From contig CP092870.1 in assembly GCA_030710605.1 (NCBI GenBank), forward strand, positions 91,937,042 to 92,001,041: a DNA stretch of 64,000 nt. The letters are read 5' to 3'. A program made the translations under genes and the position numbers. Within the stretch, counting starts at the first letter, position 1, and every line of letters starts with the position of its first letter. Shown piece by piece: positions 1 to 64,000 of this stretch. Under the pieces are notes generated by a model that saw nothing but the letters and a program-made list of their open reading frames with translations, did not search any database and was not told where the DNA came from. This DNA is from Cordylochernes scorpioides. Taxonomy: Eukaryota > Arthropoda > Arachnida > Pseudoscorpiones > Chernetidae.

Positions 1-248
1 TTTTTTATTTTATAATACATTGAACTATGAAAATTAGAAACTATTTTAGACGCGTAAAATTCTTTTTGAAATTAAACATTCTCTAGTGCCCTTACTGGCC
101 AAACCGCTGGGAGGGTTCACCACTGATGAGCCAGGCCCTTCCATTAATTTTTTTCATTGCAGTAAGGGCAGTAGAAATTGTTTTATTTCAAAAAGAATCT
201 TACGCGTCTAAAATAGTTTATAATTTTCATAACAGATGGCGCGCTATT
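1..248. mobile_element. GM-family foldback MITE
   Basis: The left arm (about 24-80) and right arm (about 182-240) are inverted repeats that share CTATTTTAGACGCG and a TTTTTGAAAT box. The right end reaches CAGATGGCGCGC. The centre holds the family block CCGCTGGGAGGGTTCACC followed by CTGATGAGCCAGG. It is non-coding. The superfamily is unknown. Confidence 0.75.
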
Positions 249-251
249 GCA

Positions 252-337
252 TTACAGTGAACCATGGCTATAATAAGCCATGGTTATAGTGAACCAAAGG
301 TTCAGTCCCATTGGGGTTCACTATAGAGAGGGGGGTT
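252..337. mobile_element. PG1 MITE fragment
   Basis: This stretch has the CTATAGTGAACC / GGTTCACTATAG blocks found in the complete PG1 copies at 9696-9862 and 46789-46957. Only one end is preserved, abutting the GM element. Positions 338-564 hold no recognisable feature. Confidence 0.5.
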
Positions 338-564
338 AAGTGTCAAATATCTCTCTCAGCGTAATATCATTCTGTCAATTGACACGGAGACACTTGTCAA
401 CGCCCGGCTTCGAGAATGTATTCAACAAAATGCAATATTCACGACAGGATATTCACACTCTGTGTTACATTTCTTCCATAAAAGTGATATGTATCAAGTA
501 GAAAACTATATTTTGTGAATATGATTGTGTATTTTGTGAATGGTTCTCCGTTTTATATGTTTTA

Positions 565-652
565 CTAGACGCCGACCCGGGCTTCGCCCCGGGATTGACC
601 CGTGTGCATATCTACCCGAGTGATATATATTTAGATAAGATTTTTTTCAAAT
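565..652 (-). mobile_element. Helitron 3' end fragment
   Basis: Read on the minus strand it ends in CTAG, preceded by a GC-rich hairpin (CCCGGG, loop CGAAG, CCCGGG-like arm), the layout of a Helitron 3' terminus. The adjoining TACCCGAGTGATATATATTT matches the complete 3' end at 55860-55919. No 5' end is present. Confidence 0.65.
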
Positions 653-691
653 AATTGTTTTTACTCAAGGGAATGTTTGTAGTCTAGTACG

Positions 692-1293
692 TTGATATAA
701 TCAATCTATCTGAATATTAGGAAAGGTCAGGTAATTTTTTTGTAGGGTGATGCTCTGAAAAAGAACGCTATACCACTTTATCACTAAACAAATTGGCGAG
801 TCAAAAATAAGCAACCTAAACAATCCATTAGCTTTGCAAGATAAGAACAGAAATAGAGAAATGCATGCAAAATTTTCAACACAAATCAAAATCTTTAATC
901 CTCATTATTTTTTTATTTTTTTTTTTTTGCTTATCCCTAGTACACGTGGTACAGGCCATGATAAGCATGGTGGGTAGTTAGCGACTGCTTTTTACTGTAA
1001 GCGCACCACATGTCTACACATGTGAAAGCAGTTCGACTTTGCACTTACAAATGTGCCAGAGCCCCGTTTGGTTACTTGCACTCGCTGGTTGGGGTTGGAC
1101 TTTTGCAAGAATCGGGGGGGCCATTGGAGCTTTTTTTTTTTTAACAGAAAAAAAGTGTCCAATGCGGGGATCGAACCCGGGACGTAGTGGTCGTATTTTG
1201 TTTCTATTACATTACATGGAATAGTTTTTTTTTTTTCTAATAAAATTTACTGACCTCTTTGTTCACTGAAACCGAAACAATTTGATGAAACTA
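692..1293. repeat. Tandem duplication, unit 1 (602 bp)
   Basis: It begins TTGATATAATCAATC and is repeated nearly identically from 1294. It contains a KS-family segment (about 930-1060, with CTAGTACACGTGGTACAGGC) and a tRNA-like 3' half on the minus strand. Differences from unit 2 are mainly homopolymer lengths plus a few substitutions. Confidence 0.85.
1150..1222 (-). pseudogene. tRNA-like 3' half in KS element, copy 1
   Basis: On the minus strand there is a clear B-box/T-arm (CCCGGGTTCGATCCCCG) followed by CATTGGA, which can pair partly with an upstream TTCCATG as an acceptor stem. D and anticodon arms are not convincing. It is either a decayed tRNA or the tRNA-derived head of a SINE. Confidence 0.4.
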
Positions 1294-1873
1294 TTGATAT
1301 AATCAATCTATCTGAATATTAGGAAAGGTCAGGTAATTTTTTTGTAGGGCGATGCTCTGAAAAAGAACGCTATACCACTTTATCACTAAACAAATTGGCG
1401 AGTCAAAATTAAGCAACCTAAACAATCCATTAGCTTTGCAAGATAAGAACAGAAATAGAGAAATGCATGCAAAATTTTCAACACAAATCAAAATCTTTAA
1501 TCCTCATTATTTTTTTTTTTTGCTTATCCCTAGTACACGTGGTACAGGCCATGATAAGCATGGTGGGTAGTTAGCGACTGCTTTTTACTGTAAGCGCACC
1601 ACATGTCTACACATGTGAAAGCAGTTCGACTTTGCACTTACAAATGTGCCAGAGCCCCGTTTGGTTACTTGCACTCGCTGGTGGGGTTGGACTTTTGCAA
1701 GAATCGGGGGGGCTATTGGAGCATTTTTTTTTTAAACAGAAAAAAGTGTCCAATGCGGGGATCGAACCCGGGTCGTAGTGGTCGTATTTTGTTTCTATTA
1801 CATTACATGGAATAGTTTTTTTTTTTTTCTAATAAAATTTACTGACCTCTTTGTTCACTGAAACCGAAACAAT
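1294..1873. repeat. Tandem duplication, unit 2
   Basis: Second copy of the block at 692-1293. Similarity ends at GAAACCGAAACAAT. It is slightly shorter because of small deletions in homopolymers and before the tRNA-like segment. Confidence 0.85.
1750..1815 (-). pseudogene. tRNA-like 3' half in KS element, copy 2
   Basis: Duplicate of the tRNA-like segment in unit 1, with the same B-box and CATTGGA end. The T-arm stem start differs by one base (GACCCGGG instead of GTCCCGGG on the minus strand). Confidence 0.4.
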
Positions 1874-2164
1874 GTGTATGTTAGACCACTCTTTGTTCAA
1901 CCTTACACATTGTTTAGGTCTCTTATTAGGTGCAAGATGTATACTTATGCTAAAATGGTAATTTGGGTAAACATAGGTAAATTCATGTTGGGCAGTATTG
2001 TTCAGCAAGCCAACACAGATATAACATTACGGTATGAAGCAAGTTGTGCTAAAACTAATATTTCCAATCAAATTATCAAAAAATAACACATACTATGTAA
2101 TATAAACACATGTATGTAAAATAAACACAATAAAATAACCAATAATTAAAAACCATAAATTTTT

Positions 2165-2833
2165 CTAACACAGTATACTTCTTAAGTAAGAATACCTTAC
2201 CATGAAGGTTGAAAACCCTACACATTGAAACATGTGAAAAATGTAGCATGTGTGGTGTATGATGGGCTTGAAGAGAAAATATTTAAAAAAGATATTTATT
2301 GAAACTTTTGTAATACCACACAAAATATGCATATTTACAGTTACAACTTGTCTAGCACCAAAAGATGGCATTTGGAATATAGAGTTATATCTACGGATAT
2401 GCAGCAAGAAGGACTTCGATAGAGGATGTAGGCCAGAGAGCAAAGAGAAAATAGGTTCTGGAGGGGACTCAATAGAAAGTAGAGAAACTCTACCTTGTTT
2501 ACAACAGAGGCCAAAGGGTTCATGTCTAAATCTCAAAGCAGAGCAAAACTGGCATACCCGAGACATGTGGCCTATATCGACAGATGAATCAGCTGTATAA
2601 TCAATATGGGTATTATACTGCAAACCTGAAAACGGCTTATGAGTCCAAAGCTGAATACGCTGAACAGGAACTTGCATAGTTTTTGCAGCTGCGACGCGGG
2701 CTTCAGAATACCTAAGACGGCGAAGCGCACGACGCGTCTCACTTTGAAGTGGTGTCTCAATAGCTATAGCATTCCTATATCTCCTGGAAGCAGCCGTATT
2801 CCTACCAATTAAAGGTCGGCTGCGGCGAGGCAT
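2165..2833 (-). pseudogene. Helitron Rep/helicase N-terminal fragment
   Basis: The 222-residue minus-strand reading frame starts MPRRSRPL. Residues about 80-163 match the N-terminal region of Helitron Rep/helicase proteins: a cysteine cluster CQFCSALRF, then FGLCCKQGRVSLL, a PPEPIFSLLSG block, and IRRYNSIFQMPSFGA. Full Helitron proteins are well over 1000 residues and carry RCR endonuclease and Pif1 helicase domains; none of that follows here. After about residue 163 (around 2345) the reading is unlike the family, so the homologous part is 2345-2833 and the rest is chance frame or intron. The Arg-rich N-terminus is also typical. I read it as a truncated relic of an autonomous Helitron that may be related to the source of the Helitron ends elsewhere in the window. 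Positions 1874-2164 have no other support. Confidence 0.75.
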
Positions 2834-2946
2834 ATTCTGAAAAAAAATATTGAGATTAATAACAAAAGCTTAAAAACCAGCAATTTATAAACAAAGCATA
2901 AAAAATACCTGTCTTTTTGAGGTAAAAATCAAAATTCCTAAATTTT

Positions 2947-3338
2947 TTCTTCAAAATAACCTTCCAGATATGTTAAAAAGATTATAAAAAACTAAAAGCA
3001 TAATATTAAAGCTAAAAAATTAATGTACAAAACCATTTATCATTAAAAAGCCTCAAAAATAGACCAACCGCAGGACACGGCAATGAAAAAGCATGCTTTT
3101 TTGAGGAAAAAAATAGAAATAAGAAAAATAAGAAATAAGAAATAAGAAAAAAGCATGCTTTTTCTTCAAAATAACCTTCCAGATATGTTAAAAAGATTAT
3201 AAAAAACTCAAAGCATAATATTAAAAAGCTAAAAAATTAATGTACAAAACCAGTTATCATTAAAAAGCCTCAAAAATAGACCAACCGCAGGACACGGCAA
3301 TGAAAAAGCATGCTTTTTTGAGGAAAAAAATAGAAATA
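2947..3338. repeat. Direct duplication in AT-rich block (period 225 bp)
   Basis: Copies at about 2947-3118 and 3172-3338 share TTCTTCAAAATAACCTTCC and the block with AGACCAACCGCAGGACACGG. They are separated by an AAGAAATA-rich spacer. The block lies upstream of the Helitron fragment and may be its 5' untranslated part or unrelated filler. 3339-3700 is AT-rich with nothing recognisable. Confidence 0.75.
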
Positions 3339-3700
3339 ATTTTCTAAAATACAAAATACAACCCCTATATGTTAAAAAAAACTATAAATAATCTAAATAT
3401 AAAATACTTAATCAAATAAATTAAAATATCTTAAATAAAATTTTGAAAAAGGACCTCAAAAAGACAAATAAATGAATCTGTTAAAGAAATCCCTCGCTTA
3501 TTTAAAATATAAATAACCTATTTTTTAGATACAACCCATATATGTAGAAAATATAATAAATAAACTGTATTTAAAAGATAAAAGCAATAATTAAAAAACT
3601 CCATAAGAAAATTTAAAAAAGGACTTCAATAAATAAATACCAAATATTTCGAATTAGAGCAGTTATTTTAAACGGCGAATTAGATCAGTTAAATCTAAAA

Positions 3701-4004
3701 ATGAAAATATATATATAAATAAATAAAAAATACAAAATATTTCAAGAGCAGTTATTAAGCTACGCTTGGCATCATAATGTTCGCATGTAAAGCTATTTCA
3801 GGCCTTACATATTTCTAACAACCTTTTTGAAATAGGTTTTTGAAACATGGAAATGAAAATATATATATAAATAAATAAAACATACAAAATATTTCAAGAG
3901 CAGTTATTAAGCTACGCTTGGCATCATAATGTTCGCATGTAAAGCTATTTCAGGCCTTACATATTTCTAACAACCTTTTTGAAATAGGTTTTTGAAACAT
4001 GGAA
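3701..4004. repeat. Direct duplication (period 152 bp)
   Basis: Two adjacent copies, 3701-3852 and 3853-4004, share AAGCTACGCTTGGCATCATA and TTTCAGGCCTTACATATTTC. They look almost identical, which suggests a recent duplication. 4005-4360 shows no gene. Confidence 0.8.
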
Positions 4005-4365
4005 ATTATAATACTTCAAATAAATAGAAATAGAGTGAACACAAATAAAACATACCAAATATTTCGAATTAGAGCAGTTATTTTAAACGGCGAAGTAGAG
4101 GAAAGTAGCGGAAAGTAAACACTTTTGAAAGTATAAATACTTTTACTCTGTTGAATTTTTTTGTATTTTATCGATAACAGCAAAGTTATGTATTTTAAAG
4201 TTAGGAAAAATATTTTGATGTTAAGCAAAACCTGCTCCATCTCGTTTTACATAAATGTTGAAAATTTGGTTGAAATTGATGCATTGTAACGAAAGTTTAT
4301 AGTGATGTACTCTTATGAAATTTGCATTTTATTAATATAGATTTACTTTATAAAACGTTCGTGGA

Positions 4366-4530
4366 CATAAAACGCATTCGTGGATGGCTTTTCTTGATTT
4401 ATCAAGAAATTGGGTTGGCCAAATATCAGGGAACAGGCTAAATCAATGATTAGTTGATTTCTGTTCCACCAGATGGCGCTCTGCCTTCTGTAAAGCATAT
4501 GTGCTCCTGGTCAGGATATGCCATTTTTAT
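4366..4530 (+). mobile_element. RZ2 element, subfamily ii, 3' part
   Basis: It starts in the 3' half of the ribozyme region (ACGCATTCGTGGATGGC), then TTCTTGATTTATCAAGAA, the CCAGATGGCGCTCTGCC hairpin and the CTCCTGGTCAGGATATGCC end. The CTGATGA half is missing, so no ribozyme is possible. Confidence 0.65.
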
Positions 4531-4666
4531 TTTTGATTTCAATACCTGATCTTTTCATCTTCTTTTTTTTTTCATTTTTACATTAATGTTTCTCTTTGAA
4601 TAAATAATTTAAAACTATCTCAGCTGATCTTATTGCGATTATAGATACATCAGATTAAAGAACTTG

Positions 4667-4735
4667 GCTCATCAATAGGGAATCCTCTAAGCGGTTTGGT
4701 CAAACTGAGAAAGTTCGCCATTGATGAGCCAATCC
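4667..4735. repeat. GM-core inverted repeat
   Basis: Two inverted copies of the block ending ATTGATGAGCCA face each other across AAGCGGTTTGGTCAAACTG. The block matches the centre of GM elements. 4740-4910 continues with KS-type sequence (CATGATTATCATGGCCTG on the plus strand). 4911-5575 shows no supportable feature. Confidence 0.5.
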
Positions 4736-5659
4736 CTCTCATCAGGAGTGCAAGTAACAAAACGGAGCATTGGCATACGAGTATTTGTAAATGCAAAATT
4801 TGAATAGTATTCAATATGTGTAGACATGTCGGACACTAATAGTAGAAGCAGTCGTCGATTATTGTATACCATGATTATCATGGCCTGTACCACATGTACT
4901 AAGAATAATAATTAAATAAATATCTTGGTTAGAGAGAGAGATAGAGGTGTTAGTCACGAAGACTTTCGTGTAATAGGTGTTTTCATTAAAGTGACAAAAA
5001 TCTATATTTTTTGGTGTAATACATATTTTAAGTACATTTTTTGAAGGCTTCATAAAACACGTCAAATGTATTACAGTACAACTTGAATAACTCGAAAACG
5101 TCTTTAATTCCAATATTTATCTTGGTCCCTAGAATTTCCTATAAATAGAATTTCCATTTCTAATTCGAATATTTGGATAATTCGAAATATTTTTGGTCCC
5201 TTGGGTTTCTAATTATACATGTTCGACTACATTAACACTATAAATCTATATTATAACAAAGAATCAAGCTTTCGTAACAATTCTTTTCTCATATTTATGC
5301 TAAGCCTGTATAAGAGTGACTTTGTTCGAAAACTTGTTTGTTTTTGTTATAACTTATTGACACTTTGTGTTTTATTTTTTCAATTCATGGTGATAAAGTG
5401 TTTTTTCTTATAAAAAATCGTACAATTCGTATATTCACTGTATATTAAATTCCTCTGATTGACACCGACCTTGTCACAGTGATATACAGTGTTTATTTTC
5501 TTACACCACCAGTGTCTGCTCCTGGCTGTCCTCCAGCTTAAACTTCAGCTTTTCTTACACGGATTGGTTTTATATAAGGTTGTCCCAAAAATTCGTGTTT
5601 TTCTTAAAACGTTTTTTTCTTATTATTACTTGACGATACTAGAAAATCAGTAATAATAA

Positions 5660-6272
5660 AATCTCCAAGTCTTCTAGATACAAATATACTGCAAAAAGAA
5701 TTAGAAAAGTCAGAAGAACTGAAAGCGGTTAGCAAAATTTACATACCCAGGCCAAGAGATCCAACAATAGTGATTAAAAATGTATGTAAATTAACCGAAA
5801 CATCGTCATTGGTACAAACGGTATGTAGAATGAATTTGGAATTGGAGGGAATGGAAAGTGAAATGAAATTTCTTTTTGCATTGAAATCTAACACACCGTA
5901 TCAAAATTTAGTTTTAAGAGTGTCTCCGAAAGTTTATCAAAAATTAAGAGAAATGAATAATGTGATATATACCGAATTCGAGAGGTGTACCGACAGGATA
6001 GAGTTTTTGTTAAACAATGTCAAAATTGCTTTGAACATAACCCGACTCATAAATTAAGGGATTGCCCCAAAGTTAGAGTTTGTAAAAACTGTGGAATACA
6101 GGGCGATCATTGCTGCACTGGAGAACTAAGATGTTTCAATTGCTTGAATCACCCTAAATATAAAAATAGCTCAACAAATCATAGGCCAAATTCTAACGTG
6201 TGCCCGCTTTATAAAATACAAACAGATCGAATAATCCAAAGAACACAATATTCTCCCATAAATGAAGAATAA
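5660..6272 (+). pseudogene. LINE ORF1 (gag-like, CCHC) C-terminal part, frameshifted
   Basis: The first frame reads on from the truncated 5' end through about 5985. A one-base shift near 5985 moves the reading to another frame, which holds the cysteine clusters CQNCFEHNPTHKLRDC and CKNCGIQGDHC, and then CFNCLNHPKY. These are the zinc knuckles of I/R1-type ORF1 proteins, which bind the element's RNA in the cytoplasmic RNP. The normal N-terminus is missing. It stops 24 nt before the ORF2 frame opens. Confidence 0.75.
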
Positions 6273-6296
6273 AAACACCCAGTTTAAATTATTTCA

Positions 6297-9200
6297 TTGG
6301 GAAAAGGAATTAAATGTTTACAACAAAATTTAAGAAAAAGTTTCATGGCATTGAATGAGCTTCAAGCTGCAATAAAAGACAACCCACCAGATATCATCCT
6401 AATACAGGAACCCTATATAATTTATAGAGATGTAATTTTCGATTTAGAATCTCAAATAGTGCATTCAACGACAGATGAACAAATATACACTGCAACGATC
6501 TTTATGAATAAGTGTTTAAAAGTGTTTTGTACAACCACCTCTATAAATTCAGCGGAATCAAATACTGTTATTGCAAACTTTTATATAGATCCACATAGAT
6601 TTAATGACACTCATCGAAAATTTATCAAGGAGCTTCTGGATACCTACAATCAACAACCTATTATACTATGTGGTGACTTCAATTCTAGACACCCAGTCTG
6701 GTTTGATCCGACGACAAACTCCAATGGTTTCAAATTCCACTCCATCATAGATGAACATAGCCTATTTATTCATAATCTTAAGATACCCACCTGCCGAAAT
6801 TCAAGCATTATAGATCTTACCATTTCAAACAAAAAATCAATAAGTTTTGTACAAAACTGTAAGACGACTATATTGACACACATTTCAGATCACGTTTCAA
6901 TAACCTTTGACATTTATAATAATTTTAACAGGCAAAGGACAGTTCAAAACTCAACATGGAAATTTATAGAAAAAGATGTTGATTGGAAATCATTTACCGA
7001 AAAAAAATCAATACAAGATGTAGATAATATTATCGCCAAGATAAACCACGCGTCAAACATCAAAGATATTGACAACATTGTAAAGACTCTCCCACAAATA
7101 ATTAAAGAGGCAGCTTATCTGTCACTAAATGTCAAGACAAGAAGTGGAAATCATAAAACAAATACATACTGGTGGGATGGGAAGCTGGAGAATATGAAAA
7201 ACGATTTCCACTATATTAGAAATTTGTATTATCGGCATGGAGCGGTCTATGAAAAGACCTATAAATCAATGAGAAATAAATATTTAAATAAAATTAAAAA
7301 GGCAAAAAGAGCGAGTTGGAGAAATTTTATAGAAGAAAGTCATTCAACTAACGCATTTGGCAATGCTTATAGGATTTACAAGTCATTGAGATCGAAAAAT
7401 AGAAATTTAGGATTACCTCTAATAGATAATTTACCAGATCATTTAAAGATCGACAAAATAAAAAGTTTAATGAACGATCTATTTCAGGATGATATTGGAG
7501 GTTTAGATGAAGATGATCATATTTTGATTAGAAATTATACGCCAAAATATAAAAATAGTGTTTATATTGAATCTAAGGAAATAGAGGAAACAATTTTAAA
7601 AACTAATATTAAAAAAGCACCGGGCCCTGATTACATTAGTAAAATATGATCAGACAAGCTAAAATAAAAATAATCCCAATTCGGCATCAATTATTCAATA
7701 AATGTATAGAAATGGGATACTATTCGGATGAATGGAAAAAAATCATTCTTAAAAATAATTCCAAAACCAGGCAAAACTAATTATGAAGTAAATAAAAGTT
7801 TTAGACCTATATCATTGACATCTAATCTCTCTAAAACATTTGAGAATATAATAAAAAATAAATTAAGTAACTATTATTTAGAAAATAATCTAATGAGCTC
7901 AAGGCAGCCTGGCTTTATGAAATCTAGATCAACTATTACTGGAATGGAAAAAAATTATAGAAACTATATTGAAACATAAACAAAAAGAATTGACTTCCTT
8001 GATAGCTATAGATATAGCTGGTGCATTCGACAATGCATGGTGGCCTGCGATTATAAAACGAATGGATAATGATAATGTTCCCTCAGATTTAATACGGATC
8101 ATAAAATCTTATTTGAATAAAGAAAGGGAGGTGAAATTTACATACGAATCAGAAACTTTTTATAAGAAACTAACTAAAGGATGTCCACAGGGTGGACCTT
8201 TATCACCACTTCTATGGAATATTTTGCTAAATGATTTGTTGATAAATTTTGAATCAATTAATGCAGATATTATATGTTATGCAGACGACGTTACAATAAT
8301 TTGCTGGAATAAGACTATTGAAGGACTAAAAACCGCAAGTGAATACATCTTAAATTATTTGATCCAATGGTGTAATAGAAATAAATTAACGATCAGTACA
8401 GAGAAAACTAATTTGCTATACCTGCATAACAGAGAAAAAATACCTATTAAGGTTAATAACAATATAATTAGGCCGGTCAAGCAAGTAAAAATTCTGGGAA
8501 TGAAATTTTCAAATCACAAATGGAAAAATAAAGTTAACTTTACTCCACATGTAAATGATATTCTGTGTAAGGCAGGGCGTATGAAAAATTTATTATGTTC
8601 ACTAAGCGGCAATATGTGGGGTTTAGATACTCAAAAGAGGTTAACTTTATATAAAACAATAATAAGGCCTGTACTTACATACGGATCAGAAATTTGGCTT
8701 AAATATTTAAACAATCGTTCTAAACAAAAACTGAATTCCATGCACTACCAGATCATTTTATGGGCAGTTAGAGCATATAAAACCACTTCATCAAACTGTG
8801 TGCATAGTTTGGCAAAAATTCCACTCCTAACAGACTATATAGAATCTAGAATAATCAAATATGATCTAGCTCATCTGTCCACTGAAGATCTAATTACTTT
8901 CGAACCCCATGCTCCAAGTATAGTCAAATCATTCTTACACGCAAAAATGAAGGAAAATTTTGATAATGCTAATGAAATTTTCAGAAGCTTTTTCGTGTCT
9001 GGAATCCCAAGATTTTTCCGTCCAAATTTTTATAATATCCAATTCATTACAGATCATGATAATTTCGGGAAATTTTTGGCAACTATCGGCGCGGTGAAGG
9101 AACCAGGATGCTTCTGCGGAGGTGAAATTCAGGACTCGAAACATCTACTTATGAATTGCCCAATTTTCCGGGTTTATAGGGAAAACAAATTTGGTCGTAT

Positions 9201-9312
9201 TGGACAGCTTGATGAATTTGTAGACAATAAAGAGAGGTGTAAAAATTTTGATCAATTTTGCAAATTTATTTACAACTTTCTTTTAAATTGGAAAAGGGAG
9301 AGGGAAACTTAG
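6297..9312 (+). pseudogene. LINE ORF2: APE endonuclease plus reverse transcriptase, broken
   Basis: Segment 6297-7649 is an AP-type endonuclease with QQN (residue 11), QEP (38), GDFNSRHP (126-133) and SDH (197-199), the catalytic set for target nicking. Its reading runs into the RT palm (KKAPGPD) and hits a stop at 7647. Several stops and shifts lie between 7650 and 7728; the segment to about 7950 holds FRPISLT. A further shift leads to 7969-9312 with RT motif A (AIDIAGAF), motif B (KGCPQGGPLSP), catalytic YADD (residues 104-107 of that segment) and a C-terminal zinc knuckle CFCGGEIQDSKHLLMNC. All catalytic residues remain but the frame is broken. No methionine codon opens the frame at 6297; the opening codon there is TTG. 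Confidence 0.85.
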
Positions 9313-9695
9313 AAGGAAAAGAATTGCGATGCTTGCTTTATGTGTTTTGCTTTGTTGTTTGTTTTTCTCTTCGGACAATTTTCTTTGGTTAATTATGTAA
9401 AATAATGAATTGAACAGGATTGTATATAGCCGATTTGTTGTGATGTAAAGAGAGGTATCGACGCAAATATCCCTGAGTTTGGGATATCGCGTTTCATGAT
9501 GTTAATATAATAAAATTACTTGACGAATAATATTATTACGAGCGAATACATAATAATACATAATACAATTACTTTATACATAATACAAAGACATTATACA
9601 TAACGCGCCGCGCGGCGAATAATATTATGATGTATAATATTGGTATTTCAATTTTTTCCAAATGTTTACAAACTTTTGGGACAACCTTGTAACTA

Positions 9696-9862
9696 CAGTA
9701 AAAATCCTCTATAGCAAACTCCAATGGGAGTGAAGCTTTGGTTCACTATAGCCATGGTTCATTATAGCCATAGTTCACTGTATTATAAAATGGGGATTAT
9801 TTCAGGTTGGTTATAAGGGAAAGTTCGCTATATCCTTGGTTAGTTTTAACAAGGTTTTACTG
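9696..9862. mobile_element. PG1 pogo-like MITE, complete
   Basis: It begins CAGTAAAAATCCTCTATAG and ends in GGTTTTACTG, flanked by TA at both ends. The inside repeats GGTTCACTATAGCC-type blocks in both orientations. It is 167 bp and non-coding. 9863-10374 is AT-rich with nothing recognisable. Confidence 0.75.
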
Positions 9863-10374
9863 TAGAAATTTTTAAAAAATGTTTAACTATCACTCTCTAC
9901 ATCAAGATAAAACTATATTTATAAAAAAGAGAGCCAATATATGTACGAATTTATTTTTCGTTACAAGATATTTGTTTCTTTTTTTATAAAGAAAATACCA
10001 AAAAATACAGAAGATAGAGTTTAAGGCTTAGATAACAGAGAGAAAAATATAAAAAAGAAGAATTTCGCCAGAATTATTGATGCATCGAAATTCTGTCAAA
10101 ATTTGATAATTGTATTTGAAAACATGACAAAAGTAGTGATTCTCTCTCCTTTTAAATTCCTACAAAACCTTTTGTCTTTTTCTCATTGTTAAATTATTGT
10201 TATTTAGAGAAAAATAATTCAATCCGTATCATTACTTCTTTTATCAATGGGAAGTAAGCATTTGACTCTGTAAATACAACTTATATCTTTATTTTAAATT
10301 TTAAAAATATTCAAAAATTTTGATATATATGTCATAATATATGCTCTTCCAGGATTAATAAAACAAACCTACAG

Positions 10375-10580
10375 TCAACGAGAGAGAAATGGGCAGCTAA
10401 AGCGAGACACTTTGGACATCACGACATTCCAAAGGGGGGGGGGGGGCAAAAGGGACCCGCCCGTCAACACCTGGGGACAGATAGTCGGGGGGTGACCACA
10501 CAAGCAGTCGTTCAGCGGACAGCCCGCTCGCTCTCTCTCTCTCTCGGCTGGCTGCCTGGGTTATTGCTCTACCAACTCGT
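10375..10580. repeat. GC-rich dispersed repeat, copy 1
   Basis: It contains ACATCACGACATTCCAA, a 13-G run (about 10434-10446) and CCCGTCAACACC. A related block lies inverted at 29205-29420. Nature unknown; the GC content stands out from the surroundings. Confidence 0.5.
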
Positions 10581-10738
10581 CGTGGATTATTTCTCTCCTC
10601 ACCACATTATTACCACTATATTGCCACATATATATATATAATACATATTTTCCAATAATATTTTACCAAACGACTGCACTTTGTAAGAAAACTTCCAAAA
10701 GGCAATTATTTTTATAAATATTCTAACATGGATGAAAA

Positions 10739-11102
10739 TTTTTCCGGGAGGATATTGATCTAAAGAGGCAAAGGTCGCCTCTCCCGTCAAAATAGACGTC
10801 AAAACTAGACGCCATCTATTGACCGTCGCCGCAACTAGCGGCCTCGGGTCGGTGACAAAGCCACATCACCAGCTTTGGCAAACTGAGAAGCGTCCACCTA
10901 GAGACCATGGTTTCGGGCTAATGGCCCTCGTCAGTCTAGGGCGGACTTTATTCCATGAGATCCGCACGGGATCTAATGGAATCTTGACAATCTGCCAAAG
11001 AGGTGTTTAGCTGACAAAGTGGCTGGGCCAAATCTATGGCTATAATATAGATGGAAATTTTGCCGGGAGGATATTGATCTAAAGAGGCAAAGGTCGCAAA
11101 GG
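10739..11102 (-). mobile_element. RZ1 element, copy 1 (carries hammerhead ribozyme)
   Basis: It is flanked by TCTAACA at 10732-10738 and 11103-11109, a probable 7-bp target duplication. The first ~45 bp (GGAGGATATTGATCTAAAG) recur at the other end 321 bp later in the same orientation, so the insertion is slightly more than one unit long, as expected from copying a circular or multimeric RNA. It is oriented by its ribozyme, which reads on the minus strand. Other landmarks are the CGCCATCTATTGACC box and the block CTAGCGGCCTCGGGTCGGTG. Confidence 0.7.
10897..10940 (-). ncRNA. Hammerhead ribozyme, RZ1 copy 1
   Basis: Read on the minus strand the 44 nt give stem I CCTAGA with TCTAGG, core CTGACGA, stem II GGGC with GCCC around loop CATTA, core GAAA, a short stem III (ACC with GGT, loop AT) and cleavage base C after GGT. 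Every conserved core base of a type I hammerhead is present. Predicted cleavage lies between 10903 and 10902 on the minus strand. Activity is inferred from structure only. Confidence 0.85.
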
Positions 11103-11223
11103 TCTAACAAATATATTGTAATATACGCCTAAATATATTTTTTTATTTGCCTCTCAATTCTATTCGTGTATTAATTGGCTGTTTACTGACACGTGACCTT
11201 TAATTAAGTTACTATTATAAATT

Positions 11224-11330
11224 AAATGAAGTTTCCAGGGTTAAGTTTCTTGTGCAACTTTTTATTTTCAAACTTTCGGACTTGTCAGTCGAAAAGTTTC
11301 ACAAGAAACTTAACCATGGAAACTTCATTT
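11224..11330. repeat. Inverted repeat with 31-bp arms
   Basis: Arms 11224-11254 and 11300-11330 (TGAAGTTTCCAGGGTTAAG and its complement) differ by one base. The loop is 45 nt. Function unknown. Confidence 0.7.
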
Positions 11331-11510
11331 ATTTTATAATATTATAAATCAGGGAAGAGAACGTTTATTTATAATTAAGTTAGTGTATATACTATATTAT
11401 ATTAATGAAATACTAAACAAATTGATATTCAGTACTACTCCCCCTTACAAAATTACAAGATATTTCATTAAGATATTTAACATGTAGGTAGCTGAAAATC
11501 TATTTTTACA

Positions 11511-11775
11511 TATACACCAATACCTCGCTTTGCGTCGTTTCGTTTTGCGTTTTTTTCGAAGTTGCGTCGCTGCTTAATTTTTACTGATTTTCACTGTGCG
11601 TCGTTAGATTTTCGAAGTTGCGTTGTTTTGGATTCGAGTCTTTAATTTTTTTTTCCCTAAAATATGGCAACACCTTTGTTTTTGATTGCGGCTTCACATA
11701 TTTTCACTTTGCGTCGTTTCAATTTGCGTCGTGATTTTTTGGAACGTAACCCCGACGCAAAGCGAGGTATGGGCG
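11511..11775. mobile_element. TG Tigger-like MITE, copy 1
   Basis: Terminal inverted repeats read ATACCTCGCTTTGCGTCG, close to the ATACCTCG core of Tigger/pogo termini. The inside holds several TTTGCGTCG repeats. It is non-coding and about 265 bp. 11776-12070 shows nothing else. Confidence 0.7.
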
Positions 11776-12070
11776 CTGTTATATTCAAACCCTATACACA
11801 TATATCAGTCAACAACAAACTGATTTGCATATTTTTGAAGTTAAACGGTGATGATAATATGATGTTAAATGAAGGTTTCCTATCTTATATCACTCTCTAT
11901 GTGGATAATACTATTACTATTAATAATAATATAATTTTAATAAAATGATTTTTTTTTCAAATATTAATGAATCATAACAATGATATGGAAACAACTATCG
12001 TTAGGCAAACAATCCGAGTATTTATAATATTATATATGAGAACTTTGTTAGCCTATTATCTATTTAGATT

Positions 12071-12282
12071 ACACACATGGACAAATTTTGAGGAAGGAAA
12101 AAGTATTTGATGTCGTCGGTCGTCTGTTTTTTTTTTTTTTTTTCAAGGAGATAGAGGAAATTTTGTTCACACTTAGTTATCTCGTATGTCTTCAATAAAG
12201 GTCACTGTAATATATTTCAGAGTTATTGTCTGAATCCCGATATACATGTTAAGAGGTACAACTTCCTTTGTCCATGAGTGTA
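12071..12282. mobile_element. TM MITE, copy 1
   Basis: Terminal inverted repeats derive from ACACTCATGGACAAAACTTAAGG. The interior carries GTTATCTCGTATGTCTTC and AAAGGTCACTGTAA, the most common short-element interior in the window. 12283-12790 has no gene. Confidence 0.65.
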
Positions 12283-12797
12283 TATAAGGATATTTATAGG
12301 CGGGATATGACAGGAATAACGTGCGCGCTAGTGTATAAAAAAAATCAAAATCGATAAATAAAATCGAAGTACATTACCTCTAGCTACCTGCCTACAATAC
12401 GACAGGAGGGAGGATGTGTGAATTGATTTCCTTTTTTACATATCCAGATGTATATTTCTCCAGCGCAGTGTCTGCGTCCCAATATCTGGGATCTTTCTTG
12501 TACTGACTCGGGAGAACCTCAGCTAAATGGATACATTCACGGATTTAACGTCAAATATATTAATATTCCAAGAATAACGATTTGAAATATTAGATCGAGT
12601 CTTAACGAGGAATATTTTTTTTCAAAAAAGAAATTGTGAGAATTGTAATAAGGAAAGTCATCTGTTTTATCAAAATACTATATGACAAAAACTTATGTGA
12701 CAGCTGGAAATATTTTTTTTTCTAGAGGAAATTGATATACTACAGACATACGACAAATAAAGACTACACCTTTCTAGACAATATAGATCCATAAACA

Positions 12798-12945
12798 ATG
12801 CGTTATCTATTGACTGTTTATGTAATAAAACCACATCACCAACTTTGGTAAATTCAGAACGACTTGGAGACCGTAGTTCGGACCGGTGTTGTGACTTTGT
12901 CACCGACCTGAGTTTACTAGAGTGCAGGGACGGTCAGTAGATGGC
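12798..12945. mobile_element. RZ1-derived foldback fragment
   Basis: The left half reads CCACATCACCAACTTTGG as in the RZ1 antisense half. The right half is an inverted copy reading GGTGTTGTGACTTTGTCACC. The ribozyme segment between them is deleted. Confidence 0.6.
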
Positions 12946-13204
12946 ACTTAATATTTGGGATTTTTTGACGAGAAATATGGTCTTTTTCATTGAGCATTTC
13001 TCAACAATCTATCAGACTTGAGTTAATGACAAAACCATTGGTTGGCATAACGCTAGATTACAAACACCGCCAATAGCTGGCGCGTAGCTTTTACGTCTTT
13101 ATTGAGGGAAAAAAGTTAGAGAATTTATTTTCACCTTCAAAAGGAAAAGGCAATTGAAAGACTTACCAAAAACATCAAATTGAAGAATTTTCAACAAAAT
13201 AATA

Positions 13205-13430
13205 TTTTGGTCGTTGAGGTACAGCTTGCACCACGCTGATGAGGGCCAACTTCCCGCAACGCGTCCGTGGTTAGCTTTTCTTGATTAATCAAGAATGGGT
13301 ATTTGGCCAATTCTGGAATGATTATAAATCAACGAGAATAGTTGATGTTTATTCCGATAAATGGCGCAAGCCATCAGCAACTTTCAGTTGCACGATAAGG
13401 AGATGCCTTTTTCTTAAAATAAATAAAGTT
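13205..13430 (+). mobile_element. RZ2 element, subfamily i
   Basis: From GAGGTACAGCTTGC through a ribozyme region, the palindrome TTCTTGATTAATCAAGAA, the GATGGCGCAAGCCATC hairpin (one base changed here) and the end GCACGATAAGGAGATGCC. The ordered set of small hairpins is shared with the other RZ2 copies. Confidence 0.7.
13231..13270 (+). ncRNA. Hammerhead ribozyme, RZ2 copy, core mutated
   Basis: Stem I CCACG with CGTGG, core CTGATGA, stem II GGG with CCC, but GCAA stands where GAAA is required. It is followed by the minimal stem III CGCGTC. The mutated core predicts loss of activity. Confidence 0.6.
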
Positions 13431-13444
13431 TAAAAAATATATTA

Positions 13445-13690
13445 TCACTAATGCACGTGCTCAAGGCAATGATAATCATGGTGGATAGGAACTAGCGATT
13501 GCTTTTACTGTAAGTACACCACATGTATATACATGGAGAAAGCTGTTCGATTTTTGCACTTACAAATGGTGGGGTTGGATTTTTTAAGAATCATAAAAAC
13601 GATAGAAGCCCTTTTCAATTTAAAAAAAGTTCCCAATGCGGGATTCGATCCAGAGTCATGGCTGATGGAAATCAACAGTTTATACCACAC
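13445..13690. repeat. KS-family repeat with tRNA-like T-arm
   Basis: It shares GTAAGTACACCACATG and the downstream layout of the 692-1873 units. On the minus strand GGATCGAATCCCGCATTGGGA resembles a degenerate T-arm and acceptor end. Confidence 0.5.
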
Positions 13691-13765
13691 TCATCCACCG
13701 ACGTCATGAATAGAGTGACTTACAATATTTCTGAAACTAGGCTTAAAACTTTAGTTAGGCTTAAG

Positions 13766-13945
13766 TTTTCACTCATGGACAAAACTTGAAGAAATTGTAC
13801 CTTTTAGCATGTATATCGGTATTCAGACAATAACTCTGAAAGATATTTCATACACAGTGACCTTTATTGAAGACAAAAGAGATAACCAAGTGTGAACACA
13901 ATTGTCTCTGTTACCTAAAAAAAAAGATTATGATGACCGGCGACA
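13766..13945. mobile_element. TM MITE, copy 2, one end missing
   Basis: It begins CACTCATGGACAAAACTTG and keeps the GACCTTTATTGAAGACA interior. The right terminal repeat is lost next to a GM-type segment. Confidence 0.6.
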
Positions 13946-13979
13946 ACAAAAATAGTTCAAAAACGGTTTTGTCTATTAA

Positions 13980-14080
13980 TGGTAGATTAAACTGGCGAAA
14001 CTACTGGGAGGGTTCACCACTGATGAGCCAGGCCTTCCCAATATATTTCCATTATAGTAAGGACACAGTACACTAAACGT
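13980..14080. mobile_element. GM-family fragment
   Basis: It has AACTGGCGAAACTACTGGGA followed by GGTTCACCACTGATGAGCC, the GM core, then TTCCATTATAGTAAGG. It lacks the outer arms. Confidence 0.55.
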
Positions 14081-14575
14081 TTTTTTCGTTAAAGTAAAAT
14101 CGTGTTAAAATAGTTTCGATTATCCCCAATGTCTTCTTTTAAATTGAGGAAGAATGGGAACTTGTCCGTAGAGGATGCTCCAATGAGTGCAGTGAATTCT
14201 CCAGACAGGCCTTTCCAATATATTTCCATTATAGTAAGGATACAGTGCACTAAGCGTTTTTTTCGTTAAAGAAAAATCGTGTTAAAATCGTTTTGATGAT
14301 CCCTAATGTCTTCTTTTAAATTGAGGAAGAATGGGAACTTGTCCGTAGAGGATGCTCCAATGAGGGCAGTGAATTCTCCAGACAGGCCTTTCCAATATAT
14401 TTCCATTATAGTAAGGATACAGTGCACTAAGCGTTTTTTTCGTTAAAGAAAAATAATGTTAAAATAGTTTCTATTATCCTCAATGTTTTCTTTTAAATTG
14501 AGGAAGAATGGGAACTACCGCTTGCAGAATTCCCCCGTAGAGGATGCTCCAATGAGGGCATTGAATTCTCCAAGC
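14065..14575. repeat. Tandem repeat, 3 units of about 176 bp
   Basis: TTTTTTTCGTTAAAG recurs near 14081, 14257 and 14434, each followed by TTGAGGAAGAATGGGAAC and GAGGATGCTCCAATGAG. The units include part of a GM-like element. 14576-14994 shows no gene. Confidence 0.75.
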
Positions 14576-14995
14576 GGCCCACTTGGAATACAAACCACCA
14601 ACGGACAAATTGACTGGTTAATCAACTTGTCGACGTGGGATTCGTCATTCATTCTTCGCTTTTAAATTAGCTCCCGATGGGAGATGAGTTCAATTCCAAA
14701 TGTCGAACATTTTTTAACGACTCAAGAAGTTAGAATATTGAGTTTTATATATTCATTCTCTTCTTCCACAACCAAGGTTAAGATATTTTTTTATCAGATT
14801 TTTTATTTTCTTCTACTGAAGATCATCGTTGCGGGATCACATAGATATTCTGTGTAAATGGACGGACATTTTAAGAGATGGTATTAGAGTGTGAAACCCG
14901 TTATTTCTTAGATTTGCATAAACAGAATTATAGTAGAATATTATATAAATCTAATAGACAAAATAATTAATAATCAACATGATCCTATATATGAA

Positions 14996-15165
14996 GATTG
15001 AACCACGTTGATGAGGTCCAACAGCCCGAAATTTGTATGTAGTTAGCTTTTCTTGATTAATCTAAAAACAATTTTGGCCAATTCACAAATAATTGTTTAA
15101 AAGAAATCAAAAATTTGTTGATATTTATTTCGACAAATGGCGTAAGCCATTTACATTTTTTAAGT
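14996..15165 (+). mobile_element. RZ2 element, subfamily i, degraded
   Basis: It holds a decayed ribozyme region, TTAGCTTTTCTTGATTAATC and an AAATGGCGTAAGCCAT hairpin. The 3' end is lost in the following tandem repeat. Confidence 0.6.
15003..15042 (+). ncRNA. Degenerate RZ2 hammerhead
   Basis: CCACG, then TTGATGA (C3 changed), GGTCCAACAGCCC as stem II, intact GAAA, TTTGTA as minimal stem III and TGTAG closing stem I with a mismatch. Probably inactive. Confidence 0.5.
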
Positions 15166-15169
15166 TAGT

Positions 15170-15440
15170 CGCCAACTTCTACCCACCATGATTATCATGG
15201 CCTGTACCACGTGTACTAGGGATAAATTGTTTTTAACATGTATAGACATGTGGTGCACTTACATTTAAAATCAATCACCAACTACTACCCACCATGATTA
15301 TCATGGCCTGTACCACATGTACTAGGGATAAAGTGTTTTTAACATGTATAGACATGTGGTGCACTTACATTTAAAATCAGTCACCAACTACTACCCACCA
15401 TGATTATCATGGCCTGTACCACGGGTACTAGGGATAATAT
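15170..15440. repeat. Tandem repeat of 106 bp, 2.5 units
   Basis: Units start at 15170, 15276 and 15382 with the same phase (ACCATGATTATCATGGCC, then ACATGTATAGACATGTGG). The unit is the KS-family segment in the opposite orientation to 692-1873. 15441-16009 has no recognisable gene. Confidence 0.8.
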
Positions 15441-16009
15441 TGCAGGATGTAACTACCAAGGTATTGTTTGAATTCTCCTATCCACAGATAGATTAAGGAC
15501 GGATCCATCTTTCTGTCATACCGTGGCGCCTGAATAAATCAACAGCCAGTCGGCTTAGCTACAGGGAGGTCCATCAATAAATAAATAAAAAATAATCGGG
15601 AGAAATATAGTAATTAATTTCTACCTAACGAACTTAATTATTCTCTCCAACTATTGCATAATTACCTTTTTTTTAATAGGCTCCCCATTAGAGTTTTTTC
15701 ATCAATTAATAGGATAATGAGACAAGAATGTAGAGTAGATGTATGAAATGGTTTACAAGAGAGATTTCTCGCTATCCCAGGAGTGTCGCTGGTGTTCTGT
15801 ACATGAACTCTCTGTAGATTACCTCGATATGTAAACCTCCAACTTACTCTTTGATATAATTTAGGTTTTACCATTATACTTCTCTTGCTATGAACAACCA
15901 GCTAAAAATGATTAGGTCACACACAAATAAAAGTGTCGTGAAAATACGTTGCGCTAATCTGTCTCTTTATCAAATTTATCGTATGTACACAACTGAGAGA
16001 CAAAACTTA

Positions 16010-16270
16010 TCTTCTTCTTCTTTCTTATCTCCACACTGGGTGAAGTAGATTGCGTCTGCCTTTGTCATTAAGACTGGGAGCACTACTCAATGGCAGGCCG
16101 ACTTAGCTCTAAAAGAAATGGCCGCCTCTGACATGAGGAACAGACGCCATGTGCAGCCGCTCCTAACATGGAGTACAAACGCTGCTCATCCTGTATCCCT
16201 GGATTAGGAGCCCTTACAGGGTACTATCAGCCGGGCCAGCTGAACCCAGGTTTTTTAGTGAGCTTGTTAC
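16010..16270. repeat. Dispersed repeat Q, copy 1
   Basis: It shares with 41325-41765 the series ACTGGGAGCACTACTCA, GAGGAACAGACGCCATGTG and GCCGGGCCAGCTGAACCC. It is GC-richer than the surroundings. It may be the end of an unidentified retroelement. Confidence 0.55.
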
Positions 16271-16322
16271 TGCTTCCCCTCCTCCTTTTTCATCTGGGCT
16301 TGGGACCGGCAAAGGCGGAGTT

Positions 16323-16533
16323 GACAAAACTTATGGAAGGGTAAAGTCTTTGATGTCGCTGGTCGTCTGTTTTTTTTTTGAAGGAGAGAGAGGCGCAATT
16401 TTGGTCGCACTTAGTTATCTCGTGTGTCTTCAATAAAGGTCACTGTGTATTCACTGTCTTTCAAAGTTATTGTCTGAACCCAGATATACATGCTAAAAGG
16501 TAAAACTTCCTAAAGTTCTGTCCATGAGTGATA
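16323..16533. mobile_element. TM MITE, copy 3
   Basis: It carries the TM interior (GTTATCTCGTGTGTCTTC, AAAGGTCACTGTG) and the right end AGTTCTGTCCATGAGTG. 16535-17237 is AT-rich with ATGTATATAT microsatellite and no gene. Confidence 0.6.
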
Positions 16534-17237
16534 TATGTATTTATATGTATGTATATATATATATATTTACATGTATATAGGTATTTATATGTATCTATAT
16601 ATGTATGAACATGTATGCAGATATGTGTAAATATATTTAATTAGTTGTGCCTTATTACGTTTCCTCAATATTCAACCAATCTGGCTGAAATTTTGAAAAA
16701 ATGAATTAGAAATAAACCTGGAGATATATATATATATCTCATTTTTCCTTTTATATATCTTTCTTTTAATTTTTGCAACATCGTTTAAGTTTATTTCAAA
16801 TACAATCACACGCTTATTTTATATATATGTATTGTATTATTTTATATATTGATAGTTCAATGTCTTCAATGTTTTATTTGTGTGATATCATTTTTAAAAA
16901 ATATTTTCCCATTTTCACTTATATTTTATTTCGAATTTCACAATTTTACATTTAAATATTTTAAAAATTTTATTTCAACCAACTTTTCAAACATTTTTTT
17001 ACGCTTTGTGTTTTCAGAAAAAAATTTAGTTTAACCTTTCTTTTATATATATTTTGTTATTTTTATTTATTTTTATACGAAAAATATTTTTACACATAGT
17101 ACAAATAATTTTAAAATATAAAATAGGCGTTATTGTTAATTTTCAAAATATTCACACCCATATTTTACAAAAATTATTTTGTTCATAATATAAATATATT
17201 TTTCAAATTTTTCTCCCCATTTACATTTATTTATTTA

Positions 17238-18531
17238 TTTGACATATCGGACGCGATATCCCAGCTCGGGATACTTGCGCCTAAATACATTTTAGTAGAT
17301 TATATACAATTCATTTTATACAATTTAATAACCGGACTAAAAACATAATTGAAACTTAAACGATAGCACTCTAAAACAGAAGAGAAAATCTAAAATGGAT
17401 TATTTTAGGAACCTATATACAATTCATTATATACAACTCAATAACCGACTAAAAACACAATTAAAACTGAAACGATGGTTCTCCCAAACAGAAGAGAAAA
17501 TACAAAATAAATTATTTTAGCAACCTATATACAATTCATTATATACAACTCAATAACCGACTAAAAACACAATTAAAACTGAAACGATGGCCCTCTCAAA
17601 CAGAAGAGAAAATCCAAAATGAATTTACAAAAATTATTGAATTTTACATAAGTGTCTTTGTTATATACAAATTCGCAAATTTCTTCGATGGGATAAAAAT
17701 GATTACTTCTGTAGCTGTGAAATATCGGACATTCTATTAATAAATGTATTGAGTCTTGGTTTTCTTTTCCACGGAAACAGCTAGGATCATCCGTTGCCCC
17801 GATTTTCGACAAAAATTCTCCAAAATTACCATGACCCGTTACGAACTGTGAGTTATAAAAATTCGGACGAAAATAAAAAGGAATTCCAAATGGGAAAAAT
17901 TTTCGGAATGTTTCATTAGTGTTAGCTATTGTTTCAGCCATTCTTGATTCTATGAAGTTATGAATTATAGTTGGGGCATGCGGTTTGAATACATTAATTT
18001 CTTCTTTTGATAAATTGGCCAAATCGTATTTTATTATCAACGATTCTATGTGATCTGTGAGAATAGGTATTTTTGCCAAACTATGAATACAGTTTGATGA
18101 GGTCGTTTTATAGGCTCTCACTACCCAAAGAAGAATCTGATATTGCTGAGAGTTTAATCTTTGTTTACTTCTTTTATTAATAAATTTATACCATATTTCA
18201 GATCCATAGGTTAGTATTGGCCTGAAAAGAGTTTTATATAAAATTAATCTTTTTTTAGCATCCAATCCCCACATTTTCCCACAGAGTGAAAATAAAAGAT
18301 TTTTCATACGGTTGATTTTACAAAGAATATCATTAATGTGGGGTGTGAAGTTAATTTTTGACTTAATTCTGTGATTAGAAAATTTTATACCTAAAATTTT
18401 TACTTCTTTCACTGGTGTTATTATGAAGTTTGGAGTTCCCATTGGAATATTCTGTTTGCCGTGCATATGTATTAAGCCGGTTTTCTCCGGGCTTAGTTTT
18501 AGCTTATTTCTTGTACACCATTGTATTACAT
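17238..18531 (-). mobile_element. R1-like LINE, second copy, 5' truncated
   Basis: On the minus strand the 3' UTR ends with GGGATATCGCGTCCGATA and an AAAT-repeat tail at about 17227-17240. Similar 3' UTR sequence ends the copy at 5637-9514. The 5' break is abrupt at about 18531, where PD-family sequence begins. The 3' UTR carries a 112-bp tandem repeat. Confidence 0.8.
17255..17630. repeat. 112-bp tandem repeat in LINE 3' UTR
   Basis: TATATACAATTCATT, AATAACCGACTAAAAACAC and ACAGAAGAGAAAAT recur with period 112 (for example AACCTATATAC at 17410 and 17522), about three units. The repeat is absent from the copy at 5637-9514. Confidence 0.75.
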
Positions 18532-18550
18532 AACATTGAAAATATAACAA
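17573..18550 (-). pseudogene. LINE ORF2 C-terminal part
   Basis: About 310 of the 325 residues align with the C-terminal half of the ORF2 at 7969-9312: IQWCTRNKL, VKILGIKFSNH, GSEIWYKFINKRSKQ and the knuckle region HLLIECPIF. It starts after the YADD motif, so all catalytic motifs are missing. The frame is open, but the first zinc-knuckle cysteine pair reads CFRG rather than CFCG, so one ligand is lost. Residues before IQWC come from flanking sequence. Confidence 0.8.
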
Positions 18551-18614
18551 AATATTTTAAAAACTTAATGCTGTTGACGTTATGTGGCGCTGAGTTTGTT
18601 GTTGACGCACTTTA

Positions 18615-18715
18615 AAATGTTATAACACCTTGATAAAGGTTGGCGTTCAGCCAGCTGAAATATTGGTAAAATAAATATTTTTTTTTATCCAATATATGCC
18701 TTTTTAATTATATAT
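18615..18715 (+). mobile_element. PD-family fragment
   Basis: TGTTATAACACCTTGATAAAG, a GTTGGC/GCCAAC hairpin, TGAAATATTGGTA and the end CCAATATATGCCTTTTT, as in the hairpin at 32154-32362. Confidence 0.6.
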
Positions 18716-18718
18716 ATA

Positions 18719-19427
18719 TGTAATATTGAGTTGAGTCGACTTATCTGTGATTAGGAATCCTGTCGACTAGCTGTAATAATGTGTTGAGTCGACTTATCTG
18801 TGATTAGGGATCCTGTCGACTCTCTGTGATAATAGGTTGGAGTTTGGTAAGCCTATTGTAGAACCTCGTCGACTCTCGCTATAAGTTGTGGCAACCGAGG
18901 GTCAAACCTGTAGTAACCGCGAGGGACAGTCAGGGGTGGAGAGTTTTCCAGTACCTCGCTGCACCTTGTAGGACCTTTAACAGTTCTCACAGGGTACAGG
19001 CAGTCGTGGTCGAGGCAGAGTGGAAAACTGGGGAATGTCCACACACAAAAAACGAAGAGACACAGTTGAAAGAAAGTTCCTTGAATAGATAAAAAGCGAG
19101 CCAAGAGCAAAGATGGAGATCGAGAAGATTCCTTACTGTTTTACATGGTCGATGAGTTGGTCTCTGGAGACAATAAGGGATGACGCTGACCGGAAGACTC
19201 CTGGAACTGAAAAATGGCTGTTGCTACGTGGGGTCCTATTTAAACAACTTTTTTGGACTAGGAAGTGGACCAGGAAGTATTGCCTTTCTGCACGTGTCCG
19301 CAACTCGACTCTGGCAGCGGTCTGGGCTTCCATCTATCTTTAGAAGTTACTTTGTAAATCTCTCTCTGGCTCTTAACTCAGTTTTTAATCTATTATATAT
19401 TTTTATTTATTCATCCTCAGTACATTA
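18719..19427. mobile_element. Possible solo LTR
   Basis: It begins TGTAATATTGAG and ends AGTACATTACA, with a TTGAGTCGACTTATCTGTG duplication near the start and a TATTTAAA box inside. It resembles in layout the block at 37773-38502. No flanking target duplication or adjacent LTR-element coding region is visible, so this is tentative. 19428-19625 shows nothing. Confidence 0.3.
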
Positions 19428-19629
19428 CATATGGAGATACAAGGACACACGTCAATTATGCGTATAATTAGTTGTAGTTTATAATTAGTTCTATATACAA
19501 CATGACAAGCTTGTTATACGTATTACATAATATAGGGTTATTGGTTTAAATTATCATATATATATAAGTAGTATTTTCAATTTTTAAACTAAGGAAAACT
19601 ATAATTAATTAAATATTGGACTAATTTAC

Positions 19630-19770
19630 ATATTTTCAATCGTAAAATGACGATAATACTATTGCTGTGTGTATCATGATGGCCTGAAACAAGATTCGTT
19701 CGGCGAACATTCAGCCAAGCAGAACACGGGCGAAGCCGGGTCATATTAAGGAATGGTTTTTGAAGGCAAT
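19630..19770. mobile_element. Helitron-interior remnant
   Basis: AAATGACGATAATACTATTGCTG and CACGGGCGAAGCCGGGTCAT resemble interior sequence of the Helitron at 30845-31360. Ends are missing. Confidence 0.4.
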
Positions 19771-19884
19771 TTTTCATCCCCTCTTTTTCCATTTATAAAC
19801 TAATAATAAAAATAAAATATTTAACAAGTATATTTATAAACGAAGCTGCAGTTTTAAATATTAAAAAAAAGCAAAATCCAGTTA

Positions 19885-20056
19885 TACCTTTATCATCAGG
19901 ATTCAGACAATAACTCTGATAGATATTTGATACACAGTGACCTTTATTGAAGACACACGAGATAACCAAATGTGAACAAAATTGTCTCTGTCTCTTTAAA
20001 AAAAAAGAAAAAAAAGAGACAACTGGCGACATCAAAGATTTTCCACCTCTTTAAGT
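19885..20056. mobile_element. TM MITE, copy 4, left end missing
   Basis: Interior ATTCAGACAATAACTCTGA, GACCTTTATTGAAGACACA and right end CACCTCTTTAAGTTGTG. 20057-20320 has no feature. Confidence 0.55.
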
Positions 20057-20321
20057 TGTGTCATTAGTATATTTTTTTATCGCAGTATAAAGGTGACTGA
20101 GAAGATGGTTTACTTTTAAAAACGATTTAAAAAAAGACGCTAAAATGATATAAATTCTTATACAACAGTAATGTTCTAAACATTAGGAAGTTTTATCCTC
20201 TATATAGGGTTGTTGTGTTCGGGTTATTTATATCTCTTCAGCGGTGATTTATTGCTGTTTTAACGATTGCAACAGGGTCTTCAAAATCAATTTCAATTTT
20301 GACGATATTTTAAAACTACTT

Positions 20322-20540
20322 GCACTCATAGACAAAACTTAAGGAACTGGAAACTCTATTATGTCTCTGGTCGTCTGTTCTTTCGAAGGAGATAGATGCA
20401 ATTTTGTTCATTAACTTAGTTATTTCGTGTCTTTAATAAAGGTCACTGTGTATTAAATATCTTTCAAGAGTTATTGTCTGAATATCGATATACAAATTGA
20501 AAGGTACAACTTCCTTAAGTTTTGTCCGATAAGTGTCAAT
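20322..20540. mobile_element. TM MITE, copy 5
   Basis: Inverted ends GCACTCATAGACAAAACTTA and CTTCCTTAAGTTTTGTCC; interior in the opposite orientation to copy 2. Confidence 0.65.
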
Positions 20541-20689
20541 ATATATGGTGGATTTTTGTTGTTTGATAAAAAGAAATAAGAAAAGGAGAATGACTTTCAT
20601 GTACCAAAAATGACACTTCCCCCTTCAAAAAATCATTAAACCAATGAATTTGGTTTACTACACCGGAGTACAAAGCGTAAGAAAGAAGA

Positions 20690-20790
20690 AGCTACACAAC
20701 AGAAGTTTTGATAGATTCAGACGAGAAGCCGACCTGTAAACCGTGGTTTCAAGCTATGTCCCTCATCAATACAGACAGATATAGAGAGGG
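20690..20790 (-). mobile_element. RZ1-like fragment, satellite-lineage variant
   Basis: It contains a degenerate ribozyme with stem I letters CTGTA/TACAG and the following GTCGGC, closer to the 118-bp satellite (TACAGGTTGGC) than to the other RZ1 copies. The outer parts are unrecognisable. 20791-21020 holds nothing recognisable. Confidence 0.5.
20733..20775 (-). ncRNA. Degenerate hammerhead, RZ1/satellite lineage
   Basis: On the minus strand: CTGTA, TTGATGA (C3 changed), GGGACATAGCTT as a weak stem II, GAAA, CCACGGTT as stem III plus cleavage site, TACAG closing stem I. The base change at C3 and the poor stem II argue against activity. Confidence 0.5.
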
Positions 20791-21024
20791 TAGCTATAAC
20801 AATTCCAAACAGGTACAACATCACAACTAGTTAATTCCAGGAAGTAGGTTGTCATTAAAGACATGGTGTGACGACGTGCGCATGTGTGGAATACATAATT
20901 AGGTCTTCAGTGGTGTCCTTCTCACTTTCCACATGATTAATGTCTCACTTTGACTTTGCAACACTCTTCTTCTACCTTTTACATTCATGGACAAAACTCA
21001 AGAAATTCTTTGATTATTATATAA

Positions 21025-21110
21025 AAATAAATGAATAGTTGATATTCATTCTGATAGATGGCACAAGCCATCATCAACTATCAGTTGCACGATAAGGAAA
21101 TGCCTTTTTT
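21025..21110 (+). mobile_element. RZ2 3' fragment
   Basis: GATAGATGGCACAAGCCATC hairpin, then CAACTATCAGTTGCACGATA and AGGAAATGCC. The ribozyme half is missing. Confidence 0.55.
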
Positions 21111-21119
21111 TTTCATATA

Positions 21120-21296
21120 CAGTTAAACCTGTCTATAGCGCGCTCTCTTGGGAATCGCAAAAATAGGGTGTTATAGAGAGGGCGTGCTATAGACAGGTCA
21201 CTCTTAATGTAAATCGCATCGTACTACGTATTTAAAATCGGGCGCTATAGAGAGGGATCCGCTATTTAGAGGGGGTGTTATAGACAGGTTTAACTG
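21120..21296. mobile_element. PG2 pogo-like MITE, complete
   Basis: Perfect terminal repeats begin CAGTTAAACCTGTCTATAG and the element is flanked by TA on both sides. The inside carries GCGCTATAGAGAGGG-type repeats. 177 bp, non-coding. Confidence 0.85.
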
Positions 21297-21597
21297 TATA
21301 TATTTCCTCTAATAATAAAAATAAGAGTCAACAAAATAAATGTTTTGGGCCATTGACCCTCACCAATATGACGTCTATCTTGAAAGGTCTGACTCAGAAG
21401 GATGGCCGGACCAATTATTTCACAGCCCCGTCCGTGTTATATGTGGAAACTGTCTGTCAATTTTAATTGCTCTATTTACATACTTTCCTATTGTGTTGTT
21501 CTCTATTCACAAACCTATTTATTCTTTAAACAATTCGTCATGATAAATCGACAAGTGGATATATAACACCAATAAAAATGATTGTAAATATTGAGGC

Positions 21598-21830
21598 TGC
21601 CTGGCCGGCATTCATATTTCTTGAGAATAAAGATACTTCGGCCAGCAAATCTTTTTATTACCTCGACGTTTGGACAAACATATTTTGTCCTCGTCAGAAG
21701 CAAACAAAAATTAAACATTTAGCAACATTAAACACTGCTCCTGACGAGGACAAAAGATTTTTGTCGAAACGTCGAGGTAATAAAAAGATTTGCTGGCCGA
21801 AGTATCTTTATTCTCAAGAAACCAATAAAA
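21598..21830. mobile_element. PF foldback element with hammerhead-like motifs
   Basis: Arms of about 80 bp centred near 21719 (TTCTTGAGAATAAAG at the left, its complement at 21806-21820). Each arm holds a CTGACGA...AAACGTC motif pointing outward. The left arm has CAAA in place of GAAA. The layout resembles the inverted pseudo-LTR pieces of Penelope-like elements (inference). Confidence 0.65.
21735..21779 (+). ncRNA. PF hammerhead-like motif, right arm
   Basis: CTC, core CTGACGA, a hairpin GACAAAA with TTTTGTC, GAAA, CGTC and GAG closing a short stem I. Stem III would be one or two pairs with almost no loop, as in the small hammerhead variants associated with Penelope-like elements, which act as dimers. 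Confidence 0.6.
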
Positions 21831-21915
21831 ATGTTTACCTCCAGATAAAGAAAAAAAGTCCTAGGTAGTTGTTACTTTTAAAATAATATCCTTAAAATGT
21901 TTTTAATTAACTTAC

Positions 21916-22118
21916 ACTAATGTAGACAAAACTTAAGGAAGTTGTACCTTTCAGCATGTATATCGGAATTCAGATAATAACTCTGAAGGATATTACAATG
22001 ATCTTTATTGAAGACACACGAGATAACCAAGTGTGAGCAACCTCTGTCTCCTTAAAAAAAATAGACAAAGGTAACATCAAAATAGGAAAGTTCCTTAAAA
22101 GTTTTTTCCATGAGTGTA
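21916..22118. mobile_element. TM MITE, copy 6
   Basis: Ends ACACTAATGTAGACAAAAC and TTTTTTCCATGAGTGT; the interior has CAGATAATAACTCTGAAGG and TGATCTTTATTGAAGACAC. Confidence 0.65.
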
Positions 22119-22302
22119 GAACAATAGTAAAATTTAAAAGATATTTTCACAATGAATATCTTTTTTTTTTATTAGAAGTGCAAAATTTCCAAAGAAATTT
22201 GTTCTTTAACAAGCTTCAATATCGACATTTCCAACTAGGAAATATGCAATAATAAAATATGCAAATATCAAGGAAATATGCAAAATTCAAATACATCTAT
22301 AT

Positions 22303-22600
22303 GATGCATTAGCGCGCCATCTGTTATGAGATTTTGAAACTATTTTAGACGCTTATGATTCTTTTAAAAATTAAACATTTATCTACTGCCCTTACTACAA
22401 TGAAAAATTAATGGGAGGACCTGGCTCATCAATGGTAAACCCTCCCAACGGTTTCGCCTGTTTAATCTACCATACCACTGTCATATTAAATTTTTAGGTT
22501 TTCCTTTTATACCGATACTGAAGCTGACCTCTTGGAAATAGAATTTTAAATGAAATATGGACATAAGATTTGAGAAGGAACAGTAGAAATACATAATAAA
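22303..22600. mobile_element. GM MITE, one arm lost
   Basis: It begins TTAGCGCGCCATCTGTTATG and AACTATTTTAGACGC, with the GM core inverted (CTGGCTCATCAATGG). The distal part matches the interior of the element at 44471-44836 (AATATGGACATAAG). The far arm is not found. Confidence 0.6.
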
Positions 22601-22664
22601 TATATAATAAAATAAATCTTTATCGACATCGACTTTATGTACATTATAGTAGAGGCTATATATA

Positions 22665-23015
22665 TGTTATAGAAAAATATTATTTCATTTTGGAATTAAA
22701 ATTTATATAGAAAAAAAAAATACTTTGTTGGATCGACCGCCAGAGGTCACACTTCCCCTATAAAAAACTCATTGTTGTTGTTTCCCGATGGCCGGCTCAA
22801 ATCTTTTGTACATTATGTAAATAAGTTTTCTTTTTTTTTATTCTTACACCTTAAGGCAAGCAGTACTTTTACCAAATTATGTTTTTATATATATTTCTTA
22901 AGCTCAATTAAAGTTATTTCTAATCTTCATTATTTTTATTATTATAGTTTCAAGATTTTAACCCCGACTGCATTACCATAGCATGATTCTCAAGATGATC
23001 AAAAAACCGAATCTC
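22665..23015 (+). repeat. VG repeat, copy 1
   Basis: Contains CGACCGCCAGAGGTCACAC, GATGGCCGGCTCAAATC, TACATTATGTAAATAA and TTTAACCCCGACTGCATTAC. The ends carry weak inverted ATATGTTATAT/ATATAACATAT, so it may be a MITE. 23016-23360 shows nothing recognisable. Confidence 0.65.
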
Positions 23016-23364
23016 TTTTTTATATATAACATATAGAATTGGTTGGCTAATGTATTATAACTGCTCATATTTATTAAAGGCCTAGAAATATACGAGCTTT
23101 CGAGGAACAGCTCTTCGTTTATTTATTTATTTTTGTATCGTAATATGTAAGACTTGGGCTTTCAGCTTCATTGTGGCTTTCAAAAATCCAGACGAAGAGT
23201 CATTTATTAGCTCAAATGCTCGTTTACTTTCTATCCTTTAATAAAGATAAGCAAAAAAAAGCATATTTTTCAACTATTTTCTGTGAAAATTCTATTTTAA
23301 TGTGAAAAAATAGTTCAAATGTAATAATGTACTTGGATAAGGTGCATAAAATATGAAAAAGAAA

Positions 23365-23475
23365 AAGGCATCTCCTTATGGTGCAACTGAAAGTTGTTGA
23401 TGGTTAGCGCGATCTATCGGAATAATTAGCCATCAGCATTTTTCAGTTGCACGATAAGGAGATGCCCTTTTTCTT
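23365..23475. mobile_element. RZ2 3' end foldback
   Basis: Two inverted RZ2 3' ends (AGGCATCTCCTTATGGTGC and GCACGATAAGGAGATGCCC) face each other across a TTAGCGCGATCTATCGG centre. 23476-24290 is AT-rich with homopolymers and no gene. Confidence 0.6.
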
Positions 23476-24292
23476 TTCATAATTCTATTATAATAAATAA
23501 AATTTATATATATTTTTATTCTTTTAATTCATTATGCTCATGACACGATACTGCTAGATGAAGGTATATCTTCAGTAAATCCACAAAACTATATTAAAAG
23601 ACATCTATATATATATATATATATAATAATAAATAGTTATTTAATTTTATAGTCCAGTTTTGTATTAAAATTATCTTCACTATTATGATCATTTAAATAC
23701 AAATTATAAAATTTGTAAAATGTTATTAATTTGTAGATAGAGAGAGAAAAAAAAAAAAATCCATTACTTCTTTTACATCCTCAAGTTAATTATATATTTA
23801 TAATTAATAACAATAAAAAAAATTAACAAAGTAACGTCTATTACATCGGCTTTTACACGTCATTCAGACATACTCTAATCCTATATATAGAATAATCGAA
23901 GAGATAATATATATAATAGTTAGAAAAAAGAGAGAAAGACAGAACCATGCACTTTTAATCAAACTAATAATAAGGGAAAAAAAAAAAAAGAGTTTTATAA
24001 AGAAGGTAGATAAAATTGTTAGTATATATATATATATTTTTTTATGATTTTATGTTTTATCCTTTTTTTTTTTTTTTTTAAAGATTTTTAAAGGTTTTTT
24101 TATTTTATAATATGATTATAAATAGTTGTATTTAGTAATATATCTATAGTATGAATTAACATTTGTTATAAGTTTGGATATTATGTTTTGAAACCCTAAT
24201 GGTAGACCAGACATACACAAAAAACTTTAAATTGAAATAAATTGGAAAAAGAGATCTGCTGAAACAGTTTCTACACTAGTTTCTAGTTTCTA

Positions 24293-24295
<3 letters not shown>

Positions 24296-24334
<39 letters not shown>
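24296..24334. repeat. TA microsatellite
   Basis: About 19 TA units directly before an RZ1 fragment. Confidence 0.9.
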
Positions 24335-24336
<2 letters not shown>

Positions 24337-24465
24337 AAAGAGACAAAGGTCGCCTCTCCCGTTAAAACCTGATGCCATCTATTGACCGTCGCCACAAACT
24401 AGCGGCCTCGGGTCGGTGACAAAGCCATAACACCAGCTTTGACAAACTGAAAAATTTCCATCCAT
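24335..24465 (-). mobile_element. RZ1 fragment without ribozyme
   Basis: ATCTAAAGAGACAAAGGTCGC, GCCATCTATTGACCGTCGCC and CTAGCGGCCTCGGGTCGGTG, then a jump from CAAACTGAAAA to the terminal TTTCCATCCATATA; the ribozyme half is deleted. Confidence 0.65.
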
Positions 24466-24529
24466 ATATATATTGGATTAATAAAAAATCATATTGAAAT
24501 CCAAAATAAGCCTTATTTTTAAATATATA

Positions 24530-24905
24530 TATATATTATAAATAGAAAAGAGATTTTTGCTTGATTTTGATTATCTCGAGGATTATGCTATGGTGATGCA
24601 GTCGTGGTTAAAATCAAATAATATTAATAGTTTTGATCAATAATTTAATTGCTCTCTAATGCTTTAATTGAGCTTAAGGGATATAGGAAACAAAATTTTA
24701 GAAAGGTATGCCTGGCTTAAGGCGTGAAAATCTAAAAAATGAAAAACTTATTTACATAATGTACAAAAGATTTGAGCCGGCCAGCGGGATACAAAAACAA
24801 TGAGTTTTTATACGGGAAGCGTGATCTCTGGCGGTCAATTTAGCAGAGTATTTGAATCTATGAAATAATAATTTTAAATAAAATAATATTTTTATATAAC
24901 ATATA
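24530..24905 (-). repeat. VG repeat, copy 2
   Basis: Minus-strand copy with GTGATCTCTGGCGGTC at 24820-24836 and AGCCGGCCAGCGGGATAC upstream of it. The end has TTATATAACATATATAT. 24906-25177 has no recognised element, only a CCTTCCTTCCTTCC run. Confidence 0.65.
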
Positions 24906-25177
24906 TATATAAATATATATAGAGTGTGTTATAATGGTTAGCGACGAATTCTCCTTATCGCGGAATAAACTTGGAAATGCAATTTCTTCCAGGGTGGCGG
25001 TTACCCCCGGCCTTGCATTACCTGACAAATAATTTGTAGAATGAGGTGGATGCCTTCCAGCGTTGCCCAGATTGGCCGTGATCGATTCTGTCCGTTCCCA
25101 CAGCTGGGCCTTCCTTCCTTCCTTCCTACAGTAGCTGGGGGATAGACTCTTTACACAGTTTCATTACCACTCAGTAT

Positions 25178-25310
25178 TGTGATAGCGCGCCATCTGTTAT
25201 GAAAATTAGTTTTTGAAATTAAACAATTTATACTACCCTTACTGCAATGGAAAATTTTTGTAGAAATTTCAAAAAGACGTGTCTAAAATAGTTTCTAATT
25301 TTCACTTATT
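25178..25310. mobile_element. GM MITE, internal deletion
   Basis: Left end AGCGCGCCATCTGTTATG and right arm GTCTAAAATAGTTTCTAATT are kept; the CTGATGAGCC core is deleted. Confidence 0.65.
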
Positions 25311-25359
25311 GTTGTCTTTATTCTATGACAAAAAAGGCATTTCAATAAAAATTAGTTTG

Positions 25360-25615
25360 AAAATTGGAATTATTTTTAGCAAGAATATTTCTTTTCACGA
25401 ATAAAACAACTTCGTATTATCCTTTCTGCGAAGGAAAATTATAAAGAGTCAGGCGGATATTAAGGATAACCATTCCCAGTTTAAGAGAGGGTTCTCCATT
25501 GATGAGCCAGGCCCTTCTCTCCAATAATTTTCATCTGAGAATAGACAGCAGGAAGTAACTTTATTTGCCAAAAATATGAATTTGCGCTTAAATAATTTCA
25601 AATATCGTACACAGA
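25360..25615. mobile_element. GM-related foldback
   Basis: The core TTCTCCATTGATGAGCCAGG sits between arms with TTATCCTTTCTGCG and its loose complement. Outer sequence differs from typical GM. Confidence 0.5.
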
Positions 25616-25624
25616 TGATGTTGT

Positions 25625-25760
25625 TGGCTTTGTCACCGACCCGAGTCCGTTAGGTTTCTGGGACGTTCAATAGATGGCGCTTATTTTTAGCGTCTGTTTT
25701 GTCGGGATAAGTGACACTTTCTTTTTATAGATCGGTATCCTTCCTCGGATATTTTTATAT
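25625..25760 (+). mobile_element. RZ1 fragment without ribozyme
   Basis: TTGGCTTTGTCACCGACCC, TTCAATAGATGGCGC and a decayed terminal block TCCTTCCTCGGATATT. 25770-25815 is a TM end fragment (CACTCATGGGGACAAAATT). Confidence 0.55.
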
Positions 25761-25821
25761 ACACTCATGGGGACAAAATTAAGGAAGTGGAAATCTTCGA
25801 TGTCGCCGGTCTTCCGATTTA

Positions 25822-25912
25822 AGAAATTTAAACTATTTTAGACGCTGCGTATGATACTTATTAAAATTTTAAAATGATTTATTAAGGTCTAAAATAGTTT
25901 TAATTTCTTATA
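25822..25912. mobile_element. GM arm-only mini foldback
   Basis: AACTATTTTAGACGCTGCGT at the left and GTCTAAAATAGTTTTAATT at the right with a short AT-rich centre. Confidence 0.5.
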
Positions 25913-25946
25913 CCAGATGTGTGGCATGTAAATGCAATGTATATTT

Positions 25947-26136
25947 TTAAGATTTTACACAAATAAATTTTCTGGCAATGCGTTTCTTTTAAATATCATC
26001 AAATATTATCTCTACAGACCTTACTGCAATGGTATGAGTTATTGAATGAGAGGGCTTGGTAAGGTCTGTAGAGATAATATTTGATAATATTTAAAAGAAA
26101 CGCATTGCCAGTAAATTTATTTGTGTAAAATCTTAA
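25947..26136. repeat. Foldback with 77-bp arms
   Basis: Arms 25947-26023 and 26060-26136 match almost perfectly (TTAAGATTTTACACAAATAA and complement); loop 36 nt. Flanked by a copy of the GATGGCAATAAA box. 26137-26369 shows no gene. Confidence 0.85.
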
Positions 26137-26369
26137 CGATAGATGGCAATAAAATTTAATTTACTAATGTATATTTTGTTTATATTTTAATTAGTGTTTT
26201 ATATTGAAGATTTATTGTAGTAATTTTTCTCGTGTAGAAGGACTTTCATTCCTGAAGATTAGAGAATTTTGAATTAAAATGCTTTAAAATAAACTTAACT
26301 CCGGAAAAAAGAGAGCTTTATATTTTCATCATGATATTCTATTGAACTTCGAACTCATAATTTTTTTTC

Positions 26370-26475
26370 TGCTTATCCCTAGTACACGTGGTACAGACCA
26401 TGATGGGTAGAAGTAGACGACTGCTTTTACTGTAAGTGCACCACATGTCTACACATGTGAAAAGCATTTCGACTA
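26370..26475 (+). repeat. KS repeat fragment
   Basis: CTTATCCCTAGTACACGTGG, then GTGCACCACATGTCTACAC, matching the start of the tandem units at 692 and 1294. Confidence 0.6.
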
Positions 26476-26609
26476 ATGGAGATATATTGAGATTATATAA
26501 AAGGGCGTACCTGGATATGTAAAGAAAAAAAAATTTTTTTTTCTTAAAATATTTCGAGAGATTGCTCCCACTTTATCAATTTATTGTACAATGAATTTCC
26601 ATCTATATA

Positions 26610-27252
26610 TATATATCACGATCTTAACTTCAAGTACCGATATCAAAATTTCTAATTAAATGGCAATAATGAAGGAAAGGTTTCATTGTCTATACTCTCT
26701 CGGGGCTACCATATAAACCCACATAACAATATGCATATTTTTAACCTTCGCATAGTGCAATTCAATCAATTTAAAGCTTAAAATATAAAGAAATATTTTA
26801 TAAAAATTACACTTTCAGATACATAACGGAAGTAAAATATGGGAGAAAAAGGTTGGTCGAGATTTAAAAAAAATAACTAGAAATATATCGGATTTTAAAA
26901 TACAAACTATATAAAAGTTTGAAAGAAAAAAAAATTGCATTTAGAGAAAAGGAAAACATTCCGGATACAAAAATTACATTTTGCCTCTAGGTGTTATGGA
27001 TATAGCAGGTTTTTTTGTATAGGGAGGGGAGATCTAGGTAGAGAAAAAAATTGTGATTTACAAAAGTGGCAAAACTTTTAGCAAAATGAAAATCCAGAAA
27101 TAGAACAAGAACAGCACGTAGAAATCTGATTGACGTCTGTCTATAATACCCTATGTACTGTAAAAGCCCGAGAGACAATGAAAACTTTCCTTCATTATTG
27201 CCATTTAATTAGAAATTTTGATATCGGTTATTGAAGTTAAGATCTTGATATA
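26610..27252. mobile_element. Non-autonomous TIR element (643 bp)
   Basis: Inverted ends of about 85 bp: ATCACGATCTTAACTTCAAG at the left and the complement near 27230-27248, continuing through CTAATTAAATGGCAATAATG. The interior is AT-rich without coding signs. Superfamily unknown. Confidence 0.75.
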
Positions 27253-27257
27253 TATAT

Positions 27258-27615
27258 ATATGTTATATTAAAATATTTTTTTATTCAAAATTAATTTCAT
27301 AAATTAAAATACTCTGCTAATTCGACCGCCAGAGGTCACACTTCCCCTATAAAAATTCATTGTTGTTGTTTCCCGATGGCCGGCTCAAATCTTTGTACAT
27401 TATGTAAATAATCTTTTGTTTTCCTTGTTCTATTCGCCTTAAGCCAGGCGGTACTTTTACCAAATTATGTTTTTTATATATATCCCTTAGCTCGAATAAA
27501 GAAATCTCTGATCTTCAATATTTTTATTATAGTTTCAAGATTTTAACCACGACTGCGTTACCATAGCATAATCCTCAAGATGATTAAAAAATCAGACTGA
27601 AAATATTTTTACTTT
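27258..27615 (+). repeat. VG repeat, copy 3
   Basis: TTCGACCGCCAGAGGTCACA, GATGGCCGGCTCAAATC and ACCACGACTGCGTTACC in VG order, ending near ATATATACATATAG. Confidence 0.65.
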
Positions 27616-27639
27616 ATAATATATATACATATAGTAATA

Positions 27640-27900
27640 TATAATATGTAATTCTGCTCTCCTAAAAGCTTATGTCCATAGTTCATCTAAAATACCCATT
27701 CGAAGAGTCAAGCATCAGTATCACTATAAAAGAAAGTTCCAAAAATGCAAAATAACAGCGGTATAGTAGATTAAAATGGCGAAACCGCTGGGAGTGTTCA
27801 CCACTGATGAGCCAGGCCCTCCCTTTAATTTTTCCATTGCAGTAAGGGCAGGAGAAATTGTTTTATTTTAAAAAGAATATTACGCGTCTAAAATAGTGTC
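27640..27900. mobile_element. GM MITE, right half
   Basis: AAGCTTATGTCCATAG, GGCGAAACCGCTGGGAGTG, CACTGATGAGCCAGGCCC and the right arm TTACGCGTCTAAAATAG. The far left end is missing. Confidence 0.65.
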
Positions 27901-28029
27901 GGAATTCGATATAGGTATTTGGTTAATTTCGTTGAATTTTTCATGGAATGAAATCGTAGATTATTTTAGGTTTTTTATATCCCTCAATTCTTTTAGCGAT
28001 GTGCTGTTATATATATACGATCCAATAGT

Positions 28030-28312
28030 TCAAAAAAATGAAATTGTACTGGGATCAGATGGATAAATTAAGAAAAAGACATCTCCTGATCGTGAAACCA
28101 AAAGTTTCTGGTGGTTTGCGCCATCTGTCGGAATAAATATCAACTAATCGTTGATTTTTTAATTATTCCAGAATTGGCCAAATACCCTTTTTTGATATTT
28201 ATTCCGATAGATGATGCAAGCCATCAGCAAATTTTAGTTGTACAATCAGGAGATGCCTTTATTTTCTTAATTTATCCATCTGATCCCAGTACAATTTCAC
28301 TTTTGTACTATT
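28030..28312. mobile_element. RZ2 3' end foldback
   Basis: Left: ACTGGGATCAGATGGATAAA and AGACATCTCCTGATCGTG; right: the inverted counterpart AGGAGATGCC and TTTATCCATCTGATCCC. The two arms meet near TTGATTTTTTAATTATTCC. Confidence 0.65.
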
Positions 28313-28470
28313 TATGGCTTTTCTTGATTTATCAAGAAATTGGGTTGACCAAATATCACGGAGCAAGCTAAATAAACGTTTATTTTATTTTTGCTCCACT
28401 AGATGGCGCTCTGCCATCTGAAAAGCACATGTGCTCCTGGTCAGGATATGCCTTTTTTATTTTTAATATA
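28313..28470 (+). mobile_element. RZ2 element, subfamily ii, ribozyme missing
   Basis: TGGCTTTTCTTGATTTATC, CTAGATGGCGCTCTGCC, GCACATGTGCTCCTGG and TCAGGATATGCC. It starts after the ribozyme region. Confidence 0.65.
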
Positions 28471-28592
28471 TATGTATGTGTATATTCTTTTTTTTTACCT
28501 CTAATACAATGACGATAGAGAGTATAAATCAACACAGTAATGTCTAGAGATCTATCAGCTCCTATTCTACAATACTTTGTAGTTCTCTTACT

Positions 28593-29110
28593 CTACAATT
28601 ACAACAGAACATCTCCGTGAACGGACAAACCCTCTAGCGGACACCTCTATAAAAAGTTTCATTTCCAAAATGCTGCTCTCCAGCACAAGAAAATAAAATA
28701 TTTAATATTAGTGTCCATCAAACTGAGTTCGACCCTTAGTAACTACACTCATGGACAAAAACAGTAAGTGGAAAGTCTTTGATGCACCGGTCGTCTGTTG
28801 TTTTATTTTAAAGGAACAGAAGAAATTTTGTTCACACTTGGTTATCTCGTGTGTCCTCAATAGAGGTCACTATGTTTGAAATATGTTTCACAGTTATTGT
28901 CTGAATCCCGAGATACATGCTAAAAGGTACAACTTCCTTAAGTTTTGTCCATGAGTGTATATAGACACATATCTAATTTGATCTGTTGGTGAGCATTACT
29001 CACAATTCATTTAAAGATGATACCTCTCTTTTATACAAGTAATTTTATGATACCTCTCTCTTCAAGGATAACTTGAGTTCTGAAACTAGGTGTTATCCTT
29101 CAGAGAAATA
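28593..29110. mobile_element. PG3-like remnant split by a TM MITE
   Basis: The left piece has CTCTAGCGGACACCTCT and the right piece ATACCTCTCTCTTCAAGGA with TAGGTGTTATCCTTCAGAG, matching the PG3 element at 41080-41258. A TM copy lies between. Confidence 0.45.
28746..28959. mobile_element. TM MITE, copy 7
   Basis: Ends ACACTCATGGACAAAAAC and TTAAGTTTTGTCCATGAGTG; interior GTTATCTCGTGTGTCCTC. Confidence 0.7.
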
Positions 29111-29204
29111 AATAGATTATACTATATTGCTAAATTGATAGAGAATGGGGTCATTATACAAGTATATGTGGCAATGATAAGGTGGGAAGAGAAAAAGGAC
29201 ATCA

Positions 29205-29420
29205 CAAATTGAAAGAGGGCCCAAGACAACCAGAAGAGAGAGACGGACCTGCCACCGCTGAGCGGCCGTTCGTGTCGCACATAATCCCCTACTATCTTAA
29301 AAGTCCCAAGGTGTTAACTGACGGGCCCCAGTTGCCGCCCCTTGGAATGTCGCTGATGTCTCAAGTGACCGGACTTTACATCCCGTCTCTCTCTGGGCTA
29401 GGTTTGCTTTATTATTCCTG
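29205..29420. repeat. GC-rich dispersed repeat, copy 2 (inverted)
   Basis: Minus-strand reading has ACATCAGCGACATTCCAAGG and a CCCGTCAGTTAACACC block as in 10375-10580. An open frame crosses it but its codons are not supported by any family. 29430-29510 is TATATA/TACATA microsatellite; 29521-30054 has no recognised feature. Confidence 0.5.
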
Positions 29421-30056
29421 GAAGAGTATATATTATGACATATATATATATATATATATTTATTTATATACTCTTGTATATATGTACATACTTGTATATA
29501 TATATAAGACCAAAATGTCAATAATAGATGGCATCGATAAAAAAAAGCCCCAGTTTAAAAATGCTTTAAAAAGAATAAAATGGCTCGGTAGCTCCCATCT
29601 TTAATCAGTAAAGACGTGTCCTGGCGGAAATCTTTAATAAATGGAACTACATTATCTCCGCTATTAGACATTTCTTCTTTCAAAGAATTCTTGGGTCGGA
29701 GAGGAGGAGAGAAGAAAAAAGGTTTTTAACTTTTACATTCTTCTCAAGGAAACGGTTAAAAATTTGAATGAGAATGCGGCTCTCGACTAATTTGAATCTA
29801 TAAAATGTTCTCCCTTTAAACACACGCCACCGCTGAGGTTTCCTTTGTCCGATATATATCACATTCTGGGGTGATTTAGGTTTCTAAAGAATGGAAAGGT
29901 TAGAAGAGTGTTTCATCTCTATTTTGGGAATGATACGGTGAAATGTTTTAGTGGTTTTCTCGATATATGCGAATTGTGTTATTACCAATATTTAATTGAA
30001 CATAACTTGAGTAGCAATAACATAGAATTCACATACTCCTCTAATATATTAATAAT

Positions 30057-30230
30057 AAAGATCGCCTCTATCGTCAAAATAGACGTCAAAACTAGACGCC
30101 ATTTATTAACCCTCGCCGCAAACTAGCGGCCTCAGGTCGGGTGACAAATCCACAACATCAGCGTTTGACAAACTAAAAGAAGATCATTTTCTATATAGAT
30201 CAATATCCTCGGCAAAATTTCGGTCTTTTT
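30057..30230 (-). mobile_element. RZ1 fragment without ribozyme
   Basis: ATCGCCTCTATCGTCAAAAT, CTAGACGCCATTTATTAACC, the CTAGCGGCCTCAGGTCGGG block, then the other terminus ATCAATATCCTCGGCAAAAT. The two ends are inverted relative to each other. Confidence 0.65.
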
Positions 30231-30497
30231 ATATATTATCGAATATATTATTTAATCACTTATTTTCATTAATGGTGTTTTATATAGAGCACAGACATAA
30301 ATGAAACATATTTGAACATTTGAATTCGCAAATGATATCGGGAAATTTAAGTTGGGAAGAAAAATAAAATCAAAGGTATTTTTATAGAAACATTTAGATT
30401 TTATAACAACAACAACAGATATTTGGTATCATTAAAATGAAATATTTATTACACATTTCTCATCCTTTATATATACTTGTATTACTAATATAATATA

Positions 30498-30844
30498 TCT
30501 CTATATATATAAAAGTCAATTTCTGTCTGTCTGTCTGTTTCGCGATAAACTCAAAAACTACTGAACCAATTGGTACCAAATTTTGCATGTCGCTTTTTAT
30601 AAACCTGAGGAAAATTTTCGGCTGCATTTCGATTAGTATTTTTGGCTATTTCTTTTTTTCATTTGAAGAACTTTTTTTTACGCGGACTAATCCGGAATGG
30701 AATGAATACCTAAATATGGCCATTTTTTTAAAGCATCGGTGGTTCAGTGGTAGAATGCTCGCCTGCCATGCGGGCGGCCAGGGTTCGATTCCCGGCCGAT
30801 GCATTTTTTTTTTAACAATTTTTAAAACTCATTTATATTATATA
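30498..30844 (+). mobile_element. Helitron 5' end region containing tRNA
   Basis: It starts TCTCTATATATATAAAAGTC after an A, followed by the TCTGTCTGTC run and CTCAAAAACTACTGAACC typical of Helitron 5' ends. No own 3' end is seen before the next Helitron begins at 30845, so it is either truncated or the host of a nested insertion. Confidence 0.6.
30733..30803 (+). tRNA. tRNA-Gly (GCC)
   Basis: The 71-nt gene folds as a complete cloverleaf: acceptor GCATCGG with CCGATGC, A-box TGGTTCAGTGG, anticodon stem CTCGC/GCGGG with GCC at 30765-30767, variable loop, T-arm with GGTTCGATTCC (B-box) and discriminator A. No intron. A run of nine T follows at once, a Pol III terminator. All canonical positions are intact, so it could be functional. 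It sits between two Helitron 5' ends, so it may be a captured copy rather than the ancestral locus. Confidence 0.95.
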
Positions 30845-31360
30845 TCTTCTATATATATATAAATGAATGTTTGTTTGTTTGTTGGTTTGTATGTCCGGTA
30901 TACAAATTCGCAGTAGTTAACTAATTCAAACCAAAATTTCCATACATAGGTAAAAAAAAATACGGGGAAGACGATAGGCTATTTTAAAAAATATATAAAT
31001 CAATTATTAAAACTATATATTATTAGTCAGAAAATGATGATGACGATATTGCTGTATCATGTAAGATTATCAGATACAAAATTATATCGGGAAAAATTCC
31101 AAAAAGCAGAGACCACGGGTGAAACCAGCTCATTATTTTGTACGCAGGAACAAAATTCTAACAGAAAAACATTCATTCGAGCAGAAACCAAAAGCCAGAT
31201 CATCTTTCTATAAAAATATCGCTTCTCAGACACAAAGTTTGGAGCGGGACGTTTCACAAGAGTGACATCCACGCTGCCAATTTATATTTGTAACGAATAG
31301 TATTTAAATAAAAACATTTAATCGGGTAAAACCCGGGCGTTGCCCGGGTCATTCGGCTAG
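30845..31360 (+). mobile_element. Non-autonomous Helitron, complete
   Basis: The 5' end TCTTCTATATATATATAAAT follows an A. The 3' end has the hairpin CCCGGGCGTTGCCCGGG and ends CATTCGGCTAG before a T, fitting insertion between A and T. The 5' 160 bp match the Helitrons at 53111-53750 and 55567-55919 (TACAAATTCGCAGTAGTT). No Rep/helicase is encoded. 31362-32153 has no recognisable gene. Confidence 0.85.
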
Positions 31361-32153
31361 TTAAAATATATAATTATATAAGACATCTCTCTATTTAGGA
31401 TAGTTTTTCATAAATTTCATCCTATCAATTGTTAGGGGCAACCCATTAATAATCATTGTCAAACTTTTTTGATCGGTTCTGGAATCCCAATATTTTCTCT
31501 CAAAATTCAAATCAACTGTAAAATGAAAAAACAAGAAAATATCACTTGTACAACATCTTTCATACAAGTTCTGGATCCTTCGTGATAAAAAGAACCAATT
31601 GGATCAGTTTCCCCATCAACCATGTAAGTCTGTCTGGATTATGATCTCTAAAATCAATTTTAAAATATATGATTGATTGTATCCCAACTCGGCGAAGGAG
31701 AGATGTATGAAATGAATCAAGTTTTAGATGCTCATTTATTTGCAAGTCGAACATATAAAACAAGAGAACATTTTATAATCATTGATAATATAACTACAAA
31801 GTGATTTCGGCTGGAATTCAAACATACTAAAATGTTTACAGTGTAATATATTTTGATGCGTGTGTGAATAACAAGATGTGCTTCTAATGTATTTTACTTT
31901 TTTAAAGGATATTCCCCGTTACATGATCATGTATTTTGAATATTCATTTAAAAATAATCATCTATTTTAATAAACATGTATATGAAAATATTTCATATAT
32001 TTTAGATTTTGAAATATTTATTCTTTCAATATTTTTAGAGAGAGGTAACTCGCCTATCTTTATCGAGGATGTTTTAAAGTAAACCATGTGAGATTAGGTA
32101 AGTGACTCTCGCTTTGCAAGTCCAAAGTAAAACATATCTCTCATTACAATATC

Positions 32154-32362
32154 AAATCTTTAATTAAAAAGGCATATTTTGGATCAAAATATCATTTATT
32201 TTACCAATATTTCAGTTGGCTGAACGCCAACCTTTATCAAGGTGTTATAACATATTTAATGTGTGTTATAACACCTTGATAAAGGTTGGCGTTCAGCTAA
32301 CTGAAATATTGGTAAAATAAATGATATTTTGATCCAATATATGCCTTTTTAATTAAAGATTT
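32154..32362. repeat. PD-family perfect hairpin, 99-bp arms
   Basis: Arms 32154-32252 and 32264-32362 are nearly exact inverted copies with an 11-nt loop. Each arm carries TTGATAAAGG, a GTTGGC/GCCAAC hairpin (one pair lost in the right arm) and TGAAATATTGGTA. Related single copies lie at 18615, 34574 and 56810. Confidence 0.8.
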
Positions 32363-32419
32363 ATTTATGGATTGCTCTATTTTCAAAAAAAAAAAAAATA
32401 TATATATATATTAAAAATA

Positions 32420-32585
32420 AATAAGGCATCTCCTGACCACGAGCACATGTGCTTTTTAGATGTCAGAGCGCCATCTAGTGGAGCAAAAATAAAATAAACG
32501 TTTATTTAACTTGCTCCGTGACATTTGGCCAACCCAATTTCTTGATAAATCAAGAAAAGCCATCCACGAACGCGTTTCGCGCTTT
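32420..32585 (-). mobile_element. RZ2 element, subfamily ii
   Basis: Minus strand from GCGCGAAACGCGTTCGTGG through TTCTTGATTTATCAAGAA, CACTAGATGGCGCTCTG and GCACATGTGC to the GGAGATGCC end. It keeps GAAA and stem III but not the CTGATGA half. Confidence 0.65.
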
Positions 32586-32895
32586 TGGCGTATATATCTA
32601 CATATATATGTATATATCTACATTCATGGACTTAAGGAAGTTGTACCTCTCAGTATGTAAATCGTATATCAGACAATAACTCTGAAATATTATTGATACA
32701 CAGTGACCTTTATGAAGACACTTTATAACCAAGTATGAACAAAATTGCTTCTGTCTCCTTTAAAAAAAATAATCACATGACCGACGATATTAAAACATTT
32801 CCACTTCCTTAAGTTTTTCCTGAAGATAGAGGTGCCTGGCCGGCATTCATATTTATATAAAAAATAGACACTTCGGCCAGTTGGAGTTTTTTATT

Positions 32896-32938
32896 TTCTC
32901 AACGTTTCGACAAAAATCTTTTGTTTTCGTCAGGAGAA
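32896..32938 (-). ncRNA. PF hammerhead-like motif, left arm
   Basis: Minus strand: TTCTC pairs with GAGAA as stem I; core CTGACGA; hairpin ACAAAA with TTTTGT; core GAAA; CGTT as minimal stem III plus cleavage base. Confidence 0.55.
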
Positions 32939-33021
32939 GTAAATAAAAATAAAGCATTTGGCAAGGCGTTAAAAATTGTTCTGAAAATTGTTAACGCCTT
33001 GCCAAATACTTTATTTTTTTA

Positions 33022-33065
33022 TTTCTCCTGACGAAGACAAAAGATTTTGTGGAAACGTTGAGAAA
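33022..33065 (+). ncRNA. PF hammerhead-like motif, right arm
   Basis: TTTCTC pairs fully with GAGAAA (stem I, 6 bp). Core CTGACGA, hairpin ACAAAA/TTTTGT, core GAAA, CGTT. The pair next to GAAA is G against G, so stem II is imperfect. Confidence 0.55.
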
Positions 33066-33698
33066 AATAAAAAAAAAAACTCTAACTGGCCGAGGTGTTT
33101 ATTTTTCATAGAAATATCCTTAAGTTTAATCCATGAGTGTATATATGGTTTAAATATTCTACGAATGAGTTCCACTCAATATATTCCAATATATAGGCGA
33201 CCATATGCGTTTTCAAACCTAATGCCTATCTAAAGGATCAATTCAGAGAAAGAAAAAAACGGTCAAAATGTTTTAAATCTATATATCCGGTTCTATAAAT
33301 ATTTAAATTAACTTTTATAAATAAGAGGGGAGACAAATAAAATCCCTCCAATAATTAAAAGATAAGAGAAGAAGAGCTCGAGTGGGGAAATTCTCTTAAA
33401 TGACTCAAATGTTGATATTAAGCAGAAAAAAACAAACAAATCGTATTTGAAATGTTTTTAATCGATTCACTAGTGCACAAATATTTTTGAAAACGCTTCA
33501 AGATAAATAAAAAGAGAGAAGGAAGTAAAGAAAAAAACTTTAATGACTTCCCAAATTAAATTCTTGAATACAAGTTGAATTAAATATTTGACGGGACGTA
33601 CGTTTTTTCTTTTTTTTTATTTATTTTTTCTTAAAGAGCTAAACCTTTCCGAAGCTAGTTCTTGGAGGATATTTTGTGGAGTAGATTTGTTTGTCTCT

Positions 33699-33807
<109 letters not shown>

Positions 33808-33861
33808 TAGTTCAACTTCATCTTCAATTTGACCATAACCCTCAACAAACCGAAAATCCAT

Positions 33862-34130
33862 ATACACCAATACATCGCTTTGCATCGTTTCGTTTTGCGT
33901 TTTTTTCGAAGTTGCGTTGCTGCTTAATTTTTACTGATTTTCACTGTGCGTCGTTAGATTTTCGAAGTTGCGTTGTTTTGGATTCAAGTCTTTATTATTA
34001 TTTTTTTTTTTTGAATTTTTTCCCTAAAATATGGCAACACCTTTGTTTTTATTGCGCCTTCACATATTTTCACTTTGCGTCGTGTTTTTTTGGAACGTAA
34101 CCCCGACGCAAAGCGAGGTATGGGTGTATA
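33862..34130. mobile_element. TG Tigger-like MITE, copy 2
   Basis: Ends TATACACCAATACATCGC and GCGAGGTATGGGTGTATA; interior nearly identical to 11511-11775 except for a deletion near the right end. Confidence 0.75.
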
Positions 34131-34167
34131 TATATTTGTTCTGAAAATAAAGCAATCCATAATTAAA

Positions 34168-34431
34168 TCATTAGACAATAAAAAGGTATATATTGGATTG
34201 AATAAAATATTTATTTGCCAATATTTTGGTAATTTTTTAATATACAAATATCTTCCACCTACATTTTATTTCTAAAATTATTTCAACTTTGATATTATAA
34301 CACAATGCAGCGCTGAGTTTGTTTATACAAAAATGTAATGCTTTGAAAAAGGTTACCGAAAAAAGCCAACCTAAATATTGGCAAATAATATTTGTATTCA
34401 ATCCAATATATGCCTTTTTATTATCTAATAT
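34168..34431. repeat. PD-related foldback
   Basis: Arms AAAAGGTATATATTGGATTG and ATCCAATATATGCCTTTT enclose a diverged PD interior (AAAGGTTACCGAAAAAAGCC). Confidence 0.6.
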
Positions 34432-34454
34432 ATATATATCTATCTATATATATG

Positions 34455-34562
34455 CAGTTAAACCTGTCTATAGCGCCCACTCTAAATAGCGCCTCCCTCT
34501 CTTTAGCGCCCGATTTTAAATATGTAGTATGATGCGAGATTTACATTAAAAGTGACCTATCT
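34455..34562. mobile_element. PG2 MITE, half
   Basis: CAGTTAAACCTGTCTATAG end with TTTAGCGCCCGATTTTAAAT interior; the far end is lost. Confidence 0.65.
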
Positions 34563-34573
34563 ATATATATATG

Positions 34574-34730
34574 AAAATAAATTAAAAAGGCATATATTGA
34601 ATCAAAATATAATTTATTTACTAATATTTCAGTTGGCTGAACGCCAACCTTTTTCAAGGTATTACAACATATATTTATGTGTCAACAACAAACACAGCGT
34701 TACATAACATCAATAGAATTAAAAATTTGG
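34574..34730 (-). mobile_element. PD-family fragment
   Basis: AAAAAGGCATATATTGAATC, CAGTTGGCTGAACGCCAACC and a TTCAAGGTATTACAACAT end. 34731-35860 has only AT-rich sequence; an AT-rich reading frame at 35149-35463 has no family support. Confidence 0.55.
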
Positions 34731-35864
34731 AAGAATGAATATGCTAAAACGATATCTAAGTGATATATTATCATTATAAACAGATTACCTTATAAATTCA
34801 ATATGATGAGATATAACATTGAGAGAAGAAAGGATACCGAAAAGCCCAGTTGGAGAAGAATAGAGGTATGACGAAAGAAGAAGTTCCTGCATGTATCCAG
34901 AATTGCCATTAGCTTCCATGAATAATCAACCAGGTAGAGAGATGCCGATCTATCTGGCCGATGGATTCACACCATTTCTTCTTTCTTTTAATTACCACAG
35001 ATTGTGTTGTTCCATCGCAATTTTCTTCATGTTTTCTTAGATGGAAGAAAGAAATAAAGGTCTCTCATTGCTTTTAAATTCTTATTTATAAACTGAAGAG
35101 AAAGAGAGGGAGTTCTCATTTTTATTTATTGCCCCTTTATATTTCAAATTGAATTTAAACTTTTCACCTGACTCTCGCCAACTTTTTAAACTACTTTCCA
35201 GAGTGATGTTTTGTAATAAGGAGTTGGACTTTTTTTTTCTCTTGAAGGATAAAAAAAAACTTTTTTCGGACATTTTTATACCGCGAATTTATCTATTGAT
35301 AGTTTTCTTAAGCACGCTTTATCCCTTTATTTTTTTAAATAATATTCTTTCTTTATTACAAATAATTCGTAACATTGAAGATATATATAAAGAATGTATG
35401 ACAATTTTCCAACAACCTATAATAATATTTGAAGTATTAAAAATGTATATGCGGAAAATATAACCGTAATAAAATACAATTAAAAGAGAGCGAGAGCTTA
35501 TGGTATAACAACACTGTAAAACTATAAACAAACTATAAATCTAAAACCAAACTATAAACTATAAAACTATAACCAAAATATAAACTCTAAGAAATCGACT
35601 GAAAAGATGATTAGACGTGCCATGAGGTCTGACCATCATGTAATACCGCCATCTCACCGACCATCTCAGAAAACACCATTTCACCTTGTTTCACCTCCTT
35701 ATATATTCTCTACTTCCACACCATTCTCTTTTCTTTGATGATCATGATAAGGATCTCTAATTATCATATATATACTCTCAATGAGAGATAGATTAAGTTC
35801 AATTATAAAACTAATAACACCAGTTACTCCTAAACAACAATGTCATCTATTTCTTCCATGGTTT

Positions 35865-36040
35865 GGTGGCTGGCAGTATTCCTGTTCTTTCAGAGCTTCC
35901 TTTCTAAGACTAGTCTTTTGATGGTATCGTAGGGTCTTCTCCTGAAAAATTGTCCAAGAATTCCATTCTCACAATATCTCTTCCTGGTCTTTATTCCACA
36001 GCTCTCTCTATCAATACCTTTATCCAATCCGGATCAATTC
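35865..36040 (-). pseudogene. Possible LINE ORF2 C-terminal relic
   Basis: One minus-strand frame reads RRRPYDTIKRLVLE and later TMEEIDDIV, reminiscent of the basic C-terminal tail of CR1/RTE-type ORF2, with a stop between. It is short and decayed. 36041-36723 has no supported gene. Confidence 0.25.
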
Positions 36041-36723
36041 TAGAAGTATCTTTATTCTTAGCTAGTATTACTAAATAGGAATACTGTTGGGTTCTGTTCT
36101 GCCTAGAGTATAGAAGCTCTATCTGTGCTTCCTTCCTGCGGTGAATCTGTACAAGACCGATGGTCTTAATAAAGTTGTGTGTGCTAGTATTTCTAATTAT
36201 TAGAGGCCATGTTATTAATACATCTCTCTCTATGAGATCATAGAGCTACGGATGTATGAGATTAGATGGAGGAATAAAGATGGCGTCAGATACAACACTT
36301 AGCTATTGTCTACCCTCGAAGATTACACCACAGCACATTCCCTAATTCCTCAAATTCTAAAGATTCCCGGCTTCATTGTTAGTGTGTGTTTCCTTAATTT
36401 GATTTCTCCACGCTCCATTCTTTTCGGATCCCTCTCTCCGTGTTCCCTCGGGGATTCTTCTCAAGTTCTGATACATCGTGGAGAGATACAATGGACAGGC
36501 CACAATAGCACGACAAATTGTCACACGATTTGTTTCCTGCTGTACGTTCAATTATATCGTTCTACAGTGTCGTACACCCAGACACCAGATTGTAAACTGA
36601 GATTTATATATTTTATAACTTTAAAAAAATTTAACGAAATCTCTCGTTCTACGAATATTTATAGAATGACATTCAATAATATAAGATTTATTAAAGTTTT
36701 ACCATAATAAAAATCTATATATT

Positions 36724-36990
36724 ATTATCATTCCATATCATGAACACTATAAACATCATGATTTACAATGACCTTTATTGAAGTTACACAAGATAACCAT
36801 GCGTGAACAGAATTGCCTCCGTATAGTTGATAATTATTCCGATAGATGGCGCAGGCCCCATCAACAACTTTTAGTTGCACGATAAGGAGATGCCCTATTT
36901 TCCCTTTATATATATATATAATTGAAAAAACAGACGACCGTCAATATCAAAGACTTTCTACTTCCTTAAGTTTTGTCTATGAGTGTATAT
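36724..36990. mobile_element. TM MITE, copy 9, interrupted by RZ2 fragment
   Basis: Interior TGACCTTTATTGAAGTTAC and right end CTTCCTTAAGTTTTGTCTATG are TM. At 36830-36895 an RZ2 3' piece (CGATAGATGGCGCAGGCCCC, GCACGATAAGGAGATGCCC) breaks it. Confidence 0.65.
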
Positions 36991-37534
36991 TTGCCTTGTT
37001 GTTAGCGTCTCTCAAGTCGAGTTCGACTTTTGATGTCTATATAGACAGAAATTCTCCTCCTCTAACATAGACGCAGTGTGTAAAGGACAGCCCACACATG
37101 TCTATCTAAGATTTCAACGCTATCTCACCGTAAGTTTGAAGAAGATATGAAATAAGGAATTTAAAAAGAAATATTTCCTTTGATTACATGGGACACAAAC
37201 CCGCCAAAATATCTTTAAATCCATTTAATCCTCTGGGATTAGTCGACGCGCATTTTTACACATTGCTTCCCCTGTGAACTAATCCTTTAGATGGATTTAT
37301 TGAGGTATAGGGGATTAGAGAAATCATTTTATCCTCGGGTATTATTTCAGATATACGTTAAATATTGGGTTATTTTAATGTCTTACACATTATATATATA
37401 TTTCCTTCCTTAATCGTCTATATTTATGTTTCATTAAAAGCTATGTGTTCTTTGTTTGTGTGATTTTGCGGAAGAGCAATGTCTCTCGATGCATTATAAT
37501 TTTGATATACGTTTTTATTATTAAAAAAAAAAAT

Positions 37535-37735
37535 ACAAATGTGAAATTGTATGGGATAAATTAATAGAAATGTGGTTAGCTTTTCTTGATTAATCTAGAA
37601 TGGGTATTTGGCCAATTCTGGAATAATTAAAAATCAACGAGAATAGTTGATATTTATTCCGATAGATGGCGCAAGCAATCAGCAACTTTTAGTTGCACGA
37701 TCAAGAGATGTTTTTTTTTCTTAATTTATATATAA
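37535..37735 (+). mobile_element. RZ2 element, subfamily i, ribozyme missing
   Basis: GTGGTTAGCTTTTCTTGATT, GATAGATGGCGCAAGCAATC and AGTTGCACGATCAAGAGATG. It starts at the last ribozyme bases. 36991-37534 has no gene, only a weak inverted AATCCATTTAATCC pair. Confidence 0.65.
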
Positions 37736-37772
37736 TTATAAGAAGATGCCCTTCCCCCCCTTATATATATGT

Positions 37773-38502
37773 AACGTTGGAAGTTACCACTGTAATATTT
37801 GATGTATTACACTGTAGAATACTATCGACTCATTGTAACGTCGGGACAATTACCTTTTGAGATGGGTTGAGTTGATTGTTAATTGTGGTGGGCACAGTCG
37901 TATTTGCTGAGTTGGTAAGGTATTCACAAGGGAAAATAACGAGGACACAGAGTTGAATTGAAAAAGGCCAGCGATCTAGGGAGAAAGGGGTTGAAGCTAT
38001 GGCTGAGTTGGCTATTAATTATGGCTGTTCACATTATTGAAGGATGGAACTTATCTGATCGTTGAAAGGATGGTGGCTGGCTCCTAACCGGTTCCTTGGT
38101 CGGTACAGGTGCTAACTCGATGCTGTCCACGTCCCAACTGCCCTCTATGGTGCCACGTTCTTAACTGACTAAAACCGTTCCCGATTTAACATGAAAACTA
38201 TCCAGCGTTTTCATTGGCTGGTGTTTGAGACGTGTAAGCTTTCTATTGGTTCCTAGCTAATTCTCCTATTCTCTGATTGGGCTTTTGCTATCCTTTTGTT
38301 CTGGACTTGTTCTGACCTGATCCAGGAAATACTAGGTTCTTGAACCCAGTTTTATAAGTTCCTGGATAATAAAACCTGCTAATGATTGCTTCCTCTTTGA
38401 TGGCCTTTCTCTAAATCTTTCTCCCAGATTTCTAAGCCTTGTTTTTATTAAAATATTTTAAAACATACATTGCATACATATTGTGGTGGGATTACATCCA
38501 GT
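37773..38502. mobile_element. Possible solo LTR
   Basis: It begins TGTAACGTTGGAAG and ends GTGGTGGGATTACA. GC content is above the surroundings. A polyadenylation-like AATAAAACC lies near the 3' part. No target duplication could be confirmed. Confidence 0.3.
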
Positions 38503-38584
38503 TATGTACAAATTATGACATATTTATATATATTATATAATTTTAAAAACAAAAAAGGTCAGGTGTTGATATTATAAACAAGAT

Positions 38585-38728
38585 AGGCATATACTGACCG
38601 CTCACATGAGCAATTTTAGATGGCAGAGCGCCATCTAGTGGAACAAAAGTCAACTAAACGTTGATTTAACTTGTTCCCTTATATTTCGCCAACCCATTTT
38701 CTTGAAATAAATCAATTAAAGCCTATAT
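38585..38728 (-). mobile_element. RZ2 element, subfamily ii, fragment
   Basis: GGCAGAGCGCCATCTAGTGG hairpin and TTTCTTGAAATAAATCAA; the ends are decayed. Confidence 0.55.
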
Positions 38729-38805
38729 ATATTATACAATCTGATAAGCATATGTCCATAGTGTTCCTTTAAAACATCCATCTAGTGAATTCAATAACAA
38801 ATGTA

Positions 38806-39066
38806 TACACCCATACCTCGCTTTGCGTCGGGGTTACGTTCCAAAAAAAAAAAAAACACGACGCAAAGTGAAAATAAATTGGCGCAATCAAAAACAAAGG
38901 TGTTGCCATATTTTAGGGAAAAAAATAAAAATTAAAGACTCGAATCCAAAACAACGCAACTTCGAAAATCTAACGACGCACAGTGAAAATCAGTAGATAT
39001 TAAGCAGTGACGCAACTTCGAAAAAAAACGCAAAACGAAACGACGCAAAGCGAGATATTGGTGTAC
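38806..39066. mobile_element. TG Tigger-like MITE, copy 3 (inverted)
   Basis: ACACCCATACCTCGCTTTGC at the left and CGACGCAAAGCGAGATATTG at the right, with the same interior as the other copies in opposite orientation. Confidence 0.75.
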
Positions 39067-39411
39067 TATAAAAGAAATTGAGTCAAATACAATAGTAGAC
39101 TTATCTATAGATATGATCCTATACTCCTGTAGAAGGATTTGTGATACCCGAAGGCTTGAGGTGAATACAAAACAAAACAAGAAAAATATTCTCAGAAGCC
39201 GTTTGATTTATTATTTTATATCAATATGATGAATTAGCGCCATCTGTTATAAGAAATTTTAACTATTTTTGACATAAAGAGACAAGGGTCGCCTCTCCCG
39301 TCAAAATAGACGTCTAAAACCAGACGCCATCTATTGACCGTCGCCGCAACTAGTGGCCTCGGGTCGGTGACAAAGCCACAACACCAACTTTGGCAAACTG
39401 AAAAGCGTCCA

Positions 39412-39455
39412 CCTAGAGACCATGGTTTCGGGCTAATGGCCCTCGTCAGTCTAGG
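39412..39455 (-). ncRNA. Hammerhead ribozyme, RZ1 copy 2
   Basis: Same 44 nt as at 10897-10940: CCTAGA, CTGACGA, GGGC-CATTA-GCCC, GAAA, CCATGGTC, TCTAGG. All core bases are intact. Confidence 0.85.
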
Positions 39456-39476
39456 GCGGACTTTATTCCAAGAGAT

Positions 39477-39576
39477 NNNNNNNNNNNNNNNNNNNNNNNN
39501 NNNNNNNNNNNNNNNNNNNNNNNNNNNNNNNNNNNNNNNNNNNNNNNNNNNNNNNNNNNNNNNNNNNNNNNNNNNN
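39477..39576. other. Assembly gap (100 N)
   Basis: Exactly 100 N, the usual placeholder for unknown length. The bases on both sides (AGAGAT and CCGCACGGGATC) are adjacent in the RZ1 copy at 10739-11102. Confidence 0.95.
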
Positions 39577-40197
39577 CCGCACGGGATCTAATGGAATCTT
39601 GACAATCTGCCAAAGAGGTGTTTATTTTGACGGGAGAGGCGACCCATGTCTCTTTAGATCAATTTCCTCCCGGCAAAATTTCCATCTATACTTTTGACAT
39701 GTATGATTCTTTTTTTTTTAATAAATCAAATTTCTACTGCCCTTCCTGCAATTATAAAAGGAAACCCGAAAAATGTAATATTACAGCGGTATGGTAGATT
39801 AAACTGGCGAAACCGCTGGGAGGTTCACCACTGATGATCTAGGCCCATCTATTATTTTATCATTGCAGTAAGGGCAGTAGATAGTTGATTTATTATTTTA
39901 TATATATTGCAATGGATTTTACTTTTCCGAAAGGGATATTTAAGGATAAAAATGCGTAAGTGTGGATTCTGAGAATATGTTTCTTTATCTACTTTTCTTC
40001 AATGTTTATAATTTCAATTTTGAGATTGATTAGGCTGTTTGAGAATGGCAAACAAAAAAGTGAAAATAAAGATAGCAATCACATGCGTACGGAGCTTAGA
40101 AATGAAAATTGAAACAAATTTATTGACAACTCAGTCAATATTTACCAAATAAGTAGGAGATCACAAAAATAATTAGAGAAATAAAAAGATAGCGAAA

Positions 40198-40263
40198 AGC
40201 GTGTTCGAACCAGGAACATCAGGTTCTAAAGTCTAAAGCTTTCGCAGCTAGGCTATTTTACGT
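40198..40263 (-). pseudogene. tRNA-like sequence (SINE head or tRNA relic)
   Basis: Minus strand has an A-box-like TAGCCTAGCTGCG and a B-box GGTTCGAACAC at the right spacing, then a T run further on. Stems are incomplete. 39906-40197 has no feature. Confidence 0.45.
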
Positions 40264-40484
40264 TATTATATAATAATTTAAAGAAGATTTTTAATATTTA
40301 CAAATTAAATTTTGAGCTGGGGAGTCTTCCTCAACGTACAAGTGTCCTCTTCCAGGCGATGTCCTCAATTCCACTACTGAGCTCAGAAATGTACTAACTG
40401 AAGAAGAGCGTGAATAAATCAATCATATTTATCGATGGAAAAAACTTATTTAAAAAGGTATATTTACCCAACAAATAGAATGTT

Positions 40485-40602
40485 CTCTTTTCAAATATTA
40501 AATAATCAAAAGCTTATATTGAATCAATGCTATTTTTGTTTTCAAAAGTCAATATTTCGACGAGGCCGTTAGAGTTCATCTTTTCTTCCGGGTTTATTTT
40601 TA
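40485..40602 (-). mobile_element. PD/PF-type fragment
   Basis: Minus strand reads CCGGAAGAAAAGATGAACTC, then GTCGAAATATTGACTTTTG, the layout of Penelope-associated hairpin motifs. The rest is AT-rich. 40603-41077 shows nothing. Confidence 0.4.
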
Positions 40603-41079
40603 ATAATCAAATATCTGTGTACATTTTGATTTATGTTTTTATTAAATAACATTTATTTATTTCAATTTAAAGCGTTATGTTACCTAAGGACACTTGCGCT
40701 GTCATACATGTATGACATTTGTCTATACATATATATTTTACAATAATTTTAGGCTGTAAATAAGTCATATTATAATAACAAAGATAAAAAGAGAGAGAGA
40801 AAATTTAAAAAAATAATATTTACATCAAAATTTCCCAATTTTACCATATTTTTCAAGAATAAAAAATCAAAGTATATATATATTCATTTATATTTTATTA
40901 ATAATAATCAAAACGGCTTCCTAGATAGGGTCAGTTTCTTGTTTTATTGTATATTCTTCTGAAGCTTTCGGATATCACAAACCTTATTACAGAAGTATAT
41001 AGTGTACATATGATGTTTGAATTGAATTCAACAAAGCAAAGTGTAATCATACAAATGAGTAAAACCAGAATGTATAGTA

Positions 41080-41258
41080 CAGTAGAACCTCTCTTTAGCG
41101 GTCACTCCGCTAGCGGACACCTCTCTACAAAGAGACAGTTTTCATTTGAAAAATTACCATTTTTACAATTTAGCTACACTCCAGTAAAAGGACACCTCTC
41201 TCTTAAGGACACTTTGGCTCTGCAATTAGGTGTTGTCCTTTACAGAGAGGTTCTACTG
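41080..41258. mobile_element. PG3 pogo-like MITE, complete
   Basis: Inverted ends CAGTAGAACCTCTCT flanked by TA; interior TAGCGGACACCTCTC and AAGGACACTTTGGCTC. 179 bp. Confidence 0.85.
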
Positions 41259-41324
41259 TATATGTAATGTAAAGTATAGTAAAACCAAAGAATAAAACCA
41301 AAATGTAGTACTATGCAAGTAAAG

Positions 41325-41765
41325 GTATTTATCTCTTCTTCTTTCTTATCTCCACTTAATCATATTAGGATATTAAGTTGTGACCCTTGATGGTGTCTGT
41401 TTGACAACCATCATGACTGGGTGAAGTAGAATGCGTCTTTAAGTAATAAAATCAAAGCATGCGAGGATGCGTATCTTATTATTAATAAGATACGCATCCT
41501 CGCATGCTTTGATTTTATTACTTATATTCTTCAGAGGATTTCAACCTACTTTATAATGCGTCTTTCTTTGTCATTAAAACTGGGAGCACTACTCAGTGGC
41601 AGACCGACTTAGCTCCAAAAGAAATAGCCGCCTCTGACATGAGGAACAGACGCCATGTGCAGCCGCTCCTAACATGGAGTACAAACGCTGCTCATCCTGT
41701 ATCCCTGGAGCCCTTACCGGGTACTATCAGCCGGGCCAGCTGAACCCAGGTTTTTTAGCGAACTA
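41325..41765. repeat. Dispersed repeat Q, copy 2, with insertion
   Basis: Same series as 16010-16270 (CAGACGCCATGTGCAGCC, GCCGGGCCAGCTGAACCC). It is interrupted at 41441-41554 by a palindrome-bearing insertion. 41766-42479 has no gene. Confidence 0.6.
41441..41554. mobile_element. 114-bp insertion starting with a 41-bp-arm palindrome
   Basis: AATGCGTCTTT is duplicated at 41430-41440 and 41555-41565. The insert begins with arms 41441-41481 and 41483-41523 that match perfectly around a single T, then a 31-nt tail ATTCTTCAGAGGATTTCAAC. Class unknown. Confidence 0.75.
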
Positions 41766-42484
41766 AAAGGTATTTGTAAAATATACAAATATTCTTTATA
41801 TTATCTTTGGTGGTAAAATAGTATAAAAGGAAACGTCTATAGAGGTAAATGGATAAACAGTTATTAATATATAGAGGCAGGTGATATATGTAATGAAGTG
41901 TTATTTACATAATAAATCTATTTACACTCTCAAATAAAAGGTAAAATAATACCAATTGGTAGTCCTGCGTCAAATATATTTATATTTTAAATATTCACTG
42001 AAACTATGAGAGAGAATATTCACAAATATTTAAATAACGTAGGTATGTTTATCGCGATATAAAATAATATTTATAAATATTTATTTTCGTAATAACACCC
42101 ACACAACAACATACCAAAAGGGTAATAAATTTATCTTCAACACACAGAAAAAGAATTTAAAAAGTGTTCTATATATTTATATATAGAATATAAACCAGCG
42201 ATATTTCAATTTTATAAAATAAAAGCGCAGATATATTGCCCATTTATAAAAAAATGCTCCGTTCAATTTTCTATATTTCCAATCCTATAGAGAACTAGCT
42301 GTTCAGAAATAAAATGCAAATTCTCTCACACAATAATTGTATTTCAGAATAAATGTTCTTGAGAGAAAGGGTGGTGGATATTTAGAAGGATTTCACAAGG
42401 TACTCTCTCAACTCTGGACTGGGAGTGTACAAAACTCCTCAAATGGTGTGTGTCTTTATTGAACTTGTTTTATTTTCCGAAAAA

Positions 42485-42695
42485 AAAAAGGCATCTTCTG
42501 ATCGTCCAATTAAAAGTTGCTTGCGCGATCTGTTGTAATAAACACCAACTAATTGTTAATTTTTAAATATTTCTAAATTGACCTAACACTATTTCTTGAT
42601 TAATCAAGAAAAGCTAGCCACGTACATGTTTCTGGCTGTTGGCCCTCATCAGCGTGATGCAAGCTGTACCTCAACGATACAAAATATCTGCTAAC
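42485..42695 (-). mobile_element. RZ2 element, subfamily i, near complete
   Basis: Minus strand from GAGGTACAGCTTGC through the ribozyme, CTAGCTTTTCTTGATTAATC and decayed hairpins to AGAAGATGCC. 42696-43216 has no gene. Confidence 0.7.
42618..42657 (-). ncRNA. Hammerhead ribozyme, RZ2
   Basis: TCACG pairs with CGTGG (one wobble) as stem I. Core CTGATGA, stem II GGC with GCC, core GAAA, CATGTA as a two-pair stem III (AC with GT) plus cleavage base A. The pair closing stem II is G against A, which may weaken it. Confidence 0.7.
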
Positions 42696-43216
42696 TTCAG
42701 TTCCTACATAAAACTCTACATCAAAGACATTGTCGTATATTCATATTTTAATCTTATAATATAATATTGTATATAATATATTAATAAAAAATAATTATAA
42801 ATCCACAGATTCTGCGATATATTGTATATATCATCATATAATTCGATTGTTAACTTGTAATTCTTAAGCTTGCATCTCTAATTCGGTGTAATATAATAAA
42901 ATCCATTTAAATAAATAAAGCCTAAAATATATTTCTACTTTTAAATCAACCTAAATACACCACAGACCTATACAAAGCCTTACATAACAGAATGAACGGT
43001 ATTAAATAATCACAAAGACCTAGAACCAGTTAAATGCAAATCATCAAAACAGCTTCTAACTTCAGTCCCTACAGAAAACTTAACACCAAATACAGAGATC
43101 ACAGAGAATCATTGATGTTGGAGAACTTTCCATGATGGTATGAATGATTAATTGAACCTAAGATACAAGAGAATCATAATATTTTTATCTCTCACTTAGC
43201 GGTCGTATATTTATAC

Positions 43217-43431
43217 ACACTCATGAACAAAACTTAAGGAAAGTTGTACATTTTAGCATGTATAACGGGATTCAGACAATAACTCTGAAAGATATTTGAT
43301 ACACATCGATCTTTACTGAAGACACATGATATAACTAAGTCCGAACAAAATTTACTGTCTCCTTAAATAAAAAAGAGATGACCGACGATATCATAGACTT
43401 TCCATTTCCTTAAATTTTGTCAATGATTGTA
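43217..43431. mobile_element. TM MITE, copy 10
   Basis: Ends ACACTCATGAACAAAACTTA and CTTAAATTTTGTCAATG. 43432-44084 is AT-rich with no gene. Confidence 0.7.
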
Positions 43432-44084
43432 TATATATTTTCTAAAATATAGAATATCTTTAGCATTTAACATATAGTTAGCGCCTATAATAATGATAGA
43501 ATCGCATTAATCTTTAAAAATAAAGTATTTATGAAAATATAAACACCACAAAAGTTATCTATAGAAGTTTTGTCAAATATCTCGAAGTAAATACTGGCGC
43601 GGCAGACTTGGAAGCAATTTCCCTGGAAGGAGATAAGTTCGGGGAAAGTCCGACAGATCCGCTTAGTTCATTGTAATTTGGGAGCGCTCCAAGAATTCTC
43701 TCTTGGCTTAACTAACAAAGTGGGATCATTGATAGGAATAAAACAGAACAATAATAGAGAGAATATCTCTTTATATGTATATATATGTCATAAAAAATGT
43801 ATTTTAGGTACGTTACCAATTCATTCATGCAGTCGTGGATTGAAGTGAAATGATAACTTTTATATCCAAAATTTTTTTTTTTTTTAATGATTATATTTTA
43901 AGAACAAAACAGTTTGCATACATACAATTTAATAAAAATAATCTAAGTATATACAAAAAACATCTTGGGTTGTACTCCTTTTGTTAAGGATTTTTAAAGA
44001 ATTAACTCTGTGTTAATTCTATGATTATTTAAATTATAATTATATTAATGAATAATAAAAATCATATTTTTATTATGTCATATA

Positions 44085-44458
44085 TATGTTATAAATAAAG
44101 ATGAATGAGATTTCTGTTGTTTTTTTGATCATGTTGAGGATTATGGTAATGTAATGCATTCGTTGTTAAATCTTGAAAGTATGATAATAAAAATAATTTT
44201 GATCAGTAATTTATTTGAACTAAAGGAATATATAAAAGAACATAATTTGATAAAAGTAATGCCTGGCTTAAGGCGAGTAGAATAAGGAAAACAAAATATT
44301 ATTTACATAATGTACAAAGGTTTTGAGCCGGCCATTGGGATAAAACAACAACGAGTTTTTATAGGGGAAGAGTGACCTCTGGCGGTCGATTTAGCAGAGT
44401 ATTTGAATCTATGAAATTATAATTTAAAAACAAATAATACTTTTATATAACATATTAA
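44085..44458 (-). repeat. VG repeat, copy 4
   Basis: GTGACCTCTGGCGGTCGATT and GAGCCGGCCATTGGGATA on the plus strand, TTATATAACATATTA end. Confidence 0.65.
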
Positions 44459-44470
44459 GACAAATCAATA

Positions 44471-45188
44471 ACGCGCCATCTATACATATAAAATAAAAGG
44501 ATTTAAAAGCGCGAATGTTTCTTTTATATATAAAACGAACTTCTACTGTCCTCACTGCGATGAAAAAATATATTGGGAGGGCTTGGCTCATCAGTGGTGA
44601 ACCCTCCCAGCGGTTTCGCCAATTTAATCCACCAGACCGCTTCTCAGAGCTCTAATACTGTATTGGATCATTCTGCTTTTATATGCTACACTGAAGGATG
44701 GAATCTTAGGAATGGTTTTCAAGTAAACTATGGACATAAGCTTATAGGACAGTAGAATTACATTCAAATATTTGCTTCGAGCAATGCTCTTCAGCTTTTA
44801 AATCCTTTTATTTTATATGTATAGATGGCGCGTTATTGCTTTGTCTTAATTTATTCCTAATGTTCTTGTCTTTATAGTTTGCTGAAGAGCATTGCTCGAA
44901 GCAAATATTTGAATGTAATTCTACTGTCCTATAAGCTTATGTCCATAGTTTACTTGAAAACCATTCCTAAGATTCCATCCTTCAGTGTAGCATATAAAAG
45001 CAGAATGATCCAATACAGTATTAGAGCTCTGAGAAGCGGTCTGGTGGATTAAATTGGCGAAACCGCTGGGAGGGTTCACCACTGATGAGCCAAGCCCTCC
45101 CAATATATTTTTTCATCGCAGTGAGGACAGTAGAAGTTCGTTTTATGTATAAAAGAAACATTCGCGCTTTTAAATCCTTTTATTTTAT
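44471..45188. mobile_element. GM-type element duplicated as a foldback (about 308-bp arms)
   Basis: A complete element 44471-44836 has ends AACGCGCCATCTATACATA and the complement. Its sequence from about 44488 to 44795 is repeated inverted at 44881-45188, centred at 44838, with almost no differences. The GM core CTGATGAGCC occurs in both arms. Equal open frames in the two arms are a by-product. 45189-45579 has no gene; 45580-45625 is a GM end fragment. Confidence 0.8.
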
Positions 45189-45794
45189 ATATATAACATA
45201 TATATATATATATATATTATATAATCTAAAATACAAATATTTTATTTTTTTTAAAAACATATATTTTATTTTTTCATTCATTGACTGTTCTGCATTTTTG
45301 ACCATATATTCAAAAAAATATCACTTTTAATTATTATTGTTGAAAATATGTATATTTAACCCTACCTATCTTTTATCCACGATTATAGAATTCATTATAT
45401 AAATTCTATATTCCTGTGATATAAATAATTTTATGTATATTTTTACTTCAAGAGATTCAAAAATAAAAATCTGCTTGAAAGGTAAATAATTATTTTTATT
45501 TTTCCACGGCTGCACCTCTTTTCAACAATCAAACACACAAAAAATTTCTAATCTATAACATATATATATATGTATTATGATGCATTAGCGCGCCATCTGT
45601 TATCAAAATTAGAAACTATTAATAGAATAATGAAATATATTTAAGTTTTATTATGTATGATATCTTTGTATTTATCAATCTGTGTGATGTGGTTATATAA
45701 AATGGTTCGAGGTAGATATCCATATACTAGAATTCATCATCGTGAAATTTTGTGAGTTTATAGAATTACAAATATTTATATATTGGAAACATAA

Positions 45795-46010
45795 AAATGG
45801 CATTTTCTGTCTACTTTATGAGCATTTTTGATGGCGGAGCGCCATTCAGTGGAACAAAAAATCAACTAAACGTTGATATAGCTTATTCCAAAGATATTTG
45901 ACCAACCAAATTGCTTGATAAATCAAGAAAAGCTAACCACGTACTCGTTTCAGGCTGTAGGCCCTCGTCAGAGTGGTGCAGACTGTACCTCTACAACTAA
46001 ATATTTGATC
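45795..46010 (-). mobile_element. RZ2 element, subfamily ii with ribozyme
   Basis: Minus strand from GAGGTACAGTCTGC through the ribozyme, TTAGCTTTTCTTGATTTATC and the GGCGCTCCGCCATC hairpin. It shows that subfamily ii also carried the ribozyme. 46011-46786 has no gene. Confidence 0.7.
45937..45976 (-). ncRNA. Hammerhead ribozyme, RZ2 subfamily ii
   Basis: CCACT with CGTGG (first pair mismatched), core CTGACGA, stem II GGGC with GCCT (one wobble) around CTACA, core GAAA, CGAGTA as minimal stem III with cleavage base A. Confidence 0.65.
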
Positions 46011-46788
46011 CCAAATACAAGTATACGCTTATATACCTATAAGCTTATAACCTAAGTTAAATACGAAAATATTTTGGGTATTTGCCTTTCAAAGAAATAC
46101 TCTCTAAGGAAATTACAGAACCTTATTACAAAAACCTAAATAGTATAGAACAGCCAAATTTTCCTGAATGAAGACTGAAACCCTCAAGTCTCTGGCAAGA
46201 GATTTCCAACACATAGCCATATTCTGAAAATAATAATACCTTATACAATATAATTTGAGATTGAAATTAGTATATATTTCTATTGTCTCCAGGACAAGCA
46301 TATGACGCCCTAAAAGCCGAATTAAAAACTCTGTTCTGTTGTCTATCAATGTTATTTATACATTTCAAATGAGAGTTCAATTTAAGAAGGAATTTTCACC
46401 TCAGAATATAATTTTATTCACTTAAACTCTCTGTTTATTTTAGATATCTTTTCATATTTACATACTTCCATAGCCATTCATATAAAAAAGAGAAACACAG
46501 AATACGGGGAACAAAGCGCTGTTAGAAAGGAACCCACGAACCATCACCTACGCGGAGAGTTTGGGAACAAATGTAAAAGGAACAAATGACTTGGTAGGTA
46601 ATTAGAACAAGACATGGAGAACATGGCTCTTTGGAAGGGATTTAGACGTCTCTCTTTGGCCAACATAGTTTGGTAACATCCATTCAGACCTCTCTGTTTT
46701 TCCACCTTCTTACATAAAACGTTTTAGAAAAGTCGTCATCAACTTCGGAGAACGGATTCCTCTATGCTCTAAGGGAAGAAATAATATA

Positions 46789-46957
46789 CAGTAAGACTCT
46801 CGACAAAACGAACCAGGGCTACAGCGAACTTTCCTAACTAGCTAACTATTATAAAATCTCCATTTTATAATACAGTGAACTATGACTATAACAAACTATG
46901 GCTATAGTGAACCACAGATTCAGTTCCATTGATGTTCGCTATAGAGGTGTTTTACTG
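46789..46957. mobile_element. PG1 pogo-like MITE, complete
   Basis: CAGTAAGACTCTC at the left, GAGGTGTTTTACTG at the right, TA on both sides; interior inverted relative to 9696-9862. 46960-47520 has no gene. Confidence 0.75.
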
Positions 46958-47524
46958 TAATAGGTATTCTCGATAAAAAAAAATATATATATATTTGACA
47001 TGTTTTGACAGTTTGTTGTACCTCTTATTCAATTCACAAGAATATGCTAAATAGGCACACACAAATATTTAATTAAATAATTATTTTAGAAATATATAAA
47101 AACCCTTTTAAAACTATATTGTAACGTAGAAAATTAAGAAAGACAAACTTCAGGATGACACAGCAATTTATATAAGACTAAAAACAAAATCAACATTTAT
47201 AAGAAACAAGTTTAGGAATGAGGGAAGTTTCCAAGGTATATATTGCAAAATATAAATAATATATATTTCTAAAAATTAATAATCTGTATATAAAATATGA
47301 TGAATACTTTGCTACAATATTATATTCTTCTATACATCGTTCTTATTTTATTTCCTTACGTAAATCTCCTGTTATATTTACATAGTGGGTGGTAAGGGCT
47401 AATGGACTTCTCCACACGGCATTTGGTGTCATCTTGTAGGTGAGATCAGAGTGGGGACATCACTGAGATGGTCTGTAGTCAAAATTGTATTATCTCATTC
47501 TTTGAATATTGATAATTCAATGAT

Positions 47525-48092
47525 ATATTCATAGCCCTTCAAGAAATAGACACAACACAAACACAACACACACCCATTTTTAATCATTTTATTGATATTC
47601 TATCAGCAAATACTTCCCTCCAAAAATTAAGTTCGAAACTAGAAAGTGTGCAATATTGTCAAGTAGCTCTGCAACTCCGGTTACAAGAAGCTCCATGGGA
47701 CACCTGTCAATCATCACTGGACTCCGGGGGGACCACAGGTGTGAGGGGTTCTCGGAATCTTATCGGCAAATAAGGAAAACGGGACGGTGGCTGACCACTC
47801 TCATTATTTTTACCTTGGGATAAGTTGTTATCTCTCTCCCTATAAATACCTCTTGTATATAATTATATTGGAGAACTAAAAGGTAAATACCCATCTTTAT
47901 AATAATTTAATTATTCCCAAATCTGCCCTTGCTTTATTTATCTCCGCGACAATATATATTCATAGCCCATCAAGAAATAGACAGAACACAAACACAACAC
48001 ACACCCACAATTTTAATCATTTTACTGATATCCTGTCAGTAAACACTTCTTTCTCCCAAAAATTAAATTCGAAACTAGAAAGTGTTCAATAT
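47525..48092. repeat. Direct repeat pair of about 130 bp
   Basis: ATTCATAGCCCTTCAAGAAA with AACACAAACACAACACACAC recurs at 47950-48092. The 300-bp spacer includes a GC-rich block CATCACTGGACTCCGGGGGG. It may be a tandem duplication or the ends of an unknown element. 48093-48416 shows nothing. Confidence 0.6.
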
Positions 48093-48549
48093 CTTTAAAT
48101 TGAATTACCAATTTATTTCGCCGCGTTCAAAAATTAATTTTCAAAAAGATTAACAATATATTGTGGCGAAGAAATAATAATTATATAACTTATTTTATTA
48201 TTGAATTAATTAATGAAAATACCCAGTAGAATATAACTCTGTATTTATGAAATCTTCATATAAGTTTTATAGCTTTCTTTTTTGTTCAATACTCTCTAGC
48301 AGTAAATAATTTGTTAGTTTTATTGTAGTTGTCTAGTCGTGCTGATGTTATAAATAAACAATATTTACTTTATCATTGTGTTCTGTCTAGTCATCTATTA
48401 CTATGTTACAACATATATGTGTTATATAAAAATATTATTTTATTTTAAATTATAATTTCATAGATTCAAATACTCTGCTAAATCGACCACCAGAGGTCAC
48501 TCTTCCCCTATAAAAACTCGTTGTTGTTTTATCCCAATGGCCAGTTGAA

Positions 48550-49899
48550 GTCTGCGCCAAGGTCCGCGGCATGTTGCCGCGTTTGACCGCAGCCGCTAAT
48601 CTCAACTTTGGTTTTGGTTACCGCGCCTTGAGAACTCTGTATCTGCAAGTGGTTGTTCCGGCCATTGCCTATGCCTCGGCGGTTTGGTTTCCTAATCTTT
48701 CTCAACGCTCCTTGAATGTTCTACTGAGTGCTCAAAGGCCTTTCCTAGTGAGAGCTTGTAGAGCTTTCAGATCAACCAGCAACGCTGCTCTAATCTCCCT
48801 CTCCAGAGTCCTTCCTCTCGATCTGGAAATCTTGGCTAAAACTGAGCTATACCTTAAAAAGTATGGATTGGTTGACGCTGAAATTCCACTCGAGCCTCCT
48901 CCCTTTCCACATCCTCTCCCCTACCCCCCCTATTACTCCGCTCCCAGTAATATTCCTGCTCTTTTCTTCCACGTGGCATACTATACAGATGGTTCCAAAA
49001 CCAGAGATGGAGTTGGCGCCGGCGTGTACAGGTTCTCTTGTCTCGATTGTGCACCTGAAATACGTGAATCTCATGTTCTGTCCCCTCATTGTTCTGTCTT
49101 TCAGGCGGAAGCCCTTGGATTGGTTAAGGCTCTTGAAAACGCAACCACTTTACCTAATCATCTAACCTTAGGATTCTTCCTGGACAACCTCTCAGTCGTG
49201 AAGTCAGTTCTGAACTCTAAGACTGGTAATTACCTTATCGACAGAGCTCTGCTACTGATTTCGCGATTGAATCGCAACGGGAACAGATGCACCATACAAT
49301 GGATCAAGGGCCACAGTGGGAACGTGGGTAATGACATTGCGGACACACTCGCAAAGCGGGGTGCTGAATCTGCTGACCCAAGCTGTTACAAACTCGCTCC
49401 TTTGTCGTTTGTAAAATCGGCAATCTACGGCCGGGCGCGTGAAGCATGGGAAAGCAGATTCCTCTCTCTAGCTCCTTCTATCCACACCCGCTTTGGCCTT
49501 ACTCCAATGAGTCTTTTAGACAAAAGGTATGCGTACATCGTCCCTAGCGAGCACATTGTGGTAGGCCTGCTAACGGGACACACGTGGACGGACAGTTTCG
49601 CCCACAGGATAGGCGTCATTGACGATCCTTCCTGCCCTTACTGCGACGCCGACAGGGAAGAAACTCTGTCTCACATCGTGCTTGAGTGCAGCAGCCTTGA
49701 TGCCCTTAGATTCCCCCTTCTTTCCACCTGTGCAGAAGAATTAGGGTATACTCCGCGGTCACTCAAAGACTTTATTTTCAACAGGAGCACTTGGCGAGCC
49801 TGCCTGGAGTTCCTAAAGGCCTCTGATAGACTTAAGCCACGCGTCCGCGCGGAGGATTCCGATCACCTGAGTGACTCGGACTCCTCACCTCATGGTTAA
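48550..49899 (+). CDS. LINE ORF2 C-terminal part: RT connection, RNase H, zinc knuckle
   Basis: The frame is open from the truncation point and gives about 449 residues (numbering below from the Met at 48571). Residues 1-90 are the RT thumb/connection region (AIAYASAVWFPNLS). The RNase H domain has the full catalytic set: D140 in YTDGSK, E180 in FQAEALG, D205 in FLDNLS, H248 in KGHSG and D255 in GNDIAD, which removes RNA from the cDNA hybrid. A CCHC-like knuckle CPYCDADREETLSHIVLEC follows. RNase H is found in I, Ingi, LOA and related clades, not in R1, so this is a different lineage from the LINE at 5637. The RT palm and endonuclease are missing, so it cannot move by itself. Confidence 0.85.
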   Translation, partial: VCAKVRGMLPRLTAAANLNFGFGYRALRTLYLQVVVPAIAYASAVWFPNLSQRSLNVLLSAQRPFLVRACRAFRSTSNAALISLSRVLPLDLEILAKTELYLKKYGLVDAEIPLEPPPFPHPLPYPPYYSAPSNIPALFFHVAYYTDGSKTRDGVGAGVYRFSCLDCAPEIRESHVLSPHCSVFQAEALGLVKALENATTLPNHLTLGFFLDNLSVVKSVLNSKTGNYLIDRALLLISRLNRNGNRCTIQWIKGHSGNVGNDIADTLAKRGAESADPSCYKLAPLSFVKSAIYGRAREAWESRFLSLAPSIHTRFGLTPMSLLDKRYAYIVPSEHIVVGLLTGHTWTDSFAHRIGVIDDPSCPYCDADREETLSHIVLECSSLDALRFPLLSTCAEELGYTPRSLKDFIFNRSTWRACLEFLKASDRLKPRVRAEDSDHLSDSDSSPHG

Positions 49900-50677
49900 C
49901 ACCGGTCATTGGCGGCTGCTCGTAGACGTAACTTTGGCCTGTGCCGCTGTTTAAGATCGGTTTCGCGACCTGCCCTGCGTATGTGATCGCCCCTGACGCT
50001 GTCTCTGTAACCCAAGGACAGAGGGCAAATGGTTTGGCGATTCGACGGCGCGGGCTGCTCGAGAAATCGACTTACGCAGCGACCCATTTGAACGCGCTAT
50101 GCAATCCATGGTGTACTTTTCTGGTTGGTCGTCTTAGCACTGGTACCCTCACCAGTATTCTTATCCAAAACTTTAATATATTCATTTTTACAAAAAAAAA
50201 AAAAATAATAATAATAATAAATAAATAAAAATAAAATAAAATAATAATCTATCTTTTCCCATCAGTTGCTGAATCATTCTCGCTTTATCTAATATTCTTA
50301 TTTAAACAACAGTTGTCTTTCTTTTATTTTCCCTGGCCTGGGGAATCTAACCTTTTTGAACAGCCTTGGTTGCGTGCAGCACCTTGATACTTTACATCGT
50401 GCATTGCGGCTTGTCTACCTGCTACAAACCTGCTACGCCTGCTTCAACACCATTGAACCCGTCTCTGCCACCCCCTGAACTCCGCGGATCACCACCCTGC
50501 TCCCCCCCGGTCCTCCTCTACATCCCGGCTCTCCTGGCCTCACCTGGCGATGATCCCTGGCCACCCATCCCCAGGCCCCTCCAACTATGCTTTGTATATA
50601 TTCCGCTTTATGCGTCCATCGGGGCTCAAAAATCATTCATTTTGGTTAGCAGCCCCGTAAAATAAAGATATTTTCTC
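49900..50677 (+). other. 3' UTR of the RNase H LINE
   Basis: GC-rich stretch after the ORF2 stop with no supported frame; an AATAAAGA signal lies 15 bases before the end and a short A/T-rich microsatellite at about 50190-50245. Confidence 0.6.
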
Positions 50678-50974
50678 TATCCCAATGGCCGGCTCAAAAC
50701 TTTTGTACATTATGTAAATAATATTTTGTTTTCCTTATTCTACTCGCCTTAAGCCAGGCAGTACTTTTATCAAACCATGTTTTTTATATATTCCATAAGA
50801 TCAATTAAATCTATTTTGATAACTGATTTTATTTAATCATTGCCACGACTGCTCAACAAATATCTCTATTCTCAAAATAATCAGCATCAAGTATTAATTC
50901 TATATAACTAATTATCAAAAATCAAACAGAAATTTTTTTTCGTATTATATATATATTTATGTTACCCATTTATA

Positions 50975-51065
50975 TATTCATGGTTCACTATACTCATAGT
51001 TCACTGTATTATAAAATGGGGATTGTTTCAGGTTTGTTATAAGGGAAGGTTTGTTATATCCCCTG
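50975..51065. mobile_element. PG1 MITE fragment
   Basis: GGTTCACTATACTCATAG, ATTATAAAATGGGGATTG and GTTATATCCCCTGTTTG, matching the 3' part of 9696-9862. Confidence 0.55.
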
Positions 51066-51284
51066 TTTGTTATTTGAAAAAAAAGCAAGCTTTCAAGGAA
51101 CGATACTCTTCTACTGGCTTAACAATGTCAAGTAAAGAAATACAAACTTTTTATAAACAACAAATGTTTACCTGCACACTTGACGGGCGTGAATATAACG
51201 AAATTAAAACTTTAAAATCCGTTTAAAACACTCAATGTATTTACATTTTTGTAATAGCATATTTTATTATTATAAAATATATAT

Positions 51285-51584
51285 GAAAATTGCAATTATA
51301 CCGCGAATGTTTCTTCTAAACAAAAATCGAAATTCATTTTAAAGAGAAATAGCGATTATTTCTAACTTTAAGGATGAAGTATGATAGGATGAATTGTGAA
51401 GAATAATGACAAACGGAAAAATAAAAGTGTCCAGGGATGGGAATTTATTTTTCCGTTTGTCATTATTCTTCACAATTCATCCTATCATACTTCATCCTTA
51501 AAGTTAGAAATAATCGCTATTTCTCTTTAAAATGAATTTCGATTTTTGTTTAGAAGAAACATTCGCGGTATAATTGCAATTTTC
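51285..51584. repeat. Perfect foldback, 141-bp arms
   Basis: Arms 51285-51425 and 51444-51584 are exact inverted copies by eye (GCAATTATACCGCGAATG through TGACAAACGG), with an 18-nt loop. The GCGAATGTTTCTT end resembles the GM-type element at 44511. 51585-51799 shows no feature. Confidence 0.85.
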
Positions 51585-51799
51585 GTTTTACAATCATCAG
51601 CCGCGTTATATTTATTTATAATATATATATATATAAAAGGATTCTAAAAAAGACAAAGTGGAATCTATCCGGTTAATTCCCACAGTCTCGGGTCGTGTAA
51701 CTCTCCCAGTTTCCAGAGATAATTATACAAGTCTTATGTAATCTCTATATTCGCTTTAAAATAAGGATCACAAGTCAGGGAGAAGAGATTCGTTATATA

Positions 51800-52165
51800 A
51801 GAGGACGGATCAATTTCCTCCCGGCAATTTTTTCCATCTATATTCTAGCAATAGATTTGGCCCAGCCACCTTGCCAGCAAAACACCTCTTTGGTAGATTG
51901 TGAAGATTCCATTAGATCCCGTGTGGATCTCATGGAATAAAGTCCGCCCTAGACTGACGAGGGCCATTAGCTCGAAACTATGGTCTCTAGGTGGACGCTT
52001 CTCAGTTTGCCAAAGCTGGTGTTGTGGCTTTGTCACCGACCCGAGGCCGCTAGTTGCGGCGACGGTCAATAGATGGCGTCAGGTGTTGACGTTTATTTTG
52101 ACGGGAGAAGCGCCCTATGCTTCTATGGATGAATTTCCTCCCGGAAAAATTTCCATCTATATATA
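51800..52165 (+). mobile_element. RZ1 element, copy 3
   Basis: Ribozyme on the plus strand. TCAATTTCCTCCCGGCAA with TTCCATCTATA occurs at both ends in the same orientation about 320 bp apart, the same more-than-one-unit layout as copy 1. It ends in a TA run that leads into LINE sequence. Confidence 0.75.
51948..51991 (+). ncRNA. Hammerhead ribozyme, RZ1 copy 3
   Basis: CCTAGA / TCTAGG stem I, core CTGACGA, stem II GGGC with GCTC (one wobble), core GAAA, stem III ACT with GGT (one wobble), cleavage base C at 51985. The two changes from copy 1 both keep pairing. Confidence 0.85.
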
Positions 52166-53110
52166 TATATATATATAATATATTGAGGCTAGGAGGGAAT
52201 ATTTTAAGCTCCTGCAAAGAAAAAGAGATGAATTCAATAAGGACAAGAATGAAAGGATAAAGAACGCCAAAGATCCCAAATCCTTCTGGAATGCCATTGC
52301 ATCCTTCAGAAAAAAACCAATAATACAAGGTGAGATTGATATAAAAGAATGGTTTTTATTTTATAAAAATTTACTGAACAAAGAAAATAAAGAAGCTACT
52401 TTTACGGTAAACCAGATGATCGGTTGGAAAGATCCAGATTTAGACGCGGAAATAACCCTTGAAGAGATCCATGATGTAGTAAAAAAAATAGCGAACGGCA
52501 AAGCAGTGGGACTCGATGGTATACCAAATGAGTTGCTAAAGAATTTACCAATACCGACTTTAAATAAATTGAAAAACCTATTCAACAAAATAATGTCCAC
52601 AGAAAAATACCCGCAACTCTGGACGAACTCAATAGTACACCCTATATATAAAAGCGGTGATAAGAATAACCCAACAAATTACAGAGGGATTGCCCTCTGC
52701 AGTAATATATCTAAATTATTTACTACAATACTAAGAAACAGATTAAACAACTGGATAGAAAAAAGAGTGATTATTTTAGAAAACCAAGCAGGTTTCCGTA
52801 AGAACCGATCATGCACTGACCACATAATACTACTGAATTCACTCATCCAATTATCTCTGAGAAGAAAACGAGGCAAGCTATATGTCTTCTTCGTCGATTT
52901 GACTAAAGCTTTCGACACAGTCCCACATGATTTACTTTGGCAAAAATTGCATAAAATGGGCATTAGCAATAAATTTGTAATGCTGATAAAAAACTTTTAC
53001 CAAGAAGCTAAGATCACTATCCGATGGAAAGGACAATATTCAAATAATGTGAAAATTAATTCTGGAGTGTTGCAGGGAGAATCACTTTCCCCACTTTTAT
53101 TTATACTATA

Positions 53111-53750
53111 CTAGACGAATGGCCCGGGCAACGCCCGGGTTTTACCCGAGTGCGAATATATTTTAAAAACGTTTTAATCTTGTCTTCATCTTGTCTACAC
53201 CTTGTATACATCTTGCTTCCTAGGGTTGCCCGGCAACGCCCGGGTTGGGTTTACATGATTAAATGTATTATTCAAACACATTAAACATGTGCCCGTTGGC
53301 TGCCAGCGAGTAAATGTCGGCGCCCGTTGACTCCCGGCGAGCAAGCGACCGCTCCCGTCGACTGCCGGCGGGCGAGGGGCTTCCCGGCGCATGCGCGCGC
53401 CCGTTGACTCCCGGCGAGCAAGCGACTGCTCCCGTCGGCTGCCGGCGTGCGAGTGCCTTCCCGGCGCATGCGCGCGCACAGGGAAGCCACGTGTCGCAGG
53501 CGTCCAATGGGCGCGCCCCGCCATCAGATTCCACCGCGTTCTAGATGAGCTATTTAGAATAATTTGAATATATAGTTTTAATTATTGATTTATATATTTT
53601 TTTAAATAGCCTATCGTCATCCTCGTTATTTTTTACCTATGTATTGAAATTTTGGTTTGAATTAGTGAACTACTGCGAATTTGTATACCGGACATACAAA
53701 CCAACCAACCAACAGACAAACATACAAACATTCATTTTTATATATATAGA
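53111..53750 (-). mobile_element. Non-autonomous Helitron inside LINE ORF2
   Basis: Minus strand: 5' end TCTATATATATAAAAATGAA at 53750; 3' hairpin CCCGGGCGTTGCCCGGG and CCATTCGTCTAG at 53111. The host bases on the two sides are A (53110) and T (53751), exactly the expected A/T target without duplication. 640 bp; the 5' region matches 30845-31010. The middle is an unusual GC-rich block. Confidence 0.9.
53275..53545. repeat. GC-rich tandem block within the Helitron
   Basis: CCCGTTGACTCCCGGCGAGC and TTCCCGGCGCATGCGCGCGC recur about 100 bp apart, with shorter GCCCGTTGGCTGCC/GACTGCCGGCG variants between. It is CpG-dense in an AT-rich, CpG-poor region. Frames on both strands are open only because of composition. 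Confidence 0.8.
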
Positions 53751-54213
53751 TATGGCCGACCTAATAGAACTTTATAATAACTCAGCACTTACAGGATTTC
53801 ATCTCCCTGATTTTGGCGTTTTACACCTACTTATGTATGCGGATGACATAGCCATAATTGGAGAATCGAAAATTAATCTTCAAAATAAAATCAATTTACT
53901 AAAGTCTTACCTGGATAAGAACAAATTAGTTTTAAATGAAAATAAGTCCAAAATAATAGTATTCAGAAATGGAGGAAGACCGGCAAGACACGAAAACTGG
54001 TACTGGGGTGACACCCCACTGACTGTTGCGTCCAATATTACATATCTGGGATATCCATTCACTTCCACTATTAATAGTAAAAAGGTAGCCCTCTTTTATA
54101 AAGCCAAAGCAAATACGGCAATAAATGCAACTATTAGACTGATAAAAAAAGAAAAAATTAACTCATTAAAAGTTGCTCTGAATCTATTTGACTCAGTTAT
54201 TAAATCAATACTG

Positions 54214-54975
54214 CTCTATGCGGCCCCTGTGTGGGCTTGGGACAATACGGATATTATAGACCAATTACAGAATACGTTTATCAAAAATTTTCTGAATCTA
54301 CCAAGATATATACCAGGGTACATTGTAAGGCTGGAAACAGGCAGAATATCTTTGACTTTTACAACGATCAAATTAATTTTGAAATATTTCATTAGATTAC
54401 AAAAAATGGAAGACAATAGACTACCTAAGCTATGCTGGAATAGATTGAAGGAAATTTCCTTAATGACAAAAAAACCTATAGGATTCTGTAAGAATATTAT
54501 GGATATCATCAATCATTGTGGACTCACATGGCTAAACTATAGGTTAAATTATGATGACATACAGATCGAACTTCCGAATATACTAAAAATATGCGGCCTC
54601 TATGCGGCCCCTGTGTGGGCTTGGGACAATACGGATATTATAGACCAATTACAGAATACGTTTATCAAAAATTTTCTGAATCTACCAAGATATATACCAG
54701 GGTACATTGTAAGGCTGGAAACAGGCAGAATATCTTTGACTTTTACAACGATCAAATTAATTTTGAAATATTTCATTAGATTACAAAAAATGGAAGACAA
54801 TAGACTACCTAAGCTATGCTGGAATAGATTGAAGGAAATTTCCTTAATGACAAAAAAACCTATAGGATTCTGTAAGAATATTATGGATATCATCAATCAT
54901 TGTGGACTCACATGGCTAAACTATAGGTTAAATTATGATGACATACAGATCGAACTTCCGAATATACTAAAAATA
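54214..54975 (+). repeat. In-frame tandem duplication (period 384 bp)
   Basis: 54214-54591 and 54598-54975 are identical by eye. Six bases TGCGGC lie between, themselves part of the ATGCGGCC at the start of the unit, which suggests a microhomology-mediated event or a misassembly. Confidence 0.85.
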
Positions 54976-55566
54976 AAAATTGAACAGCTATTGCAGCAAG
55001 ATCTGGCAAAATTATCTCTTACGAAAACATACTCAAACTATAGGTTACTTTATGATTCATTTATTCCAGAAAATTACTTTTCATGCAATATGTCTTCAGC
55101 TTTAGTGAGTTTTATTGCACAGATCAGATTAATGTCAACAATGATCAAAGAAAATCATATTTACGCAATTAAGAAAGAAGATTTGTACTGTGGGTTATGT
55201 GGAAGTCAGATAACTGATGAAATATACCATTTTATTGCTGAATGCGGGGATTTGGAAGGAGAGAGAAAAAATATCCTGAAAAGTCTTCCTAGACCGCATT
55301 TGAACTCAATAAAGCTAATAAAAACTGTTTCAGATAAGAAAAGTTGGGCAATTGAACTGTTCAACTTTCAAAAAGCGGTTGGGAATAAAATTGCACTCAT
55401 GGAAGAGAGAAGAACAGGGGCACAATAAAACGTCACCCTGTTTGACATACCTTGACTGTAAATACTATATTTTCACCTGTTCTCTTATGGTTAATATTGT
55501 CTGTAACTCCACGGAGAATCCGTACAGGGCAAGATGCCCTAATAAAGCTGTTTTGTTGTTGTTTGT

Positions 55567-55919
55567 ATATATATATATATAAATCAATGTTTGTTTGTTT
55601 GTATGTCCGGTATACAAATTCGCAGTAGTTCACTAATTCAAACCAAAATTTCCATACATAGGTAAAAAATACGGGGAAGACGATAGGCTATTTTAAGAAA
55701 TATATAAATCAATTATTAAAACTATATATTCAAATTATTCTACTTAGCTCACGAACAGCGCCCTCTATCAAAGATTAGATTAAATTATGCTGATGCAAAC
55801 AAACAGATAATGTTAAAAAAATAACAAACAATTATAAAAAAATATCATCTAAATATATATCACTCGGGTAGATATGCACACGGGTCAATCCCGGGGCGAA
55901 GCCCGGGTCACCCGTCTAG
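55567..55919 (+). mobile_element. Short non-autonomous Helitron
   Basis: It follows the LINE 3' end. 5' region TATATAAATCAATGTTTGTTTG (the first bases are lost in a TA run); 3' end has CCCGGGGCGAAGCCCGGG and CACCCGTCTAG before T. 56000-56535 has no recognisable feature. Confidence 0.8.
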
Positions 55920-56539
55920 TATATATATAAACCATAGCCACTTGTATCATTCTGTGCCCGTAGAAGGACATCTTGACCGAAAGCTTGTACCATCGTCCTC
56001 TTATATAAAGAATATATTCTCCCTGACTTGTGTTTCTTCTTCTACAATTGTTTACTTTTGTCCCTTTTTGGATTCAAGTACGAATCTATTTAAGATGACA
56101 TGCTTAGATTAAAAAAAGGCTTTTTGTTATTGAATAATACATAGAGAAACAACAAGAATCTTGAATCTAAAAAGCGAAAAATTACTTTTGTTGAAAGAGG
56201 AGAGAACACTCTCTTTTAAAAAACAAACAATAGAAATCTAAATATTCACACCTTTCCTTATTTTTCTAAATGAAAAATTTTAAAAATGAAATTTCTGGGA
56301 GTTGCATAATTAAAATATGTATATTACATCACATCTATATATTAAAATGGAAATTATTATTTAATAAAAAGAGATGGTATATATTTATGAATATAAAATC
56401 TTGAATTAAGTAACATTGAGTTAATGTTTTTATTCTCTTGTTACATAAATAATTTAGAAATGTTTCTAACTTCCATTCTGACACCTTTGGTTAGACTGAT
56501 ATCCGTATCAAAGAACGGGCGAGAAACATATAGAAAGAA

Positions 56540-56725
56540 GATTAAGGCAATTTTTGATTAATCAAGAAAGGGTATTTGGCTTATTCTGGAATAATTAAAA
56601 ATTAACAAATAGTTTATATTTATTCCGACAGATGGCGCAAGCCATCAGCAACTTTTAGTTTCAAGATCAGGAGCTGCCTTTTTCTTAATTTATCCACCTG
56701 ATCCCAGTAAAATTTTACTTTTTTA
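56540..56725 (+). mobile_element. RZ2 element, subfamily i, ribozyme missing
   Basis: TTTTTGATTAATCAAGAAAG, CGACAGATGGCGCAAGCC, AGGAGCTGCC and TTTATCCACCTGATCCC. The ribozyme end is lost. Confidence 0.6.
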
Positions 56726-56809
56726 CTATTTTTTCACATAGAAAGAGATCGTTTTGAAACGCATTAATATGGACACACATTAATGTTATAATAAAAGATG
56801 TTCAAATCA

Positions 56810-56895
56810 TGTTATAACACCTTGATAAAGGTTGGCGTTCAGCCAACTGAAATATTGGTAAAATAAATTATATTTAAATCCAATATATGCCTTTC
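56810..56895 (+). mobile_element. PD-family fragment
   Basis: GTTATAACACCTTGATAAAG, TTCAGCCAACTGAAATATTG and CCAATATATGCC. Confidence 0.6.
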
Positions 56896-57027
56896 TATTT
56901 AAAAATTATAGAAAGAAATGTATAAATTGAATTGTGTTAAGTTATGTTAAAACATACATTATGTAGATTACAACATATTAAGTTGCCGGAGGAGGATATT
57001 CATGTACCTAGGAGGTACCTCTCCCTT

Positions 57028-57125
57028 TAATTATGTATCAGAACGAAGTATTATGTTCATCACCCTGGTAAAAATGCTACTAGTGGTGATAAAGGATGAG
57101 CCACAACACCAGTTTTGTGAAATTC
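57028..57125. repeat. Left inverted flank of the satellite element
   Basis: Ends GAGCCACAACACCAGTTTTG, the antisense of the GTGTTGTGGCTC block that ends each satellite unit. It resembles the RZ1 antisense half CCACATCACCAGCTTTGG. Confidence 0.8.
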
Positions 57126-60100
57126 AGATATTCAGGCTATAGCCCGAAACCATGGTATACAGGTTGGCTTTTGGCTGAAATATTTCCGTAACTGGTGTTG
57201 TGGCTCAATCTTTATCATCATTGATGACAGTATTAGCAAATTCAGATATTCAGGCTATAGCCCGAAACCATGGTATACAGGTTGGATTTTGGCTGAAATA
57301 TTTCCGTAACTGGTGTTGTGGCTCAATCTTTATTATCATTGGTGACAGTATTAGCAAATTCAGATATTCAGGCTATAGCCCGAAACCATGGTATACAGGT
57401 TGGATTTTGGCTGAAATATTTCCGTAACTGGTGTTGTGGCTCAATCTTTATTATCATTGGTGACAGTATTAGCAAATTCAGATATTCAGGCCATAGCCCG
57501 AAACCATGGTATACAGGTTGGCTTTTGGCTGAAATATTTCCGTAACTGGTGTTGTGGCTCAATCTTTATTATCATTGATGACAGTATTAGCAAATTCAGA
57601 TATTCAGGCCATAGCCCGAAACCATGGTATACAGGTTGGCTTTTGGCTGAAATATTTCCGTAACTGGTGTTGTGGCTCAATCTTTATTATCATTGATGAC
57701 AGTATTAGCAAATTCAGATATTCAGGCCATAGCCCGAAACCATGGTATACAGGTTGGCTTTTGGCTGAAATATTTCCGTAACTGGTGTTGTGGCTCAATC
57801 TTTATTATCATTGATGACAGTATTAGCAAATTCAGATATTCAGGCCATAGCCCGAAACCATGGTATACAGGTTGGATTTTGGCTAAAATATTTCCGTAAC
57901 TGGTGTTGTGGCTCAATCTTTATTATCATTGATGACAGTATTAGCAAATTCAGATATTCAGGCTATAGCCCGAAACCATGGTATACAGGTTGGATTTTGG
58001 CTAAAATATTTCCGTAACTGGTGTTGTGGCTCAATCTTTATTATCATTGATGACAGTATTAGCAAATTCAGATATTCAGGCCATAGCCCGAAACCATGGT
58101 ATACAGGTTGGCTTTTGGCTGAAATATTTCCGTAACTGGTGTTGTGGCTCAATCTTTATTATCATTGATGACAGTATTAGCAAATTCAGATATTCAGGCT
58201 ATAGCCCGAAACCATGGTATACAGGTTGGCTTTTGGCTGAAATATTTCCGTAACTGGTGTTGTGGCTCAATCTTTATTATCATTGATGACAGTATTAGCA
58301 AATTCAGATATTCAGGCTATAGCCCGAAACCATGGTATACAGGTTGGCTTTTGGCTGAAATATTTCCGTAACTGGTGTTGTGGCTCAATCTTTATTATCA
58401 TTGATGACAGTATTAGCAAATTCAGATATTCAGGCTATAGCCCGAAACCATGGTATACAGGTTGGCTTTTGGCTGAAATATTTCCGTAACTGGTGTTGTG
58501 GCTCAATCTTTATTATCATTGATGACAGTATTAGCAAATTCAGATATTCAGGCCAAAGCCCGAAACCATGGTATACAGGTTGGCTTTTGGCTGAAATATT
58601 TCCGTAACTGGTGTTGTGGCTCAATCTTTATTATCATTGATGACAGTATTAGCAAATTCAGATATTCAGGCCATAGCCCGAAACCATGGTATACAGGTTG
58701 GCTTTTGGCTGAAATATTTCCGTAACTGGTGTTGTGGCTCGATCTTTATTATCATTGATGACAGTATTAGCAAATTCAGATATTCAGGCTATAGCCCGAA
58801 ACCATGGTATACAGGTTGGCTTTTGGCTGAAATATTTCCGTAACTGGTGTTGTGGCTCAATCTTTATTATCATTGATGACAGTATTAGCAAATTCAGATA
58901 TTCAGGCCATAGCCCGAAACCATGGTATACAGGTTGGATTTTGGCTAAAATATTTCCGTAACTGGTGTTGTGGCTCAATCTTTATTATCATTGATGACAG
59001 TATTAGCAAATTCAGATATTCAGGCTATAGCCCGAAACCATGGTATACAGGTTGGCTTTTGGCTGAAATATTTCCGTAACTGGTGTTGTGGCTCAATCTT
59101 TATTATCATTGATGACAGTATTAGCAAATTCAGATATTCAGGCTATAGCCCGAAACCATGGTATACAGGTTGGCTTTTGGCTGAAATATTTCCGTAACTG
59201 GTGTTGTGGCTCAATCTTTATTATCATTGATGACAGTATTAGCAAATTCAGATATTCAGGCTATAGCCCGAAACCATGGTATACAGGTTGGCTTTTGGCT
59301 GAAATATTTCCGTAACTGGTGTTGTGGCTCAATCTTTATTATCATTGATGACAGTATTAGCAAATTCAGATATTCAGGCATAGCCCGAAACCATGGTATA
59401 CAGGTTGGCTTTTGGCTGAAATATTTCCGTAACTGGTGTTGTGGCTCAATCTTTATTATCATTGATGACAGTATTAGCAAATTCAGATATTCAGGCCATA
59501 GCCCGAAACCATGGTATACAGGTTGGCTTTTGGCTGAAATATTTCCGTAACTGGTGTTGTGGCTCAATCTTTATTATCATTGATGACAGTATTAGCAAAT
59601 TCAGATATTCAGGCTATAGCCCGAAACCATGGTATACAGGTTGGCTTTTGGCTGAAATATTTCCGTAACTGGTGTTGTGGCTCAATCTTTATTATCATTG
59701 ATGACAGTATTAGCAAATTCAGATATTCAGGCTATAGCCCGAAACCATGGTATACAGGTTGGCTTTTGGCTGAAATATTTCCGTAACTGGTGTTGTGGCT
59801 CAATCTTTATTATCATTGATGACAGTATTAGCAAATTCAGATATTCAGGCTATAGCCCGAAACCATGGTATACAGGTTGGCTTTTGGCTGAAATATTTCC
59901 GTAACTGGTGTTGTGGCTCAATCTTTATTATCATTGATGACAGTATTAGCAAATTCAGATATTCAGGCTATAGCCCGAAACCATGGTATACAGGTTGGCT
60001 TTTGGCTGAAATATTTCCGTAACTGGTGTTGTGGCTCAATCTTTATTATCATTGATGACAGTATTAGCAAATTCAGATATTCAGGCTATAGCCCGAAACC

Positions 60101-63100
60101 ATGGTATACAGGTTGGCTTTTGGCTGAAATATTTCCGTAACTGGTGTTGTGGCTCAATCTTTATTATCATTGATGACAGTATTAGCAAATTCAGATATTC
60201 AGGCCATAGCCCGAAACCATGGTATACAGGTTGGCTTTTGGCTGAAATATTTCCGTAACTGGTGTTGTGGCTCAATCTTTATTATCATTGATGACAGTAT
60301 TAGCAAATTCAGATATTCAGGCTATAGCCCGAAACCATGGTATACAGGTTGGCTTTTGGCTGAAATATTTCCGTAACTGGTGTTGTGGCTCAATCTTTAT
60401 TATCATTGATGACAGTATTAGCAAATTCAGATATTCAGGCCATAGCCCGAAACCATGGTATACAGGTTGGCTTTTGGCTGAAATATTTCCGTAACTGGTG
60501 TTGTGGCTCAATCTTTATTATCATTGATGACAGTATTAGCAAATTCAGATATTCAGGCTATAGCCCGAAACCATGGTATACAGGTTGGCTTTTGGCTGAA
60601 ATATTTCCGTAACTGGTGTTGTGGCTCAATCTTTATTATCATTGATGACAGTATTAGCAAATTCAGATATTCAGGCTATAGCCCGAAACCATGGTATACA
60701 GGTTGGCTTTTGGCTGAAATATTTCCGTAACTGGTGTTGTGGCTCAATCTTTATTATCATTGATGACAGTATTAGCAAATTCAGATATTCAGGCTATAGC
60801 CCGAAACCATGGTATACAGGTTGGCTTTTGGCTGAAATATTTCCGTAACTGGTGTTGTGGCTCAATCTTTATTATCATTGATGACAGTATTAGCAAATTC
60901 AGATATTCAGGCCATAGCCCGAAACCATGGTATACAGGTTGGCTTTTGGCTGAAATATTTCCGTAACTGGTGTTGTGGCTCAATCTTTATTATCATTGAT
61001 GACAGTATTAGCAAATTCAGATATTCAGGCCATAGCCCGAAACCATGGTATACAGGTTGGCTTTTGGCTGAAATATTTCCGTAACTGGTGTTGTGGCTCA
61101 ATCTTTATTATCATTGATGACAGTATTAGCAAATTCAGATATTCAGGCTATAGCCCGAAACCATGGTATACAGGTTGGCTTTTGGCTGAAATATTTCCGT
61201 AACTGGTGTTGTGGCTCAATCTTTATTATCATTGATGACAGTATTAGCAAATTCAGATATTCAGGCTATAGCCCGAAACCATGGTATACAGGTTGGCTTT
61301 TGGCTGAAATATTTCCGTAACTGGTGTTGTGGCTCAATCTTTATTATCATTGATGACAGTATTAGCAAATTCAGATATTCAGGCTATAGCCCGAAACCAT
61401 GGTATACAGGTTGGCTTTTGGCTGAAATATTTCCGTAACTGGTGTTGTGGCTCAATCTTTATTATCATTGATGACAGTATTAGCAAATTCAGATATTCAG
61501 GCCATAGCCCGAAACCATGGTATACAGGTTGGCTTTTGGCTGAAATATTTCCGTAACTGGTGTTGTGGTTCAATCTTTATTATCATTGATGACAGTATTA
61601 GCAAATTCAGATATTCAGGCTATAGCCCGAAACCATGGTATACAGGTTGGCTTTTGGCTGAAATATTTCCGTAACTGGTGTTGTGGCTCAATCTTTATTA
61701 TCATTGATGACAGTATTAGCAAATTCAGATATTCAGGCCATAGCCCGAAACCATGGTATACAGGTTGGCTTTTGGCTGAAATATTTCCGTAACTGGTGTT
61801 GTGGCTCAATCTTTATTATCATTGATGACAGTATTAGCAAATTCAGATATTCAGGCTATAGCCCGAAACCATGGTATACAGGTTGGCTTTTGGCTGAAAT
61901 ATTTCCGTAACTGGTGTTGTGGTTCAATCTTTATTATCATTGATGACAGTATTAGCAAATTCAGATATTCAGGCCATAGCCCGAAACCATGGTATACAGG
62001 TTGGCTTTTGGCTGAAATATTTCCGTAACTGGTGTTGTGGCTCAATCTTTATTATCATTGGTGACAGTATTAGCAAATTCAGATATTCAGGCTATAGCCC
62101 GAAACCATGGTATACAGGTTGGCTTTTGGCTAAAATATTTCCGTAACTGGTGTTGTGGCTCAATCTTTATTATCATTGATGACAGTATTAGCAAATTCAG
62201 ATATTCAGGCTATAGCCCGAAACCATGGTATACAGGTTGGCTTTTGGCTGAAATATTTCCGTAACTGGTGTTGTGGCTCAATCTTTATTATCATTGATGA
62301 CAGTATTAGCAAATTCAGATATTCAGGCCATAGCCCGAAACCATGGTATACAGGTTGGCTTTTGGCTGAAATATTTCCGTAACTGGTGTTGTGGCTCAAT
62401 CTTTATTATCATTGATGACAGTATTAGCAAATTCAGATATTCAGGCCATAGCCCGAAACCATGGTATACAGGTTGGCTTTTGGCTGAAATATTTCCGTAA
62501 CTGGTGTTGTGGCTCAATCTTTATTATCATTGATGACAGTATTAGCAAATTCAGATATTCAGGCCAAAGCCCGAAACCATGGTATACAGGTTGGCTTTTG
62601 GCTGAAATATTTCCGTAACTGATGTTGTGGCTCAATCTTTATTATCATTGATGACAGTATTAGCAAATTCAGATATTCAGGCTATAGCCCGAAACCATGG
62701 TATACAGGTTGGATTTTGGCTAAAATATTTCCGTAACTGGTGTTGTGGCTCAATCTTTATTATCATTGATGACAGTATTAGCAAATTCAGATATTCAGGC
62801 TATAGCCCGAAACCATGGTATACAGGTTGGCTTTTGGCTGAAATATTTCCGTAACTGGTGTTGTGGCTCAATCTTTATTATCATTGATGACAGTATTAGC
62901 AAATTCAGATATTCAGGCTATAGCCCGAAACCATGGTATACAGGTTGGCTTTTGGCTGAAATATTTCCGTAACTGGTGTTGTGGCTCAATCTTTATTATC
63001 ATTGATGACAGTATTAGCAAATTCAGATATTCAGGCTATAGCCCGAAACCATGGTATACAGGTTGGATTTTGGCTAAAATATTTCCGTAACTGGTGTTGT

Positions 63101-63900
63101 GGCTCAATCTTTATTATCATTGATGACAGTATTAGCAAATTCAGATATTCAGGCCATAGCCCGAAACCATGGTATACAGGTTGGCTTTTGGCTGAAATAT
63201 TTCCGTAACTGGTGTTGTGGCTCAATCTTTATTATCATTGATGACAGTATTAGCAAATTCAGATATTCAGGCCATAGCCCGAAACCATGGTATACAGGTT
63301 GGCTTTTGGCTGAAATATTTCCGTAACTGGTGTTGTGGCTCAATCTTTATTATCATTGGTGACAGTATTAGCAAATTCAGATATTCAGGCTATAGCCCGA
63401 AACCATGGTATACAGGTTGGATTTTGGCTGAAATATTTCCGTAACTGGTGTTGTGGCTCAATCTTTATTATCATTGGTGACAGTATTAGCAAATTCAGAT
63501 ATTCAGGCTATAGCCCGAAACCATGGTATACAGGTTGGATTTTGGCTAAAATATTTCCGTAACTGGTGTTGTGGCTCAATCTTTATTATCATTGATGACA
63601 GTATTAGCAAATTCAGATATTCAGGCTATAGCCCGAAACCATGGTATACAGGTTGGATTTTGGTCGAAATATTTCCGTAACTGGTGTTGTGGTTCAATCT
63701 TTATTATCATTGATGACAGTATTAGCAAATTCAGATATTCAGGCTATAGCCCGAAACCATGGTATACAGGTTGGATTTTGGCTAAAATATTTCCGTAACT
63801 GGTGTTGTGGCTCAATCTTTATTATCATTGATGACAGTATTAGCAAATTCAGATATTCAGGCTATAGCCCGAAACCATGGTATACAGGTTGGCTTTTGGT
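57122..63900 (+). repeat. 118-bp satellite array, 58 units
   Basis: AGCCCGAAACCATGG occurs 58 times from 57141 to 63866. All steps are 118 bp except one unit of 117 (about 59379, one base lost). Units differ at a few positions only: GGCTATAGCC/GGCCATAGCC, GGCTTTTGGCTGAA/GGATTTTGGCTAAA, ATGACAG/GTGACAG. The unit keeps the GAAACCATGGTATACAGG 3' half of the hammerhead and the CTGGTGTTGTGGCT block of RZ1 but has no CTGATGA in position. Open frames of 75 and 64 residues repeat with the unit and are not genes. Confidence 0.95.
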
Positions 63901-63902
63901 TA

Positions 63903-64000
63903 AATTTGTCCAAACTGGTGTTGTGGCTCAATCTTTATCACCACTAGTAAAGTATTTTACTAGGGTGATGAACATAATACATCAATATTGTGCATAATTA
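63903..64000. repeat. Right inverted flank of the satellite element (cut by window end)
   Basis: CCAAACTGGTGTTGTGGCTC, TTTATCACCACTAG and AGGGTGATGAACATAATAC mirror 57028-57125. The mirror similarity still holds at position 64000 (CATAATTA), so the end lies outside. Confidence 0.8.

Follow-up and report, generated by a model that had tools for sequence, protein, structure and literature searches.

A 118-bp tandem array between the inverted arms of a putative RZ1-related fold-back element in the pseudoscorpion Cordylochernes scorpioides

Results

The tandem array and its variation

Here we analysed a 64,000-bp stretch of contig CP092870.1 of Cordylochernes scorpioides (hereafter the window, with positions counted from its first base), which has a tandem array of 118-bp units near its end. 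The array, already described in the first-pass annotation, was recovered by Tandem Repeats Finder at 57120-63938 as 57.8 copies of 118 bp, and GAAACCATGG occurs in it 58 times, 56 of the 57 spacings being 118 bp and one 117 bp. It is made of 57 plus-strand units (56 of 118 bp and one of 117 bp; 57120..63844), which contain a broken hammerhead relic (GGCTATAGCCCGAAACCATGGTATACAGG) and end in the sequence of the inner right arm, and of a last, hybrid unit (63845..63902, plus strand) that agrees with the consensus over its first 55 bp and then passes into the sequence joining the right arm.

Variation was calculated for the 56 full units, so that neither the 117-bp unit nor the final hybrid one is included. 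They fall into 14 distinct sequences, and two units differ on average at 1.57 of 118 positions (1.3%). This difference does not clearly increase with separation over up to about 25 units and is slightly greater at 28-30 units apart, the largest separations printed. The 118-bp array is thus young or strongly homogenised. Five variant positions, selected after inspection of the array, were tested for their distribution along it. Variant 49A, present in 11 of the 56 full units, is biased towards both array ends, to a degree reached in 0 of 10000 shuffles, and variants 58A and 105G have the same tendency (109 and 80 of 10000 shuffles, respectively), while variants 19C and 85T show no end bias (4075 and 4144 of 10000). 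In addition, C at position 97 is common to the first unit and the right arm. The differences between end and interior variants fit a recent expansion or homogenisation of the interior that left older units at the edges.

The inverted arms and their relation to the unit

The name RZ1 comes from the first-pass annotation and denotes here a non-coding dispersed element of about 320 bp, represented in the 64-kb window by three copies with a hammerhead motif and by shorter pieces. The left arm of the array (56983..57119, plus strand) extends from an RZ1-like terminus (TTGCCGG, GGAGGATATT, CCTCTCCC) through CACAACACCAGTTTTGTG, in an orientation inverted relative to the RZ1 3' end. The right arm (63903..64000, minus strand) is an inverted copy of 57028-57124 that is cut by the end of the window at base 64000, its terminus lying beyond it. 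In BLAST, 57028-57124 and 64000-63903 form an inverted pair with 82.7% identity over 98 columns (E 7e-21); the joint presence of element ends and array, proposed earlier, is borne out in this form, with one arm on each side and the right one truncated. The locus therefore has the layout of a fold-back or MITE-type element, a tandem array bracketed by inverted arms, of which the right one is partial.

There is no break between the last unit and the right arm, as expected from internal expansion. Moreover, the terminal 46 bp of the most frequent unit resemble the inner right arm far beyond chance (0 of 2000 shuffles), with the first 24 bp identical and the similarity reaching to about 43 bp; across all 56 full units preceding the last one, this segment scores 52-60 against the right arm, the top shuffle score being 31. 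The last 22 bp of the unit taken alone are within chance against the right arm (643 of 2000 shuffles). Given the 24-bp identity and the score of the 46-bp segment, the unit consists of a core plus inner arm sequence, the arm part being firm over 24 bp and possibly extending to about 43 bp. A mir-3473-like hairpin reported by Rfam at 57092-57212 (E 1.3e-4; 33 bits, with the cut-off at 71.8) corresponds to pairing of the left arm with the first unit and was not accepted as an RNA gene.

The RZ1 family and its hammerhead motif

RZ1 copy 1 (10724..11097, minus strand) has a hammerhead motif (core from 10934), and its direct terminal repeat is 55 bp long (92.7%). Copy 2 (39269..39690, minus strand; core from 39449) has 43-bp inverted ends (91%) and includes a 100-N gap, and copy 3 (51808..52179, plus strand; core from 51954) is 90% identical to copy 1. 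A diverged relative with a hammerhead-like motif lies at 20585..20780 on the minus strand (core TTGATGA from 20769), and shorter RZ1 pieces are located at 24.3, 25.6, 30.1 and 12.8-12.9 kb. The arrangement of RZ1 ends is variable, being inverted in the 39.3 kb copy and direct in the other two; in the copies at 10724-11097 and 51808-52179, a piece of the 3' end precedes the 5' end in direct orientation.

A descriptor scan of both strands of the 64 kb, allowing T at core position 1 and requiring at least three stem II pairs, returned four hammerhead-like motifs, three with CTGACGA in the RZ1 copies and one with TTGATGA (20769). The motif of the RZ1 copies comprises the CUGANGA and GAAA core strands, stems I, II and III and a UH cleavage site. 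By the descriptor, the three copies carry a type-I hammerhead with a minimal stem III (CCATGG or CTATGG), which has at most 2 bp and a 2-nt loop, since the value '6' given by the scan for stem III is a palindrome count and not a number of base pairs. The minimum-energy fold of copy 3 includes stems I and II and is devoid of stem III. Rfam at gathering thresholds found one tRNA only and no hammerhead in the whole window; at E up to 10, it found no hammerhead in the RZ1 copies at 10.9 and 51.9 kb, and three RZ1-family stretches gave two matches each at E 2.5 or worse, with no hammerhead. Given the Rfam searches without a hammerhead and the fold without stem III, the motif call rests on the descriptor and on reading of the sequence, and the RZ1 copies are regarded as candidate hammerhead-bearing elements.

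Homology of the unit and arms to RZ1

The first-pass annotation had aligned the unit with the interior of RZ1 and the left flank with its terminus. We evaluated such local alignments against 1000 dinucleotide shuffles and against a background of 504 overlapping 400-bp stretches of the window on both strands, with known RZ1-family stretches left out; the hammerhead-bearing RZ1 stretches compared (481-561 bp) are slightly longer than the background ones. Both alignments were reproduced, the second in reverse complement, with none of the 1000 shuffles reaching either. The unit aligns via GGC..TAGCCCGAAACCATGGT..AGGT followed by CTGGTG.TGTGGCT, with the order kept, at z 7.8 and 8.3 against the RZ1 copies at 51.8 and 10.7 kb (0 of 1000 shuffles each). 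Its scores against the three hammerhead-bearing stretches (54, 58 and 62) exceed the best background score of 47, and BLAST matches it to RZ1 at E 2e-4 to 2e-8. With many gaps, the reverse-complemented left flank aligns to the 3' end of RZ1, starting at CAAA.CTGGTG and running to GGGAGAGG, ATATCCTC and CCGG.AA, at z 6.1 and 9.2 against the 51.8 and 10.7 kb copies (0 of 1000 shuffles each). For two of the three copies, the left arm scores 61 and 51, above its best background of 48; against the copy at 39.2-39.7 kb, its score of 36 is below this maximum. In BLAST at E 0.01, the only left-arm match to RZ1 was a 30-bp block at 52000-52029 (E 0.008), and the left flank matched 20585-20721 (E 2e-5).

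The first reading had also envisaged a joint alignment of RZ1 with the unit and both flanks, which holds for the unit and the left arm but not for the right arm, whose window-cut sequence does not stand out when taken alone. In comparisons with the 51.8, 10.7 and 20.6 kb copies, 0, 10 and 60 of 1000 shuffles, respectively, equalled it, and its RZ1 scores of 33-37 are under the background maximum of 50. Masking of the ribozyme relic reduces the unit to background level against RZ1; masked-unit scores of 63 and 66 against 39.2-39.7 kb were discarded as N-to-N matches. The link to RZ1 thus has two supports: the left arm, whose similarity does not depend on the ribozyme, and the relic together with the CTGGTGTTGTGGCT block, which keep their order in the unit and in RZ1.

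Among the eight stretches compared, the relative at 20.6-20.8 kb gave the best score with both the unit (70; 0 of 1000 shuffles) and the left arm (65; 0 of 1000 shuffles). Because the unit scores 70 with this relative and 54-62 with the RZ1 copies, the array-bearing element is assigned as a putative diverged fold-back relative and not as RZ1 itself. Exact RZ1 and unit patterns had no matches in a viral collection (viral_contigs), nor did one exact RZ1 pattern in a prokaryotic one (genome_contigs); either collection may omit this genome, so the absence of these patterns says little.

The ribozyme relic in the array

The array had been likened to hammerhead-bearing satellites, a comparison that its sequence does not support. 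Neither strand of the array contains CTGANGA anywhere, so that the hammerhead core is present in 0 of 58 units; GAAAC occurs 58 times on the plus strand, being kept in 58 of 58 units. The descriptor scan found no hammerhead in the array, and TTGATGA, which occurs late in the unit, was rejected as an alternative core, as the scan had no array match. At E up to 10, Rfam returned no match for the array stretch 60000-60300 and no hammerhead for the stretch 56900-58500, which had two other matches. The unit does not contain the combination of CUGANGA, stem II and GAAA core by which a hammerhead satellite or retrozyme is recognised. The hammerhead satellites of newts, schistosomes and cave crickets, previously offered as a parallel, self-cleave; with CTGANGA missing from the array units, they are the wrong comparison.

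By inspection, the unit and the 20.6 kb relative have the same 3' strand of stem I, TACAGG. The 5' partner of this strand is missing from the unit, its place being taken by AAATTCAGA joined to the inner left arm. When reverse-complemented, the inner left arm together with the first 9 bp of the unit gives an ungapped match to the flank just 3' of the RZ1 ribozyme, with 25 of 30 positions identical in copy 3 and 24 of 30 in copy 1, and this longer piece matches better than all shuffles (0 of 2000). Once the shared CTGGTGTTGTGGCT block is removed, the remaining inner piece of 26 bp exceeds chance with the 20.6 kb relative (6 of 2000 shuffles) but neither with RZ1 copies 1 and 3 (190 and 191 of 2000) nor with the unit and the right side of the element itself (391 and 536 of 2000). 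The inverted left arm thus seems to have its inner end where the missing ribozyme half should be. From this inverted likeness to the 3' flank comes the proposal that conversion to a fold-back element halved the ribozyme before amplification; we infer this halving rather than observe it, because the inner 26 bp stands out only against the 20.6 kb relative.

Discussion

Proposed origin of the array

We consider it probable that the locus represents an RZ1-related fold-back element whose interior has grown into an array, i.e., an emerging satellite still bracketed by both arms. In the proposed scenario, a small RZ1-related element would have turned into a fold-back element when its 5' half, with the CTGANGA part of the ribozyme in it, gave way to its own 3' flank copied in inverted orientation. 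Tandem multiplication to 58 units would then have affected the central part of this element, a core of about 72 bp plus the inner end of the right arm. Amplification may have proceeded at the DNA level, by slippage at the hairpin during replication, unequal crossing-over or gene conversion. The earlier interpretation of the array as an internal expansion of one RZ1 element is thus supported with respect to internal expansion at this single locus, but the expanded element appears to be a diverged fold-back relative. Alternatively, homogenisation may have removed the ribozyme once the array was in place.

Element ends, a broken relic and a young or homogenised array are found here at one locus beside relatives with hammerhead motifs, and the order of ribozyme loss, inversion and amplification becomes testable by genome-wide comparison. 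The locus also cautions against reading a working ribozyme into every hammerhead-like stretch of a satellite. As a broader and rather doubtful idea, the fold-back conversion may both silence the ribozyme and create the hairpin that seeds tandem growth at the DNA level, which would make it a general path by which self-cleaving mobile RNAs give rise to satellites without a ribozyme.

Alternative explanations

A retrozyme-type origin, in which multimeric or circular RNA produced by hammerhead processing is reverse-transcribed and the ribozyme decays later, seems unlikely. Animal type-I hammerheads do occur in tandem repeats, as described in the relevant passages of PMC7229834, and the 3'-end piece that precedes the 5' end in RZ1 at 10.7 and 51.8 kb would correspond to just over one turn of a circle. 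However, the hammerhead core is missing from the array, the array is bounded by inverted arms, and its 118-bp unit is shorter than the approximately 170-400 nt given in those passages (PMC7229834). Furthermore, as read from the sequence, the junction of left arm and first unit lies 26 nt 5' of GAAAC, which is not the place of hammerhead cleavage.

Still less probable is an independent satellite lying beside, or invaded by, two oppositely oriented RZ1-like insertions. The background-level score of the relic-masked unit against RZ1 agrees with such an arrangement, but the unmasked unit is far beyond chance against both RZ1 and the 20.6 kb relative, the unit and the inner right arm share an identical 24-bp block, and the last unit continues into the arm. 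Finally, a mis-assembly that created the repeat number or the arm orientation is very improbable: the window does contain a 100-N gap (39477-39576) and an exact tandem duplication of 384 bp (54214-54975), but the unit differences are structured along the array and the arms differ by 17%, which means that no single read sequence was used for both.

Comparison with known systems

Satellites can be seeded by the internal tandem repeats of fold-back or MITE-type elements, examples of which are Tetris of Drosophila virilis, pearl/CvA-type elements of bivalves and terMITEs of termites. The fold-back element favoured here resembles these elements in having inverted arms around an expandable internal repeat, with the satellite arising from the interior, and differs from them in that its core is a broken hammerhead relic and its relatives in the window have hammerhead motifs. 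Penelope-like elements possess minimal hammerheads and a variable, direct or inverted, arrangement of terminal repeats. RZ1 shares with them the very short stem III and the presence of both direct and inverted end arrangements, but lacks a long coding region. Among seven scanned open reading frames (of ten in the window with at least 130 aa), five match a LINE-type endonuclease, reverse transcriptase or RNase H, and none matches GIY-YIG.

Minimal hammerheads are also mentioned in PMC7229834, which describes animal type-I hammerheads in tandem repeats, ranging in one coral from dimers to 62-mers. The RZ1 copies, which are about 320 bp long, non-coding and equipped with a type-I hammerhead motif, are in these respects similar to the animal non-LTR retrozymes presented there; the retrozymes differ from the array, whose 118-bp unit is without a ribozyme core and lies between inverted arms (PMC7229834). 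The individual parts, tandem type-I hammerheads and satellites inside inverted-repeat elements, are known, and the present case appears to be a variation on them.

Other repeats in the window

The exact 384-bp tandem duplication at 54214-54975 (100% identity) lies inside an open frame (53563-55428) matching reverse transcriptase and is either recent or an assembly duplication. A G+C-rich repeat of 77 bp is present in 2.1 copies at 53320-53477, the G+C content of the window being 33%. Short tandem arrays with units of 177, 106 and 112 bp are located at 14029-14516, 15172-15437 and 17301-17625, respectively, and contain 2.5-2.9 copies.
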